Under the pieces are notes generated by a model. The model made no database searches and was not told where the DNA came from. It worked only from the letters and a program-made list of their open reading frames with translations. Shown in pieces: positions 1-64,000 of a DNA stretch of 64,000 nt (its first letter is position 1; every line of letters starts with the position of its first letter). The translations under genes were made by a program, and so were the position numbers. Origin of the DNA: Kiloniellaceae bacterium (lineage in GTDB: Bacteria > Pseudomonadota > Alphaproteobacteria > Kiloniellales > J153). The stretch spans positions 124,001-188,000 of the forward strand of contig JAJFGL010000002.1 in NCBI GenBank assembly GCA_021776135.1, read 5' to 3'.

Positions 1-2
1 CC

Positions 3-1133
3 GACTGGGTGATGGGACAGGTCGCCGATTTCATCGGCCCCGTGGACCGCGACCTGACCGTGATCACGACCCTCAATCCATATTATCAGCGGGTCGCGGA
101 ACAGGAACTCGCGGTCACCCTGGCGAAGCAGGGCGCCAAGCGGCGCGTGAGCCAGGGTGCGGTCGTGCTCATGCAGCCGGACGGCGCGGTCCGCGCTCTG
201 GTCGGCGGACGCGACTACGATGCCAGCCAGTTCAACCGCGCGACCCAGGCCTTGCGCCAGCCCGGTTCCGCCTTCAAGGCCTTTGTCTATCTCGCGGCAC
301 TGGAAGCCGGCCACGCCCCCGGCGAGCGCATGATTGACGCACCCCTCAGCATCGGCAAGTGGCGGCCCAGCAACTATGCGGATAAGTATTACGGCGAGGT
401 GACCCTGCGCGAAGCCTTCGCCCGGTCCTTGAATTCGGTCGCCGTGCGCCTCAATGAAGCTGTCGGTTCGGCGAAGACGGCGGCGGTTGCCCGGCGCCTC
501 GGCATCACCTCGGACTTGACCCTGCATCCCAGCTTGGCCCTCGGCGCTTCCGAAGTCACGCTTCTGGAACTGACCGGCGCCTATGGCACCTTCGCCAACC
601 GGGGCCGGGGCATCCTGCCCTATGCCATCGTGGAGATTCGCGGCCCCGGCGGCGCGATTCTGTACCGGCGCGAGGGTGGCGGACCGGGGCGGGTCGTCGC
701 GGCCGCCCAGGTCGATCAAATGACCAACCTCATGACCGCGACGGTCGCCTGGGGCAGCGGCAAGGCCGCCGACCCGGGCCGCCCGGCGGCGGGCAAGACC
801 GGCACCAGCCAGGATTTCCGCGATGCCTTGTTTGTCGGCTTCACCGCCGATTTCGTCGCCGGGGTGTGGCTCGGCAACGACGACGGCACGCCGACCGAGG
901 GCGTGACCGGCGGTTCATTGCCCGCGCGCCTGTGGCGGCGCGTCATGGTCCGCGCCCAGGAGGGCATGGCGCCCGCCGCCTTGCCGGGCGGCGAGGCCGC
1001 CGCATGGGAAACAATGGGCGGGCCGCGCGATCCCGGCGGCGGTTTCGTCGGCCGTATCCTGCGCGCCCTGGGCGTCGATTCCGATGAAGCGGCCCAAAGC
1101 CCCCCCGCCCCTGGACGCCAGCATGATCCCTAG
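3..1133 (+). CDS. mrcA: Penicillin-binding protein 1A family, transpeptidase domain (5' partial)
   Basis: The reading frame is open at the left edge, so this is the C-terminal part of a class A penicillin-binding protein that cross-links peptidoglycan in the periplasm. The three penicilloyl-transferase motifs are present in order: SAFK with the nucleophile Ser codon at 267, SLN with Ser codon at 426, and KTGTS with Lys codon at 795. The segment after KTG (ALFVGFTADFVAGVWLGND) is typical of the PBP1a family. The N-terminal glycosyltransferase domain lies outside the window. The C-terminus is a short Pro/Gln-rich tail. Family assignment is secure; which PBP1 paralogue it is cannot be decided here. 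Confidence 0.93.
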   Translation, partial: DWVMGQVADFIGPVDRDLTVITTLNPYYQRVAEQELAVTLAKQGAKRRVSQGAVVLMQPDGAVRALVGGRDYDASQFNRATQALRQPGSAFKAFVYLAALEAGHAPGERMIDAPLSIGKWRPSNYADKYYGEVTLREAFARSLNSVAVRLNEAVGSAKTAAVARRLGITSDLTLHPSLALGASEVTLLELTGAYGTFANRGRGILPYAIVEIRGPGGAILYRREGGGPGRVVAAAQVDQMTNLMTATVAWGSGKAADPGRPAAGKTGTSQDFRDALFVGFTADFVAGVWLGNDDGTPTEGVTGGSLPARLWRRVMVRAQEGMAPAALPGGEAAAWETMGGPRDPGGGFVGRILRALGVDSDEAAQSPPAPGRQHDP

Positions 1134-1322
1134 AACCAGCCTCTAGTGCGAAAGTCGCGGGTGGCCGTTGCTTCGATCCTTGGTGTAGGCTTGGGGGGAT
1201 AGGGTCTTTACGGTTTCGATGGAATCGATACCTGACTCTAGGATTTTGTTTTATCGTGTTTCCGGACGGAAAACCGGCATCCTAAGTGTCAACAGGCCCT
1301 CGGCACGAAACGGTAACGGGAC
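1134..1322. other. Intergenic region with a solo mobile-element end
   Basis: The region separates the PBP gene from the MipZ-like gene. It holds one copy of the 20-bp terminal repeat of the CTAG-targeting element family (1279-1298), 25 bp upstream of the GTG start at 1323. I see no partner repeat, no clear terminator for the PBP gene and no unambiguous promoter. Confidence 0.6.
1279..1298 (-). repeat. Solo terminal inverted repeat of miniature element family A
   Basis: These 20 bases are the exact reverse complement of the left terminal repeat (38436-38455) of the element at 38436-38698. The base after it reads CTCG, one change from the CTAG target seen at the other copies. No matching left end is found upstream, so this is a decayed or one-ended remnant. 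Confidence 0.7.
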
Positions 1323-2600
1323 GTGAAATTTTTTCGCCGGCTGACCGAACCCCTGACCGCGAAAGCGGCGCGCGGGCGCGCCCTCATGGAGGCCGCCATG
1401 GCCAGCGCCGCCCTGGGCGCTTGCGGCGCCGGCCCGCCCAGCCTGTCCCAGCGGCTCTGTCTCGATCAGATCCTGGATAGCGTGGAAAGCCTGCGCGGGA
1501 ACGACCCTCATGCGGCGGTCGAAGCCTTCGAGGATTTCGCGGCGGCGCTTGGCGACAACCTCGAGGCTGGCCGGGTGCGGGCGTTGAGCGCTATTTCCGG
1601 CTTCGCCGGGGTCCCGGACACGCCGCAGATGCTGCTACGTATCGCCGGGGCCATGGCCGCCGCGCAAGGCCCAGCGAACGCCAAGGCGGCGGCGGAAATC
1701 GCGTACCTCGCCAAGACTCTCGGCCTGCCCGCGCCCGCGCCGCCAGCGGACGATGCGAAGGCGGCGAAGGCCGGGGCGGGGCCGCGCAGCGTTATCGTGC
1801 TGGGCAACGAAAAGGGCGGAACCGGTAAATCGACGACGGTTCTGCACCTGGCCGTTTACCTCATGGCCCAAGGCCACGAGGTTGGAACCGTCGATCTCGA
1901 CGGCCACCAGGGCACCTTGTCGCGCTACATCGCCAACCGGCGCGACTACGCCGCGCGGGACGCGTGCGCGCTGGCGGTGCCCCGGCATTGCCGCATCGCG
2001 CCCTCGGCTTCGCGCGACCGGACGGCGGCTCATGCCGAGGAGCGGACGGAGCTGCAGGCGGCTCTCGAGAATCTAAGCGGTTGCCGTTTTATCCTGCTCG
2101 ATACGCCGGGCAGCCACACCAATCTGTCGCGCCTGGGATTGGATGTCGCCGATACCCTGATCACCCCCATGAACGACAGTTTTCTGGACCTGGACGTTCT
2201 GGCGCGGATCGATCGCCAACGGCGCGAGATCGTGGAGCCGAGCGCCTACGGTCGCCTGGTGCTCGACGAAAACGACCGCCGAAGGGCGCGCGGACGCGCG
2301 CTCATCGATTGGATCGTCATCCGCAACCGCCTGGCCCACATTGACGCTCGCAATACCCGCGAGATGGACAAGCTGTTGCGTCTCTTGAGTGGCCGCATGG
2401 GATTTCGTTTGCATCCGGGCTTAAGCGAGCGCGTGGTGTTTCGCGAGTTGTTTTACAACGGCCTGACCTTACTCGACCCGCCCGCGCGCGGCCAAGAAGA
2501 CCGGGTCGGCGCCCGTGGCCCGGCCGGCCACGCCCGCGCCCGGCACGAAATCGAAGGCTTGATCGCCGCCCTGGGACTTGAGACCGCAACCCTCCAATAA
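1323..2600 (+). CDS. mipZ: TerB-like domain fused to MipZ/ParA-family division-site ATPase
   Basis: The C-terminal ~270 residues are a deviant Walker P-loop ATPase of the MipZ type: NEKGGTGKSTT at about residues 162-172, then a VDLDGHQGTLSRYIANR segment, then LLDTPGS. MipZ forms a bipolar gradient that blocks FtsZ assembly away from mid-cell in alphaproteobacteria. Typical MipZ is about 270 residues; this protein has 425. The extra first ~150 residues resemble the helical TerB family (ALMEAAMASAALGA.., then RIAGAMAAAQG), but the acidic metal-binding positions expected in TerB look replaced (GACGAGP where ADG-like is usual). The start is GTG at 1323. ATPase assignment is strong; the TerB call is by pattern only. 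Confidence 0.8.
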   Translation: MKFFRRLTEPLTAKAARGRALMEAAMASAALGACGAGPPSLSQRLCLDQILDSVESLRGNDPHAAVEAFEDFAAALGDNLEAGRVRALSAISGFAGVPDTPQMLLRIAGAMAAAQGPANAKAAAEIAYLAKTLGLPAPAPPADDAKAAKAGAGPRSVIVLGNEKGGTGKSTTVLHLAVYLMAQGHEVGTVDLDGHQGTLSRYIANRRDYAARDACALAVPRHCRIAPSASRDRTAAHAEERTELQAALENLSGCRFILLDTPGSHTNLSRLGLDVADTLITPMNDSFLDLDVLARIDRQRREIVEPSAYGRLVLDENDRRRARGRALIDWIVIRNRLAHIDARNTREMDKLLRLLSGRMGFRLHPGLSERVVFRELFYNGLTLLDPPARGQEDRVGARGPAGHARARHEIEGLIAALGLETATLQ

Positions 2601-2614
2601 GGTTTGATAAGACA

Positions 2615-3046
2615 ATGGATAATGACAAGGCTTGGATGACCGCGCCCGACTACGGCCGCTCGCTCGCCGGTTTCGGGGTCAACCTCCTGGTCCGCGACGT
2701 CGCGCGCTCCTGCGCTTTTCTGCGCGAAGTCCTGAAGCTCGAACAGGTCTTCGCCAACGCCGATTTCGCAGTCCTGCGCCATGACGGCCATGACATCATT
2801 CTGCACGCCGACGGCACCTACGCCGATCATCCCTTGCTGAGTCTGATCGGCGACAGGGCGATCCGGGGCGTCGGGGCGGAACTTCGCCTTTACGGCCTCG
2901 ATCCCGATGCCGCGCAACGCCGCGCCGAGGCGCGCGGCGATACCGTCTTGGCCGCGACGAAAGACAAGCCCCATGGCCTGCGCGAATGCTACCTGGCCGA
3001 CCCCGACGGCTACATCTGGGTGCCGGGCGTGGCCTTGCCGGCCTAA
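2615..3046 (+). CDS. VOC (glyoxalase/bleomycin-resistance) family protein
   Basis: A 143-residue single-unit protein of the vicinal oxygen chelate fold. It opens with a beta-strand segment FGVNLLVRDVARSCAFLREVL (about residues 20-40), the usual first motif of the family, and ends with YLADPDGYIWVPG, the usual second metal-side motif. Substrate cannot be inferred. The gene follows the MipZ-like gene by 14 bp and may be cotranscribed. Its TAA stop overlaps by two bases the TAG stop of the convergent metallopeptidase gene, so no terminator can lie between the two. Confidence 0.8.
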   Translation: MDNDKAWMTAPDYGRSLAGFGVNLLVRDVARSCAFLREVLKLEQVFANADFAVLRHDGHDIILHADGTYADHPLLSLIGDRAIRGVGAELRLYGLDPDAAQRRAEARGDTVLAATKDKPHGLRECYLADPDGYIWVPGVALPA

Positions 3047-3750
3047 CCGTATCTAAGCACCCGGTCGCCATGTTGGCGCAGCCAGTCGCGGGCGCCGGTG
3101 GCGTTGGCGGTGAGGCGTGCGGTTAAATCCCAGAAATCTTGCCCGTGATCCATGTACTTGAGGTGCGCGACCTCGTGGGCGACCACATAGTCCAGCACGT
3201 CCTCCGGGGTCAGAATCAGGCGCCAGCAAAAATTCATGGTCCCGTCGCTGCCGCAAGAGCCCCAACGGGTCCGGGTTTCGCGCACCGATACCCGGCGGAC
3301 GTTTTGCTGTATTTTCGCCGCCTTGTCTCGCGCCCGGACACTCAGTTCGCGCCGGGCCTCGGTTTTCAGGTAATCCGCGATGCGCCGCGGCAGATGCTCA
3401 GGGTGGCCGCTGGCCCAGAGTACGCCCGCGGCGCGCCAGACCCCCCGGCGCCCTCCGGGATCGTGGCGGATGGTATGGTCTTGGCCCAGGATCGGCACGA
3501 TGGCGCCGTCCCTAAAAAGTATACGCGCCGGCAGGGCGTCGAGTTGATCGAGCAGCCATGCCTTTCTGTGTTCGGCGAATTCGAGCCCTTCGCTCAGGGC
3601 GGCCCGGCGCGGCAGGATCATGCGAACCGCCCCGTCGGCGCCGTCGATGCGCAGGGAAATATGCCGGGCCCGTGCGTGCCGTGCGATCCTTAGAGGGATT
3701 TCCCGGCCCGCCAAACGCAGTATTTTGGGGGTACGGCTCGAATTTGCCAT
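3043..3750 (-). CDS. YgjP-like M48-family metallopeptidase
   Basis: The protein has the zinc-binding motif HEVAH (in VVAHEVAHLKYMDHGQDFW near the C-terminus) preceded by RTRWGSCGSDGTMNFCWRL, the hallmark of the YgjP/DUF45 (WLM/SprT-like) group. The N-terminal part starts with LRLAGREIPLRIARHARARHISLRI, also typical. I chose the ATG at 3750 (MANSSRTPK) because family alignments begin about there; an upstream ATG at 3786 would add 12 residues. The cellular substrate of this family is unknown. It is transcribed away from the upstream Ada-like gene by a 39-bp gap and is probably in the same operon as it. Confidence 0.85.
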   Translation of the reverse strand: MANSSRTPKILRLAGREIPLRIARHARARHISLRIDGADGAVRMILPRRAALSEGLEFAEHRKAWLLDQLDALPARILFRDGAIVPILGQDHTIRHDPGGRRGVWRAAGVLWASGHPEHLPRRIADYLKTEARRELSVRARDKAAKIQQNVRRVSVRETRTRWGSCGSDGTMNFCWRLILTPEDVLDYVVAHEVAHLKYMDHGQDFWDLTARLTANATGARDWLRQHGDRVLRYG

Positions 3751-3789
3751 GGATGTAGTATAGCGGGCGCGATCGCGCCGGGACAAGAA

Positions 3790-4653
3790 TCAGCTTTCGC
3801 GGTTTTTGAGTTCCAGGTCTAGAAGCGCCCGCTTGCGCTCGACCCCCCAGCGATAGCCGGCGAGCGCGCCGTCCTTGCGCAGGGCCCGGTGGCAGGGAAT
3901 CAGGATCGAAACCGGGTTGGTGGCGCACGCCCGGCCGACCGCGCGCTGGCCCTTGGGGGTGCCCAGGCGTTCGGCGATCTGGGAATAGGTCCGGGTTTCG
4001 CCGCTGGGGATGGCCAGCAGTTCCTGCCAGACCCGGCGTTGGAACGCGGTCGCGCGCACATCTAGCGGCAGGCCGGGATGGGGCGCCTGGCCCGCCAGGT
4101 GACGCAGTAGAACCTGGAGCGCGGGCGCGATCGCCGCCTCGTCGCGGACGATTTCGTCGGCCTGGGGGAATTCGGCCCGTAATTCCCGCGCCAAGGCGGC
4201 GTCTTCGCCGCCCAAGGCCAAAAAGCAGACGCCCTTGGCGGTCGCCGCGACCAGCAGACGGCCCAGCGGCGAGCCGACGACGGCATAGGCAAGGCGTGCG
4301 CCCTTGCCGCCCTTGGCATAGGACGCTGGGGTCATGCCCAGTTGCGAGCGGGAATCTTCGTAAACCCGGCTGGAAGAGCCATATCCGGCGGCATAGGTTG
4401 CGCCGGCGACCGACTCGCCGTTCTTAAGCTCTGTCCGGAACCGGCGCGCCCGGCGGGCGTCGGCGTAATCGCGCGGGGTCACGCCCATGGCCCGTTTGAA
4501 CAGGCGCTGCAGATGCCAGGGGCTCATGCCCACGTCGCGCGCCAGCTGTGCCAGGGTGACGCTCTGCCCGTCCCTAGCCTCGATCGCGGCGCAGGCCGCG
4601 CGGACCTGGGCCAGATGCCGCGCCGATATCTCCAGGGCTGATGTTGTGGTCAT
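3790..4653 (-). CDS. ada: AraC-type regulator fused to O6-methylguanine-DNA methyltransferase (Ada-like)
   Basis: Residues about 10-107 form an AraC-type helix-turn-helix pair (VTLAQLARDVGMSPWHLQRLFKRAMGVTP), and residues about 115-287 form an Ada C-terminal methyltransferase with the acceptor-cysteine motif IPCHRALR and the following GYRWG. Such proteins repair O6-alkylguanine by suicidal alkyl transfer. Compared with E. coli Ada (about 354 residues), the N-terminal zinc domain that accepts methyl groups from phosphotriesters is absent, so the usual methylation switch for transcriptional activation is missing. The start ATG at 4653 is preceded by AGGAG-like sequence. Specific gene naming is by family only. 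Confidence 0.88.
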   Translation of the reverse strand: MTTTSALEISARHLAQVRAACAAIEARDGQSVTLAQLARDVGMSPWHLQRLFKRAMGVTPRDYADARRARRFRTELKNGESVAGATYAAGYGSSSRVYEDSRSQLGMTPASYAKGGKGARLAYAVVGSPLGRLLVAATAKGVCFLALGGEDAALARELRAEFPQADEIVRDEAAIAPALQVLLRHLAGQAPHPGLPLDVRATAFQRRVWQELLAIPSGETRTYSQIAERLGTPKGQRAVGRACATNPVSILIPCHRALRKDGALAGYRWGVERKRALLDLELKNRES

Positions 4654-4747
4654 GGTAAAAATCTCCTGCTCGCTAGAACGCCTGGATCCTTTATAACCCG
4701 CCGCCGGAGACCGCTCTATCCGAAGCTTGCGCGGCCCCGCAAAACCG

Positions 4748-5668
4748 TCAAGAGGCGCGGCGCACCGCCATTTCCGGTCTTATGGAATAGGGCTTCATGC
4801 TGTCGTGGAAAGTGGCCACGAACTCCACCAGGATCAGGGACCGGGGCCGGTGCGCCGGATAGAGAATACCCAGATCGAAGGGTATGGAAGGCTCGAAGCG
4901 GCGAACCTCCAGACCCCGGTTCAGGTACTCGTCGGCGTCGATGGGGCTGACGACCGAGACCCCGGCGCCCTCGCCGACCATGATGCAGGCGGAGGCGAAC
5001 TGGCGCGTCTCGACCCGCACGTTGAAGCGCGCGCCGGCCCGCTCGAAGGCTTGGCGCAGAGCGTGGAAATGGGGGTGGTCGCGGTTCATGGCAATCATCG
5101 GAAGCCCGTCGAGGTCGTTCGGGGTCAAGACCTCGCGGGCGGCCAGGGGGTGCCCCTTGGGCAGGATGCAAACGCAGCGCACGCGCAGGGTCTCGGACTC
5201 GACCGCCGGGTGATCGAGCGGCTTTTCGGAAAACCCGACATCGTATTGCTGGGCCATGATCCACTCCTGAACCCGCTGATTGTGCCGCGGTTGAAGGGAT
5301 ATGGTCACGTCGGGGCGCTGGGCCAGAAACCTGGCCACCACACGGGGCAGCAGGCTGGTCGCGAAACCCGGCAGGCAGGCGATTTGAAGGTGCCCGGTGC
5401 GCCGGTTGCGGATATCCTCGGCGATCTGACCGATGTGGTCCAGGTTGGAAATCGCCCGTTCCACCTCGCCCAGCAGAAAGGTCGATTCCGGGGTCGGCAA
5501 CAGGCGTCCGCGCCGGCGGCTGAATAGAGCAAATCCCAAGTCTTGCTCGAGACTGGCGATAAGGCGGCTAACCGCTGGCTGGGATATACGCAGCACCTCG
5601 GCCGCCTGGGTGACGCTGGCCGCGTGCATGACCGCGCGGAAGGCTTCCAACTGCCGTAACCGGATCAT
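4748..5668 (-). CDS. LysR-family transcriptional regulator
   Basis: A full-length 306-residue LysR regulator. The N-terminal winged helix-turn-helix is clear (RQLEAFRAVMHAASVTQAAEVL, then ISQPAVSRLIASLEQDLGFALF, residues about 4-45), followed by an effector-binding domain of two periplasmic-binding-like lobes (IACLPGFATSLLPRVV; VVSPIDADEYLNRGL). The effector pocket resembles those of opine and amino-acid-responsive members, which is only an impression. It is divergent from the ugp operon across a 278-bp intergenic region, so it is the obvious candidate regulator of that operon. That link is inferred from position. Confidence 0.9.
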   Translation of the reverse strand: MIRLRQLEAFRAVMHAASVTQAAEVLRISQPAVSRLIASLEQDLGFALFSRRRGRLLPTPESTFLLGEVERAISNLDHIGQIAEDIRNRRTGHLQIACLPGFATSLLPRVVARFLAQRPDVTISLQPRHNQRVQEWIMAQQYDVGFSEKPLDHPAVESETLRVRCVCILPKGHPLAAREVLTPNDLDGLPMIAMNRDHPHFHALRQAFERAGARFNVRVETRQFASACIMVGEGAGVSVVSPIDADEYLNRGLEVRRFEPSIPFDLGILYPAHRPRSLILVEFVATFHDSMKPYSIRPEMAVRRAS

Positions 5669-5946
5669 AACCCTCTCCCGCCCCCGTTTATTCCCGCCCC
5701 CAGGGGCATGCCAATCATCGGATGCATACTATAACACAAAGACATGGAACTGTTCAGTTTATCTATTTGACTTTATGGCGGTGGATGCTCAAGGTCGAAA
5801 AAGCATAAGGGTTTGGCTCAATTGCCCCCACGAAGAGCGGGCGCGGGGCCTGGGTTCTTGGCCAAGGGATTTTCGCGGTTCGATTCACGGTCCGCGCCGG
5901 TCTCGCCGGTGTATCTCGACGTTTATCTCGACAGGGAGAAGCAACA
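5669..5946. promoter_or_regulatory. Divergent promoter region, LysR gene / ugpB
   Basis: This 278-bp region must hold promoters for both divergent genes. A relatively AT-rich stretch at about 5725-5780 is the likeliest promoter area. A short direct repeat, TATCTCGAC, occurs twice just upstream of ugpB (5912-5932), followed by the ugpB ribosome-binding site AGGGAGAA. I cannot point to one certain LysR box (T-N11-A). Confidence 0.4.
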
Positions 5947-7269
5947 ATGAATTTGCGTAAGACGATTACCGCCGCCGCCACGATCTTCGCCGTGACCGCC
6001 GGCGCCACGGCCGCTTTCGCGGCGCCAACGGAAATACAGTGGTGGCACGCCATGGGCGGCACCAATGGCGAGCGCGTCAACAAAATCGCCTCGGATTTCA
6101 ACGCGACCCAATCCGAATTCAAGGTCAAGCCGGTTTTCAAGGGTAACTACACCGAGACCATGACGGCGGCCATCGCGGCCTTCCGGGCCAAACAACAGCC
6201 CCATATCGTTCAGGTTTTCGAGGTTGGCACCGCCACCATGATGGCCGCCAGAGGTGCGGTTTATCCGATTGAGGATCTGATGAAGGATTCGGGATTGCCC
6301 TTCGACAAGTCGATCTATTTGCCGGCCGTGATTTCCTATTACCAGCGCCCCAACGGCGATCTTTTGTCCATGCCGTTCAACTCCTCCACCCCGGTGCTGT
6401 GGTACAACAAGGATGCCTTCAAGAAAGCCGGGATTTCATCGCCGCCGAAAACCTGGGACGAAATGAAAAGCGCGTCGGAAAAACTGGTCGCGGCCGGATA
6501 CAAGTGCGGCTTCTCCTTCGGCTGGCAGTCCTGGGTCATGGTCGAAAACTACAGTTCCTGGCACAACCTTGCGATTGGAACCCAGGAAAATGGTTTCGCC
6601 GGCCTGGGCACCGAATTCACCTTCAACAACGACGCGGTCAAGAAGCGCCTCGCCACCATCGCTTCTTGGTCGAAAGATAATTTGTTCACCTATGGCGGAC
6701 GCCGTGGCGACAGCCTATCCATGTTCACCAACGCCGAGTGCGGCATGTGGATGAACTCCTCGGCCTACTACGGCAGCATCAAGAAGCAGGCCAAGTTCGA
6801 CTTTGGCCAGACCATGTTGCCGCTCGATACCGATGCCGCCAGCAAGCCGCAAAATTCGATCATCGGCGGCGCCACCCTGTGGGTGCTCAAGGGCCACGAC
6901 CAGGGCGATTACAAGGGCGTCGGCCAGTTCATGAATTACCTGTCGTCACCTGAGGTTCAGGCTTGGTGGCATCAGGAAACCGGCTATGTGCCGATCACCA
7001 CGCCGGCCTATGAGCTATCGAAGAAGCAAGGCTTCTATGGTTCCAATCCAGGCACCGATACGGCGATCAAGCAGCTTAGCCTCAACACCCCGACGCCGAA
7101 TTCGCGTGGCCTACGTTTCGGCAGCTTCGTGCAGATCAGGGACATCATCAATGAAGAGATGGAAGCGGTCTGGAACGGCTCGAAGACGGCCGACAGGGCG
7201 CTCGACGACGCGGCGGCACGTGGCAACAAGCTGCTCAGGAAGTTCGAAAAAGCCAATGCGGGGAGTTAA
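5947..7269 (+). CDS. ugpB: sn-Glycerol-3-phosphate ABC transporter, substrate-binding protein
   Basis: A 440-residue periplasmic binding protein with a cleavable signal peptide (about residues 1-25, ending FAAPT). The mature N-terminus EIQWWHAMGG and the segments QVFEVGTATMMAA, MPFNSSTPVLWYNKDAFKKAG and GYKCGFSFGWQSWVMVENY are characteristic of UgpB, which delivers glycerol-3-phosphate and glycerophosphodiesters to the UgpAEC complex. It is the first gene of the ugpBAEC operon and is followed by a strong hairpin before ugpA. A ribosome-binding site GGGAGAA precedes the ATG by 7 bases. Confidence 0.95.
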   Translation: MNLRKTITAAATIFAVTAGATAAFAAPTEIQWWHAMGGTNGERVNKIASDFNATQSEFKVKPVFKGNYTETMTAAIAAFRAKQQPHIVQVFEVGTATMMAARGAVYPIEDLMKDSGLPFDKSIYLPAVISYYQRPNGDLLSMPFNSSTPVLWYNKDAFKKAGISSPPKTWDEMKSASEKLVAAGYKCGFSFGWQSWVMVENYSSWHNLAIGTQENGFAGLGTEFTFNNDAVKKRLATIASWSKDNLFTYGGRRGDSLSMFTNAECGMWMNSSAYYGSIKKQAKFDFGQTMLPLDTDAASKPQNSIIGGATLWVLKGHDQGDYKGVGQFMNYLSSPEVQAWWHQETGYVPITTPAYELSKKQGFYGSNPGTDTAIKQLSLNTPTPNSRGLRFGSFVQIRDIINEEMEAVWNGSKTADRALDDAAARGNKLLRKFEKANAGS

Positions 7270-7290
7270 AACCCCAGATTGATGAGGTAA

Positions 7291-7321
7291 GGAGACGCGC
7301 GCGGTCATCGCGCGCGTCTCC
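7291..7321 (+). terminator. Intercistronic hairpin between ugpB and ugpA
   Basis: A perfect 13-bp stem (7291-7303 GGAGACGCGCGCG paired with 7309-7321) closes a 5-base loop. No T-run follows, so it is not a full intrinsic terminator. Such structures after a binding-protein gene commonly protect the upstream mRNA 3' end and lower expression of the downstream permease genes; that role is inferred. Confidence 0.75.
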
Positions 7322-7350
7322 CGGACCCCCCAACTCCTTGCCGGTGCGAC

Positions 7351-8232
7351 ATGCTGAAACGCGTCCATTTCGGATCCTCTTGGCTGCCGTTTGCGCTTGT
7401 CGCGCCGCAGATTCTCATCACGGTGGTGTTCTTCATCTGGCCGGCGAGCCAGGCGCTTTATCAGTCGCTACTTGTTGAGGACGCCTTCGGTCTGAGTTCG
7501 GAATTCGTCTGGTTCGATAATTTCATCGAGCTGTTCGGCGACGAGCATTACCTGGGCACCTTTCAACGCACGATTTTTTTCTCGTTTTCCGTTGCTTTCT
7601 TATCCATGGCTTTTGCCTTGACCCTGGCGGCGATGGCCGATCGGGTGATCAAGGGCGCGACCACCTACAGGACATTCCTGATCTGGCCCTATGCGGTGGC
7701 GCCCGTGGTTTCCGGCGCGTTATGGGTTTTTATGTTCGATCCGACCCTGGGTATCTTCACCTACACCCTGGGCGCCCTGGGATACGAGTGGAACCACAAG
7801 CTGAATGGCGGCGAAGCGATGTTCTTAGTTATCGTCGCCTCGGCCTGGAAACAGGTCGCCTACAACTTCCTTTTCTTTCTGGCCGCTATGCAGTCGATCC
7901 CCAAATCTCTGATCGAGGCGGCGGCTATCGACGGCGCCGGGCCGACACGGCGCTTCACCTCGATTATTCTCCCGCTGATCTCTCCGACCACTTTCTTCCT
8001 GATGGTGATTAACGTCGTATTCGCCTTTTTCGAGACCTTCGGCATCATTCATGCGGTCACCCAGGGCGGTCCTGCCAAGGCCACTGAAATTCTGGTCTAT
8101 AAGGTCTTTAACGATGGCTTTATCGGCCTCGACCTGGGCGGTTCGGCGGCGCAGTCGGTGATACTGATGTTGATAGTCATTTCCTTGACCGTCATTCAGT
8201 TCCGCTACGTGGAAAAGAAGGTCGAGTACTGA
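7351..8232 (+). CDS. ugpA: sn-Glycerol-3-phosphate ABC transporter, permease
   Basis: A 293-residue inner-membrane permease with six predicted membrane segments, starting [22 protein letters not shown]-like at about residue 10. The cytoplasmic EAA loop ([24 protein letters not shown], about residues 189-212) that contacts UgpC is intact. With UgpE it forms the heterodimeric channel of the glycerol-3-phosphate importer. The ATG at 7351 lies 81 bp after ugpB, beyond the intercistronic hairpin. The TGA stop overlaps the ugpE ATG by one base (ATG at 8232), implying translational coupling. Confidence 0.94.
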
Positions 8233-9080
8233 TGGTTGAGCACCGGCCCATCGTGACGCTCATCTCGCACCTGGTTTTGATCTTCGGTGTGGCGATTATC
8301 GCGTTTCCGATTTGGATCACCTTCGTCGCCTCGACCCACGAAGCCGCGCGCATGGTGCAGATTCCCTTACCGCTATTGCCGGGCGATCAGTTCTTCAAGA
8401 ATCTCGAACAGACGCTGTTCAAGGGGCTCGAAGGCGCTGGCGCGCCGCCGGTCGGTTTCATGATGGTCAATAGCCTGATCATGGCCCTGATGATCGCCGG
8501 CGGCAAGATCGCCATTTCCTTGATCTCGGCTTTCGCCATAGTCTATTTCAAATTTCCCTTCCGCATGGGCTTCTTCTGGATGATTTTTATAACCTTGATG
8601 CTGCCGGTCGAGGTGCGGATTTTGCCGACTTTCGAAGTGGTGGCCAACCTGGGCATGCTCAATACCTATTGGGGTTTGAGCATCCCGCTTATTGCCTCGG
8701 CGACGGCGACTTTCATGTTCCGGCAGGTGTTCCTGACGATCCCCGATGAGTTGTTGGAGGCGGCGCGCATCGATGGGGCCGGGCCAATGCGGTTCTTTAT
8801 CGATATTCTGGTGCCCTTGTCGCGCACCAATATCGCCGCTCTCTTCGTTATCCTCTTCATCTATGGCTGGAACCAGTACCTCTGGCCGCTGCTGGTGACT
8901 ACGGATCAGAGCATGTACACCGTGGTCATGGGGATCAAGCAGATGCTGGAGGCCGCCGAACAATCCCCCGACTGGCATCAGATCATGATGACCTCGCTGC
9001 TGGCCATGCTGCCACCGGTGTTCGTTGTCGTGTTCATGCAACGTCTGTTCGTCAAGGGTTTGACGGAGACCGAAAAATGA
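8232..9080 (+). CDS. ugpE: sn-Glycerol-3-phosphate ABC transporter, permease
   Basis: The partner permease to UgpA, 282 residues and six predicted membrane segments. The EAA loop is present at about residues 176-199 (LLEAARIDGAGPMRFFIDILVPLS). Segments such as GWNQYLWPLLVTTDQSMYTVVMGIKQM are typical of UgpE. The start overlaps the ugpA stop by one base. The next gene, ugpC, begins 21 bp downstream, so the three membrane-complex genes are one transcriptional unit. Confidence 0.95.
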   Translation: MVEHRPIVTLISHLVLIFGVAIIAFPIWITFVASTHEAARMVQIPLPLLPGDQFFKNLEQTLFKGLEGAGAPPVGFMMVNSLIMALMIAGGKIAISLISAFAIVYFKFPFRMGFFWMIFITLMLPVEVRILPTFEVVANLGMLNTYWGLSIPLIASATATFMFRQVFLTIPDELLEAARIDGAGPMRFFIDILVPLSRTNIAALFVILFIYGWNQYLWPLLVTTDQSMYTVVMGIKQMLEAAEQSPDWHQIMMTSLLAMLPPVFVVVFMQRLFVKGLTETEK

Positions 9081-9101
9081 ATCGGAATTTGGTTACTTAG
9101 C

Positions 9102-10184
<1,083 letters not shown>

Positions 10185-10229
10185 CAACAGCCGCGAGTGG
10201 TTGCTTGAATTTTAGATGACGCCGCATCC

Positions 10230-11033
10230 ATGAAACTGATCCAGGTTTCCGATCTGCATTTCGTGCCGCCGGGCACGCGCCTCTTCGGCATCGATCCGCG
10301 CGAACGCCTCGCGGCGGCGGTTAGCGACATCAACGAACGGCACGCGGACGCGGAGCTGTGCCTCTTCACCGGCGACTTGGCGGATCATGGCGCGCCCGCG
10401 GCCTACGGCGCCCTGCGCGAGGTTCTGGCGGACTTGCGCCTGCCCTACCGGCTGTTGATCGGCAATCACGACAACCGCGCCAACTTCACCGAGGCCTTTC
10501 CAGGGGCGCCGCTAGACGAAAACGGTTTTGTGCAAGGCGCCGTGCGATCTTCGGCGGGCGATCTCGTGCTGCTCGACACCCACGAGCCGGATACCCATGC
10601 CGGCGCCTACTGCGCCGCGCGCCAGGCCTGGTTGCGCGCCCGTCTAGTTGAGGCCGCCGGCCGCCCGGTCTATCTCTTTTTGCACCACCCGCCCTTCGAC
10701 ATCGGGATACCCAGCTTGGACCGCATCCGCTTGCTGGAGCAGCAAGGCTTCGCCGCCGCGATCGAAGGCGCGCAAGTGCGCCATATCTTTTTCGGCCACG
10801 TTCACCGGCCGGTCAGCGGAAGCTGGCGCGGCATTCCCTATTCCGCCCTGCGCTCGACCGTCCACCAGGTGCCGCTCGACTTCGGCGATAAACGCTCCAT
10901 GCCATACAGCTACGAACCGCCCGCCTACAATGTGATCCTGATTTCCGGCGACCTCACCGTGGTCCATCACCACGACTTTCTTAACCGCGATATCGTGCCG
11001 CCGGGAACGGAGCGCTACAGCGCCGCGGACTAG
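10230..11033 (+). CDS. Calcineurin-like phosphodiesterase, GpdQ/CpdA type
   Basis: A 267-residue binuclear metallophosphoesterase. The five metal-binding motifs are visible: SDLHF (D-x-H, residue 7 on), TGDLADHG (GD), GNHDN (GNHD), LHHPPF, and GHVHRP near residue 190. Position at the end of ugpBAEC suggests it hydrolyses imported glycerophosphodiesters to glycerol-3-phosphate, as GpdQ does, in place of the UgpQ enzyme found in the E. coli operon. Cyclic nucleotide phosphodiesterases (CpdA) share the same motifs, so the substrate is an inference from context. The gap to ugpC is 45 bp. Confidence 0.88.
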   Translation: MKLIQVSDLHFVPPGTRLFGIDPRERLAAAVSDINERHADAELCLFTGDLADHGAPAAYGALREVLADLRLPYRLLIGNHDNRANFTEAFPGAPLDENGFVQGAVRSSAGDLVLLDTHEPDTHAGAYCAARQAWLRARLVEAAGRPVYLFLHHPPFDIGIPSLDRIRLLEQQGFAAAIEGAQVRHIFFGHVHRPVSGSWRGIPYSALRSTVHQVPLDFGDKRSMPYSYEPPAYNVILISGDLTVVHHHDFLNRDIVPPGTERYSAAD

Positions 11034-11082
11034 GCGTTAGAGCCTGTCAAATGAACTCCGAGCAGGAGTGATTGGATTGTAA

Positions 11083-11256
11083 GTTCCCCAGATACAGCGT
11101 TTCAGATCACAAGGTTCAGCCCAAAGAATCCTCTCCGCTTACGGTCCATTTCACAATCTGTTCAACGTCCAACGCCACCTCATCCCCCGTCGCACGCTCC
11201 GAATATTCCGCAAGCGGGCGATGGCGGCATGGCATATCGTGACAACGGAAGCGTAA
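11083..11256 (+). pseudogene. IS6-family transposase remnant (C-terminal fragment)
   Basis: A 57-codon frame ending in TAA at 11254 reads QRFRSQGSAQRILSAYG, then HNLFNVQRHLIPRRTLRIF, which is the C-terminal signature of IS6/IS26-type transposases (QRFKS..SAQRFLS, ..NLFN..RH). The frame is closed by a stop (TAA at 11080) just upstream, and the catalytic DDE core is absent. It is a dead fragment between the ugp and cobalamin regions. No terminal repeats of IS6 type were identified around it. Confidence 0.82.
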
Positions 11257-11408
11257 ACCGCTCTGGTTCTGAGTCTCGCCTTCCTAGCTCAAGTTAAGTT
11301 GACCAGCCCCAAGCCTTCCATGAGATTCCTCTGACGGCACGATCTTGAATCCGGGCCGGGACGCGCACGCCGATTGACGCGGCCCCCGCCCGCGTTTCAG
11401 GATCGGGT
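11257..11408. other. Intergenic remainder downstream of the IS6 remnant
   Basis: Between the transposase fragment and the CobD-like gene I see no further coding signal. The stretch at about 11280-11345 is less GC-rich than its surroundings and may be leftover insertion-sequence DNA. No cobalamin riboswitch consensus (B12 box) is recognisable ahead of the CobD-like gene. Confidence 0.45.
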
Positions 11409-12341
11409 ATGTCCTGGACTTCGCCGCCGGGCGCTTGGGGCGCCGCCGATCCGCTGTTCTTGCTTCTGATCGCCCTTGGCGTCGAGGGCTATCTGGGCGG
11501 CCGCGCCTTGCGCTTTGCCTGGACCGGCAACCCGCGCCGCGCCTTGGCGATGCTGTGCCTGGATCTGGCGCGCCGTTTGAACCGCCCCGAACGCCCGGCG
11601 GCCGCGCGCCGCCGCCGTGGCGCCCTGGTGGCCGGAAGCCTGGCCCTGGCCGCCCTGGCCCTGGGCTGGGTCTTGAGCATGGTCACACGCAACTATCCCT
11701 TCGCTTGGACTCTGGAATGGCTCCTGCTGGTCCTCTTGATCGATCAGCGCGCGACCTGGCGCCTGGGCGCGGCGGTGCAGGAGGCGCTCGCCAGCGGTAG
11801 CCTGGTGCGCGCGCGTGAGGTTCTGCGCCCCCTGACGGTCGAGGCCCAGGCACCCCTTGAACTCGACAAGCTGGGCCTGGCGGGGATCGTCGAGAGAACC
11901 CTGGCGGCGCTCGGGCGGCGTTTCGCCGGGCGCTTGATGGCGCCGGTGGTGTGGTATGTGGCGCTCGGCCTGCCGGGATTGTTCTTGCAGCAAACCGCCT
12001 ATGTCATGGCCGCGACCCTGAGTCTGCGGGATTCAGGCGGGCCGGGCGCCGGTCCTTACGGCGACGGCGCCCTTTCTCTTGCCCGCGCGGTCGCGTGGCC
12101 GGCGGATGTTCTGGGTATCCTGCTGCTGTCCTTGGCCGCCGTTTTCGTGCCCGGCGGGCACGGCGCGGCGGGCTTACGTCTCGCCTTCCGGCGCGGCGGC
12201 GTGGAGGATGGGCTCGCCGCGGTCCTGGCGCAAGTCGCCGTGGATCGGCGCTTGAACCGGGCGCTGGTTGTCTTCGCGGTCGCCTGCCTGATTAACGCCG
12301 GTTGGATCGGCGTCCTGGCCCTGCTTCGCCTCGGTCTTTAG
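11409..12341 (+). CDS. CobD/CbiB-like cobalamin biosynthesis membrane protein (divergent)
   Basis: A 310-residue membrane protein with several hydrophobic segments. The arrangement (DPLFLLLIALGVEGYLGG at the N-terminus, LDLARRLNRPE, an ALASGSLVRAREVLRPL segment, and APVVWYVALGLPGLFLQQTAYVM) follows CbiB/CobD, which attaches aminopropanol phosphate to adenosylcobyric acid. However, the GRDT-like motif and the SVAENT.DG motif usually seen in this family are not recognisable: the corresponding text reads EAQAPLELDK and GIVERTLAALG. It may be a divergent or non-catalytic homologue. Location beside cobS, cobT and a CobC-like gene supports the family. An AmpE-like protein is the main alternative. 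Confidence 0.65.
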   Translation: MSWTSPPGAWGAADPLFLLLIALGVEGYLGGRALRFAWTGNPRRALAMLCLDLARRLNRPERPAAARRRRGALVAGSLALAALALGWVLSMVTRNYPFAWTLEWLLLVLLIDQRATWRLGAAVQEALASGSLVRAREVLRPLTVEAQAPLELDKLGLAGIVERTLAALGRRFAGRLMAPVVWYVALGLPGLFLQQTAYVMAATLSLRDSGGPGAGPYGDGALSLARAVAWPADVLGILLLSLAAVFVPGGHGAAGLRLAFRRGGVEDGLAAVLAQVAVDRRLNRALVVFAVACLINAGWIGVLALLRLGL

Positions 12342-13015
12342 TTTTTCCCCTGCGGCAGGGCGGCGCGCAGCTTGTCGGCTTGCGGATTGAAAAATTTGCG
12401 CTCGATCACCACGGCGCGGGCCGTGGTGCCGGCGCCGTAATACTCGTCGTTCCATTCCTGGCGGCTGAACAGCTTCGCGCCCTCCAACGCGCCGCCGCCG
12501 AACAGGCCGGCGGTGCGGGAAAAAGCATAGATGTCGATGCCGATATTGGTCGTGGTCGATGCCTTGATCCCACCGCCCAGGGGGCCCATGGCGACGCTGG
12601 CGTCCGCGCCCAGCTTCATTTCGCTGCCCAAAAGGGCTTCGATCGCGCTATCGGTCATAATGGTGAAAACGATCTCGGAAACCTGTGCGCCTATCTGCAA
12701 ACCGATACTGGCGGCGCCCAGGGTGTAGAACGCCGGTGCGCTCCAGGTGCCGTCAGCGCCGCGGACCAGAAGCACGCCGGAACCGCCCTCCCCGGCCAGG
12801 ATGAAGCCGCCCTTGATCAGTTCGGGAATAATCAAAACCCCGCGCGCCTCGGACAGGAATTTTTTCAATTCGGGCATGGCGGGGTCGCCGGCCAGGCGCT
12901 CCAGGGAAAACCGCGCCTCTTCGACCAGTTCATTGCCCTTGATCTCCGCCCTGGCCGCTTGAGTCATGGCCAGAGTCAGTACCAGCGCGAGGGACGCTAG
13001 GACTAAGCGTTTCAT
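12338..13015 (-). CDS. Secreted SYLF-domain (Ysc84-type lipid-binding) protein
   Basis: The ATG at 13015 gives a 225-residue protein with a clean signal peptide (MKRLVLASLALVLTLAM..ARA). The body carries the SYLF/Ysc84 pattern: EARGVLIIPELIKGGFILAGEGGSGVLL, a GAASIGLQIGAQ glycine-rich stretch, and DIYAFSRTAGLFGGGALEG. SYLF proteins bind phosphoinositide-type lipids in eukaryotes; the bacterial role, presumably periplasmic or outer-membrane-associated, is not established. A longer frame upstream of 13015 has no family similarity and would hide the signal peptide. The stop overlaps the end of the convergent CobD-like gene by 4 bases. Confidence 0.88.
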   Translation of the reverse strand: MKRLVLASLALVLTLAMTQAARAEIKGNELVEEARFSLERLAGDPAMPELKKFLSEARGVLIIPELIKGGFILAGEGGSGVLLVRGADGTWSAPAFYTLGAASIGLQIGAQVSEIVFTIMTDSAIEALLGSEMKLGADASVAMGPLGGGIKASTTTNIGIDIYAFSRTAGLFGGGALEGAKLFSRQEWNDEYYGAGTTARAVVIERKFFNPQADKLRAALPQGKN

Positions 13016-13112
13016 GGCGTTGCATCGCCTCCGTTCTCGATAATCGATGGGCGCGGACGAATCGGCCGCGACTGGGGCGAGTCTAGCAGGTCCAGACAAA
13101 AACGGAATCCCC

Positions 13113-13790
13113 CTAAATGCGGCTCCAATCCAGGGTGCGGGGCGCCGCATTGACCAGGCGAACCCGCCACACGCCATGGTCGTCGGGGGCGTGGCTGCCC
13201 GCTGTCCCGTGAATATGGTCGAGACAGGTCAAGGCGCAGTTGTCGATGGCGAAAGACAGCGCCCGTTCCGGCTCCAACCCCAAGGCGAGGGACAGGGCGG
13301 CGCGTATGGTGCCGCCGTGGGTGACGGCGACGATATCGCGTCCCGCGTGGGCCTCGGACAGGCGCTCCACCGTTTGGGTGACCCGCGCGGTCAACTCGAC
13401 GAAGCTCTCGCCGCCCGGCGGGGCTTCATGGGCCGGGGCCAGCCAAAAGCGGTGCCAGGCGCCGTCGCGGCCGCGATTCATTTCCTCGTTGGTCATGCCT
13501 TGCCACACGCCCATGTGCTGTTCCGCCAGGGCCGCTTCGATCAGGCGTTCGCGCGGCGCTTCACCGCTGAAATGTTCCAGAATAGAATCGGCGGTTCGAT
13601 GAGTGCGTTTGAGGTTGCTGGTGACCCAAACCGCCGCGTGCGGCAGAACCCCGGCCAGGCGGCGGAAGGTCTCGATATCCGAGCAATCGCAATCGTGGTC
13701 GTCCTGGCCGTAAATGGCGCCCCCGTGTCCCACGACCGGGGCATGGCGAATCCACCACCAGCGGGTCGTTGTGGTGTTGGGGCCCTTCAT
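13113..13790 (-). CDS. Histidine phosphatase family protein, CobC-like
   Basis: A 225-residue phosphoglycerate-mutase-fold phosphatase with the phosphohistidine motif RHAP near residue 15 and the later catalytic segment VTHGGTIRAAL. Other conserved pieces are SNLKRTHRTADSIL and HMGVWQGMTNEE. Because its start overlaps the cobS stop by 4 bases (ATGA), it is best read as CobC, the alpha-ribazole-5'-phosphate phosphatase acting next to CobS and CobT in nucleotide loop assembly. Substrate is inferred from the operon; the fold and catalytic histidines are direct observations. Confidence 0.82.
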   Translation of the reverse strand: MKGPNTTTTRWWWIRHAPVVGHGGAIYGQDDHDCDCSDIETFRRLAGVLPHAAVWVTSNLKRTHRTADSILEHFSGEAPRERLIEAALAEQHMGVWQGMTNEEMNRGRDGAWHRFWLAPAHEAPPGGESFVELTARVTQTVERLSEAHAGRDIVAVTHGGTIRAALSLALGLEPERALSFAIDNCALTCLDHIHGTAGSHAPDDHGVWRVRLVNAAPRTLDWSRI

Positions 13791-14593
13791 GCCAGGGCCG
13801 CCAGGGCCAGCAGCACCGCCGTTTGCGCGCCCTGTTCGGCGGCGCCCAGGACATCCCCGGTGTAGCCGCCTACTTGCGCGCGCGCGAGCAAGGCGGCGGC
13901 CGCCGCCGCCGCGCCGGCCATGAAAATAGCCAGTAAGCCGGCGCCGGGACCCAGCGCCAGAAGCGCGATACCCGCCCCCAGGGCCGCCGCCGCCGCCGCG
14001 TGCCGGGTCTCAATTCGGCCCAGGGCCGTGGCCAGACCGTCGCCGCGCGCCAGCGGCAGAGCCGCCATGACCGGCGGCAGGACGGCGCGCGACAGCGCGT
14101 GGGCGCCGAGCAAGGCCAGGGCAACGGCCCCGGCCGGGCCGATTTCGGCCAGGGCGGTGGCGCGCAAGACGACCGAGATCACCAGGGCGAGCACGCCGTA
14201 AGTGCCGATACGGCTGTCGCGCATGATCGCCAGCTTGGCGGTGCGCCCGGCGCCGCCGCCGAAACCGTCGGCGGTATCCGCCAGGCCGTCCTCGTGAAGC
14301 GCGCCGGTTAGAACCATGGCCGCGCTCAAGGCAAGGAGCGCACTGGCGAGGGGCGGCAGGCCAAGCCCTTGGGCCAGCCAGAACGCCAGGGCGCCGCCCA
14401 GGGCGACCGGGATTCCGGCCAGGGGAAAAACCCGAACGGCGCGCGCCATGGCGCCCGCATCGGCGTCCCTGCTCCGGCCGAGCGGCAGGCGGGTCAGCAA
14501 GCCGGCGGCGAGGATAAAATCGCGCCACCAGGGCGAAAGGGCCGAGAGGCGGTGCATGGCGGCGGCCGAGGCGGTCATTCCCAAGATTTCCAA
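13787..14593 (-). CDS. cobS: Adenosylcobinamide-GDP ribazoletransferase (cobalamin synthase)
   Basis: A 268-residue, Ala/Leu-rich inner-membrane protein. The signature HEDGLADTADGFGGG (about residues 99-113), which binds metal and phosphate, is exact for CobS, and the following KLAIMRDSRIGTYGV and GGYTGDVLGA segments also fit. It joins adenosylcobinamide-GDP with alpha-ribazole. It starts at an ATG divergent from cobT across 132 bp; an internal ATG at residue 6 or 13 may be the true start, since CobS proteins usually begin near PWWRDF. Confidence 0.95.
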   Translation of the reverse strand: MEILGMTASAAAMHRLSALSPWWRDFILAAGLLTRLPLGRSRDADAGAMARAVRVFPLAGIPVALGGALAFWLAQGLGLPPLASALLALSAAMVLTGALHEDGLADTADGFGGGAGRTAKLAIMRDSRIGTYGVLALVISVVLRATALAEIGPAGAVALALLGAHALSRAVLPPVMAALPLARGDGLATALGRIETRHAAAAAALGAGIALLALGPGAGLLAIFMAGAAAAAAALLARAQVGGYTGDVLGAAEQGAQTAVLLALAALA

Positions 14594-14725
14594 TTGTCCT
14601 TACCGGCTCGTTATAGGGCTGCTGCGCGGCCTTGCAAGGCGCCGCCGTGGCGGCGCACGTTCGCCCTTGTATCCGGCCGCCCGGCGCGGCATGTCTTGCC
14701 TTGTTGGAATATCGGGGACACCGGA
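14594..14725. promoter_or_regulatory. cobS/cobT divergent intergenic region
   Basis: A 132-bp region between divergent cobalamin genes. It includes a small GC hairpin (GCCGCCGTGGCGGC around 14641-14655). I looked for a cobalamin riboswitch B12 box and did not find one; the region is in any case short for that riboswitch. Confidence 0.4.
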
Positions 14726-15748
14726 ATGAGCGCGCCAGCGCCCACTACTTTCGCGGAGATACGCAAGCTTTTGGGCGAGCTTCCGGGCCCCGGCCTCAAG
14801 GCCGGCGAGGCGGCCAGGGCGCGCGAGGCGGTCTTGACCAAGCCGCCCGGCGCGCTCGGCCGTCTGGAGGAACTGACCCTTTGGCTGGCGACGTGGCAGG
14901 ATCGGCATCCGCCGCGCGTCGAGCGGCCCTACATCGCGGTCTTCGCCGGCAATCACGGCATCGCGGCGCGCGGCGTCTCCGCCTACCCGGCTGAAGTCAC
15001 CCAGCAGATGGTGCGCAATTTCATCGACGGCGGGGCGGCGGTGAACCAGCTAAGCACGCTGGCCGGAGCCGACCTGCGGGTTTACGAACTGGCCCTGGAC
15101 GAACCGACCCGCGATTTCACCCAAGCCCCGGCCATGGATGAGGACGACTGCGCGCGCGCCATCGCCTACGGCATGATGGCGGTCGAGAGCGGCATCGATC
15201 TTTTGTGCCTGGGCGAAATGGGTATCGGCAACACAGCCAGCGCGGCGGCCCTGTGCCTGGCGCTCTTCGGCGGCGCGGCCAGCGATTGGACCGGGCGCGG
15301 CACCGGCATCGACGATGCCCGCCTGGCCCATAAAACCGCCTTGATCGAGGCCGCGGCCGCCAAGCACCGCGCGGCCATGAGCGATCCGCTGGAGGTCTTG
15401 CGCCATCTTGGCGGTTTCGAACTGGCGGCCATCCTCGGCGCCATCCTGGCCGCGCGTCTGGCCCGCACGCCCGTGGTCCTCGATGGTTTTGCTTGCACGG
15501 CGGCGGCGGCCGTCCTTCACGTCCTGGACGGCCACGGCCTCGATCATTGCCTGGTCGCCCACAAGTCGGTCGAGCCGGGCCACGCCCGCCTGCTGAAGCG
15601 GATCGGGAAACGGCCGCTGCTCGATCTGGACATGCGCTTGGGGGAGGCTTCGGGGTCCGTGTTGGCGGTGCCGCTGCTCAAGGCCGCTTGCGCCTGTCAC
15701 AGCGGCATGGCGAGCTTCGCCGAGGCGGGGGTCAGCGGTCCCGGCTGA
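14726..15748 (+). CDS. cobT: Nicotinate-nucleotide-dimethylbenzimidazole phosphoribosyltransferase
   Basis: The ATG at 14726 gives a 340-residue CobT, the family's usual length. Diagnostic segments are KPPGALGRLEELTLWLA, FAGNHGIAARGVSAYP, GEMGIGNTASAAAL (substrate-binding loop), GRGTGID and HKSVEPGHARLL; the C-terminal catalytic Glu lies in the last third (SFAEAGV region). It makes alpha-ribazole phosphate for CobS and CobC. The frame is open far upstream, but that part has no family similarity and overlaps cobS on the other strand. Its end is 3 bases from the convergent ABC permease gene. Confidence 0.96.
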   Translation: MSAPAPTTFAEIRKLLGELPGPGLKAGEAARAREAVLTKPPGALGRLEELTLWLATWQDRHPPRVERPYIAVFAGNHGIAARGVSAYPAEVTQQMVRNFIDGGAAVNQLSTLAGADLRVYELALDEPTRDFTQAPAMDEDDCARAIAYGMMAVESGIDLLCLGEMGIGNTASAAALCLALFGGAASDWTGRGTGIDDARLAHKTALIEAAAAKHRAAMSDPLEVLRHLGGFELAAILGAILAARLARTPVVLDGFACTAAAAVLHVLDGHGLDHCLVAHKSVEPGHARLLKRIGKRPLLDLDMRLGEASGSVLAVPLLKAACACHSGMASFAEAGVSGPG

Positions 15749-15750
15749 TC

Positions 15751-16593
15751 CTATTCGCCGATCTGCAGCAGCAGGCCGCGCCGCCGCGCGACGTGAAAGG
15801 CGTAGAGGAACAAGCCGGCCCCGATACTCAGATAGACCAGGACCAGACCCAGGGCATGGGCCATGAGGTCCAGGCGCGTGGTGCCGTCTATGAGGATCGC
15901 GCGCATACCCTCGAACACGGGCGCGCTGGGCAGGGACCAGGCCAGGAACTGAAGCCAATCCGGCAACACCGAAACCGGGTAGTAAATCGCGCTCACCGGC
16001 GCGAGCAGAAAAATAGCCAGCCAGGCCACGCTTTCCGCCCCCTGCCCGACCCGCAAGATCAAGGCGCAAACCATCATCCCGATCGCCCAGCCGAACATCA
16101 GAAGTATGGTGAAAAAGCCGATCAAGGGCAGGCCGAGGGCGAAGAGATTGGCCTCGAAGAACACGATGGCCAAGCCGGCCGCCGGCAGGACGCCGATCAG
16201 GGTCCGCAGTAGGCTCATGACCATGAGCGACAACAAAAATTCGCTCGGGCGCAAGGGGCTGACCGACAGGTTGCCCAGGTTGCGCGACCAGACTTCCTCC
16301 AGGAACGACAGGCTCAGTCCGAGCTGACCCCGGAACAGGACATCCCACAGCAGCACCGCGGATATCAGCAAGCCCGCGGCCTGGGCGATGTAGGAGCTGT
16401 TGGTCAGCAGGAAACGGGTGATGAAGCCCCAGAGAATCATCTGCACGGTCGGCCAGTACATGAGCTCGAATAGACGCGGCCAGGAGGTGCGCATCAGATA
16501 GACGTGACGCAGGACCATGGCGCCGATCCGCGTCAGTGCCGGGGCGAGGGCGCGCGGCGCGGGGGTGGAAACAGTCCTGGTTTTGGCGTTCAT
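15751..16593 (-). CDS. ABC-2 type transporter permease
   Basis: The ATG at 16593 overlaps the stop of the upstream ATPase gene by 4 bases (ATGA) and gives 280 residues. About six hydrophobic segments are visible, including LLISAVLLWDVLFRGQLGLSLSFLEEVWSRNLGNL, the typical ABC-2 central region, followed by PLRPSEFLLSLMVMSLLRT. The protein pairs with the adjacent ATPase to form an exporter of unknown substrate (drug, lipid or polysaccharide exporters share this architecture). The frame continues upstream of 16593, but that part is antisense-like read-through of the ATPase gene. Confidence 0.9.
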   Translation of the reverse strand: MNAKTRTVSTPAPRALAPALTRIGAMVLRHVYLMRTSWPRLFELMYWPTVQMILWGFITRFLLTNSSYIAQAAGLLISAVLLWDVLFRGQLGLSLSFLEEVWSRNLGNLSVSPLRPSEFLLSLMVMSLLRTLIGVLPAAGLAIVFFEANLFALGLPLIGFFTILLMFGWAIGMMVCALILRVGQGAESVAWLAIFLLAPVSAIYYPVSVLPDWLQFLAWSLPSAPVFEGMRAILIDGTTRLDLMAHALGLVLVYLSIGAGLFLYAFHVARRRGLLLQIGE

Positions 16594-17363
16594 GGGGCCG
16601 CACCCGCCCGCAAGTCTTGTCCCCCCGTGTCCGGTTCCGTGGCGCGCGCGATATCGAGAAATACTTCCTCCAGGGTGCGGTGGCCGTAGCTTTCGATCAA
16701 GGCGCCCGGCGCGCCCCGGTCGACGATCCGCCCCCGGCGCATGATGAGCACCTGGCCGGCAAGGCGTTCGACTTCCGTCATGTTGTGGGAGGCAAGCAAG
16801 ATGGCGCAGCCGCTCCGCGCTTGGTAGCCCTTGAGATAGCCGCGCATCCAGTCCGCCGTATCGGGATCGAGTGAGGCCGTGGGTTCGTCCAGCAACAACA
16901 GCTCCGGCTTGTTGATTAGGGCCTTGGCCAGGGACACGCGGGTCTTTTGCCCGGCCGAAAGCTGACCTCCCGGTTTCTTGAGCAGCCCGGCGAGATTCAG
17001 GTCCTGGGCCAGCTCCGCCAGGCGGGCCTTGGGCGCCGGGACCCCGTAGAGGCGGCCAAAGAACAGCAGATTCTGTTCGACCGTCAGCCGCCGCGGCAGA
17101 TCGACATAGGGCGAGGAAAAATTGATTCGGTGCAGAACCCGGTGCCGATGGCGCACCATGTCGTGACCCAGAACCCGGACACGCCCCGCGCTTGGCAGAA
17201 CCAAACCCAGCAGCATGGAAATGGTCGTGGTCTTGCCGGCGCCATTGGCGCCCAGCAGGGCCACTGTCTGCCCCGCCGCGACGGTGAAAGACACATCCCG
17301 CACGGCCGGCGCGCCGTTGAACCACTTGACCAGATTCGAGACTTCGACGGCGGGATCGGACAT
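16590..17363 (-). CDS. ABC-2 type transporter ATP-binding protein
   Basis: A 257-residue ABC ATPase of the DrrA/NodI-like exporter group: Walker A GANGAGKTTT at about residues 38-47, signature LSAGQKTR, Walker B LLLLDEPTASLDPDTAD and H-loop LLASHNMTEVERLA. It lacks the long C-terminal domain of importer ATPases. It is translationally coupled to its permease by an ATGA overlap. The transported compound cannot be told from sequence or neighbours. Confidence 0.92.
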   Translation of the reverse strand: MSDPAVEVSNLVKWFNGAPAVRDVSFTVAAGQTVALLGANGAGKTTTISMLLGLVLPSAGRVRVLGHDMVRHRHRVLHRINFSSPYVDLPRRLTVEQNLLFFGRLYGVPAPKARLAELAQDLNLAGLLKKPGGQLSAGQKTRVSLAKALINKPELLLLDEPTASLDPDTADWMRGYLKGYQARSGCAILLASHNMTEVERLAGQVLIMRRGRIVDRGAPGALIESYGHRTLEEVFLDIARATEPDTGGQDLRAGAAP

Positions 17364-17397
17364 GCCTTCGATATGGTATCCCTGGGGCGCGCTATGG

Positions 17398-18627
17398 CTA
17401 TGCGCGGCGCTTGGCGTGGCCCGGCTTTAGCAGATCGTCGATCAAAAAGCCCTGATAAAGCGTTACGCCCAGGGCCTTTCCGGTCTCGAAGGCCAGTTTG
17501 TCGTCGCAGTGGATCAAGACCACCCGCCTTGGGTCGACCGCCTTTACGGCCGCGGCGATTTCACTGTCCCCGCGCATGGCTTTTTCATGGAGTTCCGGGC
17601 TCCAAATGATTTTCACCAAGTCGGCGTCCAAGCGCGCGGTATTTAGCAGGACTAAGGATTGGTGCGTCAGTCCATCCAGGCAAAATCGGTAAGACCGTTC
17701 GCGCAGGAAGTTGCGGTAAAACAAGAAGGCATCGATATCCGACAAGATGTCGACCAGCTGCAGTTCAATGACCACCGTGCGGCGCACGTCTTTGTTCAAT
17801 TCCCGGTCGAAGTTTAGAAATTCCGGCGAGGCCAGGCTGGCGACATTGAGGTTGATGCTAAAGGACTTGCTTAGCGAGGAATCGTCTTTGTGGCCGAGGT
17901 AAGAGATAACCCGGCGATCCAGATGGGCGGTCAGGTCTTGAAACAACCAGCGATTCGCATGGATGTCGATGTCCGGGGTCAGTATCTCCTTCAAGGCCGC
18001 CATGGAGGTGAAAACCTCCAGGAAGACGGGTTGGGGGGCTTTGCCCTCCATGATCGCGCAAACCGGTTGCCGGCGGATCATGTTGGTCAGGTCCGCCTGC
18101 GCGATGGCGGCCTGGATTTTATCGAGAACCTTGGGATCGAGGGTCCGCCCCGCCGCTTTCGATGGGCCTTGCTGCGCTTGCGCGGCCTTGCTCGCGCCAC
18201 CGGCATCGCGGGTCGCGGCTTGCGCCGATCGGACTAAGCTTAGGAGAGCGCCGTGGGAGACCGCCAAATCGTAGCGCCGGCAAAAACCTTCGAGATCCTC
18301 GCCCGCCGCGCTAATGGCGGGATCGGCGATATACAGATTCTTTAGATAGCTCAGCGCGTTCTCGATAACATCGGGATTCGCGTCCTTGCAAAAGACGATC
18401 ATGTCGTCGTTTCTCAGGCGGAACAAAGCGCCCTCGTATCCGCTTATCAGGGGTTCGAAGGCAAGGGCCGCGATGCGCAGGCGTTGGGGCTGACGGCCTT
18501 GCGGGCGAAGCGCCGACATACGCAGATGCAACGCTTGGCGGCCCGCCGTGTGCTTGCCTAGGCGCTGAACGTAGTCGGTTAGGGCGGCCTCTTCTTGGCC
18601 CGCGTTGGCCTGCTTGCCGGCGATCAT
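17398..18627 (-). CDS. Degenerate EAL-domain protein, probable c-di-GMP-pathway relic or effector
   Basis: A 409-residue soluble protein. The C-terminal ~230 residues follow the EAL fold: VFLEVFTSM where the EAL motif should sit, FSINLNVASLASPEFLNF (usual NLS segment), VVIELQLVDILSD (usual ELTE segment), FCLDGLTH (usual DDFG segment), DLVKIIW and ALGVTLYQGFLID (usual G..QG segment). The catalytic residues at EAL and DDFG are replaced, so phosphodiesterase activity is unlikely. The N-terminal ~130 residues may be a vestigial GGDEF-like fold (ALFRLRNDDMIVFCKD), which is uncertain. It sits alone upstream of an ABC exporter and downstream of speDE. Confidence 0.7.
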   Translation of the reverse strand: MIAGKQANAGQEEAALTDYVQRLGKHTAGRQALHLRMSALRPQGRQPQRLRIAALAFEPLISGYEGALFRLRNDDMIVFCKDANPDVIENALSYLKNLYIADPAISAAGEDLEGFCRRYDLAVSHGALLSLVRSAQAATRDAGGASKAAQAQQGPSKAAGRTLDPKVLDKIQAAIAQADLTNMIRRQPVCAIMEGKAPQPVFLEVFTSMAALKEILTPDIDIHANRWLFQDLTAHLDRRVISYLGHKDDSSLSKSFSINLNVASLASPEFLNFDRELNKDVRRTVVIELQLVDILSDIDAFLFYRNFLRERSYRFCLDGLTHQSLVLLNTARLDADLVKIIWSPELHEKAMRGDSEIAAAVKAVDPRRVVLIHCDDKLAFETGKALGVTLYQGFLIDDLLKPGHAKRRA

Positions 18628-18745
18628 GGTCTTGGTTTTTCCGAATCGGAGTCAGGTCTCGTGAAAACCACGATCTTGCGCGCGCGGTCTTGAGATTTTG
18701 TTAAGACTGCCGTTTCCGGGCCATGACTTTCAACTTGGAGTGGCT

Positions 18746-18778
18746 GATCGAAAAGAGCTTTAAGCGGGCTTTTCGATC
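18746..18778 (-). terminator. Stem-loop overlapping the speE stop codon
   Basis: A 10-bp perfect inverted repeat (GATCGAAAAG at 18746-18755 and CTTTTCGATC at 18769-18778) spans the speE stop codon. There is no following T-run on the minus strand, so termination strength is uncertain; it may instead stabilise the speDE mRNA. Confidence 0.5.
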
Positions 18779-19617
18779 AAATCGGCAATGTATCCGGGCA
18801 GGGCGAAGGCGCCTAGGTGGACGTGCGGATTATAATAGCGGGTCGCGATGCGCGCGGCCGCGTAACGTGCTTCGAGGATATCCAGGGACGTGCGGCGGTG
18901 CGTATCGTCGTCGCTGGCCCAGCCGAAGGCCATGGGACCGCCGGCGTAGGTCGGTACCGTGGCCAGGTAACATGACGCATCGGCGAATTCCCGGCGCAAG
19001 ATTCGAAGTGTTCCTTGGAGCTCCTCGCCTTGAAGGAAGGGAACGCCGTTCTGGGTCACCAAGATACCGCCGGGCGCCAGGCACGACTTAACGGCCGCGT
19101 AGTAGCGCTCCGTGAACAAAACTTCGCCCGGTCCGATCGGATCGGTGGAATCCGTGATAATCAGATCGAAGCGGTCCTTGCAGGCCGCGACATAGTCGGC
19201 CCCGTCCGCGATCTCGATCCGCGTGCGCGGATCCTCGAAGGCCTGGCCGCAAATCTTGCTTAGGTACTTTTTGCTGAACTCGATGACCTGGGGGTCTATC
19301 TCGACCAGGGTCGCGGATTCGATGTCCGCGTGTTTGAGGACTTCCTCCAGCATGCCGCCGTCGCCGCCACCGACAATCAACACCCGCCGCACCCGGCCGT
19401 GAGCCAGGATTGGAAGATGGGTCAGCATCTCATGGTAGATGAACTCATCGCCTTCCGTCGTCTGCACGACGCCGTCGAGCATCAAGACCCGGCCAAAAAG
19501 CGCGTTTTCGAACAAGACGATTCTTTGATGTTCGGTCTTGCTGTCGTAGAGCAAACGGTCTGCCTTGAGACGCAGCGCCATATGCTCGTGCAGGGTCTCG
19601 TCGAACCAGCCGCTCAC
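18760..19617 (-). CDS. speE: Spermidine synthase (polyamine aminopropyltransferase)
   Basis: A 285-residue aminopropyltransferase. Conserved pieces are FGRVLMLDGVVQTTEGDEFIYHEML, LIVGGGDGGMLEEVLKH (decarboxy-SAM site), LVEIDPQVIEFSKKYL and DLIITDSTDPIGPGEVLF with the catalytic Asp. It transfers the aminopropyl group to putrescine to make spermidine. I chose the GTG at 19617 because it overlaps the speD stop (GTGA), MSGWFDETL is the usual SpeE N-terminus, and the frame upstream runs antisense-like through speD. Translational coupling with speD, which makes its cosubstrate, is therefore likely. Confidence 0.96.
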   Translation of the reverse strand: MSGWFDETLHEHMALRLKADRLLYDSKTEHQRIVLFENALFGRVLMLDGVVQTTEGDEFIYHEMLTHLPILAHGRVRRVLIVGGGDGGMLEEVLKHADIESATLVEIDPQVIEFSKKYLSKICGQAFEDPRTRIEIADGADYVAACKDRFDLIITDSTDPIGPGEVLFTERYYAAVKSCLAPGGILVTQNGVPFLQGEELQGTLRILRREFADASCYLATVPTYAGGPMAFGWASDDDTHRRTSLDILEARYAAARIATRYYNPHVHLGAFALPGYIADLIEKPA

Positions 19618-20099
19618 GACCCCCGGCCGCGCAGGATTTCCTCGACCGCGGTCCGCCCGGGCCGGAACGATGCCCGCAAGACCTCTATGCACTCGTGAGG
19701 CCGGGCGCCGCCGCACATGAAGACGTCGAGGGCGGCATAGCCGTGTTCGGGCCAGGTATGAATGCTGATGTGCGACTCGGCCAGGACCGCCACCCCCGAC
19801 ACGCCGCCATTGGGCGTGAAGTGATGAAGATGAATATGAAGCAGAGTCGCCCCGGCAGCGGCCACGCATTCCTTCAAGGTCGTTTCCACATGGTCTAGAT
19901 CGTTTAGGCCCTCGGCATCCCAAAGATCGACAATCAGATGCGTGCCCGCGAAGCGCACGCCGTCGCGCTCGACGAAATAATCCTTGCGCGCGTTCAAAAG
20001 CGAAGATTCGAGCAGGGCGGGCGTCAAGCTCTCCTGGGCGGTGCCTGAACGGCTATCCAAGTCCATCTCCTCTTGAGAAAGGGCGGCAAGTTTCGTCAT
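19614..20099 (-). CDS. speD: S-adenosylmethionine decarboxylase proenzyme
   Basis: The ATG at 20099, preceded by a strong GGGGAGGAG ribosome-binding site, gives 161 residues. The self-cleavage site that makes the pyruvoyl group is in LAESHISIHTWPEHGYAALDVFMCG (ES-H around residue 110), the short bacterial SpeH/SpeD class. It produces decarboxylated SAM for SpeE, encoded next with a 4-base overlap. The N-terminal ~35 residues precede the usual family start (HLIVDLWDAEGL is the first conserved block) and are longer than in the B. subtilis enzyme. Confidence 0.95.
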   Translation of the reverse strand: MTKLAALSQEEMDLDSRSGTAQESLTPALLESSLLNARKDYFVERDGVRFAGTHLIVDLWDAEGLNDLDHVETTLKECVAAAGATLLHIHLHHFTPNGGVSGVAVLAESHISIHTWPEHGYAALDVFMCGGARPHECIEVLRASFRPGRTAVEEILRGRGS

Positions 20100-20220
20100 G
20101 GGTGCTCCTCCCCAACTAGAAGACAACAGCGGGCACGCCAGAAGGCATGTCCGCTATGTATCGTCATAAAATTAAACGCGAGGCGAGTGATATGAAGAAC
20201 TTAGGCCGGTATTTCAAGTG

Positions 20221-20257
20221 AAAATTTTAAACGCCGGCGATTCCCGCTGGAATCGCC
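20221..20257 (-). terminator. Probable intrinsic terminator of the 20259-20684 gene
   Basis: On the minus strand a 9-bp stem (GGCGATTCC / GGAATCGCC, 20236-20257, 4-base loop) begins just after the stop codon and is followed by a T-rich tract containing TTTAAAATTTT (20221-20232). This fits an intrinsic terminator for the small membrane-protein gene. Confidence 0.65.
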
Positions 20258-20258
20258 T

Positions 20259-20684
20259 TTACAGTCCCAGCGCTATGGTCATCCCCATGGCTATGGCGCC
20301 GAGCAGGCCGGCGATGCACAGATAAACCAGGAAGTTGAAGGGCCGGGAAACTGCGCCTTCGCCGCGCAAGCGATGGAGCGATCTTTGCTCCTTGCCCATC
20401 AGGACAACGGCATAAAACCGCCACTTGGCGAAGGGGATCGAGCTGCGGACTTCGACCGCGTGCTTTTTCATGCCACGGGCGCCTAGCATGGACTCGATGG
20501 CTTCGCGCTGGGCCTCGCTAAAGCTGGCCGCGACCTCTGGGTCCATGCGTTTCAGGTAGTGGTTCAGCACACCGGTTTGAGATGGCGGCCGCCGGGGGCG
20601 GTTTCGGGGCGCTTGGCTTTTGGAGGGGGTGAATCCCGGTGCGGATTTCGGTGTGGCGACTGCGGACTCGTTTGCGTACGACAA
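20259..20684 (-). CDS. Conserved hypothetical protein with C-terminal membrane helix
   Basis: A 141-residue protein with a basic, Pro-rich N-terminus (residues 1-40, likely disordered), a central block FSEAQREAIESMLGARGMKKHAVEVRSSIPFAKWRFYAVVLMGKEQR that I recognise as a recurrent but unnamed alphaproteobacterial pattern, and one C-terminal membrane segment (about 115-141, FNFLVYLCIAGLLGAIAMGM). It probably is a tail-anchored inner-membrane protein. Function unknown. It is read in the same direction as speDE but separated by 159 bp and its own terminator-like hairpin. Confidence 0.7.
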   Translation of the reverse strand: MSYANESAVATPKSAPGFTPSKSQAPRNRPRRPPSQTGVLNHYLKRMDPEVAASFSEAQREAIESMLGARGMKKHAVEVRSSIPFAKWRFYAVVLMGKEQRSLHRLRGEGAVSRPFNFLVYLCIAGLLGAIAMGMTIALGL

Positions 20685-20805
20685 GTCGGTATCTCCCTAA
20701 GCTTTTCTTCGCCTCCTTCTTTTAATTTAACGCCGCAGGTTTTCTAAATCCTTAATTTCCCTGTACTAAGGCGCTGAAACTATTTGGCATTTGCATCTAT
20801 TTTCA

Positions 20806-22368
20806 TTATGGCGCGCAGGTTATTTTCTTGAAACCGTCGCATCCGGCCTGGGCGCAGACTTCTTGGTTACCGAAGATCACGGTTGGGAAAATGGCCCCGA
20901 TATTTTCGTCGATTGTCCACTCCAAGGCTTTGGCGAAACCCCTGGCGCGGCACCAGGCGGTCGCCGCGGGCTCGCCGCAATCGCTTTGCCAATTCAAGCA
21001 ATGGTTGAGTCTGTATAGGTCTTGCACCGGATAGGAAAAAGTCTTGGGCAGGCTGGGCAGGGCCGCGGTTTGTGCGCCGGGCGGGGTTAATTTTGGGCTG
21101 AGTTTGGGAATGGTCCGAGCCGTGGGCGCGGCGGACACGGCCGGTTTGGGTTTTTTGGCCGCCGCGGCTTGCCGCTTGGGCGGGCTCTTGGCCGGCGCTT
21201 CTTTGGCGGCTTGCGCGCTGGAAGTGGGCGCTGGCGGTTCGGGCTTTGGAGCCGCCTTGGGTGCCGCGGCATTCTGAACCGGCGGCGTGGCCGGTGTTAT
21301 AGCCGGGCTCGGGGGCTGGGGTAGCTCCGGCACGGGTGCGGGACTGGCTTCGGCCTTGGGCTGGGCCTTGGGCTGGGGTTGGGGCTGGCCGACCGCCGGA
21401 TCTTCCATTGCTTTGGCGGTCAGGATTCGATCCGCGCGGCTTGGCGCCGGCGCCGGCGCGGCGGGTTCCGGCGCGGGTGGCGGCGCCTCCCGGCGGACCA
21501 GGAAGGCATCGGCGTTGCCATGGCCGTAGCTGAGGCGAAGGGAGCGTGCCCGGTCGCGAAAATCCATCTGCGCCAGGCGCAGGTCGCGGCCCGCGCGGGC
21601 CCTGCTATCCAGGCTCGCCGAATCTCCCGTGCATGACAATCCCGCGTAGAGGGTGACCGTGTAATCGTGGCGGATGCGGTCGTAGCGCCCGGACATGTCG
21701 CCCGGCATCATCAGCACCAAGCGGTCGCTTTTGACGAAATCGAGCTGAAACGTTTTATTCGATCCGGGATAATCGCCGACCAGATCGAAACAACGCGCGG
21801 CCTCGGGGGCCTCGGCCACGGGCACGAAAATACGGTTATAGACTGTCTGATGAACCGGGTTGGCGCAACGCAGGCCAAGCGTCACCCGGCGGGCCATGAA
21901 CAGGGCGCCGGGCGGCGGCCCCAAGTCGGTGCGATAGACGATCAAGGAGGCGAAGCCTGGCCCCGTATCGCCGCTTGGCGCGTCCGGCTGCCCGGCGGGC
22001 GCCGGCGCGAAACGGGCGGTCGCGCCCAGCCACGCCAGACCCGGTTGCCGCGTCGTGCCGAGCGCCGGCTGACAGCCCCGGTCGCGGGATGTGAAGTAAG
22101 GACCCTTGAAAAGGGCGACGCCCACTTCCGGCCCTGTGTCGACGGCCATGACCCGGCCCTTCAAGGCCGCCGGTATGGAGGGGATATAAAGATAGGGCTT
22201 GTCCGGCGGCAGGGCCCAGACATGGGAGGGGCCGCTGCGGTCGGCCTTGGCGTAGCCGACGACCTGGCCGGGTTCCGCCGTTTGCGCGCGGGCTGGCGCG
22301 GCAAGACACAAAATCGCATAAACGGCGCATTGCAAAATGCGCGGTACCCCCGGCACGACCCTCAACAT
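20806..22368 (-). CDS. Large secreted protein with Pro/Ala-rich linker and Cys-rich C-terminal domain
   Basis: The ATG at 22368 gives about 520 residues with a signal peptide (ILQCAVYAILCLAAPARAQ). The N-terminal ~270 residues are a folded region with paired cysteines (CFDLVGDYPGSNKTFQLDF, then a LYAGLSCTGDSASL stretch). A ~190-residue linker extremely rich in Pro, Ala and Lys follows. The last ~70 residues form a compact domain with seven cysteines (LNHCLNWQSDCGEPAATAWC, then EVCAQAGCDGFKKITC). I do not recognise a named function; the architecture suggests an envelope-spanning or surface protein. The frame continues upstream of 22368, but the signal peptide fixes the start. Confidence 0.72.
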   Translation of the reverse strand: MLRVVPGVPRILQCAVYAILCLAAPARAQTAEPGQVVGYAKADRSGPSHVWALPPDKPYLYIPSIPAALKGRVMAVDTGPEVGVALFKGPYFTSRDRGCQPALGTTRQPGLAWLGATARFAPAPAGQPDAPSGDTGPGFASLIVYRTDLGPPPGALFMARRVTLGLRCANPVHQTVYNRIFVPVAEAPEAARCFDLVGDYPGSNKTFQLDFVKSDRLVLMMPGDMSGRYDRIRHDYTVTLYAGLSCTGDSASLDSRARAGRDLRLAQMDFRDRARSLRLSYGHGNADAFLVRREAPPPAPEPAAPAPAPSRADRILTAKAMEDPAVGQPQPQPKAQPKAEASPAPVPELPQPPSPAITPATPPVQNAAAPKAAPKPEPPAPTSSAQAAKEAPAKSPPKRQAAAAKKPKPAVSAAPTARTIPKLSPKLTPPGAQTAALPSLPKTFSYPVQDLYRLNHCLNWQSDCGEPAATAWCRARGFAKALEWTIDENIGAIFPTVIFGNQEVCAQAGCDGFKKITCAP

Positions 22369-22512
22369 GGCAAACCCCGATAAACTGTTTCTCCCACGGC
22401 GGGGTAACATAACAAGATGGCACCGCGCCACCCAAGGACGACTTGGTTGCATGTCTTCGCCAGGGTATCTTTCCGCGCCGCAGTAGATCAGGATCCGAAG
22501 TTCGCCAAGCCG

Positions 22513-23094
22513 ATGACACGAAACCTTCCACCGAAATGGCTTAAGCCGGCCGTCGATTACGGGCCCCTGGCGGCTTTTTTCGCCGCTTACCTGGTTTATG
22601 GGCTCATGCCCGCGACCGGGGTTCTGCTGGGCGCGACGGCAATCGCCCTCGTGCTGTCTCTGGTATTCACCAAGAGCTTGCCATGGATGTCGCTCATCAC
22701 CGCGATGGTTGTCGGCGTATTCGGCGGCCTGACCCTGTGGTTCAACGACGAGACTTTCATCAAGATCAAGCCAACCGTCGTGCAAGCCCTGTTTTCGGCT
22801 GTGTTGCTAGGCGGTTTGGCCTTGGGCCGGCCCTTGCTCAAGTTGGTGCTCGGCGCGGCCTGGCCCATGGACGATTTGGGCTGGCGCCGCCTGTCTTTAC
22901 GTTACGGTCTGTTCTTCGCCGCCATGGCGGGCTTGAATGAGGTCGTTTGGCGTACCCAGACCACCGACTTTTGGGTCGCCTTCAAGGTTTTCGGGCTCAT
23001 GGGGCTAACCCTGCTTTTCGCCCTGTCGCAAGCGCCGCTCATGTCGCGCCATCATGTGCCGGAAGACGCTCCCTCGGAACCGGACGGCGGCTAG
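22513..23094 (+). CDS. yciB: Septation protein A family (YciB/IspZ) inner-membrane protein
   Basis: From the ATG at 22513, 193 residues with about five membrane helices. The sequence matches the YciB family closely: LKPAVDYGPLAAFFAAYLVYG, GVFGGLTLWFNDETFIKIKPTVVQALFSAVLLGGL, WRRLSLRYGLFFAAMAGLNEVVWR and DFWVAFKVFGLMGLTLLF. YciB affects envelope maintenance and septation, with no enzymatic activity known. The frame is open for 32 codons upstream but those have no family similarity. It is divergent from the secreted protein gene. Confidence 0.93.
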   Translation: MTRNLPPKWLKPAVDYGPLAAFFAAYLVYGLMPATGVLLGATAIALVLSLVFTKSLPWMSLITAMVVGVFGGLTLWFNDETFIKIKPTVVQALFSAVLLGGLALGRPLLKLVLGAAWPMDDLGWRRLSLRYGLFFAAMAGLNEVVWRTQTTDFWVAFKVFGLMGLTLLFALSQAPLMSRHHVPEDAPSEPDGG

Positions 23095-24002
23095 GACGCG
23101 CGGGCGGCGAATACCAGGATGGTGACGGCGATTGGGCTCAGGACGGTCGAGACCGCGACCATGGCCGAGGCGCTGCGCGCGTGGGTGCCGTACTCGGCGC
23201 AAAAGATCGGCAGCAAGATGCCGACCGGCAAGCCGGCGCCGACCAGCAAGACATCGCTCAAGCCTTCGGGCAAGCCAAGCACAAGCAACGCCCCCCAGAC
23301 CGCCAGGGGCCCGGCGATCAGGCGCAAGGCGACGCCCAAGGCGACCGGCGCGCGGGCCATGGCCCAGGTCCCGGCGCCCAGTTGCGCGCCCAGGGCGAGG
23401 AGCGCGACCGGGGTGTTCGCCCCGGCGGCCAGCTCCAAGGGGTAGGCGACGATTTGCGGCAAGGCCAACCCGGTAACATTCAAGCCCAGGCCCAAAACGA
23501 TGGCTGGAATGACCGGCGTTCGCAGGGCGCCCATCAGGGAGGCGCGCCAGCCTTTGCCGCTGGCCAGAACGAAGGGGCCGAGGCCCAGGATCAGCACGCT
23601 CAGGACCGTCGTGATAATGGCTTGATGAGGCACGTAAGCCGCGCCGAAGGCGAGTTCGATAACCGGAATGCCATAGTTGCCGGTGTTGGCGAAGGGCGCG
23701 GCCAAGGCGACCACGGGCCGGAAACTGGGATCGAGGCGCAGCAGCACCGCCGCGCCCCAGCCCAGGGCCATGAGGAAGAAGAACTGTCCAAGGGTGAAAA
23801 GAACCGTGGCTTGAACCTCCGCCAGGGGCAAATCCGCCCGCGACAGACTCAGGATCAGCAAGGCCGGCAGGGTGCCGTAAACCACCAGGCGGCCGAGGGT
23901 GGTCACATCCAGGGCGACCCTGGTTTGCAGCAGAAAGCCGAAACCGATCAACAGCACCAGGGGAATGGTGATGCCGGTGACGACATCGAGAAACAGGCTC
24001 AT
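23091..24002 (-). CDS. AEC family transporter (auxin efflux carrier superfamily)
   Basis: A 303-residue protein with about ten membrane segments. Family landmarks include the N-terminal VVTGITIPLVLLIGFGFLL, the central PFANTGNYGIPVIELAFG (N-x-G-N-x-G-x-P motif) and the C-terminal AGLPVGILLPIFCAEYG region. AEC carriers export or exchange organic acids such as malonate and malate, or unknown solutes; the substrate here is not predictable. Its start overlaps the stop of ampG by 4 bases, so they form an operon. Its stop overlaps the end of convergent yciB by 4 bases. Confidence 0.9.
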   Translation of the reverse strand: MSLFLDVVTGITIPLVLLIGFGFLLQTRVALDVTTLGRLVVYGTLPALLILSLSRADLPLAEVQATVLFTLGQFFFLMALGWGAAVLLRLDPSFRPVVALAAPFANTGNYGIPVIELAFGAAYVPHQAIITTVLSVLILGLGPFVLASGKGWRASLMGALRTPVIPAIVLGLGLNVTGLALPQIVAYPLELAAGANTPVALLALGAQLGAGTWAMARAPVALGVALRLIAGPLAVWGALLVLGLPEGLSDVLLVGAGLPVGILLPIFCAEYGTHARSASAMVAVSTVLSPIAVTILVFAARAS

Positions 24003-25303
24003 GGGCGGGCCGGTGCGCGCGACAGACGCATGAGCCAGAACAGCAACAACAATCCCGGCACCGCCAGGCCGGTGGTCAGCACAAAAAACATAACCCAGTC
24101 CATGCGGTCGGCCAGCCAGCCGCCGCCGGAGGACAGCACGGTCCGCCCGAAAGCCATGAAGGAGGTCAGCAAGGCATACTGCGTGCCGGTGAAAGCGGTG
24201 TTACATAGGCCGGAGAGGTAGGCGACGAAGGCCGCCGATCCCAAGCCGCCGGTGAAGTTATCGGCCCCGATGGTCAGAACCAGGAAGGCGATATCGGGGC
24301 CGATCGCCGCCTGGGCCGCGAACAACAGATTGGTCACGGCCTGCAAAATCCCGCCCACCAGCAAGGCCGGGAAGACACCATGGCGCGCGACCAGCAGACC
24401 GCCCACCACCGCGCCGCTAATGGTCGCGAACATGCCGAAGACCTTGCCGACGATGCCGATCTCAAGGCCCGTGAAACCGAGTTCGATATAAAAGGGATTG
24501 GCCATGACGCCGCCGATGGCGTCGCCGAATTTATAGAACAGCACGAAGCCGAGTATGACCAGCCAGCCCGGCCGGCGCAGGAAGTCCGCGAAGGGCTCAA
24601 CGACGGCGCCTTGCAGCCAAGCCAAGGGCGCTTGCCGCCTGGCCGTCAAACCGCTTTCCGCCTCCGGGCGTGGGGCCAGCAGCATGACGACCATGCACCC
24701 GGCGACAAGACCCGCCAGGACGGTGAAAATAACCTGCCAGGATACAAAGTCGGATAAGGCGACAACGCCGGCGCCCGCGACCAGCAGGCCGATCCGATAG
24801 CCAATTTGAGTGGCCGCCGCTCCCGCGCCTTGCTCGTGCGGCTCCAGAATCTCGATCCTGTAAGCGTCAATGGCGATATCCTGGCTGGCCGAGCAGAAGG
24901 CGACGGCGCAGGCCGCCGCCGCCGTCGCCCAGGGTTGGCTGGCGGGATCGGTCGCCCCCAGGGCCAGAATCGCCAATATAAGCGCGGCCTGAATGACCAG
25001 CGCCCAGGCGCGCCGGCGTCCCAGACGCGCCGACAGCCAGGGCACGCGCACATGATCCAGCAGGGGCGCCCAAACGAACTTCAGGCTATAAGGCAGGCCG
25101 ACCAGGGCGAAGAGGCCGATGGTCGTCTTGTCGACCCCGACCTTGGCGAGCCAGTACGAGAGGGTCGAGAGGGTTAGCAAAAGCGGCAGGCCGCTGGCGA
25201 AACCCATCAAGAGGACGAACAGCATGCGCCGGTCGCGATAAACCAGCAGGGCCTCGCGCCAAGTGCGTACCGGCGTCGCGGCTTGGGTCGTCTTAGAGGT
25301 CAT
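23999..25303 (-). CDS. ampG: AmpG-like muropeptide MFS transporter
   Basis: A 434-residue major facilitator protein with about 12 membrane segments. AmpG hallmarks: LLMGFASGLPLLLTLSTLSYWLAKVGVDKTTIGLFALVGLPYSLKFVWAPLLD near the N-terminus and ASQDIAIDAYRIEIL in the first half. AmpG imports GlcNAc-anhydromuropeptides for cell-wall recycling and links to beta-lactamase induction. The protein is shorter than E. coli AmpG (491) but normal for alphaproteobacteria. It is coupled to the AEC transporter gene by an ATGA overlap. TypA lies upstream in the same direction, 230 bp away. Confidence 0.93.
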   Translation of the reverse strand: MTSKTTQAATPVRTWREALLVYRDRRMLFVLLMGFASGLPLLLTLSTLSYWLAKVGVDKTTIGLFALVGLPYSLKFVWAPLLDHVRVPWLSARLGRRRAWALVIQAALILAILALGATDPASQPWATAAAACAVAFCSASQDIAIDAYRIEILEPHEQGAGAAATQIGYRIGLLVAGAGVVALSDFVSWQVIFTVLAGLVAGCMVVMLLAPRPEAESGLTARRQAPLAWLQGAVVEPFADFLRRPGWLVILGFVLFYKFGDAIGGVMANPFYIELGFTGLEIGIVGKVFGMFATISGAVVGGLLVARHGVFPALLVGGILQAVTNLLFAAQAAIGPDIAFLVLTIGADNFTGGLGSAAFVAYLSGLCNTAFTGTQYALLTSFMAFGRTVLSSGGGWLADRMDWVMFFVLTTGLAVPGLLLLFWLMRLSRAPARP

Positions 25304-25470
25304 GGACGCTTATGCAATCCCCACCGGGCTAATCCAAACCCTTTACCGCTAGCGGCAGATGGTGCGGCCATACCGCCTGAACTTGTCAAAGGACGTACGG
25401 CGCTAATCCACGCCATGTGTCAGGTACAATATCCCCACAGGGGTGAGAAGTGGATTGTGCTTGCCCTTTA

Positions 25471-25508
25471 TTCCCTCCCCCCTTGCGGGGGAGGGTTAGG
25501 GTGGGGGG
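25471..25508. repeat. Palindromic CCCTCCCC repeat, copy 1
   Basis: A palindrome of the form CCCTCCCCC-ttgc-GGGGGAGGG followed by TTAGGGTGGGGGG. The same unit occurs twice, head to head, at 56992-57094. It lies in the 230-bp typA-ampG gap and, being just after the typA stop, could act as a transcription-stopping or mRNA-stabilising hairpin. Confidence 0.75.
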
Positions 25509-25533
25509 CGGCGGCGCCACCCAAAGGCTTGGC

Positions 25534-27366
25534 CTAGCTGGCATCCTTCAGGCGGCTTTGCTTTTTGCGGTCGTGGGGGCAAAGCAAGGCCTTGCGCAGA
25601 CGGATCGACTTGGGGGTGACCTCGACTCTTTCGTCGTCGGCGATGTAGGCGATGGCCTGTTCCAGGGACATGACGCGCGGCGTGGTCAGGCGCACCGCTT
25701 CGTCCTTGCCCGAGGCGCGCATGTTGGTCAGTTGCTTGGCCTTCAAGGGGTTGACCTCAAGATCGTTGCCGCGGCTGTGTTCGCCGATGATCATGCCTTG
25801 ATAAACGGCGGTGCCGGCATTCACGAACATGAAGCCGCGGTCTTCCAGGTTCCACAGGGCATAGGGGACGGCGGTGCCCTGCCCGGTGGAAATCAGGACG
25901 CCGGTGCGCCGGCCCTGGATCGGCCCCTTATAGGGCGCGTAGCCGTGAAAGACCCGATTTATGATTCCGGTGCCCCGCGTCGAGGTCAGGAATTCGCCAT
26001 GATACCCGATCAGCCCGCGCGAGGGCGCCAGGAAGCCGATCCGCACCTTGCCGCCGCTGGAGGGGGCCATGCCGGTCATCTCCGCCTTGCGGGCGCTCAT
26101 ACCCTCGACCACGACGCCGGCGTGTTCCTCGTCCACGTCGATCTGCACTTCCTCGATCGGCTCCAGGCGCTGGCCGGTCTTGGGGTCGTCCCGGTACAGG
26201 ACGCGCGGGCGGCTGATGGAAAGCTCATAGCCTTCGCGGCGCATGGTCTCGATCAAAACTCCAAGCTGCAGCTCGCCGCGCCCGGCGACCTCGAAGGCGT
26301 CCCGGTCGGCGGTTTCGCTGACCTGTATGGCGACATTGCCTTCTGCTTCGCGCATCAGGCGGGTGCGGATCATGCGGCTGGTCACCTTGTCGCCCTCGCG
26401 CCCGGCCAGGGGCGAATCGTTGATCGAGAAGGTCATGGCCAGGGTCGGCGGGTCGATGGGCTGGGCCGGGATGGCGCCGTCGAAATCGATATCGCAGATG
26501 GTGTCGGCGACGGTCGCTTCGGCCAGGCCCGCGATGGCGACAATATCGCCCGCTTCGGCCTCTTCGACCGGCACCCGCTTGAGGCCGCGAAAGGCCAGCA
26601 GCTTGGTCAGGCGTCCGCTCTCGACCGGATCGCCGAACTGATGGCGCGCCTTGATCGCCATGTTCACCCGCGCGACCCCGGAATGAATCCGCCCGGTCAA
26701 GACCCGGCCCAGATAAGGGTCGGCCTCCAACAACGTGACCAGCATGGCGAAGGGTTTGTCGCGCTTGCCCTTGGGCGCCGGAACATGGCGGACGATCAAA
26801 TCGAACAGCGGGTTCAGGTTGTCGCGCGGATCGTCCAGATCCTCGATCGCCCAGCCCTGCTTGGCCGAGGCGAAGATCGCCGGAAAGTCGAGCTGTTCCT
26901 CATTGGCGCCCAGAGCGTCGAACAAATCGAAGACCTTGCTGTGGGCGCCGTGGGGGTCGGCGTCGGGCCGGTCGGCCTTATTGATGACCACAATGGGTTT
27001 CAGTCCGCGCGCCAGCGCCTTCATGGTCACGAACTTGGTCTGGGGCATGGGCCCCTCGGCGGCATCGACCAGCAGGACCACGCCATCGACCATGGACAGG
27101 ATGCGCTCGACCTCGCCGCCGAAATCGGCGTGGCCGGGGGTATCGACGATATTGATGCGGACGCCGTTCCAGGTCACCGCCGTGCACTTGGCCAGGATCG
27201 TGATTCCGCGCTCGCGCTCCAGATCGTTGCTGTCCATGGCCCGTTCAACGAGCTGCTCCTTTTCGTGAAAGGTGCCCGATAGGCGCAGGAGTTGATCGAC
27301 CAGGGTGGTCTTGCCGTGATCGACATGGGCGATGATCGCCACGTTGCGCAGCGCGGAGGATGTCAT
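25534..27366 (-). CDS. typA: Translational GTPase TypA/BipA
   Basis: From the ATG at 27366, 610 residues, the family's usual length. G1 [11 protein letters not shown] (about residues 9-19), the switch [17 protein letters not shown]3 [14 protein letters not shown] and G4 [10 protein letters not shown] are intact, followed by domain II and the C-terminal TypA-specific region ([20 protein letters not shown]). TypA is a ribosome-associated GTPase of the EF-G class needed for 50S assembly and growth under cold or other stress. An upstream in-frame ATG (27405) is less likely because the conserved N-terminus begins at [14 protein letters not shown]. Confidence 0.97.
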
Positions 27367-27432
27367 GGTCTTGGACTCTTCGTCAGATGTTGGTCTGGGC
27401 CGCATGGGCGACCCTAGAATGAATACGTTAAC

Positions 27433-28431
27433 TTAAGTACGGCCAAGCCGCTTTTCCACCAGGGCGGCCAGGTCGGCCTCTGGCCGGGCGCCGAAGTGGG
27501 AAATAACCTCGGCGGCGGCGATAGCCCCGATTTGGCCGCAGTCGAATAGGCTCCGTCCCCGGGTATAGCCGTATAGGAAACCGGCGGCGTAGAGATCGCC
27601 GGCCCCGGTGGTGTCGACCACGCGGGTCACTGCTTGCGCATCGACGACGTGGATTTCCTCGCCCGCGCAGATGACCGCGCCCTTATCGCCCCGGGTCAGG
27701 ACCGCGACCTCGCAGTGGCCGCGCACCTGTTGCAAGGCGGCATCGAAACCGGCGGCCTGGTAGAGCGCGCATATCTCCGTCTCGTTGGCGAAGAGGATAT
27801 CGACATGGGCCTCGACCAACTCCAGGAAAGAGTCCCGGTGGCGCTCCACGCAGAAGGGGTCGGACAGGGTTAGCGCCACCCGGCGCCCGGCCTCGTGGGC
27901 GATTTGGGCGGCCTTCACGAAGGCGGCCTTGGCCGGCGGCGCGTCCCAGAGGTAGCCTTCCAGATAGGTTATCTTGGCGCCCGCGATTATCTCGGCGTCC
28001 AAGTCCTCGGGGCCGAGGTCGATCGAGGCGCCCAGAAAGGTGTTCATGGTGCGCTGGGCGTCCGGGGTGACGAAGATCAGGCAGCGCGCGGTCGGCAGCC
28101 CTTGCGTTGCCGCCGGGGTTTCGAAGACCAGGCCGTTGGCGCGGATATCGTGGCGGAAGATACCGCCCAGTTGATCGTTGCGCACCTTGCCGATGAAGGC
28201 CCCTTGCCCGCCCAGGGAGGCGAGGCCGGCCATGGTATTGGCCGCCGAACCGCCCGACATCTCGATCCCGGCGCCCATGGCGGCGTAAAGCTCCTCCGCC
28301 CGCGCGGCGTCGATCAGGGTCATGGCCCCCTTGGGCAGGCCTTGGGCGTCCAAAAAGGCGTCGTCCGCCTGGGAAAGCACGTCGACAATGGCGTTGCCAA
28401 TGCCGACCGCATCAATGGCCTGTCCGGTCAT
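27433..28431 (-). CDS. PfkB-family kinase, adenosine kinase-like
   Basis: A 332-residue ribokinase-fold kinase. The N-terminal IGNAIVDVL and MSGGSAANTMAGLASLGG segments are typical of alphaproteobacterial adenosine kinase-like proteins, and the anion-hole motif DTTGAGDLYAAGFLYG (catalytic Asp after GAG) is intact near residue 275. It probably phosphorylates adenosine or a related nucleoside or sugar; the exact substrate within PfkB enzymes needs assay. It is divergent from the MNT/HEPN module and 66 bp upstream of typA in the same direction. Confidence 0.9.
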   Translation of the reverse strand: MTGQAIDAVGIGNAIVDVLSQADDAFLDAQGLPKGAMTLIDAARAEELYAAMGAGIEMSGGSAANTMAGLASLGGQGAFIGKVRNDQLGGIFRHDIRANGLVFETPAATQGLPTARCLIFVTPDAQRTMNTFLGASIDLGPEDLDAEIIAGAKITYLEGYLWDAPPAKAAFVKAAQIAHEAGRRVALTLSDPFCVERHRDSFLELVEAHVDILFANETEICALYQAAGFDAALQQVRGHCEVAVLTRGDKGAVICAGEEIHVVDAQAVTRVVDTTGAGDLYAAGFLYGYTRGRSLFDCGQIGAIAAAEVISHFGARPEADLAALVEKRLGRT

Positions 28432-28595
28432 GGTCGAGGTATCCGTTGCTTTTAGGGGCTAATGCTAAAGGCGGGGCCAGCCTTAAGCGCCGCCCCGCGC
28501 GCCGGGAGTATAGCCAGGGGCGAGGCGGGGGCAAGGGGGGGGCGTTCAGGATGTCCGCAGCCATCAAATCAGAAAACACCCTTGAATTTTTAGAA

Positions 28596-28631
28596 ATCAG
28601 ATATATCTTATTTTATTATGATATATCTGAT
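28596..28631. promoter_or_regulatory. Dual-palindrome operator upstream of the MNT/HEPN genes
   Basis: A perfect 12-bp inverted repeat, ATCAGATATATC (28596-28607) and GATATATCTGAT (28620-28631), with a 12-base spacer. Each arm contains its own palindrome (AGATATATCT and GATATATC) whose centres are 20 bp apart, about two helical turns. The site lies 16 bp before the likely start codon at 28647 in an unusually AT-rich stretch, as expected for an autoregulatory operator bound by the ribbon-helix-helix-like segment of the antitoxin. Binding is inferred. Confidence 0.7.
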
Positions 28632-28646
28632 AATGGAATCCAAGGC

Positions 28647-29504
28647 ATGATGAAACCACAGACAGTCGATCAGTTGCTGATGGTGCTCCGCTTATTTCGC
28701 GAGCGATATGCGGGGGGCGAACCCCTCCACAAATCTTTTCAGCAGGCCGTTCATGAGGTCGCAAAACAATATATCCGGAAATATTCTACCATCGAGGACG
28801 GGCTCCGGCGGCGCTTGAAGCTGAATGATATTGGCGAGCTTTACGATCTCTTGCAGATCTGGATGGGCGGGCGTCCCGGACCCTTGATGGAACAGCTCAA
28901 GAATGCTTCCAATCCGGCCACGCACGACGAAATCGCGGGTTTCTTCGGTGCCTCTTCCAGCGCGGCTCCAACAGGCGCCAAGCAAGCTTCGCCTAACCTC
29001 CTGGAGGCCAAGCTAACCACTTTCTCATTCCGGCTCCGCGAAAAGGATGCACGCATGTTGCGGGCACTTGCGGAAATCGAAGGCGTATCGCCACCGGAGT
29101 TGATCGGAGGCTTGGTCAAAACCGCGGTCGCGGAGAGGATGAAGCGCGTGGCGCAAGTCATGCTTCGCGATTCCGAAACCTCGGAAATCCGTAGCACCAT
29201 GCGTCAGGAAATACTTAGTGCTATTCGCGACCACAAGGCGGAGTTGAGCGGACTCGGAGTCGCGCGGCTTTCCCTCTTCGGCTCCATGGCGCGCGGCGAT
29301 TGGGACACGGACTCCGACATCGATCTCGCGGTTCGCCTGACGCCGGAATTCTCCAGGGGCGGACTGGACTACTTCGGGCGGATAGAGGCCCTAGAGGAGC
29401 GCTTGACGCAAATCCTGGGCCGCCCCGTCGATTTGATCGAGGAACCGGCGGAGGCGGCACACCTCCAAGAACGGATCGACGCGGAGCGGACCGTTGCCTT
29501 CTAA
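28647..29504 (+). CDS. MNT-type nucleotidyltransferase antitoxin with RHH-like and unknown N-terminal domains
   Basis: Starting at ATG 28647, 285 residues. Residues about 190-285 form a minimal nucleotidyltransferase: GSMARG (212-217), then SDIDLAV with D224 and D226, the metal-binding pair of MntA/MNT antitoxins. Residues about 124-168 (TTFSFRLREKDARMLRALAEIEGVSPPELIGGLVK) look like a ribbon-helix-helix DNA-binding unit. Residues 1-105 are an unrecognised helical domain. Ordinary MNT antitoxins are about 100-150 residues, so this is a three-part protein. I chose 28647 because an earlier in-frame start would place the operator inside the gene. It overlaps the HEPN gene by 11 bases. Confidence 0.75.
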   Translation: MMKPQTVDQLLMVLRLFRERYAGGEPLHKSFQQAVHEVAKQYIRKYSTIEDGLRRRLKLNDIGELYDLLQIWMGGRPGPLMEQLKNASNPATHDEIAGFFGASSSAAPTGAKQASPNLLEAKLTTFSFRLREKDARMLRALAEIEGVSPPELIGGLVKTAVAERMKRVAQVMLRDSETSEIRSTMRQEILSAIRDHKAELSGLGVARLSLFGSMARGDWDTDSDIDLAVRLTPEFSRGGLDYFGRIEALEERLTQILGRPVDLIEEPAEAAHLQERIDAERTVAF

Positions 29505-29844
29505 GAGACCGGCGCGCCGCTTCGAGGATATCGTGAAGAATGTTCGCTCGATTGAAGACTACACCGATGACATGAACCTGTCCGGGTTCATGGTGGACGT
29601 CAAAACCCGCGACGCTGTCGAACGCTGCCTTGAAAGGATTAGTGAGGCGGTTGTTAAGCTTGGCGACGACGCCGCCAAGTTCGCGCCCGGACAGCCGTGG
29701 CAACAAATTCGCGCCCTTGGGAACCGGATACGCCATGAATACGACCGGCTGAGCGCCGAACGGATTTGGGAAATTGTCGAGAACGATCTTCCCGCGCTTA
29801 GAGCGGCATGCGAACAAGCGCTAGAAAATATACGCGGTCGATAA
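29494..29844 (+). CDS. HEPN (HepT/DUF86-like) toxin candidate
   Basis: A 116-residue all-helical DUF86/HepT-like protein: RRFEDIVKNVRSIEDYT at the start, AVERCLERISEAVVKLGDDA, and GNRIRHEYD with H81 and Y83 of the usual RNxLxHxY motif. The Arg that normally precedes Asn is Gly (G76), so the classical R-x4-H RNase centre is altered, although the Tyr that MNT antitoxins AMPylate is kept. The start is TTG at 29494, 11 bases inside the MNT gene; GTG at 29533 is an alternative. With the MNT gene it forms a type VII-like toxin-antitoxin pair. Confidence 0.82.
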   Translation: MPSKRPARRFEDIVKNVRSIEDYTDDMNLSGFMVDVKTRDAVERCLERISEAVVKLGDDAAKFAPGQPWQQIRALGNRIRHEYDRLSAERIWEIVENDLPALRAACEQALENIRGR

Positions 29845-29902
29845 TTCTGCTTGCCTCGCCCACCTTGCCCCCCACCCATCTCTCACGCTAAACCCTCGCG
29901 AT

Positions 29903-30622
29903 ATGTTCTCCGCTCTGGCCAAATCATTCGCGCAGTTGAGCGACCCGTCGTTTCGTCAGGTGTTTTGGCGCTCCGTCTGGTTGTCCCTGGGGGTGTTCAT
30001 CGCGCTTTGGGCCTTGGCCTGGTTCGCGCTTGCTTGGCTGGGCCAGGACTTGGCCATCTGGGTCGGGGAAAGCAATCCCGATAGCACCTGGGTGGTGGTT
30101 TTGGAATGGGCTTACGGCGCCGCCGCCGTGGCCGGGGTCTTGGTCGCCAGCCTGTTCCTGTTTCCGGCGGTCATGGCCGGGGTCATGGCGATCCTTCTGG
30201 ACGACATCGCGGCCGCGGTCGAGCGCAAACACTATCCCCGTCTGCCGCCCGCGCGCGCGCAGCCGGTGGGCGAGGCGATCCTGGCGGGGCTTGCCTTCGC
30301 CGCCGTCGCTTTGGTCCTCAATCTGCTCGCCTTGCCGGTTTATTTGGTTTTGCTGTTCCTGCCGCCCTTCAATTTTTTTGTTTTCTATTTGCTGAACGGT
30401 TATCTATTGGGCCGGGAGTATTTCGAGCTTGTGGCCGTGCGCCGGGTCGAGATCGCGGCGGCGAAGCGCTTGCGGCGGGCCTACCGGGGGCGGGTACTTT
30501 TGGCGGGGGCGGCGATCGCTTTCCTGCTGACCTTGCCGCTGATCAACCTGATCATGCCGATCGTGGCCACCGGCTTCATGCTGCACGTCTTCGAGAGCTT
30601 GCGCCGGCGCGCGGAAGTATAA
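29903..30622 (+). CDS. EI24-domain / CysZ-like membrane protein
   Basis: A 239-residue inner-membrane protein with about five hydrophobic helices. FSALAKSFAQLSDPSFRQVFWRSVWLSLG at the start, the amphipathic LLDDIAAAVERKHYPRLP segment, and FYLLNGYLLGREYFELVAVRR are typical of the EI24/CysZ family. E. coli CysZ imports sulfate; most alphaproteobacterial members are uncharacterised and no sulfur-assimilation genes are nearby, so transport of sulfate is not claimed. It lies 13 bp before a bactofilin gene and probably shares its transcript. Confidence 0.85.
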   Translation: MFSALAKSFAQLSDPSFRQVFWRSVWLSLGVFIALWALAWFALAWLGQDLAIWVGESNPDSTWVVVLEWAYGAAAVAGVLVASLFLFPAVMAGVMAILLDDIAAAVERKHYPRLPPARAQPVGEAILAGLAFAAVALVLNLLALPVYLVLLFLPPFNFFVFYLLNGYLLGREYFELVAVRRVEIAAAKRLRRAYRGRVLLAGAAIAFLLTLPLINLIMPIVATGFMLHVFESLRRRAEV

Positions 30623-30635
30623 GCAAAGGAGCGCT

Positions 30636-31238
30636 ATGTTCAAAAAGCTGCGGCCCGGCCGGTTCTGCGGGCCTGCCAAAGGCAAGACGAACCCGGGGCC
30701 ACCGCCGCGCCTGGAACTGCCGCGCCGCAAAGCCGCCGGCGCCCAAAAGCCGGCGCATTTGAAACCGGTCGGCCAAGCGGGCGCCTCCCCCCGGGCCGAG
30801 AAGCCAAGCCCCGCGCGCCCCGCCGTGCCGGTGCCGCTGGCACAGCCGCCCTCCGCCCGTGGCGCGGCGGTGCAAAGCTTCGGGCGGCTTATGCTGGTCG
30901 GCCCGCGCGTACGTCTTAAGGGCGAGATCCAGGCTTGCGAGCGCCTGGTGATCGAAGGCGCGGTCGAGGGCGAGGTGAGCGCCACCGAACACCTGGAGGT
31001 GGCGCGCGGCGGCCGGTTCCAGGGCAAGGCGCGGATCGAAAGCTGCGCCATAAACGGCGTGTTCGAGGGCGACTTGGAGGTTCGCGGGGTGCTCAGCCTC
31101 AAGGCCAATGGCCGGGTCTCCGGCAAGGTCCGCTACGGCGGGATCGAGATCGAGCGCGGCGGCATTATCGAGGGCGATTTCGCCGCCCAGGGCGCCGCCG
31201 GGGTCCCGGACAGGATCGCCGGCCCCCGGCCGGCTTGA
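30636..31238 (+). CDS. Bactofilin (polymer-forming cytoskeletal protein)
   Basis: Residues about 80-190 form the right-handed beta-helix of bactofilins: LVGPRVRLKGEIQACERLVIEGAVEGEVSATEHLEVARGG with the regular GxxxGxI/V spacing, then ARIESCAINGVFEGDLEVRGVL. The first ~75 residues are a basic, Pro-rich disordered tail and the C-terminus is short, the usual bactofilin layout. Bactofilins polymerise without nucleotide at the inner membrane and recruit envelope proteins. The 200-residue length is normal. It sits directly between an EI24-type membrane gene and a lipoprotein gene. Confidence 0.93.
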   Translation: MFKKLRPGRFCGPAKGKTNPGPPPRLELPRRKAAGAQKPAHLKPVGQAGASPRAEKPSPARPAVPVPLAQPPSARGAAVQSFGRLMLVGPRVRLKGEIQACERLVIEGAVEGEVSATEHLEVARGGRFQGKARIESCAINGVFEGDLEVRGVLSLKANGRVSGKVRYGGIEIERGGIIEGDFAAQGAAGVPDRIAGPRPA

Positions 31239-31266
31239 GCGCTCTTTGATTTTTTTTGATCGCATA

Positions 31267-31731
31267 GTGTCGCGCTGGCTCGCCGGTTTCGTCCTGGCGG
31301 GCGTCCTGACAGCCTGCGAAACCGCGCCTCGCGAGGCGGCGGCCCCCATAGCCGATCCGGCGGCCCCCATAGCTGATCCGGCGGCCCCCATAGCCGAGCC
31401 GGCGCTGGCGCTTCCCATCGAGCCCGATACAACGGCGCCGGAAGTCGCGGCCCTGCCGCCGGAGCCGGTCATCGACGACGACCCGCAACAGCTTTACGGG
31501 CTGGGCCCGGTGGCGCTGGATGGCTTACTGGGCCAGCCGAGCTTGATCCGCATCGAAGCCCCGGCGCGGATTTGGCAATACCGCAGCCAGAGCTGCGTGT
31601 TCGATATATTCCTCTACGAGGAGGCCGGCGGGCCGCGCGTGACCTACATCGAAGCGCGCGACGGCGAGGCGCAAGGGGTCGAGGTCCGGGACTGCCTGAA
31701 CGCGCTGTTGCGGGCGCGCTTGGGGCTCTAA
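31267..31731 (+). CDS. Small lipoprotein with a PIADPAA tandem repeat
   Basis: The GTG at 31267 gives about 154 residues with a lipoprotein signal (RWLAGFVLAGVLTAC, lipobox LTAC). After the Cys there is a Pro/Ala-rich linker containing three copies of a 7-residue unit (AAPIADP), encoded by a 21-bp tandem repeat. The C-terminal domain (LYGLGPVALDGLLGQPSLIRIEAPARIWQYRSQSCVFDIFLYEE) is a pattern seen in small alphaproteobacterial lipoproteins of unknown function, with two cysteines likely disulfide-bonded. The frame continues upstream through the bactofilin 3' end; the lipobox fixes the start (TTG at 31246 is an alternative). Confidence 0.75.
   Translation: MSRWLAGFVLAGVLTACETAPREAAAPIADPAAPIADPAAPIAEPALALPIEPDTTAPEVAALPPEPVIDDDPQQLYGLGPVALDGLLGQPSLIRIEAPARIWQYRSQSCVFDIFLYEEAGGPRVTYIEARDGEAQGVEVRDCLNALLRARLGL
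31339..31401 (+). repeat. 21-bp tandem repeat, three units, in frame
   Basis: Three successive 21-bp units (31339-31359, 31360-31380, 31381-31401) differ by only one or two bases and encode repeated AAPIADP/AAPIAEP in the lipoprotein linker. The near-identity of the copies points to a recent duplication. Confidence 0.9.
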
Positions 31732-32051
31732 GTTTTTTCGTTCCGGTGTTCGATAACTTGAACGATATCCGTGAGTTGGATGTCCGGATAATGCTCACGC
31801 ATACCCTCCAGCAAGACCGCGTCCGGCCAGTCGGCTTCGCGTCCCAGGAACGCGGCGGCTTGGGAAAGTGGCATGTCCGTGCACTGCGTGACCAGGACCA
31901 CGGCCTGCTTGCCGGGGTCTCCCGCGCACACGTAGGTCAGGGGGCCGGGGGCGATTCGCGCCTCCCGCCAGCGGATGGTGGCGGTCTTTTCGCCGCTGAG
32001 AATCATGGGGAACAACCGTGCAACAACGTGCAGTTTCTGCATAGTTTTCAC
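31728..32051 (-). CDS. ASCH-domain protein
   Basis: A 107-residue single-domain protein. The pattern LFPMILSGEKTATIRWREARIAPGPLTYVCAGDPGKQAVVLVTQC is that of the ASCH superfamily (PUA-like beta-barrel; MILSGEKTATIR is the RNA-facing motif), proposed to bind RNA or modified nucleosides. ATG at 32051 or 32042 may be the start. Its stop overlaps by 4 bases the end of the convergent lipoprotein gene. Function unknown; it is encoded next to nth but in a separate frame with a 31-bp gap. Confidence 0.82.
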   Translation of the reverse strand: MKTMQKLHVVARLFPMILSGEKTATIRWREARIAPGPLTYVCAGDPGKQAVVLVTQCTDMPLSQAAAFLGREADWPDAVLLEGMREHYPDIQLTDIVQVIEHRNEKT

Positions 32052-32082
32052 GCTGTAATGTGCTGCTAAGGTATAATTTTTT

Positions 32083-32751
32083 TTACCGTTTTTTCGCGGC
32101 GCGTTTTACCGGCGATTCCAGGGTGGTTTTCGCCTTGTAACCGCACAGATCGGCGATGACGCAAACTTGGCATTCGGGCTTGCGCGCCTTGCAGACATAG
32201 CGCCCGTGCAGGATCAGCCAGTGGTGGGCGTGGAGCATACGGTCCTTGGGAATGCGCTTTACCAGTTTGAGTTCGACCTCCAGCGGGGTCTTGCCGGGGG
32301 CCAGGCCGGTGCGGTTGCCGAGCCGGAAGATGTGGGTGTCCACGGCCATGGTCGGCTGGCCGAAGGCGATGTTCAGAACCACGTTGGCGGTCTTGCGGCC
32401 GACGCCGGGCAGGTCTTGCAGGGCCTCGCGAGTGGCAGGGACTTCGCCGCCGTGGCGTTCGATCAGGAGGCGCGACAAGGCGATGACGTTCTTGGCCTTG
32501 GTGTTGAAGAGGCCGATGGTCTTGATGAAATCCTTCACCCGGCCTTCGCCCAGGGCGAGCATTTTTTCCGGCGTGTCGGCGATTTTAAACAAGGGCCCGG
32601 TGGCCTTGTTGACGCCGGCGTCGGTCGCCTGGGCCGAGAGCACGACCGCGACCAGCAGGGTAAAGGGATTGATATAATCCAGCTCGCCCTTGGGCTCCGG
32701 CAGGGCGGCGGCGAGGCGGTCGAACATGGCGGCGATGGCGGTTTTTTTCAT
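32083..32751 (-). CDS. nth: Endonuclease III (DNA glycosylase/AP lyase)
   Basis: From the ATG at 32751, 222 residues. The helix-hairpin-helix LPGVGRKTANVVLNIAFG carries the catalytic Lys, VDTHIFR carries the catalytic Asp, and the C-terminal C-x6-C-x2-C-x5-C set (CKARKPECQVCVIADLC) binds the 4Fe-4S cluster. The enzyme removes oxidised pyrimidines and nicks the abasic site. The frame runs further upstream, but the added part has no family similarity. The element-rich island begins just upstream. Confidence 0.97.
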   Translation of the reverse strand: MKKTAIAAMFDRLAAALPEPKGELDYINPFTLLVAVVLSAQATDAGVNKATGPLFKIADTPEKMLALGEGRVKDFIKTIGLFNTKAKNVIALSRLLIERHGGEVPATREALQDLPGVGRKTANVVLNIAFGQPTMAVDTHIFRLGNRTGLAPGKTPLEVELKLVKRIPKDRMLHAHHWLILHGRYVCKARKPECQVCVIADLCGYKAKTTLESPVKRAAKKR

Positions 32752-32803
32752 GGCCGGCGAGACTAGCGCGATTCCGCGCCGGGGTGAAGCGGCGCCCGCT
32801 TTA

Positions 32804-32824
32804 GGTAGTGTCTCAGTTTGAAAT
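32804..32824 (+). repeat. Left 21-bp inverted repeat of a putative 4.6-kb island
   Basis: Sequence GGTAGTGTCTCAGTTTGAAAT matches 19 of 21 positions with the reverse complement of 37399-37419. The pair encloses the envelope-gene cluster 33433-37104. It could be a pair of transposon ends or two copies of one dispersed repeat in opposite orientation. Confidence 0.6.
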
Positions 32825-32918
32825 TTGATGGGCTGAGAGCGCAAGGCGGCCTCGGATGTCGGCTAAGCGCATAAAAGCGGTCGCCGTTCCAGTGCGGCGA
32901 GAGAGTCCGGTATTAGCC

Positions 32919-33066
32919 GAGGCTGTTGAAGAACTATTTTGGCGCCCTCTTTGCGCAAGATTGATTCGTGATGTGAAGAATTGACGCAAGGATGATTCGT
33001 TAAAGCCCGGCCTTTGATTCTATCGTTGCGCCGAAGCCCGTACTCTCAGAGTTCTTCAACAGCCTC
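32919..33066. mobile_element. Miniature element B (MITE-like, 148 bp)
   Basis: Perfect 17-bp terminal inverted repeats, GAGGCTGTTGAAGAACT at 32919-32935 and its complement at 33050-33066, flanked by a 4-bp direct repeat AGCC (32915-32918 and 33067-33070). There is no coding capacity, so it would need a transposase supplied elsewhere. The end sequence is unrelated to that of element family A. Confidence 0.82.
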
Positions 33067-33432
33067 AGCCAGACTCGGACATTCGCCGGAGTCTAAATCT
33101 GATCAATTGGGAGGCTTAAATCGACCCTTTTCGGCCGTTCACAATCGTTGGCACGAATGTCAGCTTTCGGATTGTTATCCGGTCGTTCAGCTGCGGCTTA
33201 TAGGTAGGCTGTTGAGTGCTATGGGGAGATATCCGTAAGCAGAGTCGCCGATTCCCCAACCAAGCCAAGAAGCGGACTTTAAGCATCCACGCCTGGCTAA
33301 AGAAAAGGAAATTTCTTGCGGGGAGGTTTTGCTAAACCACCGCGTATCCCGTATCAGTTAATTCTTTGGCGGGACCGGTGTCGCGTTCACCTTGGAACCG
33401 CTTTTGGTCCTGCAAGTCGAGGAGCCGGTTTC

Positions 33433-34203
33433 ATGAAAAGGCGTTTTGCCCTCGTCGCAGCCGTCGCTTCGTTCGGAAGCGTCACGCTCGCGGACGATCT
33501 TAAGGCCGGCGCGGCCATCTCTCCTAATCTCCTGCCCCCGTTTGCCGGCCGGTCCGTCGATGACGCCGAAGGCGGGGATGGGGCCTTTCGTGGCTCCGGG
33601 CGCGCGCCCTGGGCCGTGGGCGTCAACGTGCTGAGCGTCGCGCACAAACACGGCAAGGAGGGCGGCGAGGGTGGAGAAGGCAAATACAAGCGCCGGAAGG
33701 GCAGAGAAGGCGGAGAAGGTGGAGAAGGTGGAGAAGGTCACTATCCCTACGGCGCGCCGCCGATCCATGGGGCGTTGCCGGCGATCCATCTCGGCTGTCG
33801 TTCGAACGAGCTTGCGGGAACCGCGATTGGCGCGGCGCTCGGCGGATTGATCGGCAGCCGCATCGGTAAAGGCGACGGCAAGCTTGCGGCCGTGGCCGCC
33901 GGAACCTTCCTGGGCCTCTTCCTTGGCCGCGACATCGGCGCCTCGCTCGACGCCGCCGACTACGCCTGTGCCGAGGCAGCCGCCAACCGGGCAGGCACCG
34001 CGCCAATCGGCACCCCGATCGTATGGAACAATCCAGACTCAGGGCACACTGGCACCATAACGCCCCTGCGCGAGGGTACGGTTTCCGGGACCGGTCAGTA
34101 CTGCCGCGAGTACCAGACCACGGCCGTCGTCGGCGGCGAGACCCAGCAAGCCTATGGCATGGCGTGTCGGCAGCCCGATGGGTCATGGAAGATCGTGCAG
34201 TAG
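33433..34203 (+). CDS. Glycine-zipper envelope protein of the 17-kDa surface-antigen type with EGG repeats
   Basis: From the ATG at 33433, 256 residues with a probable signal peptide (RRFALVAAVASFGSVTLA). Residues about 75-105 are a low-complexity GGEGGEG/GREGGEGGEGGEG stretch. A glycine-zipper membrane segment follows (GTAIGAALGGLIGSRIG..GTFLGLFLGRDIGASLD, about 133-180), then a C-terminal domain (IVWNNPDSGHTGTITPL, CREY, ACRQPDGSWKIV) typical of RT0821/Lpp0805 17-kDa antigens. No lipobox is obvious. It is probably an outer-membrane-associated protein. The same C-terminal domain appears in the RlpA protein 1.6 kb away. Confidence 0.82.
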   Translation: MKRRFALVAAVASFGSVTLADDLKAGAAISPNLLPPFAGRSVDDAEGGDGAFRGSGRAPWAVGVNVLSVAHKHGKEGGEGGEGKYKRRKGREGGEGGEGGEGHYPYGAPPIHGALPAIHLGCRSNELAGTAIGAALGGLIGSRIGKGDGKLAAVAAGTFLGLFLGRDIGASLDAADYACAEAAANRAGTAPIGTPIVWNNPDSGHTGTITPLREGTVSGTGQYCREYQTTAVVGGETQQAYGMACRQPDGSWKIVQ

Positions 34204-34236
34204 AGGGACACCGGCCGCCCGTCGGATTGCCCGGTG

Positions 34237-35628
34237 TCAGCGCCGGATTTCGGAAATGAAGTCTTCGAACTTTCCGGCCTCGGCCCCTGTCAACGAGTCG
34301 TGAAACGAGAGCGAAACCTCAAACGGATGCCCGAACTTGTCCCTGACCCAGTCGCGCAATGCCTCCTGCTCTTTGGCCGTGAGCGGGCGCGCGGTCGAAA
34401 GGCGCAGCTCGATGCTCTCTAGGCTCTTTTGCACGAACTGGTACCGCCGCACCGGCGCGCGGGCTTGCATCGCCTGAAGGTCCGACGACGACAGCAGCGG
34501 CCAACGCGCCTCGCCGTCCGGCATGATAAGCATGTTCTGCTCGCGCCCTAGGATACGTCGCAGGACGGGCAGGCCCCTCCCACAGGCACAGGGTTCGCCG
34601 GCCTCCGCGTAATCCCCGATATCGTATCGGATGAGTGGCATGGCAAAATTGTGCAGCGGCGTGACGATGACCCGGCCGATTTCGCCCGGTTTGCAGGGCT
34701 CGCCGCGCTCGTTCAGCACCTCGACGAAGATGCCCTCGGATTGGACATGGTAGTGCTCCGCCGTAGGGCATTGGAGGGCGATATAACCGGCTTCGCGAGC
34801 GGTGTACATGTCAACGAGCGGCACGCCCCAGACTTCCTGGCAGAGCGTACGCGTGGCCGGCTGGAGCACCTCCGAGATGGTTTCCACTTGGCACAATCTA
34901 GGCAGCTGTATGCCCTTTTCCAGGCAATATTCGGCCAGGCGGTGAACAATGCTAGGATGGGTCAAGAGGTAGTCGGGGTTCTCGCGCCGCAGCCACTCCA
35001 CCTGCTGCTCGACTGTGGACGTGATGTTTAGGCTGACCGAGGGGCCAGTCGCGAAGACCAGGCGGCTGGCGTGACCCCAATTGTCGGAGACCGCGCCATC
35101 GGGGTAGGGCGCCTTGCCATGCCCGGACTCTCGGATCGTGGCGAGCTTTCCGTTCATGTCCCGCCGGTGCCAGAAGTGATCGCGCAGGGTGAAGGCGCTC
35201 CAAAACAGGCCCCACAGCTCGGTCCTGACCGCCCGGATCGCCCGGCCCGTCGAGCCCGAGGTAAAGATCTCGTCAGTGCTCCCATGACTGCCGGGGAGAT
35301 CGACGCTGATGAGTGCGTCGCCGGCGTTCTGCACGTCCTCGCGGCGCAGGATCGGAATCTCCCGCCAGCTATCCAGGTCGAAGGCACTCCCAGGCGCGGT
35401 GGGCGCGTTCTTCAGGCGCTCGCGATAGAACGGCACGCTGCGCCGCGCGTGAGCCAACAGTCTCTGGAGTTGTCCGAATTGTGCCGCTTCGAGCTTTTCC
35501 GCGGGCCACCACTGGCTTCGCTCGAGCTGGAACAGAATGGCCAACAAGGCCGAGGCCCGCGGATCGGGCACGGCCGGCCACTCGATCTCTTCAATCGATG
35601 ACTTGACGGGGTGCTCGGTCATTGTCAC
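34237..35628 (-). CDS. PaaK/CapK-like AMP-dependent ligase
   Basis: A 463-residue adenylate-forming enzyme of the phenylacetate-CoA ligase/coenzyme F390 synthetase-like group. The phosphate-binding loop IFTSGSTGR is at about residues 120-128, YTAREAGYIALQCP follows at about 277, and PLIRYDIGDYAEAG near 333 is the conserved adenylation segment, followed by CACGRGLPVLRRILGR. Which carboxylic acid it activates is unknown. Unlike the second PaaK-like gene at 51203, it has no transporter neighbours and lies within a cluster of envelope genes in a repeat-bounded island, which suggests lipid or polysaccharide modification (speculative). Confidence 0.85.
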   Translation of the reverse strand: MTMTEHPVKSSIEEIEWPAVPDPRASALLAILFQLERSQWWPAEKLEAAQFGQLQRLLAHARRSVPFYRERLKNAPTAPGSAFDLDSWREIPILRREDVQNAGDALISVDLPGSHGSTDEIFTSGSTGRAIRAVRTELWGLFWSAFTLRDHFWHRRDMNGKLATIRESGHGKAPYPDGAVSDNWGHASRLVFATGPSVSLNITSTVEQQVEWLRRENPDYLLTHPSIVHRLAEYCLEKGIQLPRLCQVETISEVLQPATRTLCQEVWGVPLVDMYTAREAGYIALQCPTAEHYHVQSEGIFVEVLNERGEPCKPGEIGRVIVTPLHNFAMPLIRYDIGDYAEAGEPCACGRGLPVLRRILGREQNMLIMPDGEARWPLLSSSDLQAMQARAPVRRYQFVQKSLESIELRLSTARPLTAKEQEALRDWVRDKFGHPFEVSLSFHDSLTGAEAGKFEDFISEIRR

Positions 35629-35697
35629 TTCATGGGGCTATTCCGCCAGGGGCGATTCCCAGCCTTGGATCGATCGGCCTTGATGGCGTGTCTGTCT

Positions 35698-35735
35698 AGA
35701 GCATGATCTGATCTGATTGATTCGGATCATGCTCT
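35698..35735. repeat. GAGCATGATC palindromic repeat
   Basis: A perfect 11-bp inverted repeat, AGAGCATGATC (35698-35708) and GATCATGCTCT (35725-35735), with a 16-base spacer of GATC-like steps. Repeats of this look are dispersed in many alphaproteobacterial genomes. It lies between the RlpA gene and the PaaK-like gene and may end transcription of the former. Confidence 0.7.
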
Positions 35736-35798
35736 CTAACTTCTTGATTGGTCTCATTTTTGGACGGCGAACCGGGTGCTACTTCGCCTGTAAATGCT

Positions 35799-36605
35799 CT
35801 AAGTACCCGTCTTACGTTCACGGACGATTTGCCAAGAGCCGTCGTCTTCCCGGCAGGCCCGGCCAATGTAGACGGCCGCTCCGGGATCGTCCCCGGCCGT
35901 CCGGCGATAATTGCGGCAGAATGGCCTGGTCGTTTCGCTTGGTTCAGTCAAGGGGACGATCGATCCTTGGCGTCCAGTGTTCGGATTCGCCCAAAAGAAC
36001 TTGCTGGGCCTGGTGCCGTGTTCCATGGCCCTACTCAGTACCGGAAGGTAATGCTCGGCGTCTGACGGTTCGCTTCGCGCTTGAGCCAACTGGATCGGAG
36101 GATCGGGCCTGTCGGCGCTGACGACCTGGACCCGGACCTCGGCAGTACCCGCGCGGACGAAACCGAGTTCACCGGCGGCACGCCTCGATACGTCGATCAC
36201 GCGATTGCCGGCGAAGGGCCCTCGGTCGTTGATCGTCAGAATGACCGAGCGCCGATTGGCCAGATTGGTCACCTTGACCCGCGCACCCAAGGGCAAAGTC
36301 TTATGGGCCGCGGTCATGGCATTCATGTCATACCGCTGTCCGCTTGCCGTCCTACGGCCATGGAATTTGCCTCCGTACCACGAAGCTATGCCGGTCCGGT
36401 CGTAATTGGAATCGGCGCGCGGCACATAGCGGACGCCGTTGATGGTGTAGGGCTTACCGATACTCGCTGTGGAGCCCGCTCTACCAGGCGCTCCGCCGGG
36501 CATGGAACAGGCGGTTGTCAGCAGAACGAGGACAACCGCCAGCCCAACCATAGGCGAAACGCAGCTGACGCCGAGGTCGCGACGCTGAAGTGGGACAAGG
36601 GTCAC
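35799..36605 (-). CDS. rlpA: RlpA-like lipoprotein with an appended 17-kDa-antigen-type domain
   Basis: A 268-residue lipoprotein (lipobox LTTAC, Cys at about 33). Residues about 65-165 are the RlpA double-psi beta-barrel: GIASWYGGKFHGRRTASGQRYDM, MTAAHKTLPLGARVKVTNL, and INDRGPFAGNRVIDVS. RlpA proteins cleave or bind denuded peptidoglycan at division sites. In place of the usual SPOR domain the C-terminal ~65 residues (FFWANPNTGRQGSIVPL, CRNY, ACREDDGSWQIV) match the 17-kDa surface-antigen tail found in the gene at 33433. That fusion is unusual. It lies 16 bp downstream of the peptidoglycan-binding lipoprotein gene. Confidence 0.85.
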   Translation of the reverse strand: MTLVPLQRRDLGVSCVSPMVGLAVVLVLLTTACSMPGGAPGRAGSTASIGKPYTINGVRYVPRADSNYDRTGIASWYGGKFHGRRTASGQRYDMNAMTAAHKTLPLGARVKVTNLANRRSVILTINDRGPFAGNRVIDVSRRAAGELGFVRAGTAEVRVQVVSADRPDPPIQLAQARSEPSDAEHYLPVLSRAMEHGTRPSKFFWANPNTGRQGSIVPLTEPSETTRPFCRNYRRTAGDDPGAAVYIGRACREDDGSWQIVRERKTGT

Positions 36606-36621
36606 AGGCCTTATTGGGGCC

Positions 36622-37104
36622 CTACTGTGGCAGCCCGGCGGCCTGGCTCTCGATGTTCAGGGCGACCTGTCCCGAGAGCTTGCCGTCGGCCAACATGCCA
36701 TGATCGAGCTGATATTGCCGAATCGCCGAGTTTGTCTTGGGGCCGTACTGGCCGTCGACGGGGCCGGGTTCGTAGCCGAGCCGGGCTAGATTGGCTTGGG
36801 TCGCCGCGACCATGTTCGAGGTCTTGGCGCCGCCGGAGGCCGCCTGGTTCGGCGTCGTGGAGTATTGCTTCCAGATCGGCTCGCCCAGGTTGATCTTGTC
36901 CGGGTCCGTGAAGCCTCCGAACGCGGCGCCGAGGCCGGTGCCGATCAGTGCGCCTTGCAAGACCGAAAGCCCGGTCACGGCGCCGACCACGGCCCCGGCG
37001 GCGGCGCCGATCCCGCCGCCCGAGATCGCGCGGTCTTCGGGCGCCGTGCCGCAGGCCGCTACGACCAATCCAAGTGCCAGTACAAGAGATCGAGAGCGGA
37101 GCAT
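36622..37104 (-). CDS. Glycine-zipper lipoprotein with peptidoglycan-binding domain
   Basis: A 160-residue lipoprotein (MLRSRSLVLALGLVVAAC, lipobox VAAC). Residues about 28-66 are a glycine zipper (SGGGIGAAAGAVVGAVTG, GALIGTGLGAAFGGF) and residues about 100-155 are a PG_binding_1 repeat (ANLARLGYEPGPVDGQYGPKTNSAIRQYQLDHG). It probably links the outer membrane to peptidoglycan. It is upstream of and likely cotranscribed with the RlpA-like gene. Confidence 0.87.
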   Translation of the reverse strand: MLRSRSLVLALGLVVAACGTAPEDRAISGGGIGAAAGAVVGAVTGLSVLQGALIGTGLGAAFGGFTDPDKINLGEPIWKQYSTTPNQAASGGAKTSNMVAATQANLARLGYEPGPVDGQYGPKTNSAIRQYQLDHGMLADGKLSGQVALNIESQAAGLPQ

Positions 37105-37459
37105 GACGGCACCTCTTCGTTTTCAGCCGACCCAGCCGCCTAGACTTGTCCTCTGCTAGGCAAAGCTGCTGGGGCTCGTTTTCAATTACTAATATCACAT
37201 CTGGCACATGATCTCAACTGCCTAGTCCGGCACTGCCTAGTCCGGCGCGTCTCATGGGATGGTCAGGACGCGTGGTGGAATGACCGCTTTGTGAACCGCA
37301 AGCGGACCTTGAGCCAAGCCACAATGAACGACCGCAATTGGGCGTAAAGCTGACGTGATCCGCCAAAAAGCGGACGCTCGGGGCGCTGGTTCGGCTGGAT
37401 TTCTAACTGAGACACCACCCCGCTTTACCGCGCCCACGCGCGAGTCCTATGATCGGCCC
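37105..37459. other. Intergenic region with the right end of the island
   Basis: No gene is apparent in these 355 bp. They contain a 15-bp perfect tandem duplication (ACTGCCTAGTCCGGC at 37217-37231 and 37232-37246) and the right copy of the island-end repeat (37399-37419). Confidence 0.55.
37399..37419 (-). repeat. Right 21-bp inverted repeat of the putative island
   Basis: Reverse complement GGTGGTGTCTCAGTTAGAAAT matches 32804-32824 at 19 of 21 positions. It lies 41 bp before the DUF2244 start codon. Confidence 0.6.
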
Positions 37460-37948
37460 ATGGCCCGCAAGGATCTTCTTTTCGATGTTATCTTGACCCC
37501 GAACCGCAGCCTGAGCCCGCGCGGTTTCGTGATTTTGATGACGGCGGTCTGCGTGGTCAGTTTCGCCGCCGGCCTGGCGTTTTTCCTGGCCGGGGCCTGG
37601 CCGGTGGTGGGCTTTTTCGGCCTCGACGTGGCGCTGATTTACCTGGCCTTCCGGATCAATTACCGCCGCGCCGCCATGCACGAAAGCTTGCGCCTGACCC
37701 GCGAGGCCCTCACGGTCGAACGGGTCGATCACCGGGGCGAGAGCGAGACCTGGCGGTTCTCGCCGGCTTGGATGCAGGTCGAAGCCGGTCCGGCGGCGAA
37801 TGGCGGCCTGGCCTTGCGATCCCACGGCCGGGTTTTGATGATCGGCCGCTTCCTGACCATGAAAGAACGCCGCGGTCTCGCCCAGGCCTTGGGCCGGGCC
37901 TTGATCCGGGCACGCGCGTCATGCCTTCCCTGCGCACCGCGCGCCTGA
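37460..37948 (+). CDS. DUF2244 membrane protein
   Basis: A 162-residue protein with two membrane helices near the N-terminus (about 22-42 and 46-65) and a soluble C-terminal part. LTPNRSLSPRGFVILM, the FFGLDVALIYLAFRINYRRA segment and the WMQVEAG region are the DUF2244 pattern, a family often found near cytochrome oxidase genes but without a defined function. It overlaps the following GNAT gene by 28 bases, which implies cotranscription. Confidence 0.86.
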   Translation: MARKDLLFDVILTPNRSLSPRGFVILMTAVCVVSFAAGLAFFLAGAWPVVGFFGLDVALIYLAFRINYRRAAMHESLRLTREALTVERVDHRGESETWRFSPAWMQVEAGPAANGGLALRSHGRVLMIGRFLTMKERRGLAQALGRALIRARASCLPCAPRA

Positions 37949-38445
37949 CCCTCTATGCGCCCCGCCTGGCGGATTTGGCGGCCCGCCTGGCCATGGACCG
38001 CGATCCCCGGGTCATGGCTTTCATCGGCCCGGTGCCCGAGGATGCGCAAGTCCAGAGAGCGGAAGTCCGCGCCCTTATCCTGAGCGTCGGTAAGGTGAGC
38101 GGCGGCTTCTTTCACGTCGAAGAGACCTCGGCCCCCGGCTTCCTGGGCTGGTGCGGCCTGTTCCCCTTGGAGGACAGCGGCCTGATCGAGATCGGCTACC
38201 GCTTCACCCATGCCGCCTGGGGCCGGGGCATTGCCACCGAGGCGGCGCGCGCGGTCCTCGATCACGGCTTCAGGGCGCTCAAGCTCGACCCCATCGTGGC
38301 GGTGGCCCATCCCGAAAACCGGGCCTCGCGAGCGGTCTTGAGTAAAATTGGCCTACGACGTGAAGGCACGGCCTTTCACTACGGAATGGATTTGCCCTTT
38401 TACCGCTTGCCTTTGACCGAGTATCAGAGCCCTAGGGCCTGTTGA
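37921..38445 (+). CDS. GNAT-family N-acetyltransferase (C-terminus altered by element insertion)
   Basis: A 174-residue RimJ/RimL-type acetyltransferase: LRTARLTLYAPRLADLAARLAM, IGYRFTHAAWGRGIATEAARAVLDHGF (acetyl-CoA loop GRGIAT) and VAHPENRASRAVLSKIGLRREG. The substrate is unknown. The last codons (..SPRAC) and the TGA stop lie inside element A. Removing the element and one CTAG gives a tail SPSTSVME-stop that overlaps the dapB 3' end, so only the extreme C-terminus changed. Confidence 0.86.
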   Translation: MPSLRTARLTLYAPRLADLAARLAMDRDPRVMAFIGPVPEDAQVQRAEVRALILSVGKVSGGFFHVEETSAPGFLGWCGLFPLEDSGLIEIGYRFTHAAWGRGIATEAARAVLDHGFRALKLDPIVAVAHPENRASRAVLSKIGLRREGTAFHYGMDLPFYRLPLTEYQSPRAC

Positions 38446-38698
38446 CACTTAGGATACCGCCGCGGTTGGGCCAAAATGACGCGAGGTTAGGAGCGCGGAC
38501 GCAGGACATGCAGCGCATATTAAAGGACGAGCGACGCGGCCTCGCGTCATTCTGGCCCAATCCCGCTGGGACGGGTCGTATTATCCCACCCGCCGCGTCG
38601 CGAACGGCTTGTGGGGGGCCTGCCACACGGCGCCGCACGCTCCTAACGGGTGGGATAATCCGATCCCGCCTCGGCCGCATCCTAAGTGTCAACAAGCC
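38436..38698. mobile_element. Miniature element family A (263 bp), CTAG-targeting
   Basis: Terminal inverted repeats of 20 bp with one mismatch (38436-38455 and 38679-38698) are flanked by CTAG on both sides (38432-38435 and 38699-38702). Inside are two further inverted repeats: 19 bp with one mismatch (38468-38486 / 38540-38558) and 13 bp perfect (38580-38592 / 38647-38659). There is no coding capacity. CTAG targets with duplicated TA are known for IS630-type transposases, and other families also use CTAG, so the parent family is open. The ends supply the stop codons of both flanking genes. Confidence 0.88.
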
Positions 38699-39497
38699 CT
38701 AGCACGTCGGTCATGGAATAAAGCCCGGCTGGCTTACCCCGGGTCCAGAGGGCGGCCTTGACCGCGCCGCGGGCATAGATATCGCGGGCCGTGGCCTTGT
38801 GGGTTATTTCGATCCGCTCGCCCTCGGCGGCGAAGATGACACTGTGGTCGCCGGTCACGTCGCCGCCGCGCAGGGCCGCGAAACCGATGTCGCCGCGCCG
38901 GCGCTCGCCGGTCATGCCGTCGCGGCCGCGCTGGGCGACGCTATCGAGATCGACCCCGCGTCCCGCTGCCGCCGACCGGCCCAGGGCCAGGGCCGTGCCC
39001 GAGGGGGCATCGACTTTCCAGCGGTGGTGCATCTCGACGATTTCGATGTCGTAGTCGGGGTCGAGCATGGCCGCCGTCTTCTCCACCAGGGCCAGGAGGA
39101 CATTGACCCCGAGGCTCATATTGGCGGCCTGGACGATGGGGATATGGTAGGCCGCGCGCTCGATCGCGGCCTGCTGTTCAGGGTCGAGACCGGTGGTGCC
39201 CAGGACATAGGCGACCTGGCCCTGGGCCGCCAGTTCCGCGTGGCGCCGGCTGGCCGCCGGGGCGGTGAAATCGATAACCGCCTGAGCCTGGGCGAAAAGC
39301 TCAAGCGGATCGCCGATAACCGCCTTGCCGAGCTTGCCCAGCCCGGCCAGCTCGCCCAGATCCTGGCCGACGACGGGGCTGGCGGGGGCCTCGCTGCCGC
39401 CCGCGATCTCGCAGCCTGGGGTTTCGGCGATGGTTTTCAGCAACATGCGCCCCATGCGCCCGGCACAGCCGACGACACCGATCTCGATGGTCTCCAT
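38682..39497 (-). CDS. dapB: 4-Hydroxy-tetrahydrodipicolinate reductase
   Basis: A 271-residue NAD(P)H-dependent reductase of lysine and diaminopimelate synthesis. The nucleotide site VVGCAGRMGRMLL is at residues 8-20, the catalytic EMHHRWKVDAPSGTAL block (His-His, Lys) at about 156-171, and HSVIFAAEGERIEITHKA near 222. The C-terminus MTDVLGLVDT ends at a stop inside element A. Without the element the frame would read DVLGL-stop, the usual DapB ending, so the insertion adds three residues (VDT) and is probably harmless. Confidence 0.97.
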   Translation of the reverse strand: METIEIGVVGCAGRMGRMLLKTIAETPGCEIAGGSEAPASPVVGQDLGELAGLGKLGKAVIGDPLELFAQAQAVIDFTAPAASRRHAELAAQGQVAYVLGTTGLDPEQQAAIERAAYHIPIVQAANMSLGVNVLLALVEKTAAMLDPDYDIEIVEMHHRWKVDAPSGTALALGRSAAAGRGVDLDSVAQRGRDGMTGERRRGDIGFAALRGGDVTGDHSVIFAAEGERIEITHKATARDIYARGAVKAALWTRGKPAGLYSMTDVLGLVDT

Positions 39498-39650
39498 TTT
39501 TCGTAAAACTCCCTGCTACCCGCTTGGCCAGGCCGGTTTAGCACGGCGATCACGTTTCGAGAAGGGAACGAGTTCATTCCACAACCGGAATGAACTCCTT
39601 GGCCGCGATGTTCTTGGGGATTGGTGCCGGAGGCCTTATCTATCTCAGGC

Positions 39651-40409
39651 ATGATCCCGCTTCACGACGATAATCCCACCACCAGGTTCCCCTATGTCAC
39701 CATTGGCCTGATCGTGGCCTGCACCCTGGTGTTTTTGTGGCAGCAGTCCCTGGCCCCGGCGGCGGCGCGGCAGGTTGTCTACAGCTATGGCATGATTCCG
39801 GCGGTGCTGTTCGGCGAGGCCAGGCTTGCCGCCGATCTCGTGGCCTTGCCGGCCATGTTTTCGATTCTGACCTCCATGTTCATGCATGGCGGTTGGATGC
39901 ACTTGATCGGCAACATGCTTTACCTCTGGATTTTCGGGAACAACATTGAAGACGCGACCGGTCCTGGCCGTTTTATCGTCTTTTACCTGCTTAGCGGCGC
40001 GGCGGCGGCCATGAGCCAGGCCTTCGTGGACCCGGCCTCGACCGTGCCCATGATCGGGGCCAGCGGCGCCATCGGCGGGGTTCTGGGCGCCTATGCGCTC
40101 TTGTTTCCTCACGCCCGCATCTTGGTCTTGATTCCCCTCGGCTTTTTCATCACCACGCTGCGGATTCCGGCGCTGTGGGTTCTGGGTTTTTGGTTCGTTT
40201 TGCAATTCGTGCAGTCGGCCCTCGCCCCGGCGGGCGCCGGCGGCGTCGCCTATTGGGCCCACATTGGCGGGTTTCTGGCCGGCATGGTTCTAATTCTGCC
40301 GTTCAAGGGCAAGGGCTTCCCCTTGTTCGGTGGATCGCGCGCCAAGCCGCGCCGGTCGGCGAGCCGGATACCGCGCAGCGGCAAGTCCCGGCGCGGCCCT
40401 TGGGGGTAA
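39651..40409 (+). CDS. Rhomboid-family intramembrane serine protease
   Basis: From the ATG at 39651, 252 residues with about six membrane helices. MHGGWMHLIGNMLYLWIFGNNIED, GASGAIGGVLGAY with the nucleophile Ser, and WAHIGGFLAGM with the catalytic His give the Ser-His dyad. Rhomboids cleave membrane proteins within the bilayer; the substrate is unknown. The C-terminal ~35 residues are basic and disordered. The upstream in-frame start would add 10 residues without family similarity. Confidence 0.93.
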   Translation: MIPLHDDNPTTRFPYVTIGLIVACTLVFLWQQSLAPAAARQVVYSYGMIPAVLFGEARLAADLVALPAMFSILTSMFMHGGWMHLIGNMLYLWIFGNNIEDATGPGRFIVFYLLSGAAAAMSQAFVDPASTVPMIGASGAIGGVLGAYALLFPHARILVLIPLGFFITTLRIPALWVLGFWFVLQFVQSALAPAGAGGVAYWAHIGGFLAGMVLILPFKGKGFPLFGGSRAKPRRSASRIPRSGKSRRGPWG

Positions 40410-40413
40410 GCCC

Positions 40414-40489
40414 TGCTAAAATCGGCCATTTTCCGCCGTTTTAGATTTTGTTAATCCCGATACCTCAAACTTGTTGAAGTGTTGAGGTA
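40414..40489 (+). promoter_or_regulatory. Tandem hairpins in the rhomboid to RHH-protein gap
   Basis: Just after the rhomboid stop there is an imperfect hairpin (CTAAAA..CGG / CCG..TTTTAG, about 40414-40443) followed by ATTTTGTT, resembling an intrinsic terminator. A second hairpin follows at 40461-40489: TACCTCAA-ACTT closed by GTTG and paired with AAGT-TTGAGGTA apart from one bulged G. It could be part of the leader or the operator of the 40547 gene. Confidence 0.5.
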
Positions 40490-40546
40490 AATGCCGGATA
40501 TCGCTTTCGCGGGCGATTCGGGCCTTTCGCGGGAGTAATAAGCATC

Positions 40547-41077
40547 GTGACGGCTTTCATGGACAGCATCCCATTTTTCCTGCGCCGGCCCTTGGAGCGG
40601 GATTCTCTCAAGCAGCGAATTGAATTCAAACCGCGCGCCCAGGCCCCGGCCCAAACGCCCCGTCCCCAGGACATCATTCACGGTGGCGCGCCGCCGCTTC
40701 AGCCCGATTTCCTGACCGCGACGACGTCGCGCGCCGTGCCGCCTCTGGCCGTGGCCAGCGTCGATAGCGCCGGGGTGGTCGATCTAACCGCGCACCGGGG
40801 GGCGGCGCGGGTTAGCCCCGCCCTGCGCAAGATGAGCCAAGCCCTCCATGCGGTTTTCGAAGCCGAAGCCGGCGTCGAGGGCGAGGATGACGACGCGGCC
40901 TTTCAAGTCACCCTGCCGCGCAGCGTCATTCGCCAAATCCGCCTATGCGCGGCCGAACAGGGCACGACCCACCGGGCGGTGGTGCTGCGCGCCCTGCGCG
41001 GCGCCGGCCTGAATATCCCCGAAGGCGCCGATGTGGACCGCCGCGTCCAGGCCGCGAAGCGGCGCTACCAAGCTTAA
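40547..41077 (+). CDS. Hypothetical protein with C-terminal ribbon-helix-helix-like segment
   Basis: A 176-residue protein starting at GTG 40547 (ATG 40559 is an alternative). Residues 1-110 are Pro/Ala-rich and look mostly disordered. Residues about 118-176 (FQVTLPRSVIRQIRLCAAEQGTTHRAVVLRALRGAG) look like a ribbon-helix-helix DNA-binding fold: a beta-strand followed by two helices. No partner toxin gene is adjacent. I do not recognise a named family; an alphaproteobacteria-restricted chromosomal regulator is plausible. Confidence 0.6.
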   Translation: MTAFMDSIPFFLRRPLERDSLKQRIEFKPRAQAPAQTPRPQDIIHGGAPPLQPDFLTATTSRAVPPLAVASVDSAGVVDLTAHRGAARVSPALRKMSQALHAVFEAEAGVEGEDDDAAFQVTLPRSVIRQIRLCAAEQGTTHRAVVLRALRGAGLNIPEGADVDRRVQAAKRRYQA

Positions 41078-41091
41078 GATTTCAGTAAGAT

Positions 41092-41859
41092 TCAGCGAAC
41101 CGCGATGGCGTTCCCGGCCGGCGCCGTCATGGCCGCCTTGCCAGCCTTGCCCGCTAGCGGGACCATGCCGGCGCGCTGGCGCAGGTGGCCCGAGAGCCGG
41201 TGTTCAACCCGGCGGAAGATATAGAGGATGCCGTAGGTCACGATCAGGTAGATGACCGCGGCGGCGATATAAATCTCGTAAACGGCGAAGCTGCGGGCAA
41301 CGATGATGCGCGCGATTCCCGTCAGGTCGAGCAAGGTGATGATGCTGACCAGGGAGGTCGCCTGGAACAAAAACACCACCTCGTTGGAATAGGCGGGCAG
41401 GGCCAGGCGGAAGGCCTTGGGCAGCATGATACGGCGGAACAGCAGGCCCCGGGACATGCCGCAGGCCCGCGCCGCCTCGACCTCGCCGAAGGGCACCGCC
41501 CGTATGGCGCCGCGCAGGATTTCCGCCGTATAGGCGGCGGTGTTGAGGGTCAGGGTCAGCACGGCGCAGAAATAAGGCTCGCGGAAAAAGCGCCACAGGC
41601 CCAGGTCCTCGAAGACCTCGCGGAACTGTCCGCTGCCGTAATAGATCAGGAAAATCTGAACCAGGAGCGGCGTGCCCCTGAAATAGAAAATATAGCCATA
41701 GACCGGCATCCACAGGGCCGGGTTGTTCGATACCCGCATGAGCGCCAGGGGGATCGCGCAGGCCAGGCCGATGGCGATGCTCAAGACCGTGAGCTCGATG
41801 GTCAGGACCATGCCGCCAAGCAGATTGGGAATGCTATCGGCTATGACTTCGAAATCCAC
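41092..41859 (-). CDS. Polar amino acid ABC transporter permease (HisM-like)
   Basis: A 255-residue permease with five to six membrane helices and an intact EAA-type loop (GEVEAARACGMSRGLLFRRIMLPKAFR, about residues 135-161). FYFRGTPLLVQIFLIYYG near residue 55 is typical of HisM. It pairs with the adjacent HisQ-like permease in a basic or polar amino acid importer. It is the last gene of the operon, 3 bp after the HisQ-like gene. Confidence 0.92.
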   Translation of the reverse strand: MDFEVIADSIPNLLGGMVLTIELTVLSIAIGLACAIPLALMRVSNNPALWMPVYGYIFYFRGTPLLVQIFLIYYGSGQFREVFEDLGLWRFFREPYFCAVLTLTLNTAAYTAEILRGAIRAVPFGEVEAARACGMSRGLLFRRIMLPKAFRLALPAYSNEVVFLFQATSLVSIITLLDLTGIARIIVARSFAVYEIYIAAAVIYLIVTYGILYIFRRVEHRLSGHLRQRAGMVPLAGKAGKAAMTAPAGNAIAVR

Positions 41860-41862
41860 CGC

Positions 41863-42552
41863 TCAGGCCCTCCGTATGCCGCGGTTGGCCCAGGCTTCGG
41901 CGCGGTGGAGCGCGAGCATGGAGACGATGGTGATCGAAAGATAGATCAGCGAGGCGGCAAAATAGAAAGTGAAGGGCAGGCGCACGGCCCGCGCCGCGAT
42001 GTCGGCATTGCGCAAAAGCTCGGGCAATTGAATAACCGAGATCAGCGCCGTCGCCTTGATCAGGACCATCCAGACATTGCCCAGGCCCGGCAGGGCGAAG
42101 CGCCAGACCTGGGGTAGGAGAATGCGCCGGAAGGCCAGGGTCCGGCTCATACCGTAGGCGCTGGCGGCTTCGATCTGGCCCTTGTCGATGGCCAGGAAGG
42201 CGCCGCGGAAGACCTCGGTCGCGAAGGCGCCGTAGATAAATCCAATAGTGATAAAGCCGGCCAGGAAGGGATTAACGTCAAGAACGATGTCGTGGCCGAA
42301 GCCTTCGAGAATATTTTGAATCAGGGTCGGGGTGCCGTAATAGACGATCAGGATCAGGATCAATTCCGGCACGCCGCGAATGACGGTGGTATAGGTGTCG
42401 GCGGCGGTCCGACCGGCCTTGGAGTGCGACATCTTTCCCCAAGCGCCAAGCAGGCCCATGACCAGGGCCAGGGCCATGGCGCAGAAGCCGACGAGCAGGG
42501 TGACCTGCACCCCCTCCCACAGCATCCATCCATAGCCTTTAAGGTCCAGCAC
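41863..42552 (-). CDS. Polar amino acid ABC transporter permease (HisQ-like)
   Basis: A 229-residue permease. MLDLKGYGWMLWEGVQVTLLVGFCAM at the N-terminus, TVIRGVPELILILIVYYGTPTLIQ, and the EAA loop QIEAASAYGMSRTLAFRRILLPQVWR are typical of HisQ. It lies after a strong hairpin that separates it from the binding-protein gene, and 3 bp before the HisM-like gene. Confidence 0.92.
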   Translation of the reverse strand: MLDLKGYGWMLWEGVQVTLLVGFCAMALALVMGLLGAWGKMSHSKAGRTAADTYTTVIRGVPELILILIVYYGTPTLIQNILEGFGHDIVLDVNPFLAGFITIGFIYGAFATEVFRGAFLAIDKGQIEAASAYGMSRTLAFRRILLPQVWRFALPGLGNVWMVLIKATALISVIQLPELLRNADIAARAVRLPFTFYFAASLIYLSITIVSMLALHRAEAWANRGIRRA

Positions 42553-42587
42553 CAGGCCAGCGCTCCTTGAATTTTTGTCACGGTCTT

Positions 42588-42619
42588 GGGGAACGTCCTT
42601 AAGCTTAAGGACGTTCCCC
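42588..42619. terminator. Perfect 16-bp palindrome between binding-protein and permease genes
   Basis: GGGGAACGTCCTTAAG (42588-42603) is followed directly by its exact complement (42604-42619). It lies 36 bp upstream of the HisQ-like start and just after the binding-protein stop (42645). As with the ugpB-ugpA hairpin, a role in reducing read-through and stabilising the binding-protein mRNA is likely. Confidence 0.8.
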
Positions 42620-42644
42620 CCGATTTAACCGCGCTCGTCGGGAT

Positions 42645-43454
42645 TTAGCTGCCTGGCTTTCCGTAAACGTCGAAGTCGAAATACTTGTCATTGATTTTCT
42701 TGTAGGTGCCATTCTCCAGGATGAGGGAAATGGCCTTATTGAGGCCCATGCGCAGGTCGTCTTCGCCCTTGCGCACCGCGATTCCGGCACCCAGCCCATG
42801 CCACTTCGGTTCGTTGTAGTCGGGGCCGACAAATTCGAAACCCTTACCCATATCGGTTTCGATGAAGCCTTCCAGAAGCGCCACCGAATCGGCCATGCCC
42901 AGATCGACGCGGCCCGAGGCGAGGTCGGCATTGGCCTCGTCCTGGGTCGCATAGACACGGATATCCATGCCCGGGAAATTATCGCGCAGGAAGTTCTCAT
43001 GGATCGTGGCGCGCTGCACGGCGACGCTCTTGCCCTTCAAGCCATCGGGCGAGACGTCGAAGTTCATGCCCTTCTTGGCCACGAACTTGGCCGGGGTGTT
43101 GTAGTATTTGTCGGTGAAGTCGACCTTCTTCTTGCGCTCTTCGGTGATCGACATGGAGGCGATGATGGCGTCGTACTTCTTGGCCAGAAGACCGGGAATG
43201 ATGCCGTCCCAATCCTGGACCACGAATTCGCAATCGTACTTGGCCGCTTCGCAAAGCGCTTTGGCGATATCGACGTCGAAACCGATCAGCGCGCCGCTCG
43301 AATCGATGGAGTTGAAGGGCGGGTAGGCGCCTTCGGTGCCGACGCGGACCTTCTTCATGCCGGCCTCGGCCGCCCCGGCCGCAAGAGTCAGGGCCGCCCC
43401 GGCCGCAAGTGTCAGGGCGATTACCGCGGCAAGACTCGTGAACAACTTTCTCAT
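42645..43454 (-). CDS. Polar amino acid ABC transporter substrate-binding protein
   Basis: A 269-residue periplasmic protein of the HisJ/ArgT type: VRVGTEGAYPPFNSIDSSGALIGFDVDIAKALCEAA at the mature start, YDAIIASMSITEERKKKVDFTDKYYNTPAKFVAKK, and NKAISLILENGTYKKINDKYFDFDVYG at the C-terminus. The ligand is probably lysine, arginine, ornithine, histidine or a similar amino acid. The signal peptide contains a 24-bp in-frame duplication (LTLAAGAALTLAAGAA). It is second in the operon, after the ATPase gene. Confidence 0.93.
   Translation of the reverse strand: MRKLFTSLAAVIALTLAAGAALTLAAGAAEAGMKKVRVGTEGAYPPFNSIDSSGALIGFDVDIAKALCEAAKYDCEFVVQDWDGIIPGLLAKKYDAIIASMSITEERKKKVDFTDKYYNTPAKFVAKKGMNFDVSPDGLKGKSVAVQRATIHENFLRDNFPGMDIRVYATQDEANADLASGRVDLGMADSVALLEGFIETDMGKGFEFVGPDYNEPKWHGLGAGIAVRKGEDDLRMGLNKAISLILENGTYKKINDKYFDFDVYGKPGS
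43369..43416 (-). repeat. 24-bp tandem duplication in a signal peptide
   Basis: Two 24-bp units (43369-43392 and 43393-43416) differ at one base and encode the repeated LTLAAGAA of the binding-protein signal peptide. The unit length keeps the frame and the hydrophobic core doubles. Confidence 0.9.
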
Positions 43455-43538
43455 GATGCTGTCTCCCTTTCGTTGATGAATGACATACCGGTTTAACTTA
43501 CTTTCTTTCCCCCTTGGCGCGCTTTCGCGGCCGGTTCG

Positions 43539-44333
43539 TCATAGATGGCTGGCCATGAATTGCCGGAACCGCTCCGACTTCGGATTGCCGAACATGTCCT
43601 TGGGCGGTCCTTGTTCCTCGATTTTGCCGTCGTGCAGGAACACGACCTCGTTCGAAACCTCGCGCGCGAAACCGATTTCGTGGGTGACCACGATCATGGT
43701 CCGGCCTTCCTCCGCCAGTTGACGGATAACCCGCAGCACCTCGCCCACCAGTTCGGGGTCGAGCGCCGATGTCGGCTCGTCGAACAGCATGAGCGCGGGC
43801 TCCATGGCCAGGGCCCGGGCGATGGCGGCGCGCTGCTGCTGGCCGCCGGAAAGATGGGCGGGATAATAGTCCAGCTTGTCGTTCAGGCCGACCTTGTTCA
43901 GCACCGCCTTGGCCTGCTCGACCGCTTGCGCCTTGGGCACCTTGAGGACATGGATCGGCGCTTCGACGACATTTTCCAGCACCGTCATGTGGGACCAGAG
44001 ATTGAATTGCTGAAACACCATGCCCAGGCGCGACCTGATGCGGTCGACTTGGTCCTGATCCGCCGGCGCGGCGGCGCCGGCGCGGTTCTTGGTCATGCGG
44101 ATCAACTCGCCGGAAACGCTGACCCGCCCCGAATCCGGGGTCTCCAGCAAATTGATGCAGCGCAAAAAGGTGCTCTTGCCAGAGCCGCTGGACCCCAGCA
44201 TGGCGATCACATCGCCCTCGCGCGCGGTCAGCGAAATACCCTTCAGAACCTCAAGCGGTCCGAAACTCTTGTGGATATCCTCGCAGACCAGCATCGCTTC
44301 CGCGGCGGGCGCCGCTGCGGCTGCTTGTGCCAT
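43539..44333 (-). CDS. Polar amino acid ABC transporter ATP-binding protein (HisP-like)
   Basis: A 264-residue ABC ATPase: Walker [19 protein letters not shown] at about 47-64, [19 protein letters not shown] signature, Walker [20 protein letters not shown], and H-loop [12 protein letters not shown]. This set is typical of HisP/GlnQ. It heads the importer operon. A start at an internal ATG (44294) would remove an Ala-rich leader of 13 residues. Confidence 0.94.
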
Positions 44334-44425
44334 GGACCTTATTCTCGCTCCCTACGGTCTTTTTTCGTAGCGTTTCGAATAGGATAGTTGGCTTTTGCAG
44401 GTAGTCAAAGGCAAATTTTGGCGGC

Positions 44426-44911
44426 TTAGCCGTCCAGCAAGCGCGCCAGGCGGGCCTTTTCCTCCGGATCGAGGGGCGCGGCTCCTCCCGCCGATGCCGC
44501 CGGGCGGCGGCGCAGATAGAGCGCGACGCCCAGAGCGCCCAGGACCAGGATCGCGCCGGGCCCGAACCACAGGAAATAGGTTTCCGGTTTCAGCGGCGGC
44601 TTGAGGAGGACGAAATCGCCGTAGCGGGCGACCATGAAGGCGCGCACCTGATCGTCGCTATCGCCCGCCACCAGGCGCTCGCGCACCAGGATGCGTAAAT
44701 CGCGCGCCAGGGGCGCGTTGGATGAATCGATGGATTCGTTCTGGCACACCAGGCAGCGCAGGCCGGCGGAGATATCGCGCGCCCGCGCCTCCAGCACCGG
44801 ATCGTCCAGGATCTCGTCGGGATTGACCGCGAAGGCGGCTGTGGGATTGACCGCGAAGGCGGCTGTGAAAACCGAAAGACTCAGCAAGATCGCCAGGAGC
44901 GCCGGTCTCAT
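44426..44911 (-). CDS. ccmH: Cytochrome c maturation protein CcmH (CycL-type)
   Basis: From the ATG at 44911, 161 residues with a signal peptide, the apocytochrome-reducing motif LRCLVCQNESIDSS (C-x2-C) at about residue 50, and one C-terminal membrane helix (ETYFLWFGPGAILVLGALGVALYL). It takes part in reducing apocytochrome c thiols for haem attachment. The signal peptide end is duplicated by a 24-bp tandem repeat (NPTAAFAV twice). It is the last gene of the ccm operon; its start overlaps the ccmG stop by 4 bases. No ccmI follows. Confidence 0.95.
   Translation of the reverse strand: MRPALLAILLSLSVFTAAFAVNPTAAFAVNPDEILDDPVLEARARDISAGLRCLVCQNESIDSSNAPLARDLRILVRERLVAGDSDDQVRAFMVARYGDFVLLKPPLKPETYFLWFGPGAILVLGALGVALYLRRRPAASAGGAAPLDPEEKARLARLLDG
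44821..44868 (-). repeat. 24-bp tandem duplication in the ccmH signal region
   Basis: Two 24-bp units (44821-44844 and 44845-44868) are identical except for the last base and encode the repeated NPTAAFAV in the CcmH N-terminus, at the signal-peptide cleavage region. Confidence 0.9.
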
Positions 44912-45456
44912 CCGCGCAATTCCTCGATCAAGGGCAGGATGATTGACTCCATGGCGTCGCGGTCGATTGGGCCCCAGTGGCGGTAGCGGATGCGGCCGGC
45001 GCCATCGACGACAAAGGTCTCCGGCACGCCGGAAACCCCCCAATCGATGCCGATGCGGCCGCTCTCGTCGGTGCCGATGCGGCCATAGGGATTGCCCAGT
45101 TCTTCGAGCCAGGCCAGCGCCTCGGCGGGCTTGTTCTTATAGTTGAGGCCAAAGATCGCGACCTCGCCGCGCTGTGCCAGGTTCATGAGCAGCGGATGCT
45201 CGGCCCGGCAGGGGATGCACCAAGAAGCGAAGACATTGACCAAGCTAACCTGGCCGGTGCGCAGATCGGCTGTGGACAGACCCGGCACCGACATACCGGC
45301 AAGAGGGTCGGCCGTGAACTCGGGGGCCGGTTTGTCGATCATGACCGAGGGCAGCTCGCGCGGATTGCGATCCGGCCCCAGGCCCCAAAGGAAATACCCG
45401 GCCACCACGGCGAAAACCAAAACCGGAGCCAGGTAGATCAGGCGCCGCGCGATCAT
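44908..45456 (-). CDS. ccmG: Thiol:disulfide interchange protein CcmG/DsbE
   Basis: A 182-residue membrane-anchored thioredoxin-fold protein: N-terminal anchor (LIYLAPVLVFAVVAGYFLWGLG), the active site ASWCIPCRAEHP (C-x2-C), and GVPETFVVDGAGRIRYRHWG with the cis-Pro. It reduces CcmH in the periplasm. It overlaps ccmF and ccmH by 4 bases at either end, so the three are translationally coupled. Confidence 0.95.
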   Translation of the reverse strand: MIARRLIYLAPVLVFAVVAGYFLWGLGPDRNPRELPSVMIDKPAPEFTADPLAGMSVPGLSTADLRTGQVSLVNVFASWCIPCRAEHPLLMNLAQRGEVAIFGLNYKNKPAEALAWLEELGNPYGRIGTDESGRIGIDWGVSGVPETFVVDGAGRIRYRHWGPIDRDAMESIILPLIEELRG

Positions 45457-47429
45457 GCCCGCGCCGCCGCCGGGACGGCGCCCGATTTACGCTTGGGCGC
45501 GCCGACTCTCAGGCGCCGGTCGCTCAGCGACACCGCGCCGCCCAGCATCATCATCAGGCAGCCGATCCAGATCCAGGGCACCAGGGGTTCATAGAAAATC
45601 CGCACGGTTTGCCCGCCCTTGCCGTCCGGGTCGCCGATGGCGGTATAGAGGTCGGCCAGGAAGGTGGTGTGAATGGCGGCCTCGGTGGTCGGCATGTTCT
45701 GCACGAAGTAGCTGCGCTTTTCCGGCCTTTGCGTCGCCACTGGTTTGCCGTCGCGGGTGACCGTGATGGTGGCGGTGTCGCTCAGGTAATTGGGGCCCTG
45801 GAGGCGTTCGACCTTTTCCAGGCGGTAGTCGTAGCCGGCGACCGTGGTGGTGTCGCCCGGCCGCATGATGAGGATTTCCTCGACCTTCCAAGTCGAGGAC
45901 GCGACCATGCCGGCGATGGCGACCGCCATGCCGGCATGGGCCAGGGTCATGCCGTGGGCGGATCGCGGCAGCCCCAGAGCCCGGCGCAGGGACTCGGCTG
46001 GCGAAGTTCTGAACAGCTTGACGCGCCCCGTCCACTCGATAACGGCGCCCGCGAACAGCCAGGCCGCCAGGCCCATGGCCAAGACCGGAATGACCGGCCC
46101 GCGCTGCAAATAAAGGGTCAGGGCGGCGGCCGCGACGCTCGCCAGGAGGGCGAATTTCAGGCGTCCCACAACCCCGGCCAGATCGGCGCGCTTCCACGAG
46201 AGGAACGGCCCCAGGGGCATGAGGACGATCAAGGGGGTCATGATGGGCACGAAGGTCGCGGTGTAGAAAGGCGCCCCAACCGTGGCCTTGTAGCCGAAGG
46301 TCTCGGCGATCAGCGGGTACATGGTGCCCAGGAATACCGTGGCGCAGGCGACCGTCAGCAGGAGGTTGTTGATGATCAGGCCGCCTTCGCGGCTGACCGG
46401 CGCGAACAAACCGCCGGGCTTCAAGGCCGGGGCGCGCACCGCGTAGAGGATCAGCGATCCGCCGATGGTCACGAACAGCAGGGCCAGGATAAAGAGCCCC
46501 CGCTCCGGATCGGTGGCGAAGGCATGGACCGAGGTCAACAAGCCGGAGCGCACGATAAAGGTGCCGATCAGCGACAGGGAAAACGTCAGGATCGCCAGCA
46601 GCACGGTCCAGGATTTCAAGGCGTCGCGTTTCTCAACCACGATGGCGGAATGCAGCAGGGCCGTGCCCATGAGCCAGGGCATGAAGGAAACGTTTTCCAC
46701 CGGATCCCAAAACCACCAGCCGCCCCAGCCCAGCTCGTAATAGGCCCACCAGGACCCAAGCGCGATTCCCGCGGTCAGGAAGCACCAGGCGGCCAGGGTC
46801 CAGGGCCGCACCCAGCGCGCCCAGGCGGCATCGACCCGGCCTTCGATCAAGGCCGCGATGGCGAAGGAAAAGGCGATCGAAAAACCGACATAGCCCATGT
46901 AGAGCATGGGCGGATGGAACGCGAGGCCGGGATCCTGCAACAAGGGATTGAGGTCGTTGCCGTCCAGGGGCGGCGGAAACACACGCTCGAAGGGGTTCGA
47001 GGTGAAAAGACTGAAGGCCAGGAAACCGATCGCGATCCAGGCCTGTACCGACAGCACCCGGGCGCGCAAGGGCGCCGGCAGATTGGCGCCGAATAGGGCG
47101 ACGGCGGCGCCGAAGGCGGCCAGGATCAGCACCCACATGAGCATGGAGCCCTCGTGATTACCCCAGGTCGCGCTGATTTTATAGAGCATGGGCATGGCGG
47201 AATTGGAATTCAGCACCACATTGGCGACCGTGAAGTCGGAGGTCGCGTAGGCGTGCATCAAGGCCAGGAACGCGGTCAGGACCAGGACCAGTTGCAGGAC
47301 CGCGGTCGGCGCGGCGGTGGCCATCCAGGCCTGCTTGCCGCGCGCCGCGCCGAGGATCGGCAGGCTGCCCTGCACCAGCGCCACCGCCAGGGCCAGGATC
47401 AAGGCGAAATGGCCGATCTCGGGGATCAT
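45453..47429 (-). CDS. ccmF: Cytochrome c-type haem lyase subunit CcmF
   Basis: A 658-residue multi-spanning membrane protein. The WWD-type haem-handling segment is visible (YYELGWGGWWFWDPVENVSFMPWL) together with the preceding GNHEGSMLMWVLIL and the LHPPMLYMGYVG-like histidine segments. CcmF with CcmH ligates haem to apocytochrome c. ATG at 47429 was preferred over a start 8 codons upstream because MIPEIGHFALILALAV is the usual N-terminus. The frame overlaps ccmE by 4 bases. Confidence 0.97.
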   Translation of the reverse strand: MIPEIGHFALILALAVALVQGSLPILGAARGKQAWMATAAPTAVLQLVLVLTAFLALMHAYATSDFTVANVVLNSNSAMPMLYKISATWGNHEGSMLMWVLILAAFGAAVALFGANLPAPLRARVLSVQAWIAIGFLAFSLFTSNPFERVFPPPLDGNDLNPLLQDPGLAFHPPMLYMGYVGFSIAFSFAIAALIEGRVDAAWARWVRPWTLAAWCFLTAGIALGSWWAYYELGWGGWWFWDPVENVSFMPWLMGTALLHSAIVVEKRDALKSWTVLLAILTFSLSLIGTFIVRSGLLTSVHAFATDPERGLFILALLFVTIGGSLILYAVRAPALKPGGLFAPVSREGGLIINNLLLTVACATVFLGTMYPLIAETFGYKATVGAPFYTATFVPIMTPLIVLMPLGPFLSWKRADLAGVVGRLKFALLASVAAAALTLYLQRGPVIPVLAMGLAAWLFAGAVIEWTGRVKLFRTSPAESLRRALGLPRSAHGMTLAHAGMAVAIAGMVASSTWKVEEILIMRPGDTTTVAGYDYRLEKVERLQGPNYLSDTATITVTRDGKPVATQRPEKRSYFVQNMPTTEAAIHTTFLADLYTAIGDPDGKGGQTVRIFYEPLVPWIWIGCLMMMLGGAVSLSDRRLRVGAPKRKSGAVPAAARA

Positions 47430-47875
47430 TCTTTTGCCTCCCCGCCGCGCCACTGGCCGGCTTCTTTCAAGGCGTCGGCGACCTCGCGCGGCATGTAGGT
47501 TTCATCGTGCTTGGCCAGAACCTCTTGGGCGGCGAAGACGCCGTCCGCGCCCAGCTTGCCCTCGGTGATGACCCCTTGGCCCTCGCGGAACAGATCGGGC
47601 AGGATGCCGCGATAGCGCACCGCCACGGATTCCGCCAAATCGGTAATGCGGAATTCGACCGTCAAGCCGTCTTCCAGTTTCTTGACCGATTTCTCCTCCA
47701 CCAAGCCTCCCAGGCGGAAGGCGCGGCCCAGCGGCGGCGTCTCTGCCGCGAGCTCGCTGGGGCTGTAGAAAAAGGTGACGCTTTCCTCGAAGGCGACCAG
47801 GACCAGGCCCACGGCGGCGCTCAGCAATACCATGCCGGTGAGGACAAAGATCATGCGCCGGCGTTTGCGGGTCAT
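47426..47875 (-). CDS. ccmE: Haem chaperone CcmE
   Basis: A 149-residue protein with one N-terminal membrane anchor and a soluble periplasmic domain. FRLGGLVEEKSVKK and the haem-binding LAKHDETYMPREV (His about residue 123, followed by Tyr) are diagnostic. CcmE covalently carries haem from CcmC to CcmFH. It overlaps ccmD and ccmF by 4 bases. Confidence 0.96.
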   Translation of the reverse strand: MTRKRRRMIFVLTGMVLLSAAVGLVLVAFEESVTFFYSPSELAAETPPLGRAFRLGGLVEEKSVKKLEDGLTVEFRITDLAESVAVRYRGILPDLFREGQGVITEGKLGADGVFAAQEVLAKHDETYMPREVADALKEAGQWRGGEAKE

Positions 47876-48072
47876 GACGTTTGCGCCTCGCCGCTTCGGG
47901 GCCGGCGGGGGCGGCGTCCCGGATGGTCCGCCTGCAAGCGCTCCAAGTCGCGCTCATTGGCGCGCAAGGCGCGCAGGCTGGAAATCAAGAGTCCGAGCAT
48001 GACCGCGGCGGTCACGCCGAAGGCCGGCCAGACGAAGCCGCCGTATCCTCCCATGGCTAGAAATTCACTCAC
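47872..48072 (-). CDS. ccmD: Haem exporter protein CcmD
   Basis: A 66-residue small membrane protein (MSEFLAMGGYGGFVWPAFGVTAAVML, one helix) with a basic C-terminal tail, the normal CcmD layout. It helps release holo-CcmE from CcmABC. The C-terminal tail here is longer than in E. coli. It overlaps ccmE by 4 bases. A 121-bp gap separates it from ccmC, larger than elsewhere in the operon. Confidence 0.9.
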   Translation of the reverse strand: MSEFLAMGGYGGFVWPAFGVTAAVMLGLLISSLRALRANERDLERLQADHPGRRPRRPRSGEAQTS

Positions 48073-48193
48073 TTGTCACACGATCCCTGCGTCGTTCGTT
48101 TGCCCGGCACGCTTGTCTAGCCGGTGGGTGGCCGTTAGGTCACTGACCTAGCGCAAATACATTTGTTTATACCGTCATTATTCTTCGATCGGG

Positions 48194-48919
48194 CTATGCG
48201 GCCGCTTCGGCGGCGGCGGACGCGCGGGCGGATACACGGGCGGCAATCAGCTCGCTTTTGACCCGCACCAGCATCAGGGCGAGGTAATAGAGCTTGAAGC
48301 CCAGGCCCATGGCCAGCAAGGGCCACAGCATGGAAGGGTGAATGCTGGGCCCGTCCAGGCGCAGGACGCTGGAGGGCTGGTGCAGGGTGGACCACCACTC
48401 GACCGAGAACTTGATAATGGGCACGTTGACGAAGCCGACCAGGGCCAGGATGGCGGCGGCGCGCGCGCCACGCGCCGCGTTGTCGAAGGCGCCCATGAGC
48501 GCCATGTGCCCGAGGTACAGAAAAAACAGCACCAGAACGGAGGTCAGGCGGGCATCCCAAACCCACCAGGCGCCCCACATGGGCTTGCCCCACAAGGATC
48601 CCGTCGCCAGGGCCAGAAAGGTGAAACAAGCCCCGATGGGCGAAGAAGCCTTGGCCACCAGATCGGCCAGAGGATGACGCCAGATCAGGGACGAGGCGCT
48701 GGCCGCCGCGATGACCGTGTAAATGAACATGGCCATCCAGGCCGAGGGCACATGCACGTACATGATGCGCACGCTATCGCCCTGCTGATAATCGGCCGGC
48801 GAAACGAAAAGCGCCAGATAAAGGCCGGCCCCGATCAGGACCGCCGCCAGGACCGCGATCCAGGGCAGGACCGCGTTGGCGATGCGTAGAAAACGTCCGG
48901 GGTTGGCGAAGCGGTGCAT
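48194..48919 (-). CDS. ccmC: Haem exporter protein CcmC
   Basis: A 241-residue membrane protein with six helices. The WWD motif region (GSLWGKPMWGAWWVWDARLTSVLVLFFLYLGHMAL, about residues 106-140) and the flanking histidines (YVHVPSAWMAMFIY and STLHQPSSV) are intact. CcmC loads haem onto CcmE. It is 13 bp downstream of ccmB. Confidence 0.96.
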   Translation of the reverse strand: MHRFANPGRFLRIANAVLPWIAVLAAVLIGAGLYLALFVSPADYQQGDSVRIMYVHVPSAWMAMFIYTVIAAASASSLIWRHPLADLVAKASSPIGACFTFLALATGSLWGKPMWGAWWVWDARLTSVLVLFFLYLGHMALMGAFDNAARGARAAAILALVGFVNVPIIKFSVEWWSTLHQPSSVLRLDGPSIHPSMLWPLLAMGLGFKLYYLALMLVRVKSELIAARVSARASAAAEAAA

Positions 48920-48932
48920 GTCCTAAACCTAG

Positions 48933-49598
48933 TCATTCCATGGCTTGCCGCAAGGCCGCCGCGCCCGCGACCGGCGCCAAAACCAGGGAGCCCAGGAACA
49001 AGGCGCCCAGGAACATAATATGGGGCATGGGGTTGAGCCCGGCCAGGGCGGCGTCTAGGGCCGCGACCCCGAATATCAGCACCGGGATATTGAGCGGCAG
49101 GACCAGCAGGGGAATCAGCACCCCGCCGCGCCGGGCGCCCAGGGTCAGGGCCGCTCCGACCGCGCCGATCAGGCTCAGGCTCGGAGTGCCCAGGGCCATG
49201 GCCAGGATCAGCATGGGCAGGCCCGCCGGGTCCATGTTGTAGAGCAGGGCCAGAATCGGCGCCGCCGCGATCAGCGGCAGGCCGGTGGTCAGCCAATGGG
49301 CCAGGGCCTTGGCCAGCACCGTCATCTCCAAGGGCTGGGGCGCCAAAACCATGAGTTCCAGGGAGCCGTCCTCGTAATCGGCCAGGAACAGGCGCTCAAG
49401 GGACAGCAGCACCGCCAGCAGCGCGGTCACCCAGATGACGCCCGGCGCCATGCGGGCCAACAAATTTGGCTCGGGCCCGACGCCGAAGGGGAACATGGCG
49501 GCGGCCAGCACGAAAAACAGCACCGCCAGGCTGGCGTCGGCGCGCCGGCGCAGGGCCAGGCGCAGGTCGCGGGCGAGCAGGCCGAGAAAACCGCTCAC
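48933..49598 (-). CDS. ccmB: Haem exporter protein CcmB
   Basis: A 221-residue membrane protein with about six helices. Typical segments are LLARDLRLALRRRADASLAVLFFVLAAAMFPFGVGP, LLSLERLFLADYEDGSLELM and GTPSLSLIGAVGAALTLG. With CcmA it forms the ABC complex needed to release CcmE-haem from CcmC. It overlaps ccmA by 4 bases. Confidence 0.95.
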   Translation of the reverse strand: MSGFLGLLARDLRLALRRRADASLAVLFFVLAAAMFPFGVGPEPNLLARMAPGVIWVTALLAVLLSLERLFLADYEDGSLELMVLAPQPLEMTVLAKALAHWLTTGLPLIAAAPILALLYNMDPAGLPMLILAMALGTPSLSLIGAVGAALTLGARRGGVLIPLLVLPLNIPVLIFGVAALDAALAGLNPMPHIMFLGALFLGSLVLAPVAGAAALRQAME

Positions 49599-50263
49599 CA
49601 GGCCGGCTCCGCGCTTTCCCGCGCCTCGGCGGCGCGGGCGGCCTCGGCGTAGGGGCTTAAATTCACGCTTTGGGCGCCGGGCAGATCGAGCGGCGTATGA
49701 GTGGCGGCGACCACGCAGCCCCCGGTTTCGCGGTGGGCGGCGATGGCCGCCGTCAGGCGTAACTGCGCGGCGCTATCCAGGCCGACCGTGGGCTCGTCGA
49801 GCAGCCAGAGTTCGCCGGGGGAGGCCGCCAGGCGGGCCAGGGCCAGGCGGTGCTTCTGGCCGGCGGACAGGATTTGCCCCGGCATGTCCGCCAGGCTCTC
49901 CAGGGCGAAGGCCTTCAGGCCCCGGTTCACTGCCTCCGCTTCCGCCGCGCCGTACTGGCCGGCCCAGAAGCTTAGGTTCTCGCGCACGCTCAGGACCGCT
50001 TTCACGCAGTCGAGATGACCGGCGTAGCGCAGCCTGACCCGGTGCGCTTCCGGGTCTTCGGCGATTGGGGTTCCGGCCCAGGATAGCTGGCCGGCGGCGG
50101 GCCGGCCCAGACCGGCCATGAGGCGCAGGAGGCTGGATTTGCCGCTGCCGTTGGGGCCCAGCAAGATCAGGGCCCCGCCCGCCGGCACGGTAAAATCTAG
50201 CCCGGCGAAGACCCGGCGTTGGCCGCGGATGCAGGTAAGCTCGTGGCCCTGAAACATGCTCAT
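49595..50263 (-). CDS. ccmA: Haem exporter ATP-binding protein CcmA
   Basis: A 222-residue ABC ATPase, the compact size of CcmA. Walker A GPNGSGKSSLLRLMAGL at about 37-53, signature LSAGQKHRLALARL, Walker B LWLLDEPTVGLDSAA and H-loop VVAATHTPLDLPGA. It is the first gene of the ccm operon, with the minus-strand promoter expected in the 264-bp region before parE. Confidence 0.95.
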   Translation of the reverse strand: MSMFQGHELTCIRGQRRVFAGLDFTVPAGGALILLGPNGSGKSSLLRLMAGLGRPAAGQLSWAGTPIAEDPEAHRVRLRYAGHLDCVKAVLSVRENLSFWAGQYGAAEAEAVNRGLKAFALESLADMPGQILSAGQKHRLALARLAASPGELWLLDEPTVGLDSAAQLRLTAAIAAHRETGGCVVAATHTPLDLPGAQSVNLSPYAEAARAAEARESAEPAW

Positions 50264-50527
50264 GGTGGCAGGCTATAGCAGACCGGGACGGCCAGAAAAA
50301 GGAACGGCGGCCGCCAGGTTTACCCTGGCCGCCGCCATAAGTTCCCAGCCAATTTGGGGGGCAATGCATCGAGACGGGCTGGACGCCTCTTCAGAGAGGG
50401 GAAGTCTCCGTGATTGAGACAATGGCCGGCCTTTGTGGTCCAACTTGGCCGCAATTAAGGCGTTAATGTGAATTTCGCCGGTTCCCAATTGCGCGCGGGA
50501 CACGGGGCGAAGATGAAATCCGCCGTG
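50264..50527. other. Gap between parE and ccmA with a hairpin
   Basis: The 264-bp gap has no convincing gene. It must contain the ccm promoter. A strong hairpin is near its left end (see the 50308-50336 entry). Confidence 0.5.
50292..50336 (-). terminator. Probable terminator after parDE
   Basis: On the minus strand a GC-rich stem-loop (GGCGGCGGCCAGG / CCTGGCGGCCGCC, 12 of 13 pairs, loop GTAAA, about 50306-50336) is followed after five bases by TTTTT at about 50296-50300. It lies 190 bp past the parE stop and 30 bp before ccmA, so it could insulate ccmA from upstream transcripts. Confidence 0.5.
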
Positions 50528-50827
50528 CTATTCACTTTGATCGAAAGCTGCGGCGGTATCTTGCTGGCCTAAAATACGCACGATAAGAACGTGCTTGGGT
50601 TCAATCCGAAAATAGATCGAATGCGAAGCGTACATGCTACGTCTGTAGCCGCCACGGATATGGTCAACCGCAGTGTAAAGCTTGGGTTGCTTGGCTATCT
50701 CATCAAAACGCCGCTTCATGCCGTTTTGATATTTCAGCGCTTGATCGAGGCCAAATCGATTAATCCCTAAATCGAAGATGTTTTCAAAATCATGACCTGC
50801 GGCTTTGCTTAGCTCATATCTGGCCAT
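50528..50827 (-). CDS. parE: ParE/RelE-type toxin
   Basis: A 99-residue toxin of the ParE family: YELSKAAGHDFENIFDLGINRFGLDQALKYQ at the start, LYTAVDHIRGGYRRSMYASHSIYFRIEPKHVLIVRILGQQD at the end (the usual R-x-Y-x-H-x-I-x-Y pattern). ParE toxins inhibit gyrase; RelE-like members cleave mRNA, and sequence alone favours ParE. Its start overlaps the antitoxin gene by 14 bases. Confidence 0.9.
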   Translation of the reverse strand: MARYELSKAAGHDFENIFDLGINRFGLDQALKYQNGMKRRFDEIAKQPKLYTAVDHIRGGYRRSMYASHSIYFRIEPKHVLIVRILGQQDTAAAFDQSE

Positions 50828-51071
50828 TTCTTTGTTTTCGTTCGATCACCGCTCTCATAATCTCGTCAGGTGTCCGCTCGCTGAGGCCGCTTTTCTCGCC
50901 TTCGATGAGTGCGGTGCGTATGGCCTCAATCCCGGCGCGTTCAGATTTGCGTTGCTGGCGAATTAGGTCATTCACGAGCTCGCTATTGCTCTTATATTCG
51001 CCCTCGATCTCGATCTTCTGCCTGAGCCAAACGGCATTGGGCCCGGTAAACGTAATGCTCTGTCTCGGCAC
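50814..51071 (-). CDS. parD: ParD-type antitoxin
   Basis: An 85-residue antitoxin starting at GTG 51071 with a GGAGG ribosome-binding site. The N-terminal ITFTGPNAVWLRQKIEIEGEYKSNSELVNDLIRQQRKSE is a ribbon-helix-helix of the ParD/CC2985 family, and the C-terminal part would wrap ParE. A perfect 14-bp inverted repeat upstream is the likely autoregulatory operator. Confidence 0.9.
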   Translation of the reverse strand: MPRQSITFTGPNAVWLRQKIEIEGEYKSNSELVNDLIRQQRKSERAGIEAIRTALIEGEKSGLSERTPDEIMRAVIERKQRNGQI

Positions 51072-51088
51072 GCTTTGGCCCTCCAGAT

Positions 51089-51124
51089 GTGCTTATTTGG
51101 TGTTATAATGCACCAAATAAGCAC
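51089..51124 (-). promoter_or_regulatory. parDE operator-promoter
   Basis: A perfect 14-bp inverted repeat (GTGCTTATTTGGTG at 51089-51102 and its complement at 51111-51124) has an 8-base AT spacer. On the minus strand a -35-like TTGCGA is followed after 18 bases by CATTAT within the spacer, so ParD binding would cover the -10. A further partial half-site (TTTGG..CCAAA) lies at about 51143-51157. Confidence 0.75.
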
Positions 51125-51202
51125 CAATTCGCAAGCTATATTTGGTAAAACCCCAAATGTGAAGCTTTTGCCACGCCAAGCGGGCCCTGCGACATCCGGC
51201 TC

Positions 51203-52462
51203 TCACGCGTAGCTTCGGGCGTCCTCGATGACCTTGCCGTCGTTGGCCAGGGCGCCCAGGGGGTGCAGCTCGACCCTGCCCTTCAGCTTGGTCACGTCGT
51301 GCAGGGTATGGGCGATGGCGGTGGCCAGGTCCTCTTCTTGCGACAGGGCTTTATGCGGCCCGGATTCGCAGTGCAGGGTCATGGTGTCGCTCTCGCCCGC
51401 GCGGGCCACCGTCAGGCGCAACTTGGCGATTTCCGGGTGGCGCTTGCCTATGGCGGCGATTTGGGCCGGGTGGACGAACATGCCCTTGATCTTGGTGGTT
51501 TGATCGGCCCGCCCCAGCCAGCCCTTGAGCCGGGCATTGGTGCGCCCGCAGGGGCTGAGGCCCGGCACCAGGGCGGAAAGATCGCCGGTGGCGAAGCGGA
51601 TCAGGGGCGCTTCGCGCTTGAAGGCCGTGACGGCGACTTCGCCAACTTCGCCTTCGGGTAGCGGGTCGCCGGTGCCGGGGCGCAGGATTTCCACGATCAG
51701 GTTCTCGTTGACGATCAGGCCCTGATCGGCCCCCGATTCGTAGGCGATGACGCCTAGATCGCCGGTCGCGTAGGCCTGCAGGACCGCGACCCCGCGCTCG
51801 GCATACTCGGCGCGCAAGGAGGGGAAAAGCGCGCCGCCGGAAACCAGCGCCTTGGTGATGCTGGAGCAATCGATATCGAGCTCCGCGCCCTTGTCGAGCA
51901 GGACCTTGAGATAGTCCGGGGTGCCGCAATAGCCGCCGGGTTTGAACTGCGCGATTGTCTGGACCTGGGTTTCGGTATTGCCGGTCCCGGCCGCCACCAC
52001 GGCGCAGCCCAGGGCGCGCAAGCCGCCGTCCAGAATCCAACCGCCCGGCGTCAAGTGATAGGAAAAGCAGTTGTGGGCGATCTCGCCGCGCCGGAACCCG
52101 GCGGCGAACAAGGCGCGCGCGCAAGCCCAGTAATCGGCGCGCGGCGCCTCCAATTCGTAGATCGGCCCGGGCGAGGCGAAAACCCGCGCCGCCGCGCTGG
52201 GGGCAAGGGCATTGAAACCGCCGAAGGGCGGGGAGGTTTCTTGCAGGGCGGTCAGGTCCGACTTGCGGGTGACCGGCAGCTTGGCCAGGGCCTCGCGGCT
52301 GTTCACCGCCTCCGCCTCGACCCCGGACAATAGGTGCGTATAGGCGGGGGCCTTGGCCTGGGCCTGGGCGATGAGGTCCGGTAAGGCGTTCAGGAGTGCG
52401 GCTTCGCGCAACTCCGGGCCGCGGGTTTCCAGATCGTCGAAATGATCTTGGGGGCGGGTCAC
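51203..52462 (-). CDS. PaaK-like AMP-dependent acyl-CoA ligase of the liv operon
   Basis: A 419-residue adenylate-forming enzyme of the phenylacetate-CoA ligase type. HNCFSYHLTPGGWILDGGLRALGCAVVAAGTGNTETQV, LVSGGALFPSLRAEYAERG, YATGDLGVIAYES and EAPLIRFATGDLSALVPG are the recurring segments; the C-terminal RLKGWLGRADQTTKIKGMFVHPAQI carries the conserved Lys-loop. The canonical SGSTG loop of PaaK is not clear (ASPGPIYELEAPR at its place). It is the last gene of the acyl-CoA synthetase/liv operon and overlaps livF by 4 bases, so it likely activates the imported compound. Confidence 0.85.
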   Translation of the reverse strand: MTRPQDHFDDLETRGPELREAALLNALPDLIAQAQAKAPAYTHLLSGVEAEAVNSREALAKLPVTRKSDLTALQETSPPFGGFNALAPSAAARVFASPGPIYELEAPRADYWACARALFAAGFRRGEIAHNCFSYHLTPGGWILDGGLRALGCAVVAAGTGNTETQVQTIAQFKPGGYCGTPDYLKVLLDKGAELDIDCSSITKALVSGGALFPSLRAEYAERGVAVLQAYATGDLGVIAYESGADQGLIVNENLIVEILRPGTGDPLPEGEVGEVAVTAFKREAPLIRFATGDLSALVPGLSPCGRTNARLKGWLGRADQTTKIKGMFVHPAQIAAIGKRHPEIAKLRLTVARAGESDTMTLHCESGPHKALSQEEDLATAIAHTLHDVTKLKGRVELHPLGALANDGKVIEDARSYA

Positions 52463-53313
52463 GCCAGCCAGCGTTTGCGCCGCTTATAGTGCTTCACGTC
52501 GCGGTAGCTGCGCCGCCCGCCGGCCGAGAGGCCGAGATAGAATTCCTTGATGTCCTCGTTCTCGCGCAGGGTCTCGGCCTCGCCGTCCAGCACCACCCGG
52601 CCGTTCTCCAGGATGTAGCCGTACTTGGCGTAACGCAGGGCGACATTGGTGTTCTGTTCGGCCAGGAGGAAGGACACGCCCTCCTTTTCGTTCAGGCGCT
52701 TGACCGTCTCGAATATGGTTTCGACCAATTGCGGCGCCAGGCCCATGGAAGGCTCGTCCAGGAGGATCATCTTGGGCCGGCTCATAAGTGCCCGGCCGAT
52801 GGCGCACATCTGCTGCTCGCCGCCGGAGGTATAGCCGGCTAGAGACGTGCGCCGTTCCTTCAGGCGCGGGAAATAATCGTAGACCTTCTCCAGATCCCGC
52901 TTGATCGATGCCCGGGCGCCGCCGCGTGTGTAGGCGCCGGTCAGCAGGTTTTCCTCGATGGTCAGGTGTTCGAAACAATGGCGCCCCTCCATGACCTGGA
53001 TGACGCCGCGCTTGACCAGTTCGTTCGGGGTCATGGCGTCCACGGCCGTGCCCTCGAATTCGATCGAGCCCTTGGTGATATCGCCGCGCTCGGCGCGCAG
53101 CAGATTCGATATTGCCTTGAGGGTCGTGGTCTTGCCGGCCCCGTTGGCCCCGAGGAGGGCGACGATGCCCCCCTCGGGAACCTCGAGGGAAACCCCTTTG
53201 AGAACCAAGATCACATGGTCGTAAATGACCTCGATATTATTGACCCGAAGGATCGGCGGCCGGGTATCTCCGACCGCCGCCGCGTCGCGGTTCAAGGTCG
53301 CGGCTTCACTCAC
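52459..53313 (-). CDS. livF: Branched-chain-type ABC transporter ATP-binding protein LivF
   Basis: A 284-residue ABC ATPase: Walker A GANGAGKTTTLKAIS near residue 53, signature TSGGEQQMCAIGRALMSRP, Walker B MILLDEPSMGLAPQLVETIF. This GGEQQM signature and the LAPxxV pattern are diagnostic of LivF. N- and C-terminal extensions (about 20 residues each) are longer than in E. coli. Its ligand need not be a branched-chain amino acid. Confidence 0.93.
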   Translation of the reverse strand: MSEAATLNRDAAAVGDTRPPILRVNNIEVIYDHVILVLKGVSLEVPEGGIVALLGANGAGKTTTLKAISNLLRAERGDITKGSIEFEGTAVDAMTPNELVKRGVIQVMEGRHCFEHLTIEENLLTGAYTRGGARASIKRDLEKVYDYFPRLKERRTSLAGYTSGGEQQMCAIGRALMSRPKMILLDEPSMGLAPQLVETIFETVKRLNEKEGVSFLLAEQNTNVALRYAKYGYILENGRVVLDGEAETLRENEDIKEFYLGLSAGGRRSYRDVKHYKRRKRWLA

Positions 53314-53361
53314 TCGCTTCGATCCTTTTCCTTCGTGCGGTCCCGTTTCTTATCCGGTCCC

Positions 53362-54681
53362 TTAGTTGCAGGTCCGGGGGGTGATTTTGTTTTCCGCCGC
53401 GTAGGCCGCCGCCGCTTTTTCGACCAGCGGGCGCACCACGGCGCGGTTGGTTGGGATCCAGTCGCTGACGACGCTCCACTTGGCGCCGTCCCACTGCTGG
53501 ATCGCGATCGGCCCGCCGGTCTCGTGATCGACGCAAGAGACCTTCACCGGCAGGGTGAAGCCTTCCATGCCCAATTCCTTCAGGCGCGCGGCGGTGAGAT
53601 CCAGGTTCTCCAGACCCCAGCGAACCTGCTTGCCGGTCATGGCCTTGTCGCCGAACTTGCCCATGGCGGTGCGCACCGCCTCGGTCCCGAACATGGCATT
53701 CACGACGGCGCGGTTATACAACACCTCGCCGATGTTGTTGCCCTTGGCCTTGGCCTCGTCGCCGTCATAGACGTACTTGACGATATCCTTATGGACTTGA
53801 TAGCCGTCGCCCGGAGCATGGAAGGTCGCCGACTTGTAGCCGATGGAGCCCTTGCCCGCCGGCACCACGTCCGCGTCCGAACCGGACCACCAGTTGCCGA
53901 CGAAGTGGTCCATCTTGAAGTTGATGGCCGCCGCTTCCTTGATCGCCACCTGATTCATCACGCCCCAGCCGGACATGAAGACCCAATCCGGGCGCTTCTT
54001 GCGGACTTGCAGCCAGGTTGCTTTCTGTTCCTGACCGGGATGGTCGACCGCCAGCAGGGTTAGCTCGAAACCGTACTTCGCGGCCAAGGCTTCCAGGGTC
54101 GGGTTGGCTTCCTTGCCGTAGGCGCTGTTGTGATAGACGTGGGCGATCTTCAAGTCCTTGAGCTTGTCCATGCCGCCTTCTTGCAGACCGACATAGTTGA
54201 TGAAGGCCGAGGCCTGGCTCCAGTACGTGGTCGGGAAGTTGAACACCCACTCGAATACCCGGCCGTCGGCGGCCGCGGTGCGCCCGTAGCCCATGGAAAG
54301 TATCGGCACCTCATCCACCGCCGCCTTGGGGATCAACTGATAGGTGATGCCGGTGCTGTAGGGGTTGAACATGGTGGCGCCGGTCGAACCGCCGTTTTTC
54401 AGCTTCTCGTAGCACTCGACGCCGAGCTTGGTGTTGTACTCGGTCTCGCACTCCTCGAAGGTGACTTTGACGCCGTTGATGCCGCCGTCGCGCTTGTTGA
54501 GCAGGGTGTAGTAATCGCGAAAGCCATTGGCCACCGGAATACCGCTGGGCGCATAGGGCCCGGTGCGGTAGACGAGCATGGGAAAAAACTGGTCGCCGGC
54601 CGCCATGGCCGAGCTTGCCGCCACGGCGCCAAGGCCCGTGGCCCCGGCGATGCCGGCCAAAATCAGAGTTCTAATTTTCAT
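53362..54681 (-). CDS. LIV-type ABC transporter substrate-binding protein
   Basis: A 439-residue periplasmic binding protein with a signal peptide (MKIRTLILAGIAGATGLGAVAASSAMA). It is a type I fold binding protein (PF13458-like): YRTGPYAPSGIPVANGFRDYYTLLNKRDGGINGVKVTF, DEVPILSMGYGRTAAADGRVFEWVFNFPTTYW, and GKEANPTLEALAAKYGFELTLLAVDHPGQEQKATWLQVRKKRPDWVFMSGWGVMNQ. The family's ligands include amino acids, amides and aromatic acids; the flanking acyl-CoA ligases favour a carboxylic acid. Confidence 0.92.
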   Translation of the reverse strand: MKIRTLILAGIAGATGLGAVAASSAMAAGDQFFPMLVYRTGPYAPSGIPVANGFRDYYTLLNKRDGGINGVKVTFEECETEYNTKLGVECYEKLKNGGSTGATMFNPYSTGITYQLIPKAAVDEVPILSMGYGRTAAADGRVFEWVFNFPTTYWSQASAFINYVGLQEGGMDKLKDLKIAHVYHNSAYGKEANPTLEALAAKYGFELTLLAVDHPGQEQKATWLQVRKKRPDWVFMSGWGVMNQVAIKEAAAINFKMDHFVGNWWSGSDADVVPAGKGSIGYKSATFHAPGDGYQVHKDIVKYVYDGDEAKAKGNNIGEVLYNRAVVNAMFGTEAVRTAMGKFGDKAMTGKQVRWGLENLDLTAARLKELGMEGFTLPVKVSCVDHETGGPIAIQQWDGAKWSVVSDWIPTNRAVVRPLVEKAAAAYAAENKITPRTCN

Positions 54682-54806
54682 CGTAACCTCCCTTATGAAG
54701 TATTGAACGTCGTTGAGTTTACTTAGCGTCTTGCGCGCCGCTTATGACGCATTTTTAGCACGGGGCCCAAAGAGCCCGCAAATCCGGGCCGGCCCGTATT
54801 TGACCA

Positions 54807-55880
54807 TCAATAGGGAAATGGCCACAAGCGCAGCTTTTCCTTGGTTATCTGCCACAGACGCGCCAGGCCCTTGGGCTCCACGATCAGGAAAAACACGATC
54901 AGGGAGCCGAACAGCATGATCTCAATGTGCTTTTGCAGATCGATGGCCATGTGGATGCCAAACATGGGCGGCGCGTTGGTCAGAATAATGGGGGTGACGG
55001 TAATGAAGGCGGCGCCCAGGAACGATCCCAGGATACTGCCCAGACCGCCGATGATGACCATGAACAGCACCAGGAACGACTGATTGATGTCGAAGGCTTC
55101 GGTCTCGGCGCTGCCGAGCCACAGAAAGACCACCATGGCCCCGGCGACGCCGCAGTAGAAGGAGCTGATGGTGAAGGCCAGCAACTTGGTCTGGACCGGC
55201 CGGATGCCGATGATTTCGGCGGCGATATCCATGTCGCGTATGGCCATCCAGGAACGCCCGACCCGGCCGCGAATCAAATTCTTGGCCGCCAGGGCCATCA
55301 CGACGACGATACTCAAGACCATGAGGTAGCGCACCTCGGCGCTGGCCCGCGGTCCGGTGACGAGGATACCGAACAATTCGCGCGGCGGCGCCGTTATGGA
55401 GCCTGAGGGGCTGTAGTTGACGAACCAGCCGACCTTGTTGAACAGCCAGGAGAGAAAAAACTGCGCCGCCAAGGTCGCCACCGCCAGGTAGAAGCCCTTG
55501 ATGCGCAGGGAGGGTATCCCGAAGATCAAGCCGACGAAGGCCGAACACAACCCGGCGAGCATGAAGACGATCAGGATATTGACCTCGGGAAAGCTCGTGG
55601 TCAGCTTATAGGTCATGTAGCCGCCGACCATCATGAAGGCGCCGGTGCCCAGGGATAGCTGGCCGCAATAGCCGGTCAGCAGGTTCAGGCCGATGGCCGC
55701 CAAGGCGTAAATCAAAAACGGGATCAACACCGCTTGCAGCATGTACTCGCTGGAAAACAGCGGCACCGAGAAAGCGACGGCGATAATGGCCGCCATGCAC
55801 CAGCGGTCCTGGAGGATCGGGAATACAGTCTGATCGGCGGTGTAGCTGGTCTTGAACTGGCCGGCCTCGCGATACAGCAT
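54807..55880 (-). CDS. livM: LIV-type ABC transporter permease LivM
   Basis: A 357-residue permease with about nine membrane helices. Characteristic pieces are LIYALAAIGLNLLTGYCGQLSLGTGAFMMVGGYMTY, FGIPSLRIKGFYLAVATLAAQFFLSW and a cytoplasmic loop GRSWMAIRDMDIAAEIIGIRPVQTKLLAFTISSFYCGVAGAM. It pairs with LivH, encoded 3 bp upstream. Confidence 0.95.
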   Translation of the reverse strand: MLYREAGQFKTSYTADQTVFPILQDRWCMAAIIAVAFSVPLFSSEYMLQAVLIPFLIYALAAIGLNLLTGYCGQLSLGTGAFMMVGGYMTYKLTTSFPEVNILIVFMLAGLCSAFVGLIFGIPSLRIKGFYLAVATLAAQFFLSWLFNKVGWFVNYSPSGSITAPPRELFGILVTGPRASAEVRYLMVLSIVVVMALAAKNLIRGRVGRSWMAIRDMDIAAEIIGIRPVQTKLLAFTISSFYCGVAGAMVVFLWLGSAETEAFDINQSFLVLFMVIIGGLGSILGSFLGAAFITVTPIILTNAPPMFGIHMAIDLQKHIEIMLFGSLIVFFLIVEPKGLARLWQITKEKLRLWPFPY

Positions 55881-55883
55881 TAC

Positions 55884-56813
55884 TCACACTCTCTCGATGA
55901 TTTTTTCGCCGAACAGGCCTTGGGGCCGGAACAGCAGGAACACCAGCGCCAACACATAGGCGAACCAGTTTTCGATCGCGCCGCCGACCAGGGGGCCCCA
56001 ATAAATCTCCGCTATCTTCTCACCGACCCCGATGATGAGGCCGCCGACGATGGCGCCGGGCACCGAGGTGAAGCCGCCCAGGATCAACACCGGCAGCGCT
56101 TTCAAGGCGATCAGGGACAGGCTGAACTGAACCCCGCTTTTCGCGCCCCACATGATGCCCGCGACCAGGCCCACGATTCCCGCGACCGCCCAGACGATGA
56201 CCCAGATGGTTTTCAGCGGAATACCGACCGATAGGGCTGCCTGATGATCGTCGGCGACCGCGCGCAGGGCCCGGCCGATGCGCGTGTAGTGGAAGAAAAC
56301 CGCCAGCACCGCGACCAGTATGGCGCCCGAGGCGGCGGCGAAGATGTCGAATTCGTTCAGCAGCACGCCGTAGATTTCGAAAGAGGCATCGGGAATGCCG
56401 ATATCCAGGGGCTTGACGTTACTGCCCCACACGGTTTCGCCCAGGCCCTGAAGCACGAAACTCAAACCGATGGTGGCCATGAACAGGACGATGCCTTCCT
56501 GGTTCACCAGGCGCCGCAACATCAGCCATTCGACCATATAGGCCAGCACCACCATGACGGCCACGGTCAGGACCAGCGCCAGCCAGATGGGAACCGAGTG
56601 TTCCATCAGGCCGACCAGGGTCAGGGCCGCGAACAGCACCATCACCCCTTGAGCGAAGTTGAAGACGCCGGAGGCCTTGAAGATGAGTACGAAGCCCAGG
56701 GCGACCAGGGAATACATGACCCCGGTCAAAAGCCCGACAATCACCACCTCGACGAAGAAAGCCGGCGAGTCCACCATGTCCAGAAATGGCGCGATGAAAA
56801 TGTCAAAGAGCAT
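55884..56813 (-). CDS. livH: LIV-type ABC transporter permease LivH
   Basis: A 309-residue permease with about eight membrane helices. MYSLVALGFVLIFKASGVFNFAQGVMVLFAALTLVGL near the N-terminus, FMATIGLSFVLQGLGETVWG, and GRALRAVADDHQAALSVGIPLKTIWVIVWAVAGIVGLVAGIMWG in the middle are diagnostic. It is the permease partner of LivM. A 455-bp repeat-filled gap separates it from livG upstream, although both are on the same strand. Confidence 0.95.
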   Translation of the reverse strand: MLFDIFIAPFLDMVDSPAFFVEVVIVGLLTGVMYSLVALGFVLIFKASGVFNFAQGVMVLFAALTLVGLMEHSVPIWLALVLTVAVMVVLAYMVEWLMLRRLVNQEGIVLFMATIGLSFVLQGLGETVWGSNVKPLDIGIPDASFEIYGVLLNEFDIFAAASGAILVAVLAVFFHYTRIGRALRAVADDHQAALSVGIPLKTIWVIVWAVAGIVGLVAGIMWGAKSGVQFSLSLIALKALPVLILGGFTSVPGAIVGGLIIGVGEKIAEIYWGPLVGGAIENWFAYVLALVFLLFRPQGLFGEKIIERV

Positions 56814-56867
56814 GACGAAGCGTCCCCTGATTCCGGTTCATCCGGCGCCCCATTCCGCCGTCATCCC

Positions 56868-56935
56868 GGACCCCGATCCGGGATCTTTGCTGAGAGCCGG
56901 ACTCCTTGCGGCCAGAAGATCCCGGATCGGGGTCC
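56868..56935. repeat. GGACCCCGATCCGGGATCT inverted repeat
   Basis: A perfect 19-bp inverted repeat (56868-56886 and 56917-56935) with a 30-base loop. Sequences of this kind (GTCATCCCGGACCCCGATCCGGGAT) are dispersed in many alphaproteobacterial genomes. The right arm overlaps the outer repeat that starts at 56933. Confidence 0.85.
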
Positions 56936-57226
56936 ACTGCTGTCCGGTTTAACTTAGCGGACCCGCCCGAAGGGGTTCCTGGCGCCGCGAGCCCCCCCAC
57001 CCCAACCCTCCCCCTCAAGGGGGGGAGGGAGAAAAAGACAGCGCTCTTCCACTTTCTCCCTCCCCCTTCGACGGGGGAGGGTTGGGGTGGGGGTGACAGC
57101 TTTGCCAAGTGTTCGCGGACCCCGAAGACACGCCGCTTTCCTGTCCATAACTTCGCGGGATGCTTGGGCGCGCGTGGAATCGATTCCTTGCCGGTTACCA
57201 ACGCAATTAAACCGGACAGCAGTGGA
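56933..57226. repeat. Outer 20-bp inverted repeat pair enclosing the palindrome pair
   Basis: TCCACTGCTGTCCGGTTTAA at 56933-56952 has an exact complement at 57207-57226. The arms enclose a 254-bp core that holds the large CCCTCCCC palindrome pair. The layout is that of a small mobile element of about 294 bp, but no target duplication is obvious. Confidence 0.8.
56992..57094. repeat. Head-to-head pair of CCCTCCCC palindromes
   Basis: Two copies of the palindrome seen at 25471-25508 stand in opposite orientation (about 56992-57034 and 57053-57094), each an inverted repeat in itself, and together forming a still larger one with an 18-base centre. On RNA this could fold into a very long GC hairpin. 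Confidence 0.85.
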
Positions 57227-57268
57227 TCGGGGTTCTGGATGACGGCTCTTGGCTCATGGGCGGGCGCT

Positions 57269-58063
57269 TTAATCATGGCTGACGCCCAGGTAAGCATCGA
57301 TGACCTCGTTGTTGGCGCGCACCGCGTCGGGGGTGCCGTCGGCGATCTTGCGGCCGTAATCCAGCACCACGACCCGGTCGGAGATATCCATGACCACGCC
57401 CATGTCGTGTTCGATCAGGGCGATGGTGGTGCCGAACTCGTCATTCACGTCCAGGACGAAGCGGCACATGTCCTCTTTTTCCTCGACGTTCATGCCCGCC
57501 ATGGGCTCGTCGAGGAGCAGCAGGTCGGGTTCCGCCGCCAGGGCGCGGCCCAGCTCGACCCGTTTTTGCAGGCCGTAGGGCAGGCGCCCGACCGGGGTTT
57601 TGCGGATCGCCTGGATTTCCAGGAAATCGATGATCTTCTCGCAAAACTCGCGGTTCTGGATTTCTTCCCTAAGCGCCGGGCCCCAGTAGAGCGCGTGCCA
57701 CAGGAAGTTGCGCTTCATCTTCAGCATCCGCCCGGTCATGATGTTGTCGAGGGTGCTCATGCCCTTGAACAGGGCGATGTTCTGAAAGGTGCGCGCGATG
57801 CCTTGGCTGGCCGCGTCGTGGGGGCGCATGCGTTTACGCTCGGTCCCCTTGAAGGCGATGGTGCCTTCCTGGGGGTGATAAAAGCCGTTGATGACATTGA
57901 GCATGGAGCTTTTCCCGGCGCCGTTGGGGCCGATGATCGCCAGGATTTCATGCTCCTTGATCTCGAAGCTGATGTCGTTGAGCGCCCGCACGCCGCCGAA
58001 GGACAGGGAAATGCCTTCGACCCGCAGCAGGGTTTCGCCGATTTTTCGTTTATATTCCGCCAT
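57269..58063 (-). CDS. livG: LIV-type ABC transporter ATP-binding protein LivG
   Basis: A 264-residue ABC ATPase: LLRVEGISLSFGGVRALNDISFEIKEHEILAIIGPNGAGKSSMLNVINGFYHP (Walker A near residue 41), ARTFQNIALFKGMSTLDNIMTG (Q-loop), LPYGLQKRVELGRALAAEPDLLLLDEPMAGMNVEEKEDM. The LPYG signature and AGMN segment are diagnostic of LivG. It lies 12 bp after the acyl-CoA synthetase gene. Confidence 0.94.
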   Translation of the reverse strand: MAEYKRKIGETLLRVEGISLSFGGVRALNDISFEIKEHEILAIIGPNGAGKSSMLNVINGFYHPQEGTIAFKGTERKRMRPHDAASQGIARTFQNIALFKGMSTLDNIMTGRMLKMKRNFLWHALYWGPALREEIQNREFCEKIIDFLEIQAIRKTPVGRLPYGLQKRVELGRALAAEPDLLLLDEPMAGMNVEEKEDMCRFVLDVNDEFGTTIALIEHDMGVVMDISDRVVVLDYGRKIADGTPDAVRANNEVIDAYLGVSHD

Positions 58064-58075
58064 GGCCGAACCGGC

Positions 58076-60049
58076 TCAGCTCGCCATTTTCAGGGCGCCG
58101 CCGGGGGCGAAAGTTTCGGCCTCGATCACTTGCAGGTTGGCCTTGAGCACGCCCTTGCGGCCATCTTCGAAGGTCATCTCGGTCTCGATATAAACCCGGT
58201 CCCCGCCGGCATAGAGGGCCTCGACCAGGGTATCGTACTTGTCGGCCACGAAGGCCCGGCGCACCTTGCGGGTGCGGGTCAGTTCGCCGTCGTCGGGATC
58301 CAGTTCTTTGTGCAGGACCAGGAAGCGCTTGATTTGCGAAGACGACAGCCGGGGGTCTTGGCTCAAGTCCCGGTTGACCGCCTCGACATGGCTCTTGATG
58401 GTGGTCAAAACATCGGGATTGGCGGCCAGTTCCTGATAGCTGGCGTAGGCGACGTTGTTGCGCTCGGCCCAGGATCCGACCGCTTCCAGGTCGATGTTGA
58501 TGAAGGCGGCGCAGTAATCGCGCTCATGGCCGTAGGCGACCGCCTCCTTGATGTCGGCAAAGAACTTCAACTTATTTTCAATGTACTTGGGCGCGAACAT
58601 GCCGCCGTCGTTCAGGCGTCCGACGTCCTTGGCCCGGTCGATGATCTTCAAATGGCCGTTGTCGTCCATGAAGCCGGCGTCGCCGGTATGAACCCAGCCG
58701 TCCACGGTCTTGGCCGCCGCCGTGGCTTCCGGGTTCTTGTAATATTCCACGAACACGCCGGGCCCGCGGAACATAACCTCGCCGTCCTCGGCCACCTTGA
58801 TCTCGACCCCGGGCGCCGGGCGGCCCACGGTATCGGGCATGATCTCCCCGTCCGGCTGCATGGTGATGTAGACGCTGGCTTCGGTGCTGCCGTAAAGCTG
58901 CTTCAGGTTGACGCCGATGGAGCGGTAGAAGTCGAAGATATCCGGGCCGATCGCCTCGCCGGCGGTGTAGGCCAGGCGGATACGCGAAAAGCCCAGGGTG
59001 TTGCGTAAGGGGCCATAGATCAGGACATTGCCCAAGCCATACAACAGGCGGTCGCCAAGGGGCACCGGCTTGCCGTCCAGGATTTGCGTGCCGCAGCGTT
59101 TCGCCACGGCCATGAAATACTTGAACATGCTGCGCTTCACCCAGCCCGCGTCCTCCATGCGGATGGTCACCGTGGTCAGGATGTTTTCGAAAATGCGCGG
59201 CGGGGCGAAGAAATACGTCGGCCCCAATTCGCGCAGGTCGAGCAGCACCGTGTCACTGGATTCCGGGCACGAGACGCAAAACCCGGCGACGTAGCTCTGC
59301 CCGTAAGAGAACAGGTGATCGCCGACCCAGGCCATGGGCAGATAGGCGAGCACCTCGTCGTCCTGGTTCAAACCGTCGAAGGCGATGCCGTTGGCGGCGG
59401 TCTTGACCAGATTGTCGAAGCTGAGCACGACCCCCTTGGGCTGACCCGTGGTGCCGGAGGTGTAGAGGATGATCGCCGGGTCGCCGCCTTTGCCTTGCGC
59501 CACCGCCTGGTCGTAAAAGCCCGGATGGGCGCTGTCGTGATCGCGGCCCAGTTTCTGGACCTTGTCGAAGGCATGGACGAAATCCTGAGTATAGTGGCGC
59601 AAGCCCCGTGGATCGTCGTAGACGATTTGTTCCAGCTTGGGATAGGTCTCGCGGATCGACAGCATCTTGTCGACCTGTTCCTGGTCCTCGGCCATGACGA
59701 AGCGCAGCTCGGCATGTTCGGCCACGAAGGTCAGTTCCTTGGCCGCCGAGTCCTGATACAGAGGCACGGGAACCGCGCCCAGAACCTGGGCCGCGGTCAT
59801 GGTCCAATACAGGCGCGGGCGGTTGTCGCCGATGATGGCGATCTTATCGCCGCGCTTCAGGCCCAGGACCGCCAGGCCGCAGGCCAGAGCGCGGATTTCC
59901 TGGGCAACCTCGCCCCAGGTCCAGCTTTGCCAGATGCCGTATTCCTTTTCCCGGATCGCCACGGCGTCGCCGCGCCGCTTGGCCATGTCCAGCAACAGCT
60001 TGGGAAAGGTGTCGCCGCCAGGGCTTGGCATACTTTCGCGTGCGCTCAC
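58076..60049 (-). CDS. Long-chain acyl-CoA synthetase family protein
   Basis: A 657-residue AMP-dependent acyl-CoA ligase. The P-loop ILYTSGTTGQPKGVVLSFDNLVK is at about residues 194-216, YGSTEASVYITMQPDG near 390, and VDGWVHTGDAGFMDDNGHLKIIDRAKD near 466 are conserved. FadD/ACSL-type enzymes activate fatty or arylalkanoic acids. As first gene of the operon with livGHMF, a binding protein and a PaaK-like ligase, it probably activates the transported acid. Start ATG 60049, with an alternative ATG six codons later. Confidence 0.92.
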   Translation of the reverse strand: MSARESMPSPGGDTFPKLLLDMAKRRGDAVAIREKEYGIWQSWTWGEVAQEIRALACGLAVLGLKRGDKIAIIGDNRPRLYWTMTAAQVLGAVPVPLYQDSAAKELTFVAEHAELRFVMAEDQEQVDKMLSIRETYPKLEQIVYDDPRGLRHYTQDFVHAFDKVQKLGRDHDSAHPGFYDQAVAQGKGGDPAIILYTSGTTGQPKGVVLSFDNLVKTAANGIAFDGLNQDDEVLAYLPMAWVGDHLFSYGQSYVAGFCVSCPESSDTVLLDLRELGPTYFFAPPRIFENILTTVTIRMEDAGWVKRSMFKYFMAVAKRCGTQILDGKPVPLGDRLLYGLGNVLIYGPLRNTLGFSRIRLAYTAGEAIGPDIFDFYRSIGVNLKQLYGSTEASVYITMQPDGEIMPDTVGRPAPGVEIKVAEDGEVMFRGPGVFVEYYKNPEATAAAKTVDGWVHTGDAGFMDDNGHLKIIDRAKDVGRLNDGGMFAPKYIENKLKFFADIKEAVAYGHERDYCAAFINIDLEAVGSWAERNNVAYASYQELAANPDVLTTIKSHVEAVNRDLSQDPRLSSSQIKRFLVLHKELDPDDGELTRTRKVRRAFVADKYDTLVEALYAGGDRVYIETEMTFEDGRKGVLKANLQVIEAETFAPGGALKMAS

Positions 60050-60416
60050 TTTGGGCCGCCGCGCCGCGCCGGACCCGCGGGCCCGGCCGGATCGCTGGGG
60101 GCAAAAATACTTTGTGGGATCACCCGCCGATTCCCCCTGTTGACTTGTTATTTTTATTAGTTATTTGAGGCTACACCTAAAGATGCATCCATAAGTTGTC
60201 CGTAGATAAGTCTAATACCGGCGCGGGGTCAAGATTCATTGGACGGGCGCCGCTTCACGATTTGCTCAGCCCCCTAGGGTCTGTTCATAATTAGGATGCC
60301 GCCGAGGCGGGATCGGATTATCAACAGACCCTAGACAGCGTCCGCGAGAAGGCGGATGTTGCACCGCAACGAACCCGCAAGAACTCTTGTTCCCAATCGA
60401 CGTGGAGATCAGCACC
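60050..60416. promoter_or_regulatory. Divergent promoter region, acyl-CoA synthetase / acnA
   Basis: A 367-bp divergent region. An AT-rich segment at about 60135-60185 (TTGACTTGTTATTTTTATTAG) is the likeliest promoter area for one or both genes. It also holds the 53-bp mini-copy of element A at 60278-60330. An SD-like GGAG lies 12 bases before the acnA ATG. Confidence 0.5.
60278..60330. mobile_element. Miniature element family A, 53-bp derivative
   Basis: Ends GGTCTGTT/AACAGACC are flanked by CTAG on both sides (60274-60277 and 60331-60334). The inner sequence TAGGATGCCGCCGAGGCGGGATCGGATTAT differs by one base from the right end of the 38436-38698 element, so it is an internally deleted copy. 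It lies 87 bp upstream of the acnA start. Confidence 0.82.
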
Positions 60417-63089
<2,673 letters not shown>

Positions 63090-63105
63090 GAGGTTCGCCG
63101 CCCTT

Positions 63106-64000
63106 CTACGCCGCGTCGCCGAGTTTTACCCCGGCGCCCTCCAGCAGCATGGTTCTGTTGAGCAACTTGACGCAGGCATAAACCGCTGCGATGGCGGGTG
63201 CGGGTATTTCCGTGATGCGGCCGAGTTCCAGCACGGCGCCGATGATGGCTTCTATTTCGAGCGAACGGCCGAGCTCCACGTCCTGGAGCATGGAGGTCTT
63301 GTGGGCGCCGACGCCTTCCGCGCCCGCGATGCGCTTTTCTATGGTATGGCGGAATGTGATACCCAGTTTTCCGGCGATATCTTGGGCTTCCTGCATCATG
63401 GCCGCGGCCAAGTGCCGGGTTTCGGGAAACTGGCAGATCGCGGCCAGGGTCGCGTGGGTCAAGGCGCTGATCGGATTGAACGACAGATTGCCCCAGGCCT
63501 TGAGCCAGATCTCGGCGCGGATGTCGTCGAGGATGCGTGAGCGGAACCCGGCCTTGACCAGCACGTCATGGAGTTGTTGAACCCGTTCGGACTCGCTGCC
63601 GTCCAGTTCGCCTATGGGGAAGCGGTCGCCTTCCACATGGTGGATGACTCCTGGCTCCGGCACATCTGCGGCGGGATAGACGACGCAGCCGACGATGCGC
63701 GCGGCGTCGATGTTTTTCTCCAGGATGCCGCTGGGGTCGAGGGAGTCCAGGCGCTGGCCGTCGTGGGGTCCGCCGTGGTGCTGAAAATACCACCAGGGAA
63801 TGCCGTTTTGCACCGTGACGATCATTGTCTCCGGCCCCAGGAGCGACGGCACCTTGGATGCGATGGATTCCAAGTAGTGCGCCTTGAGCGCGAGGATCAC
63901 CAGGTCCTGCGGACCGGCATCGGCGAAGTCGCCCGTGGCCGCGATGTTTTTGACGACGTGCTCGCTGCCATCTTGCCAGATTAGTTTCAGGCCGTTCTCG
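63106..64000 (-). CDS. panE: 2-Dehydropantoate 2-reductase (ketopantoate reductase), 5' partial
   Basis: The frame is open to the right edge, so the N-terminal nucleotide-binding part (GxGxxG) lies outside. Visible are ALKAHYLESIASKVPSLLGPETMIVTVQNGIPWWYF (NG of the family's second motif), AEIWLKAWGNLSFNPISALTHATLAAICQ with the catalytic Lys and the NPISALT segment, and GAHKTSMLQDVELGRSLEIEAIIGAVLELGR with the conserved Asp-Glu of the ligand-binding helix. It reduces ketopantoate to pantoate in coenzyme A synthesis, or a related 2-keto acid; paralogues are common. It converges with acnA across 16 bp. Confidence 0.9.
   Translation of the reverse strand, partial: ENGLKLIWQDGSEHVVKNIAATGDFADAGPQDLVILALKAHYLESIASKVPSLLGPETMIVTVQNGIPWWYFQHHGGPHDGQRLDSLDPSGILEKNIDAARIVGCVVYPAADVPEPGVIHHVEGDRFPIGELDGSESERVQQLHDVLVKAGFRSRILDDIRAEIWLKAWGNLSFNPISALTHATLAAICQFPETRHLAAAMMQEAQDIAGKLGITFRHTIEKRIAGAEGVGAHKTSMLQDVELGRSLEIEAIIGAVLELGRITEIPAPAIAAVYACVKLLNRTMLLEGAGVKLGDAA

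Follow-up and report, generated by a model that had tools for sequence, protein, structure and literature searches.

A probable chromosomal HEPN-MNT toxin-antitoxin operon with a three-domain antitoxin and a rearranged HEPN active-site motif in a Kiloniellaceae genome

Architecture of the locus

The window, by which we mean the whole 64,000-nucleotide stretch of contig JAJFGL010000002.1 that was analysed, harbours two overlapping genes preceded by a probable promoter and an inverted repeat. The features are as follows.

28583-28613, + strand: probable promoter, placed via the aligned upstream regions of five orthologues
28596-28631, no strand: operator-like dyad ATCAGATATATC-N12-GATATATCTGAT, with perfect 12-bp arms and a 12-bp spacer
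28647-29504, + strand: MNT antitoxin of three domains, 285 aa
28647-28961, + strand: N-terminal all-helical HTH-like domain, residues 1-105 (AF2 model; no Pfam family)
29016-29141, + strand: probable ribbon-helix-helix (RHH) segment, residues 124-165 (hhalign)
29199-29501, + strand: MNT adenylyltransferase domain with GSX10DXD, residues 185-285 (PF01909, 6.3e-12)
29494-29844, + strand: HEPN toxin, 116 aa, with TTG start and 11-bp overlap with the antitoxin gene (PF01934, 1.6e-22)
29719-29742, + strand: rearranged active-site motif G76-N-R-I-R80-H81-E-Y83 (canonical: R-N-x3-H-x-Y)

The pair constitutes a HEPN-MNT module, in that a HepT-like domain (PF01934; 79.9 bits, cutoff 23.5) and an NTP_transf_2 domain (PF01909; 46.2 bits, cutoff 21) are found above curated cutoffs on adjacent genes. 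The more specific NCBIfam models HepT_toxin (36.8 bits) and MntA_antitoxin (42.2 bits, 6e-11) both match under their cutoff of 60, and a PDB sequence search with the HEPN protein returned chance matches only and no related HepT chain. The original prediction of a 285-residue antitoxin with a GS motif and D224/D226 was borne out, G212 and S213 being separated from D224-x-D226 by exactly the spacing of the GSX10DXD motif published for class I MntA antitoxins (PMC7641770). This motif is unchanged in 5/5 copies of the module.

Residues 124-165 match no curated RHH family in Pfam, and NCBIfam RelB matches residues 126-164 weakly (E 0.034). As MAFFT misaligned such short segments, a controlled hhalign comparison was used, in which a profile of the segment from five orthologues was set against seven known RHH proteins (CopG, Arc, NikR, RelB, ParG, FitA and CcdA). 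The two aligned in register with a probability of 78% and a score of 26, a score reached by 0/300 column-shuffled controls (maximum 14.4). Only those stretches of the antitoxin that contain the segment scored against the RHH set; the score of a single-sequence profile was weak. By these comparisons residues 124-165 are likely an RHH segment.

Residues 1-105 likewise retrieved no Pfam family. The AF2 model of this part has six helices (pLDDT 81, pTM 0.74), of which helices 27-41 and 46-56 adopt a helix-turn-helix-like arrangement with a conserved R54-R55-R56, while the model of the full-length antitoxin was too poor for use (pLDDT 47). A fold search against the PDB and viral models gave no significant match. 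The C-terminal DNA-binding domain of Spo0A recurred among the hits and was rejected, E values of 5-9 being no evidence, and PPR matches to residues 28-81 were traced to designed repeat proteins scoring over repeats. The fusion of an unknown helical domain, an RHH-like segment and an MNT domain that had been proposed from the sequence is thus backed by AF2, hhalign and Pfam, although Pfam itself holds no family for the first two parts and the RHH assignment stands on the in-register hhalign match.

Conservation of the module

Whole-length relatives of the antitoxin were found in two genomes of the same genus (78% and 73%) and also in two further genera belonging to the family (60% and 55%), one of these relatives being from a Kiloniellaceae MAG. 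Elsewhere in the order there were no whole-length relatives and in the sample of the class no full-length ones. All five copies are flanked by the same pfkB-type kinase gene and the same membrane-protein gene, and all five have the TTG start and the 11-bp overlap. In a sixth genome, G020 of the same genus, these flanking genes are adjacent and the module is absent, homology ending at about 28539 and restarting at about 29856. The shared locus in five genomes and the clean empty site in the sixth indicate a module that is vertically kept and dispensable, and that has been cleanly lost or gained. In L143, from the related genus g5, a glyoxalase-like gene occupies the same intergenic site and no TA module is present; the site between kinase and membrane-protein gene thus accepts different cargo.

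Both genes are under purifying selection across the five copies, dN/dS being 0.16-0.34 in the antitoxin gene and 0.07-0.16 in the HEPN gene. Within the antitoxin, constraint is seen on the N-terminal, RHH and MNT parts individually (pN/pS 0.29-0.34) but not on the linker of residues 106-120 (pN/pS 1.13).

The HEPN protein and its shifted arginine

The HEPN protein lacks the RX4HXY pattern, with a Gly at the position of the Arg, and both this substitution and the 11-bp overlap had been noticed in the original prediction and were confirmed (G76; 29494-29844). Among 121 distinct HepT-like HEPNs, all those with Gly five residues before the catalytic His (34/34) have an Arg directly before this His, and none of those without Gly at H-5 do (0/87). 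The Gly class keeps the His in 33/34, the Tyr in 34/34 and Asn77 in 32/35. Positions 50, 76 and 80 differ between the classes, position 50 changing from Gly to Ser in the Gly clade, and the G-x3-R-H class is alphaproteobacterial in this sample. The census, together with the purifying selection on the HEPN gene, ruled out decay as the origin of the Gly. The earlier suggestion that the toxin may not be a classic R-x4-H RNase holds insofar as RX4HXY is absent, but the protein is a member of a conserved class and not an odd copy.

The HEPN tree requires about 3 swap changes (2-4 in bootstraps) and is compatible with a single origin, so that many independent origins of the Arg swap were rejected. 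The swap having a single origin or a small number of them, the correlation is due to a linked change that has long been conserved and not to repeated emergence, and the Fisher p for the swap was not counted as evidence of independent events.

In Shewanella, the R97G mutation of SO_3166 abolishes toxicity (PMC4621449). Since the Gly is natural here, either the active site of the clade has been reorganised around Arg80 or its RNase activity is gone. The second possibility, that G-x3-R-H proteins are without RNase activity and that the pair has been domesticated as an AMPylation switch, or is a regulator, and is not a TA system, finds support in the R97G result, in the vertical inheritance at one locus with a HEPN more constrained than its antitoxin, and in the statement, in the passages of PMC3710099 cited here, that MNT-fused HEPNs generally lose catalytic residues. 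We regard it as improbable, because His81 (33/34), Tyr83 (34/34) and the Arg at H-1 (all members) are kept in a manner unlike decay, and because the genome G020, with its clean empty site, shows the module to be dispensable. The Gly alone does not imply that RNase activity has been lost, as an Arg directly precedes the catalytic His throughout a conserved class. The kept His and Tyr and the new Arg favour an active site rebuilt around Arg80, as judged from residue conservation. The role of the canonical Arg is itself disputed between catalysis and handling of the AMP chain, RX4H having been argued to be non-catalytic in a Legionella HEPN in the portion of PMC11586414 drawn upon here. For this family the cited passages of PMC3710099 give a HEPN motif conservation of 83%, and there other basic residues replacing the Arg are mentioned for the Parep1/8 family only.

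The probable promoter and the operator-like dyad

The perfect 12-bp inverted repeat that had been reported upstream of the antitoxin gene was located at 28596-28631. Its 36 bp occur once in the window (0 expected from 100 shuffles), and its centre lies 33 bp upstream of the ATG both in the window and in the orthologue L007. Within 116 bp around the start, 15/18 ungapped positions are paired in the dyad, which 1/1000 dinucleotide-preserving shuffles matched; the gapped dyad score over 80 bp was equalled in 12/1000. The arms had been described as palindromic, which holds for their inner 8 bp, GATATATC (28600-28607 and 28620-28627, with centres 20 bp apart), but not for the whole 12-bp arm.

The aligned upstream regions place a conserved dyad core over the -10 region, downstream of a conserved TTGATA-like -35. 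In the window the -35-like element is TTGAAT (TTGATA/TTGACA in orthologues) and the -10-like element, TATATCTTA, overlaps the dyad; a consensus promoter scan picked an overlapping TAGAAA/TATTAT pair instead (9/12). The core, TATCTTACG-TT-CGTAAGATA, is perfect in L007, has 8/9 pairs in L005, 7/9 in the window and 6/9 in L009, and is displaced in L010. The dyad is accordingly clear in the window, L007 and L005, and poor in L009 and L010. The arms in L005 are imperfect, 24 bp long and arranged around about the same centre as the dyad of the window (0/1000 shuffles as good), and their outer sequence differs from that of the window. In the aligned sequences, the orthologues do not share the dual palindrome as it stands in the window, which has a version of its own. 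Conservation of the operator-like dyad extends to its promoter position in the nearest orthologues, L007 and L005, while the sequence drifts and the dyad is weak in L009 and L010. Symmetry retained despite sequence drift is the pattern expected from a dimeric repressor.

The N-terminal domain outside the family

The N-terminal domain is rare: beyond the family, about 760 genome searches recovered it in just 2 cases, and it was not found in viral contigs. The first relative (hhalign 97.6%) is from one alphaproteobacterium, L020. There (L020:1501-2549, + strand) a 207-aa antitoxin joins the N-terminal domain to a FitA-like RHH (E 1.4e-4, under the curated cutoff), with a PIN (VapC-like) toxin directly downstream. 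The second (L171), from another class of the phylum, is a stand-alone relative of 102 aa (E 1.1e-7). It follows a type I RM-like specificity subunit, an AAA ATPase and a PtuB-like HNH protein (L182:81-4245 and L171:1492-1800), an arrangement reminiscent of a defence operon to which a regulator has been added. Weaker matches were obtained in L172 and L173 (E 0.004-0.008), and those in L046 and L047 were discarded as chance matches.

These contexts bear on whether the N-terminal domain binds DNA. It may instead serve in protein-protein contacts or as a sensor that responds to a trigger, for example phage infection, by releasing the toxin, as could be suggested by its lack of a significant match to a DNA-binding fold and by the stand-alone relative behind the AAA and PtuB-like HNH pair associated with type I RM. 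The predicted helix-turn-helix of residues 27-56 with conserved Arg54-56 and the fusion of one relative to a FitA-like RHH antitoxin, a repressor-type protein, point the other way, the Spo0A similarity being weak only (E 5-9), and we consider a sensor role unlikely.

The original prediction had singled out the locus as a candidate defence or stress system, and a survey of the neighbourhood did not uphold this, the neighbours being the pfkB-type kinase and membrane-protein genes and no defence genes. That the module is primarily an anti-phage system would fit with HEPN RNases being often defensive (cited passages of PMC3710099), with the match of the PADLOC candidate PDC-S09 to the MNT domain (1.3e-17) and with the relative of the N-terminal domain inside a defence-like operon. 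It is very unlikely in view of the purely housekeeping surroundings and the stable vertical retention. Whole-antitoxin relatives were absent from phages and plasmids, and HEPN relatives from viral contigs.

Other DNA-binding MNT fusions

Fusions of RHH, ParD-type and Xre domains to MNT recur in Alphaproteobacteria. A CopG-like N-terminal domain on MNT was found in L011, L012, L026, L079 and the Roseomonas plasmid L181, the assignments in L079 and L181 being made by eye, without a curated RHH match. ParD-type RHH domains on MNT are present in L052, L056, L062, L040 and L030 (ParD_antitoxin, E down to 1.5e-6). In this ParD-type set, all four for which a HEPN was found alongside have the G-x3-R-H form. 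In L050 (- strand) an Xre HTH is fused to MNT (HTH_3, 3.7e-9) and adjoins a HEPN with GSILRHDY. Other arrangements include tandem MNT domains in one protein adjoining a long DUF86 protein on a Gloeocapsa plasmid (L176:156-887), and a second MNT relative in genome G016 (L013:1501-1932), whose match to the query reads across an in-frame TAG and which has no neighbouring HEPN within the stretch examined.

MNT antitoxins have been described as having no DNA-binding domain (PMC7641770, PMC4621449). A DNA-binding partner in trans was speculated upon in PMC2701414, where HEPN-RHH and not MNT-RHH fusions are reported, and no description of RHH-MNT fusions was found in the open-licence literature. From domain assignments, the RHH-MNT fusion is recurrent and not unique to the window, and the rare part is the extra N-terminal domain.

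Discussion

The locus probably represents a chromosomal HEPN-MNT toxin-antitoxin operon that is autorepressed and AMPylation-controlled, with a HEPN whose active site has been rearranged. The antitoxin-first gene order, the conserved overlap, the TTG start, the MNT motif and the Pfam domains all support a TA assignment; the R97G precedent, the lack of a Pfam RHH, the poor dyads of L009 and L010, the NCBIfam scores under cutoff and the few origins of the swap count against this reading. The architecture, the dyad at the promoter, the purifying selection on every domain and the Arg swap come from the computed comparisons, while toxicity, AMPylation, repression and RNase activity are suggested by knowledge of the family. 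In Shewanella, MntA tri-AMPylates Tyr104 of HepT (PMC7641770), and SO_3165 binds its own promoter, which has two palindromes (PMC4621449). By analogy, the MNT domain would adenylylate Tyr83 of the HEPN and keep the toxin off, as MntA does with HepT, while the antitoxin would dimerise on the dyad over -10/+1 via its RHH segment, and probably also via the N-terminal HTH-like domain, and so repress its own operon. When antitoxin becomes scarce, repression would be lifted and unmodified HEPN would cleave RNA and slow growth, using an active site in which Arg80, next to His81, may replace the usual Arg five residues upstream.

The HepT/MntA type VII system of Shewanella (SO_3166/SO_3165; PMC7641770, PMC4621449) shares with the window the order of an MNT gene followed by an overlapping HEPN gene, the GSX10DXD motif, the His and acceptor Tyr, and the promoter palindromes. 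The window differs in some 185 extra residues of the antitoxin (helical domain and RHH), in a HEPN with G-x3-R-H-x-Y instead of RX4HXY, and in both proteins scoring under the NCBIfam cutoffs. The pair is thus not assigned to Class I HepT/MntA, as RX4HXY is missing, though it would work like type VII. A type II-like module, in which the antitoxin neutralises the HEPN through binding while also repressing the operon, AMPylation being minor or absent, recalls the original description of SO_3165/3166 as type II (PMC4621449) and the resemblance of the front part of the antitoxin to VapB/ParD antitoxins. It is hard to reconcile with a complete GSX10DXD in 5/5 copies and an acceptor Tyr in 34/34 class members, and we hold it to be quite improbable.

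The AMPylation-controlled operon that we prefer has further partial counterparts. Roseomonas mucosa plasmids (L181) and f6 genomes (L011, L012) also have direct RHH-MNT fusions with an adjoining HEPN, but without the 105-aa N-terminal domain and with a HEPN partner that has the canonical Arg. The VapBC-type pair of L020 has the same N-terminal domain followed by RHH, but its toxin is a PIN nuclease and its antitoxin lacks the MNT enzyme. In Legionella pneumophila, a HEPN is also AMPylated by an MNT protein and RX4H need not be catalytic in all HEPNs; that HEPN retains RX4HXY, and no DNA-binding fusion is reported in the passages of PMC11586414 cited here.

We tentatively propose, as a possibility somewhat short of an even one, that in one HEPN clade the catalytic Arg has shifted from position H-5 to position H-1 (R76 to G, x80 to R, G50 to S), the toxin remaining an active AMPylation-controlled RNase by way of a rearranged active site, and that a previously unnamed helical DNA-binding domain serves as an interchangeable regulator in MNT antitoxins, in antitoxins of VapB-like type and in a defence-like AAA-HNH operon.

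In the published view, MNT antitoxins are without a DNA-binding domain and HepT toxins are RX4HXY RNases. What is seen at this locus and in its relatives suggests that several MNT antitoxins of Alphaproteobacteria include a predicted repressor domain of their own. Surveys requiring RX4HXY would miss the G-x3-R-H clade. In this whole clade of HepT proteins the Arg that is essential in SO_3166 is naturally a Gly and is accompanied by a replacement Arg, so that one or two point mutants would test directly whether this residue, whose role is disputed, serves in catalysis or in handling the AMP chain.

Follow-up and report, generated by a model that had tools for sequence, protein, structure and literature searches.

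A probable composite MITE of IS4-family origin within a REP pair at the livG-livH junction of a Kiloniellaceae bacterium

Introduction

Why should a branched-chain amino acid transport operon that is otherwise tightly packed be split by a stack of nested repeats, and do these repeats bear on the expression of the genes downstream? In the window (the whole stretch of DNA analysed, 64,000 nucleotides in length), 455 bp separate the livG stop from the livH start (56814-57268), while the neighbouring gaps in the list of open reading frames measure 3 bp (livM-livH) and 12 bp (livG to the AMP-binding gene). According to Pfam matches and the same list, the operon lies on the minus strand in the order AMP-binding enzyme, livG, livH, livM, binding protein, second ABC ATPase and AMP-binding enzyme. 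A preliminary description of the sequence had read the island in the livG-livH gap as the product of small elements that were successively inserted into one another.

Materials and methods

The genome containing the window is designated G000, and the other three genomes of its genus G001, G002 and G003. Searches with the island yielded 95 matches in the genome, 42 of which were grouped by coordinates into 37 places; 40 of the 93 first-look candidates were scored. The MITE end was scanned in the named genomes (at least 118 stretches). Ends beginning CC... were replaced by ends beginning CA..., in view of the TC found at the boundary of the Rhizobium sp. CIAT894 copy. Rfam matches in the region 56000-58000 (26, mostly to miRNA models) all lay under the gathering score of their family and were discarded.

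For the comparison of junctions, livG was searched in 38 genomes, giving 31 close matches, and 30 loci were examined. The livH gene was next on the same strand in 23 of these 30 loci (own genome included) and was not found in the examined flank of the remaining 7. Start codons of livH were picked by script.

Flanks were compared for 23 elements with both ends, comprising 13 from the genus, 7 complete IS and 3 MITEs from elsewhere (one of the two copies in locus L083 was used). The duplication score was the better of the values for 9 or 10 bp, in observed and control pairs alike; at 9 bp only, the window copy scores 3/9.

Results

All three inverted-repeat systems that had been noted between livG and livH were found (Table 1). 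The one given earlier as a 19-bp pair is present but comprises 20 nt, with 100% complementarity (56868-56887 / 56916-56935). A second, described as a 20-bp pair enclosing 254 bp, corresponds to the MITE ends together with flanking REP sequence and spans 34 nt at 82%, with 254 nt between its arms (56919-56952 / 57207-57240). The third consists of head-to-head CCCTCCCC units (56994-57034 / 57053-57093; arms as in Table 1). A lone CCCTCCCC unit (25487-25507, one mismatch) was also seen, as described, beside typA, the adjoining gene (25534-27405) encoding TypA. The longest exact inverted match in the gap was 21 nt, compared with 12-16 nt in the top 8 of 40 dinucleotide shuffles, and the 21-mer CCCCCACCCCAACCCTCCCCC (at most 3 mismatches) occurred three times in the window against 0.01 expected. 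A four-run G-quadruplex motif was noted on the G-rich strand of all three CCCTCCCC units (56992-57014, minus; 57073-57093, plus; 25487-25508, plus); the window holds 11 such motifs in total.

Table 1. Coordinates of the features at the livG-livH junction (positions in the window)
Feature	Position	Strand	Basis or remark
livH, permease	55884..56813	-	BPD_transp_2
Outer REP pair, larger part	56857..56934	.	20-nt perfect inverted repeat; includes left target duplication
Target duplication, left copy GATCGGGGTC	56925..56934	+	9/10 identical to right copy
Putative 290-bp MITE of IS4/DUF4372 element	56935..57224	-	genome repeats, eight G000 copies with both ends, 5' similarity to IS
MITE terminal inverted repeat CACTGCTGTCCGGTTTAA	56935..56952	+	exact, 18 bp
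Inner head-to-head CCCTCCCC pair, REP/BIME-like, MITE passenger	56992..57097	.	41-nt arms at 85%
MITE terminal inverted repeat, other end	57207..57224	-	exact, 18 bp
Target duplication, right copy GATCGGGGTT	57225..57234	+	9/10 identical to left copy
Outer REP pair, smaller part, severed by MITE	57235..57246	.	joins 56934 in reconstructed empty site
livG, branched-chain amino acid ABC transporter ATPase	57269..58063	-	ABC_tran + BCA_ABC_TP_C; LivG top NCBIfam match, below its cut-off

The 290-bp element combines the features of a MITE, being short, bounded by terminal inverted repeats and a duplication, devoid of a transposase gene, present in several copies and sharing its ends with an autonomous element. 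When it is removed, the two parts of the outer REP pair join into a 90-bp element with 30 of 35 positions matching between its ends, and comparable pairs of about 80 bp were located at five further places of the genome (79-86%). This pair is of the class CGTCATCCCGGA...TCCGGGAT and BIME-like. Its REP motif GTCATCCCGGACYYGATCCGGGAT occurs at 21 genome sites with at most 3 mismatches, some of them forming opposed pairs about 57 bp apart, and the reversed pattern at none under the same threshold. Like REP and BIME sequences, the outer and inner parts of the island are short GC-rich palindromes that form head-to-head pairs and are dispersed in the genome; the one Y1_Tnp (RAYT-type) gene of this genome, however, lacks such a motif. 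Specifically, neither CCCTCCCC nor CATCCCGG was found across the 3.3-kb locus of the single PF01797 gene in G000, leaving movement of the inner pair by a RAYT unsupported. A RAYT gene flanked by the same REP is not demanded of every REP, and the result weakens only the claim of RAYT-driven spread.

The search for the island's components elsewhere, which the preliminary description had proposed, located parts of the MITE or the inner pair at no fewer than 37 places of the genome. Among the 37 grouped places, 27 have MITE sequence beyond the inner pair and 10 the inner pair only. Elements with both ends that were examined within the genus numbered 13, with eight of 287-291 bp, one of 188 bp (C34) and one 32-bp remnant (C9) in G000, two (286 and 290 bp) in G002 and one (302 bp) in G001. 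Near-full-length copies are 80-82% identical to the window copy, and shorter matches reach 88%. With at most one mismatch, the MITE end was present in 3 of 21 genomes (G000, G001 and G002) and absent from G003 and 17 genomes outside the genus. The remnant on contig C9 (locus L218, 175-206) is made up of two directly abutting MITE ends in back-to-back arrangement, and no matching duplication flanks it.

The inner CCCTCCCC pair sits at the same position in 11 of the 12 full-length MITEs of the genus (G000, G001 and G002); it is deleted in C34 and altered in C45. Outside the genus it was matched in 21 of 54 genomes, and among the matches listed, those outside the genus stay in or near the pair, one of them, in G057, extending to query position 232. 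Such confinement indicates that the inner pair exists without the MITE, and its single position in nearly all copies indicates that it was acquired by the founder of the family and was carried into the liv operon as cargo. No MITE was seen with an empty site for the pair. The 188-bp copy C34 was considered as such a site and rejected: by eye, ten bases of the pair are kept and a four-base match, CCAA, lies at the break, as expected of a deletion.

To the first ATG, the livG-livH junction measures 35 bp in G002, 25 bp in G001 and 30 bp in G003. The gap is at most 77 bp in 20 of 22 relatives, the exceptions being G012 (152 bp) and G032 (483 bp), and the order of livG and livH is the same as in the window. 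The island was found at none of the 22 other readable junctions, the gaps of G012 and G032 being different sequence as judged by eye. The comparison of spacing, likewise proposed earlier, thus gave short junctions in the genus and no conserved island in distant relatives. In G032, which belongs to another family, the 483-bp gap (L269) holds other repeat-like sequence, so the livG-livH junction may have received unrelated repeats more than once.

At least 10 convergent pairs of MITE ends were found within 3 kb (one cross pair left out), six of 1272-1274 bp and four short (143 bp twice, 218 and 331 bp, as CC-end lengths). Complete IS of about 1.27 kb in other alphaproteobacteria have the same ends as the MITE (0-1 mismatch), are flanked by 9-bp duplications and favour REP-like palindromes as targets. 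Five of the six long IS were translated: L111, L119 and L149 encode an identical 403-aa protein (P0001), and the longest frames of L139, which is frame-shifted, and L143 do not exceed 283 aa. P0001 comprises DUF4372 and DDE_Tnp_1, scores above the NCBIfam cut-off for IS4-family transposases, and is 71.2% identical to plasmid proteins annotated 'IS4-like element ISRel1 family', including that of R. etli p42a, and 72.6% identical to the 'IS4 family'-annotated protein of locus L208 (Rhizobium sp. CIAT894). Its YREK motif, for which the spacing is Y-2-R-3-E-6-K, was read by eye as LYKRRWAIELFFRWVK. The partner IS has CACTGCTGT ends, 1270-1273 bp between the CA ends and 9/9 duplications in 6 of 7 copies, within the ranges tabulated for IS4Sa (ends CA------T, 1150-1750 bp, direct repeats of 8-10 bp; Table 1 of PMC2266710).

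The livG-side end of the MITE is the counterpart of the 5' end of the complete IS, and the ~90 bp beyond it (the first ~110 bp) resemble the same stretch of the IS. For nine of the 12 MITE copies, the similarity to at least one of two IS sequences exceeded that of every one of 500 shuffles, the best value being that of G002_C23 (48; shuffle maximum, 28). The window copy exceeded all 500 shuffles with one IS and was reached by 48 of 500 with the second; in G000_C46, G000_C4 and G001_C54, neither IS gave a value above all shuffles. In the CIAT894 locus, both 18-bp ends are exactly those of the MITE and the duplication is 9/9, with a target that is not palindromic (2/9); in the ISRel1 locus of R. 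etli p42a (L206), the right end only was seen. Unlike these ISRel1-like elements, the MITE is 290 bp long, has no transposase gene and carries the CCCTCCCC pair.

No transposase matching P0001 was detected in G000-G003 (E 0.001 in G000), and the MITE copy looks, from these searches, old and stranded; in the window genome it should now be immobile. A transposase distant from P0001 could have escaped the search. Within the same family, the search gave a broken relative in G005 (pieces of 79% and 76%, plus a fragment), one of 33% in G007 and a fragment in G008.

Direct flanking repeats (at least 7/9) were seen in 18 of the 23 elements; in the controls they accompanied 88 of 506 mispaired pairs and 20 of 5000 random positions. 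Mispaired flanks pass the test in 17% of pairs because the targets resemble each other. In 17 of 23 elements the sequence around the duplication formed a palindromic target (at least 7/9), as against 60 of 506 mispaired flanks and 15 of 5000 random positions; the window copy reached 6/9, and a further two copies 2/9. Because several of the IS copies are nearly identical, the elements are not independent of one another, although their sites are. Inverted flanks (at least 8/9) accompanied 4 of 23 elements and neither kind 1 of 23, with 52 of 506 mispaired and 1 of 5000 random positions in the controls. The four elements with inverted flanks are the MITEs L003, L004 and L220 and the complete IS L119 (8/9 or 9/9). 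Their flanks look as if the element lay between both arms of one REP pair, or as if they were hybrids arising from recombination. The transposase could at times join the two arms of an extruded REP cruciform, dropping the loop; recombination between copies also explains these flanks, given the 52 of 506 mispaired flanks that are inverted.

The preference for REP palindromes recalls ISRm22, an IS4-family element of S. meliloti, all copies of which are described as occupying REPs, placed at the axis of the palindrome and in part with hybrid duplications (PMC1525189), and which has been assigned to IS4Sa, with conserved target arms (PMC2266710). Compared by published description, both cases represent IS4-family REP targeting, but the direct repeats reported for ISRm22 are 6 bp (PMC1525189), as opposed to 9-10 bp here. 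The single match of P0001 on S. meliloti pSymB (38.8%) may be ISRm22. This cousin IS (locus L207, S. meliloti 1021) has ends CAGGGCTGTCCGGGGAAA near 206 and 1505 and is flanked on both sides by CCCTCTCCCC/GGGGAGAGGG repeat sequence, which suggests that the relative may target the CCCTC class of palindromes.

Discussion

The island is very probably a composite MITE that was inserted in a REP pair, moved by an ISRel1-like IS4-family transposase and carrying the CCCTCCCC pair as cargo. In the lineage of the window, a 90-bp REP pair would first have settled between livG and livH. Later, an ISRel1-like IS4 transposase (DUF4372 plus DDE domain) would have mobilised a 290-bp internally deleted derivative of its own element, which would already have held the head-to-head CCCTCCCC pair and would have entered one arm of the REP pair close to the axis of the palindrome, with duplication of about 10 bp. 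From sequence comparison, we infer which type of transposase mobilised the element and in what order events unfolded within the founder MITE. Nesting by insertion, as proposed at the outset, is borne out by the short junctions, the 9/10 duplication and the closure of the REP pair once the MITE is taken out; the number of arrivals has to be revised from three to two, the REP pair and then the composite MITE, given the constant place of the inner pair.

Three independent small elements inserted in succession at the locus are very improbable, and this reading is mostly refuted. In its favour, the inner pair occurs alone both outside the genus and, within this genome, at about 10 of 37 places; its one position in 11 of 12 full-length MITEs from three species, however, argues that it was present in the founder, and the sole copy without the pair (C34) retains ten of its bases in a deletion-like arrangement. 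An artefact of assembly, in which a repeat was misplaced between livG and livH, is hardly credible, even with an assembly of 70 contigs and a repetitive element: the REP pieces flanking the MITE fit each other and bear its duplication, livG and livH follow the order seen in relatives, and a divergence of about 18-20% between the window copy and the remaining near-full-length ones makes a collapsed repeat unlikely. With the composite MITE as the preferred reading, there is some small likelihood that it serves as a REP vehicle, the CCCTCCCC pair having spread here mainly as cargo, with REP pairs multiplying without a RAYT and piling up inside other REPs; the idea draws on the 27 of 37 grouped places that have MITE sequence beyond the pair, although C34 has lost the pair and C45 has it in altered form, and on the L087 MITE described below.

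The island might also be a selected regulatory element, such as an attenuator or an RNA-stability element, that sets the livG:livH ratio. The RNA of the whole gap is predicted to fold strongly (-264 kcal/mol, z -9.1), as are the inner pair (-88.8) and the REP part (-50.1), and REPs are able to protect upstream mRNA (PMC12306157). We nevertheless regard a selected role as highly unlikely, as the other three genomes of the genus lack the island at this junction, the gap is short in 20 of 22 relatives, and the same MITE occurs at many unrelated places. No terminator-like site was found within the island; the one such site detected lies inside livH and does not exceed the number in shuffles (1 against a mean of 0.6). 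The REP edge lies 22 nt from the livG stop, outside the range of fewer than 16 nt within which REPs have been reported to lower translation in E. coli (cited in PMC12306157). By eye, an AGGGGA motif precedes the livH ATG. The preliminary description expected an effect on read-through to livHM; we predict that transcription continues into these genes and that the island would cause, at the most, a degree of polarity or some shielding of the upstream mRNA.

Each part of the island is of a known kind, and REP targeting by the IS4 family is already published for ISRm22. Among the papers listed for MITE, IS4 and REP elements of alphaproteobacteria and rhizobia in a mostly open-access literature, none showed this MITE. 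Within that scope, the REP-targeting IS4 MITE described here, which lies in a transporter operon and has a REP pair for its cargo, seems to represent a new family of MITEs. In the passages of PMC10132070 that matched the text 'ISRel1', the element named was ISRel10. An odd stack of repeats can now be read as a history, documented by element ends, a target duplication and the short junctions of relatives and pointing to a partner of a named type, and a REP-targeting IS4 derivative that itself bears a REP pair is added to the known elements. The genus also offers a natural pair of liv operons, with and without the island, for a comparison of expression.

Short elements with the same ends were also noted in other alphaproteobacteria (L087 858-1188, and L083 4225-4367 and 4653-4795) and at locus L164 (184-401). 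The two copies in L083 are identical, as are their flanks, and the 329-bp MITE in L087 by eye contains REP-like palindromes and is itself inserted in one.
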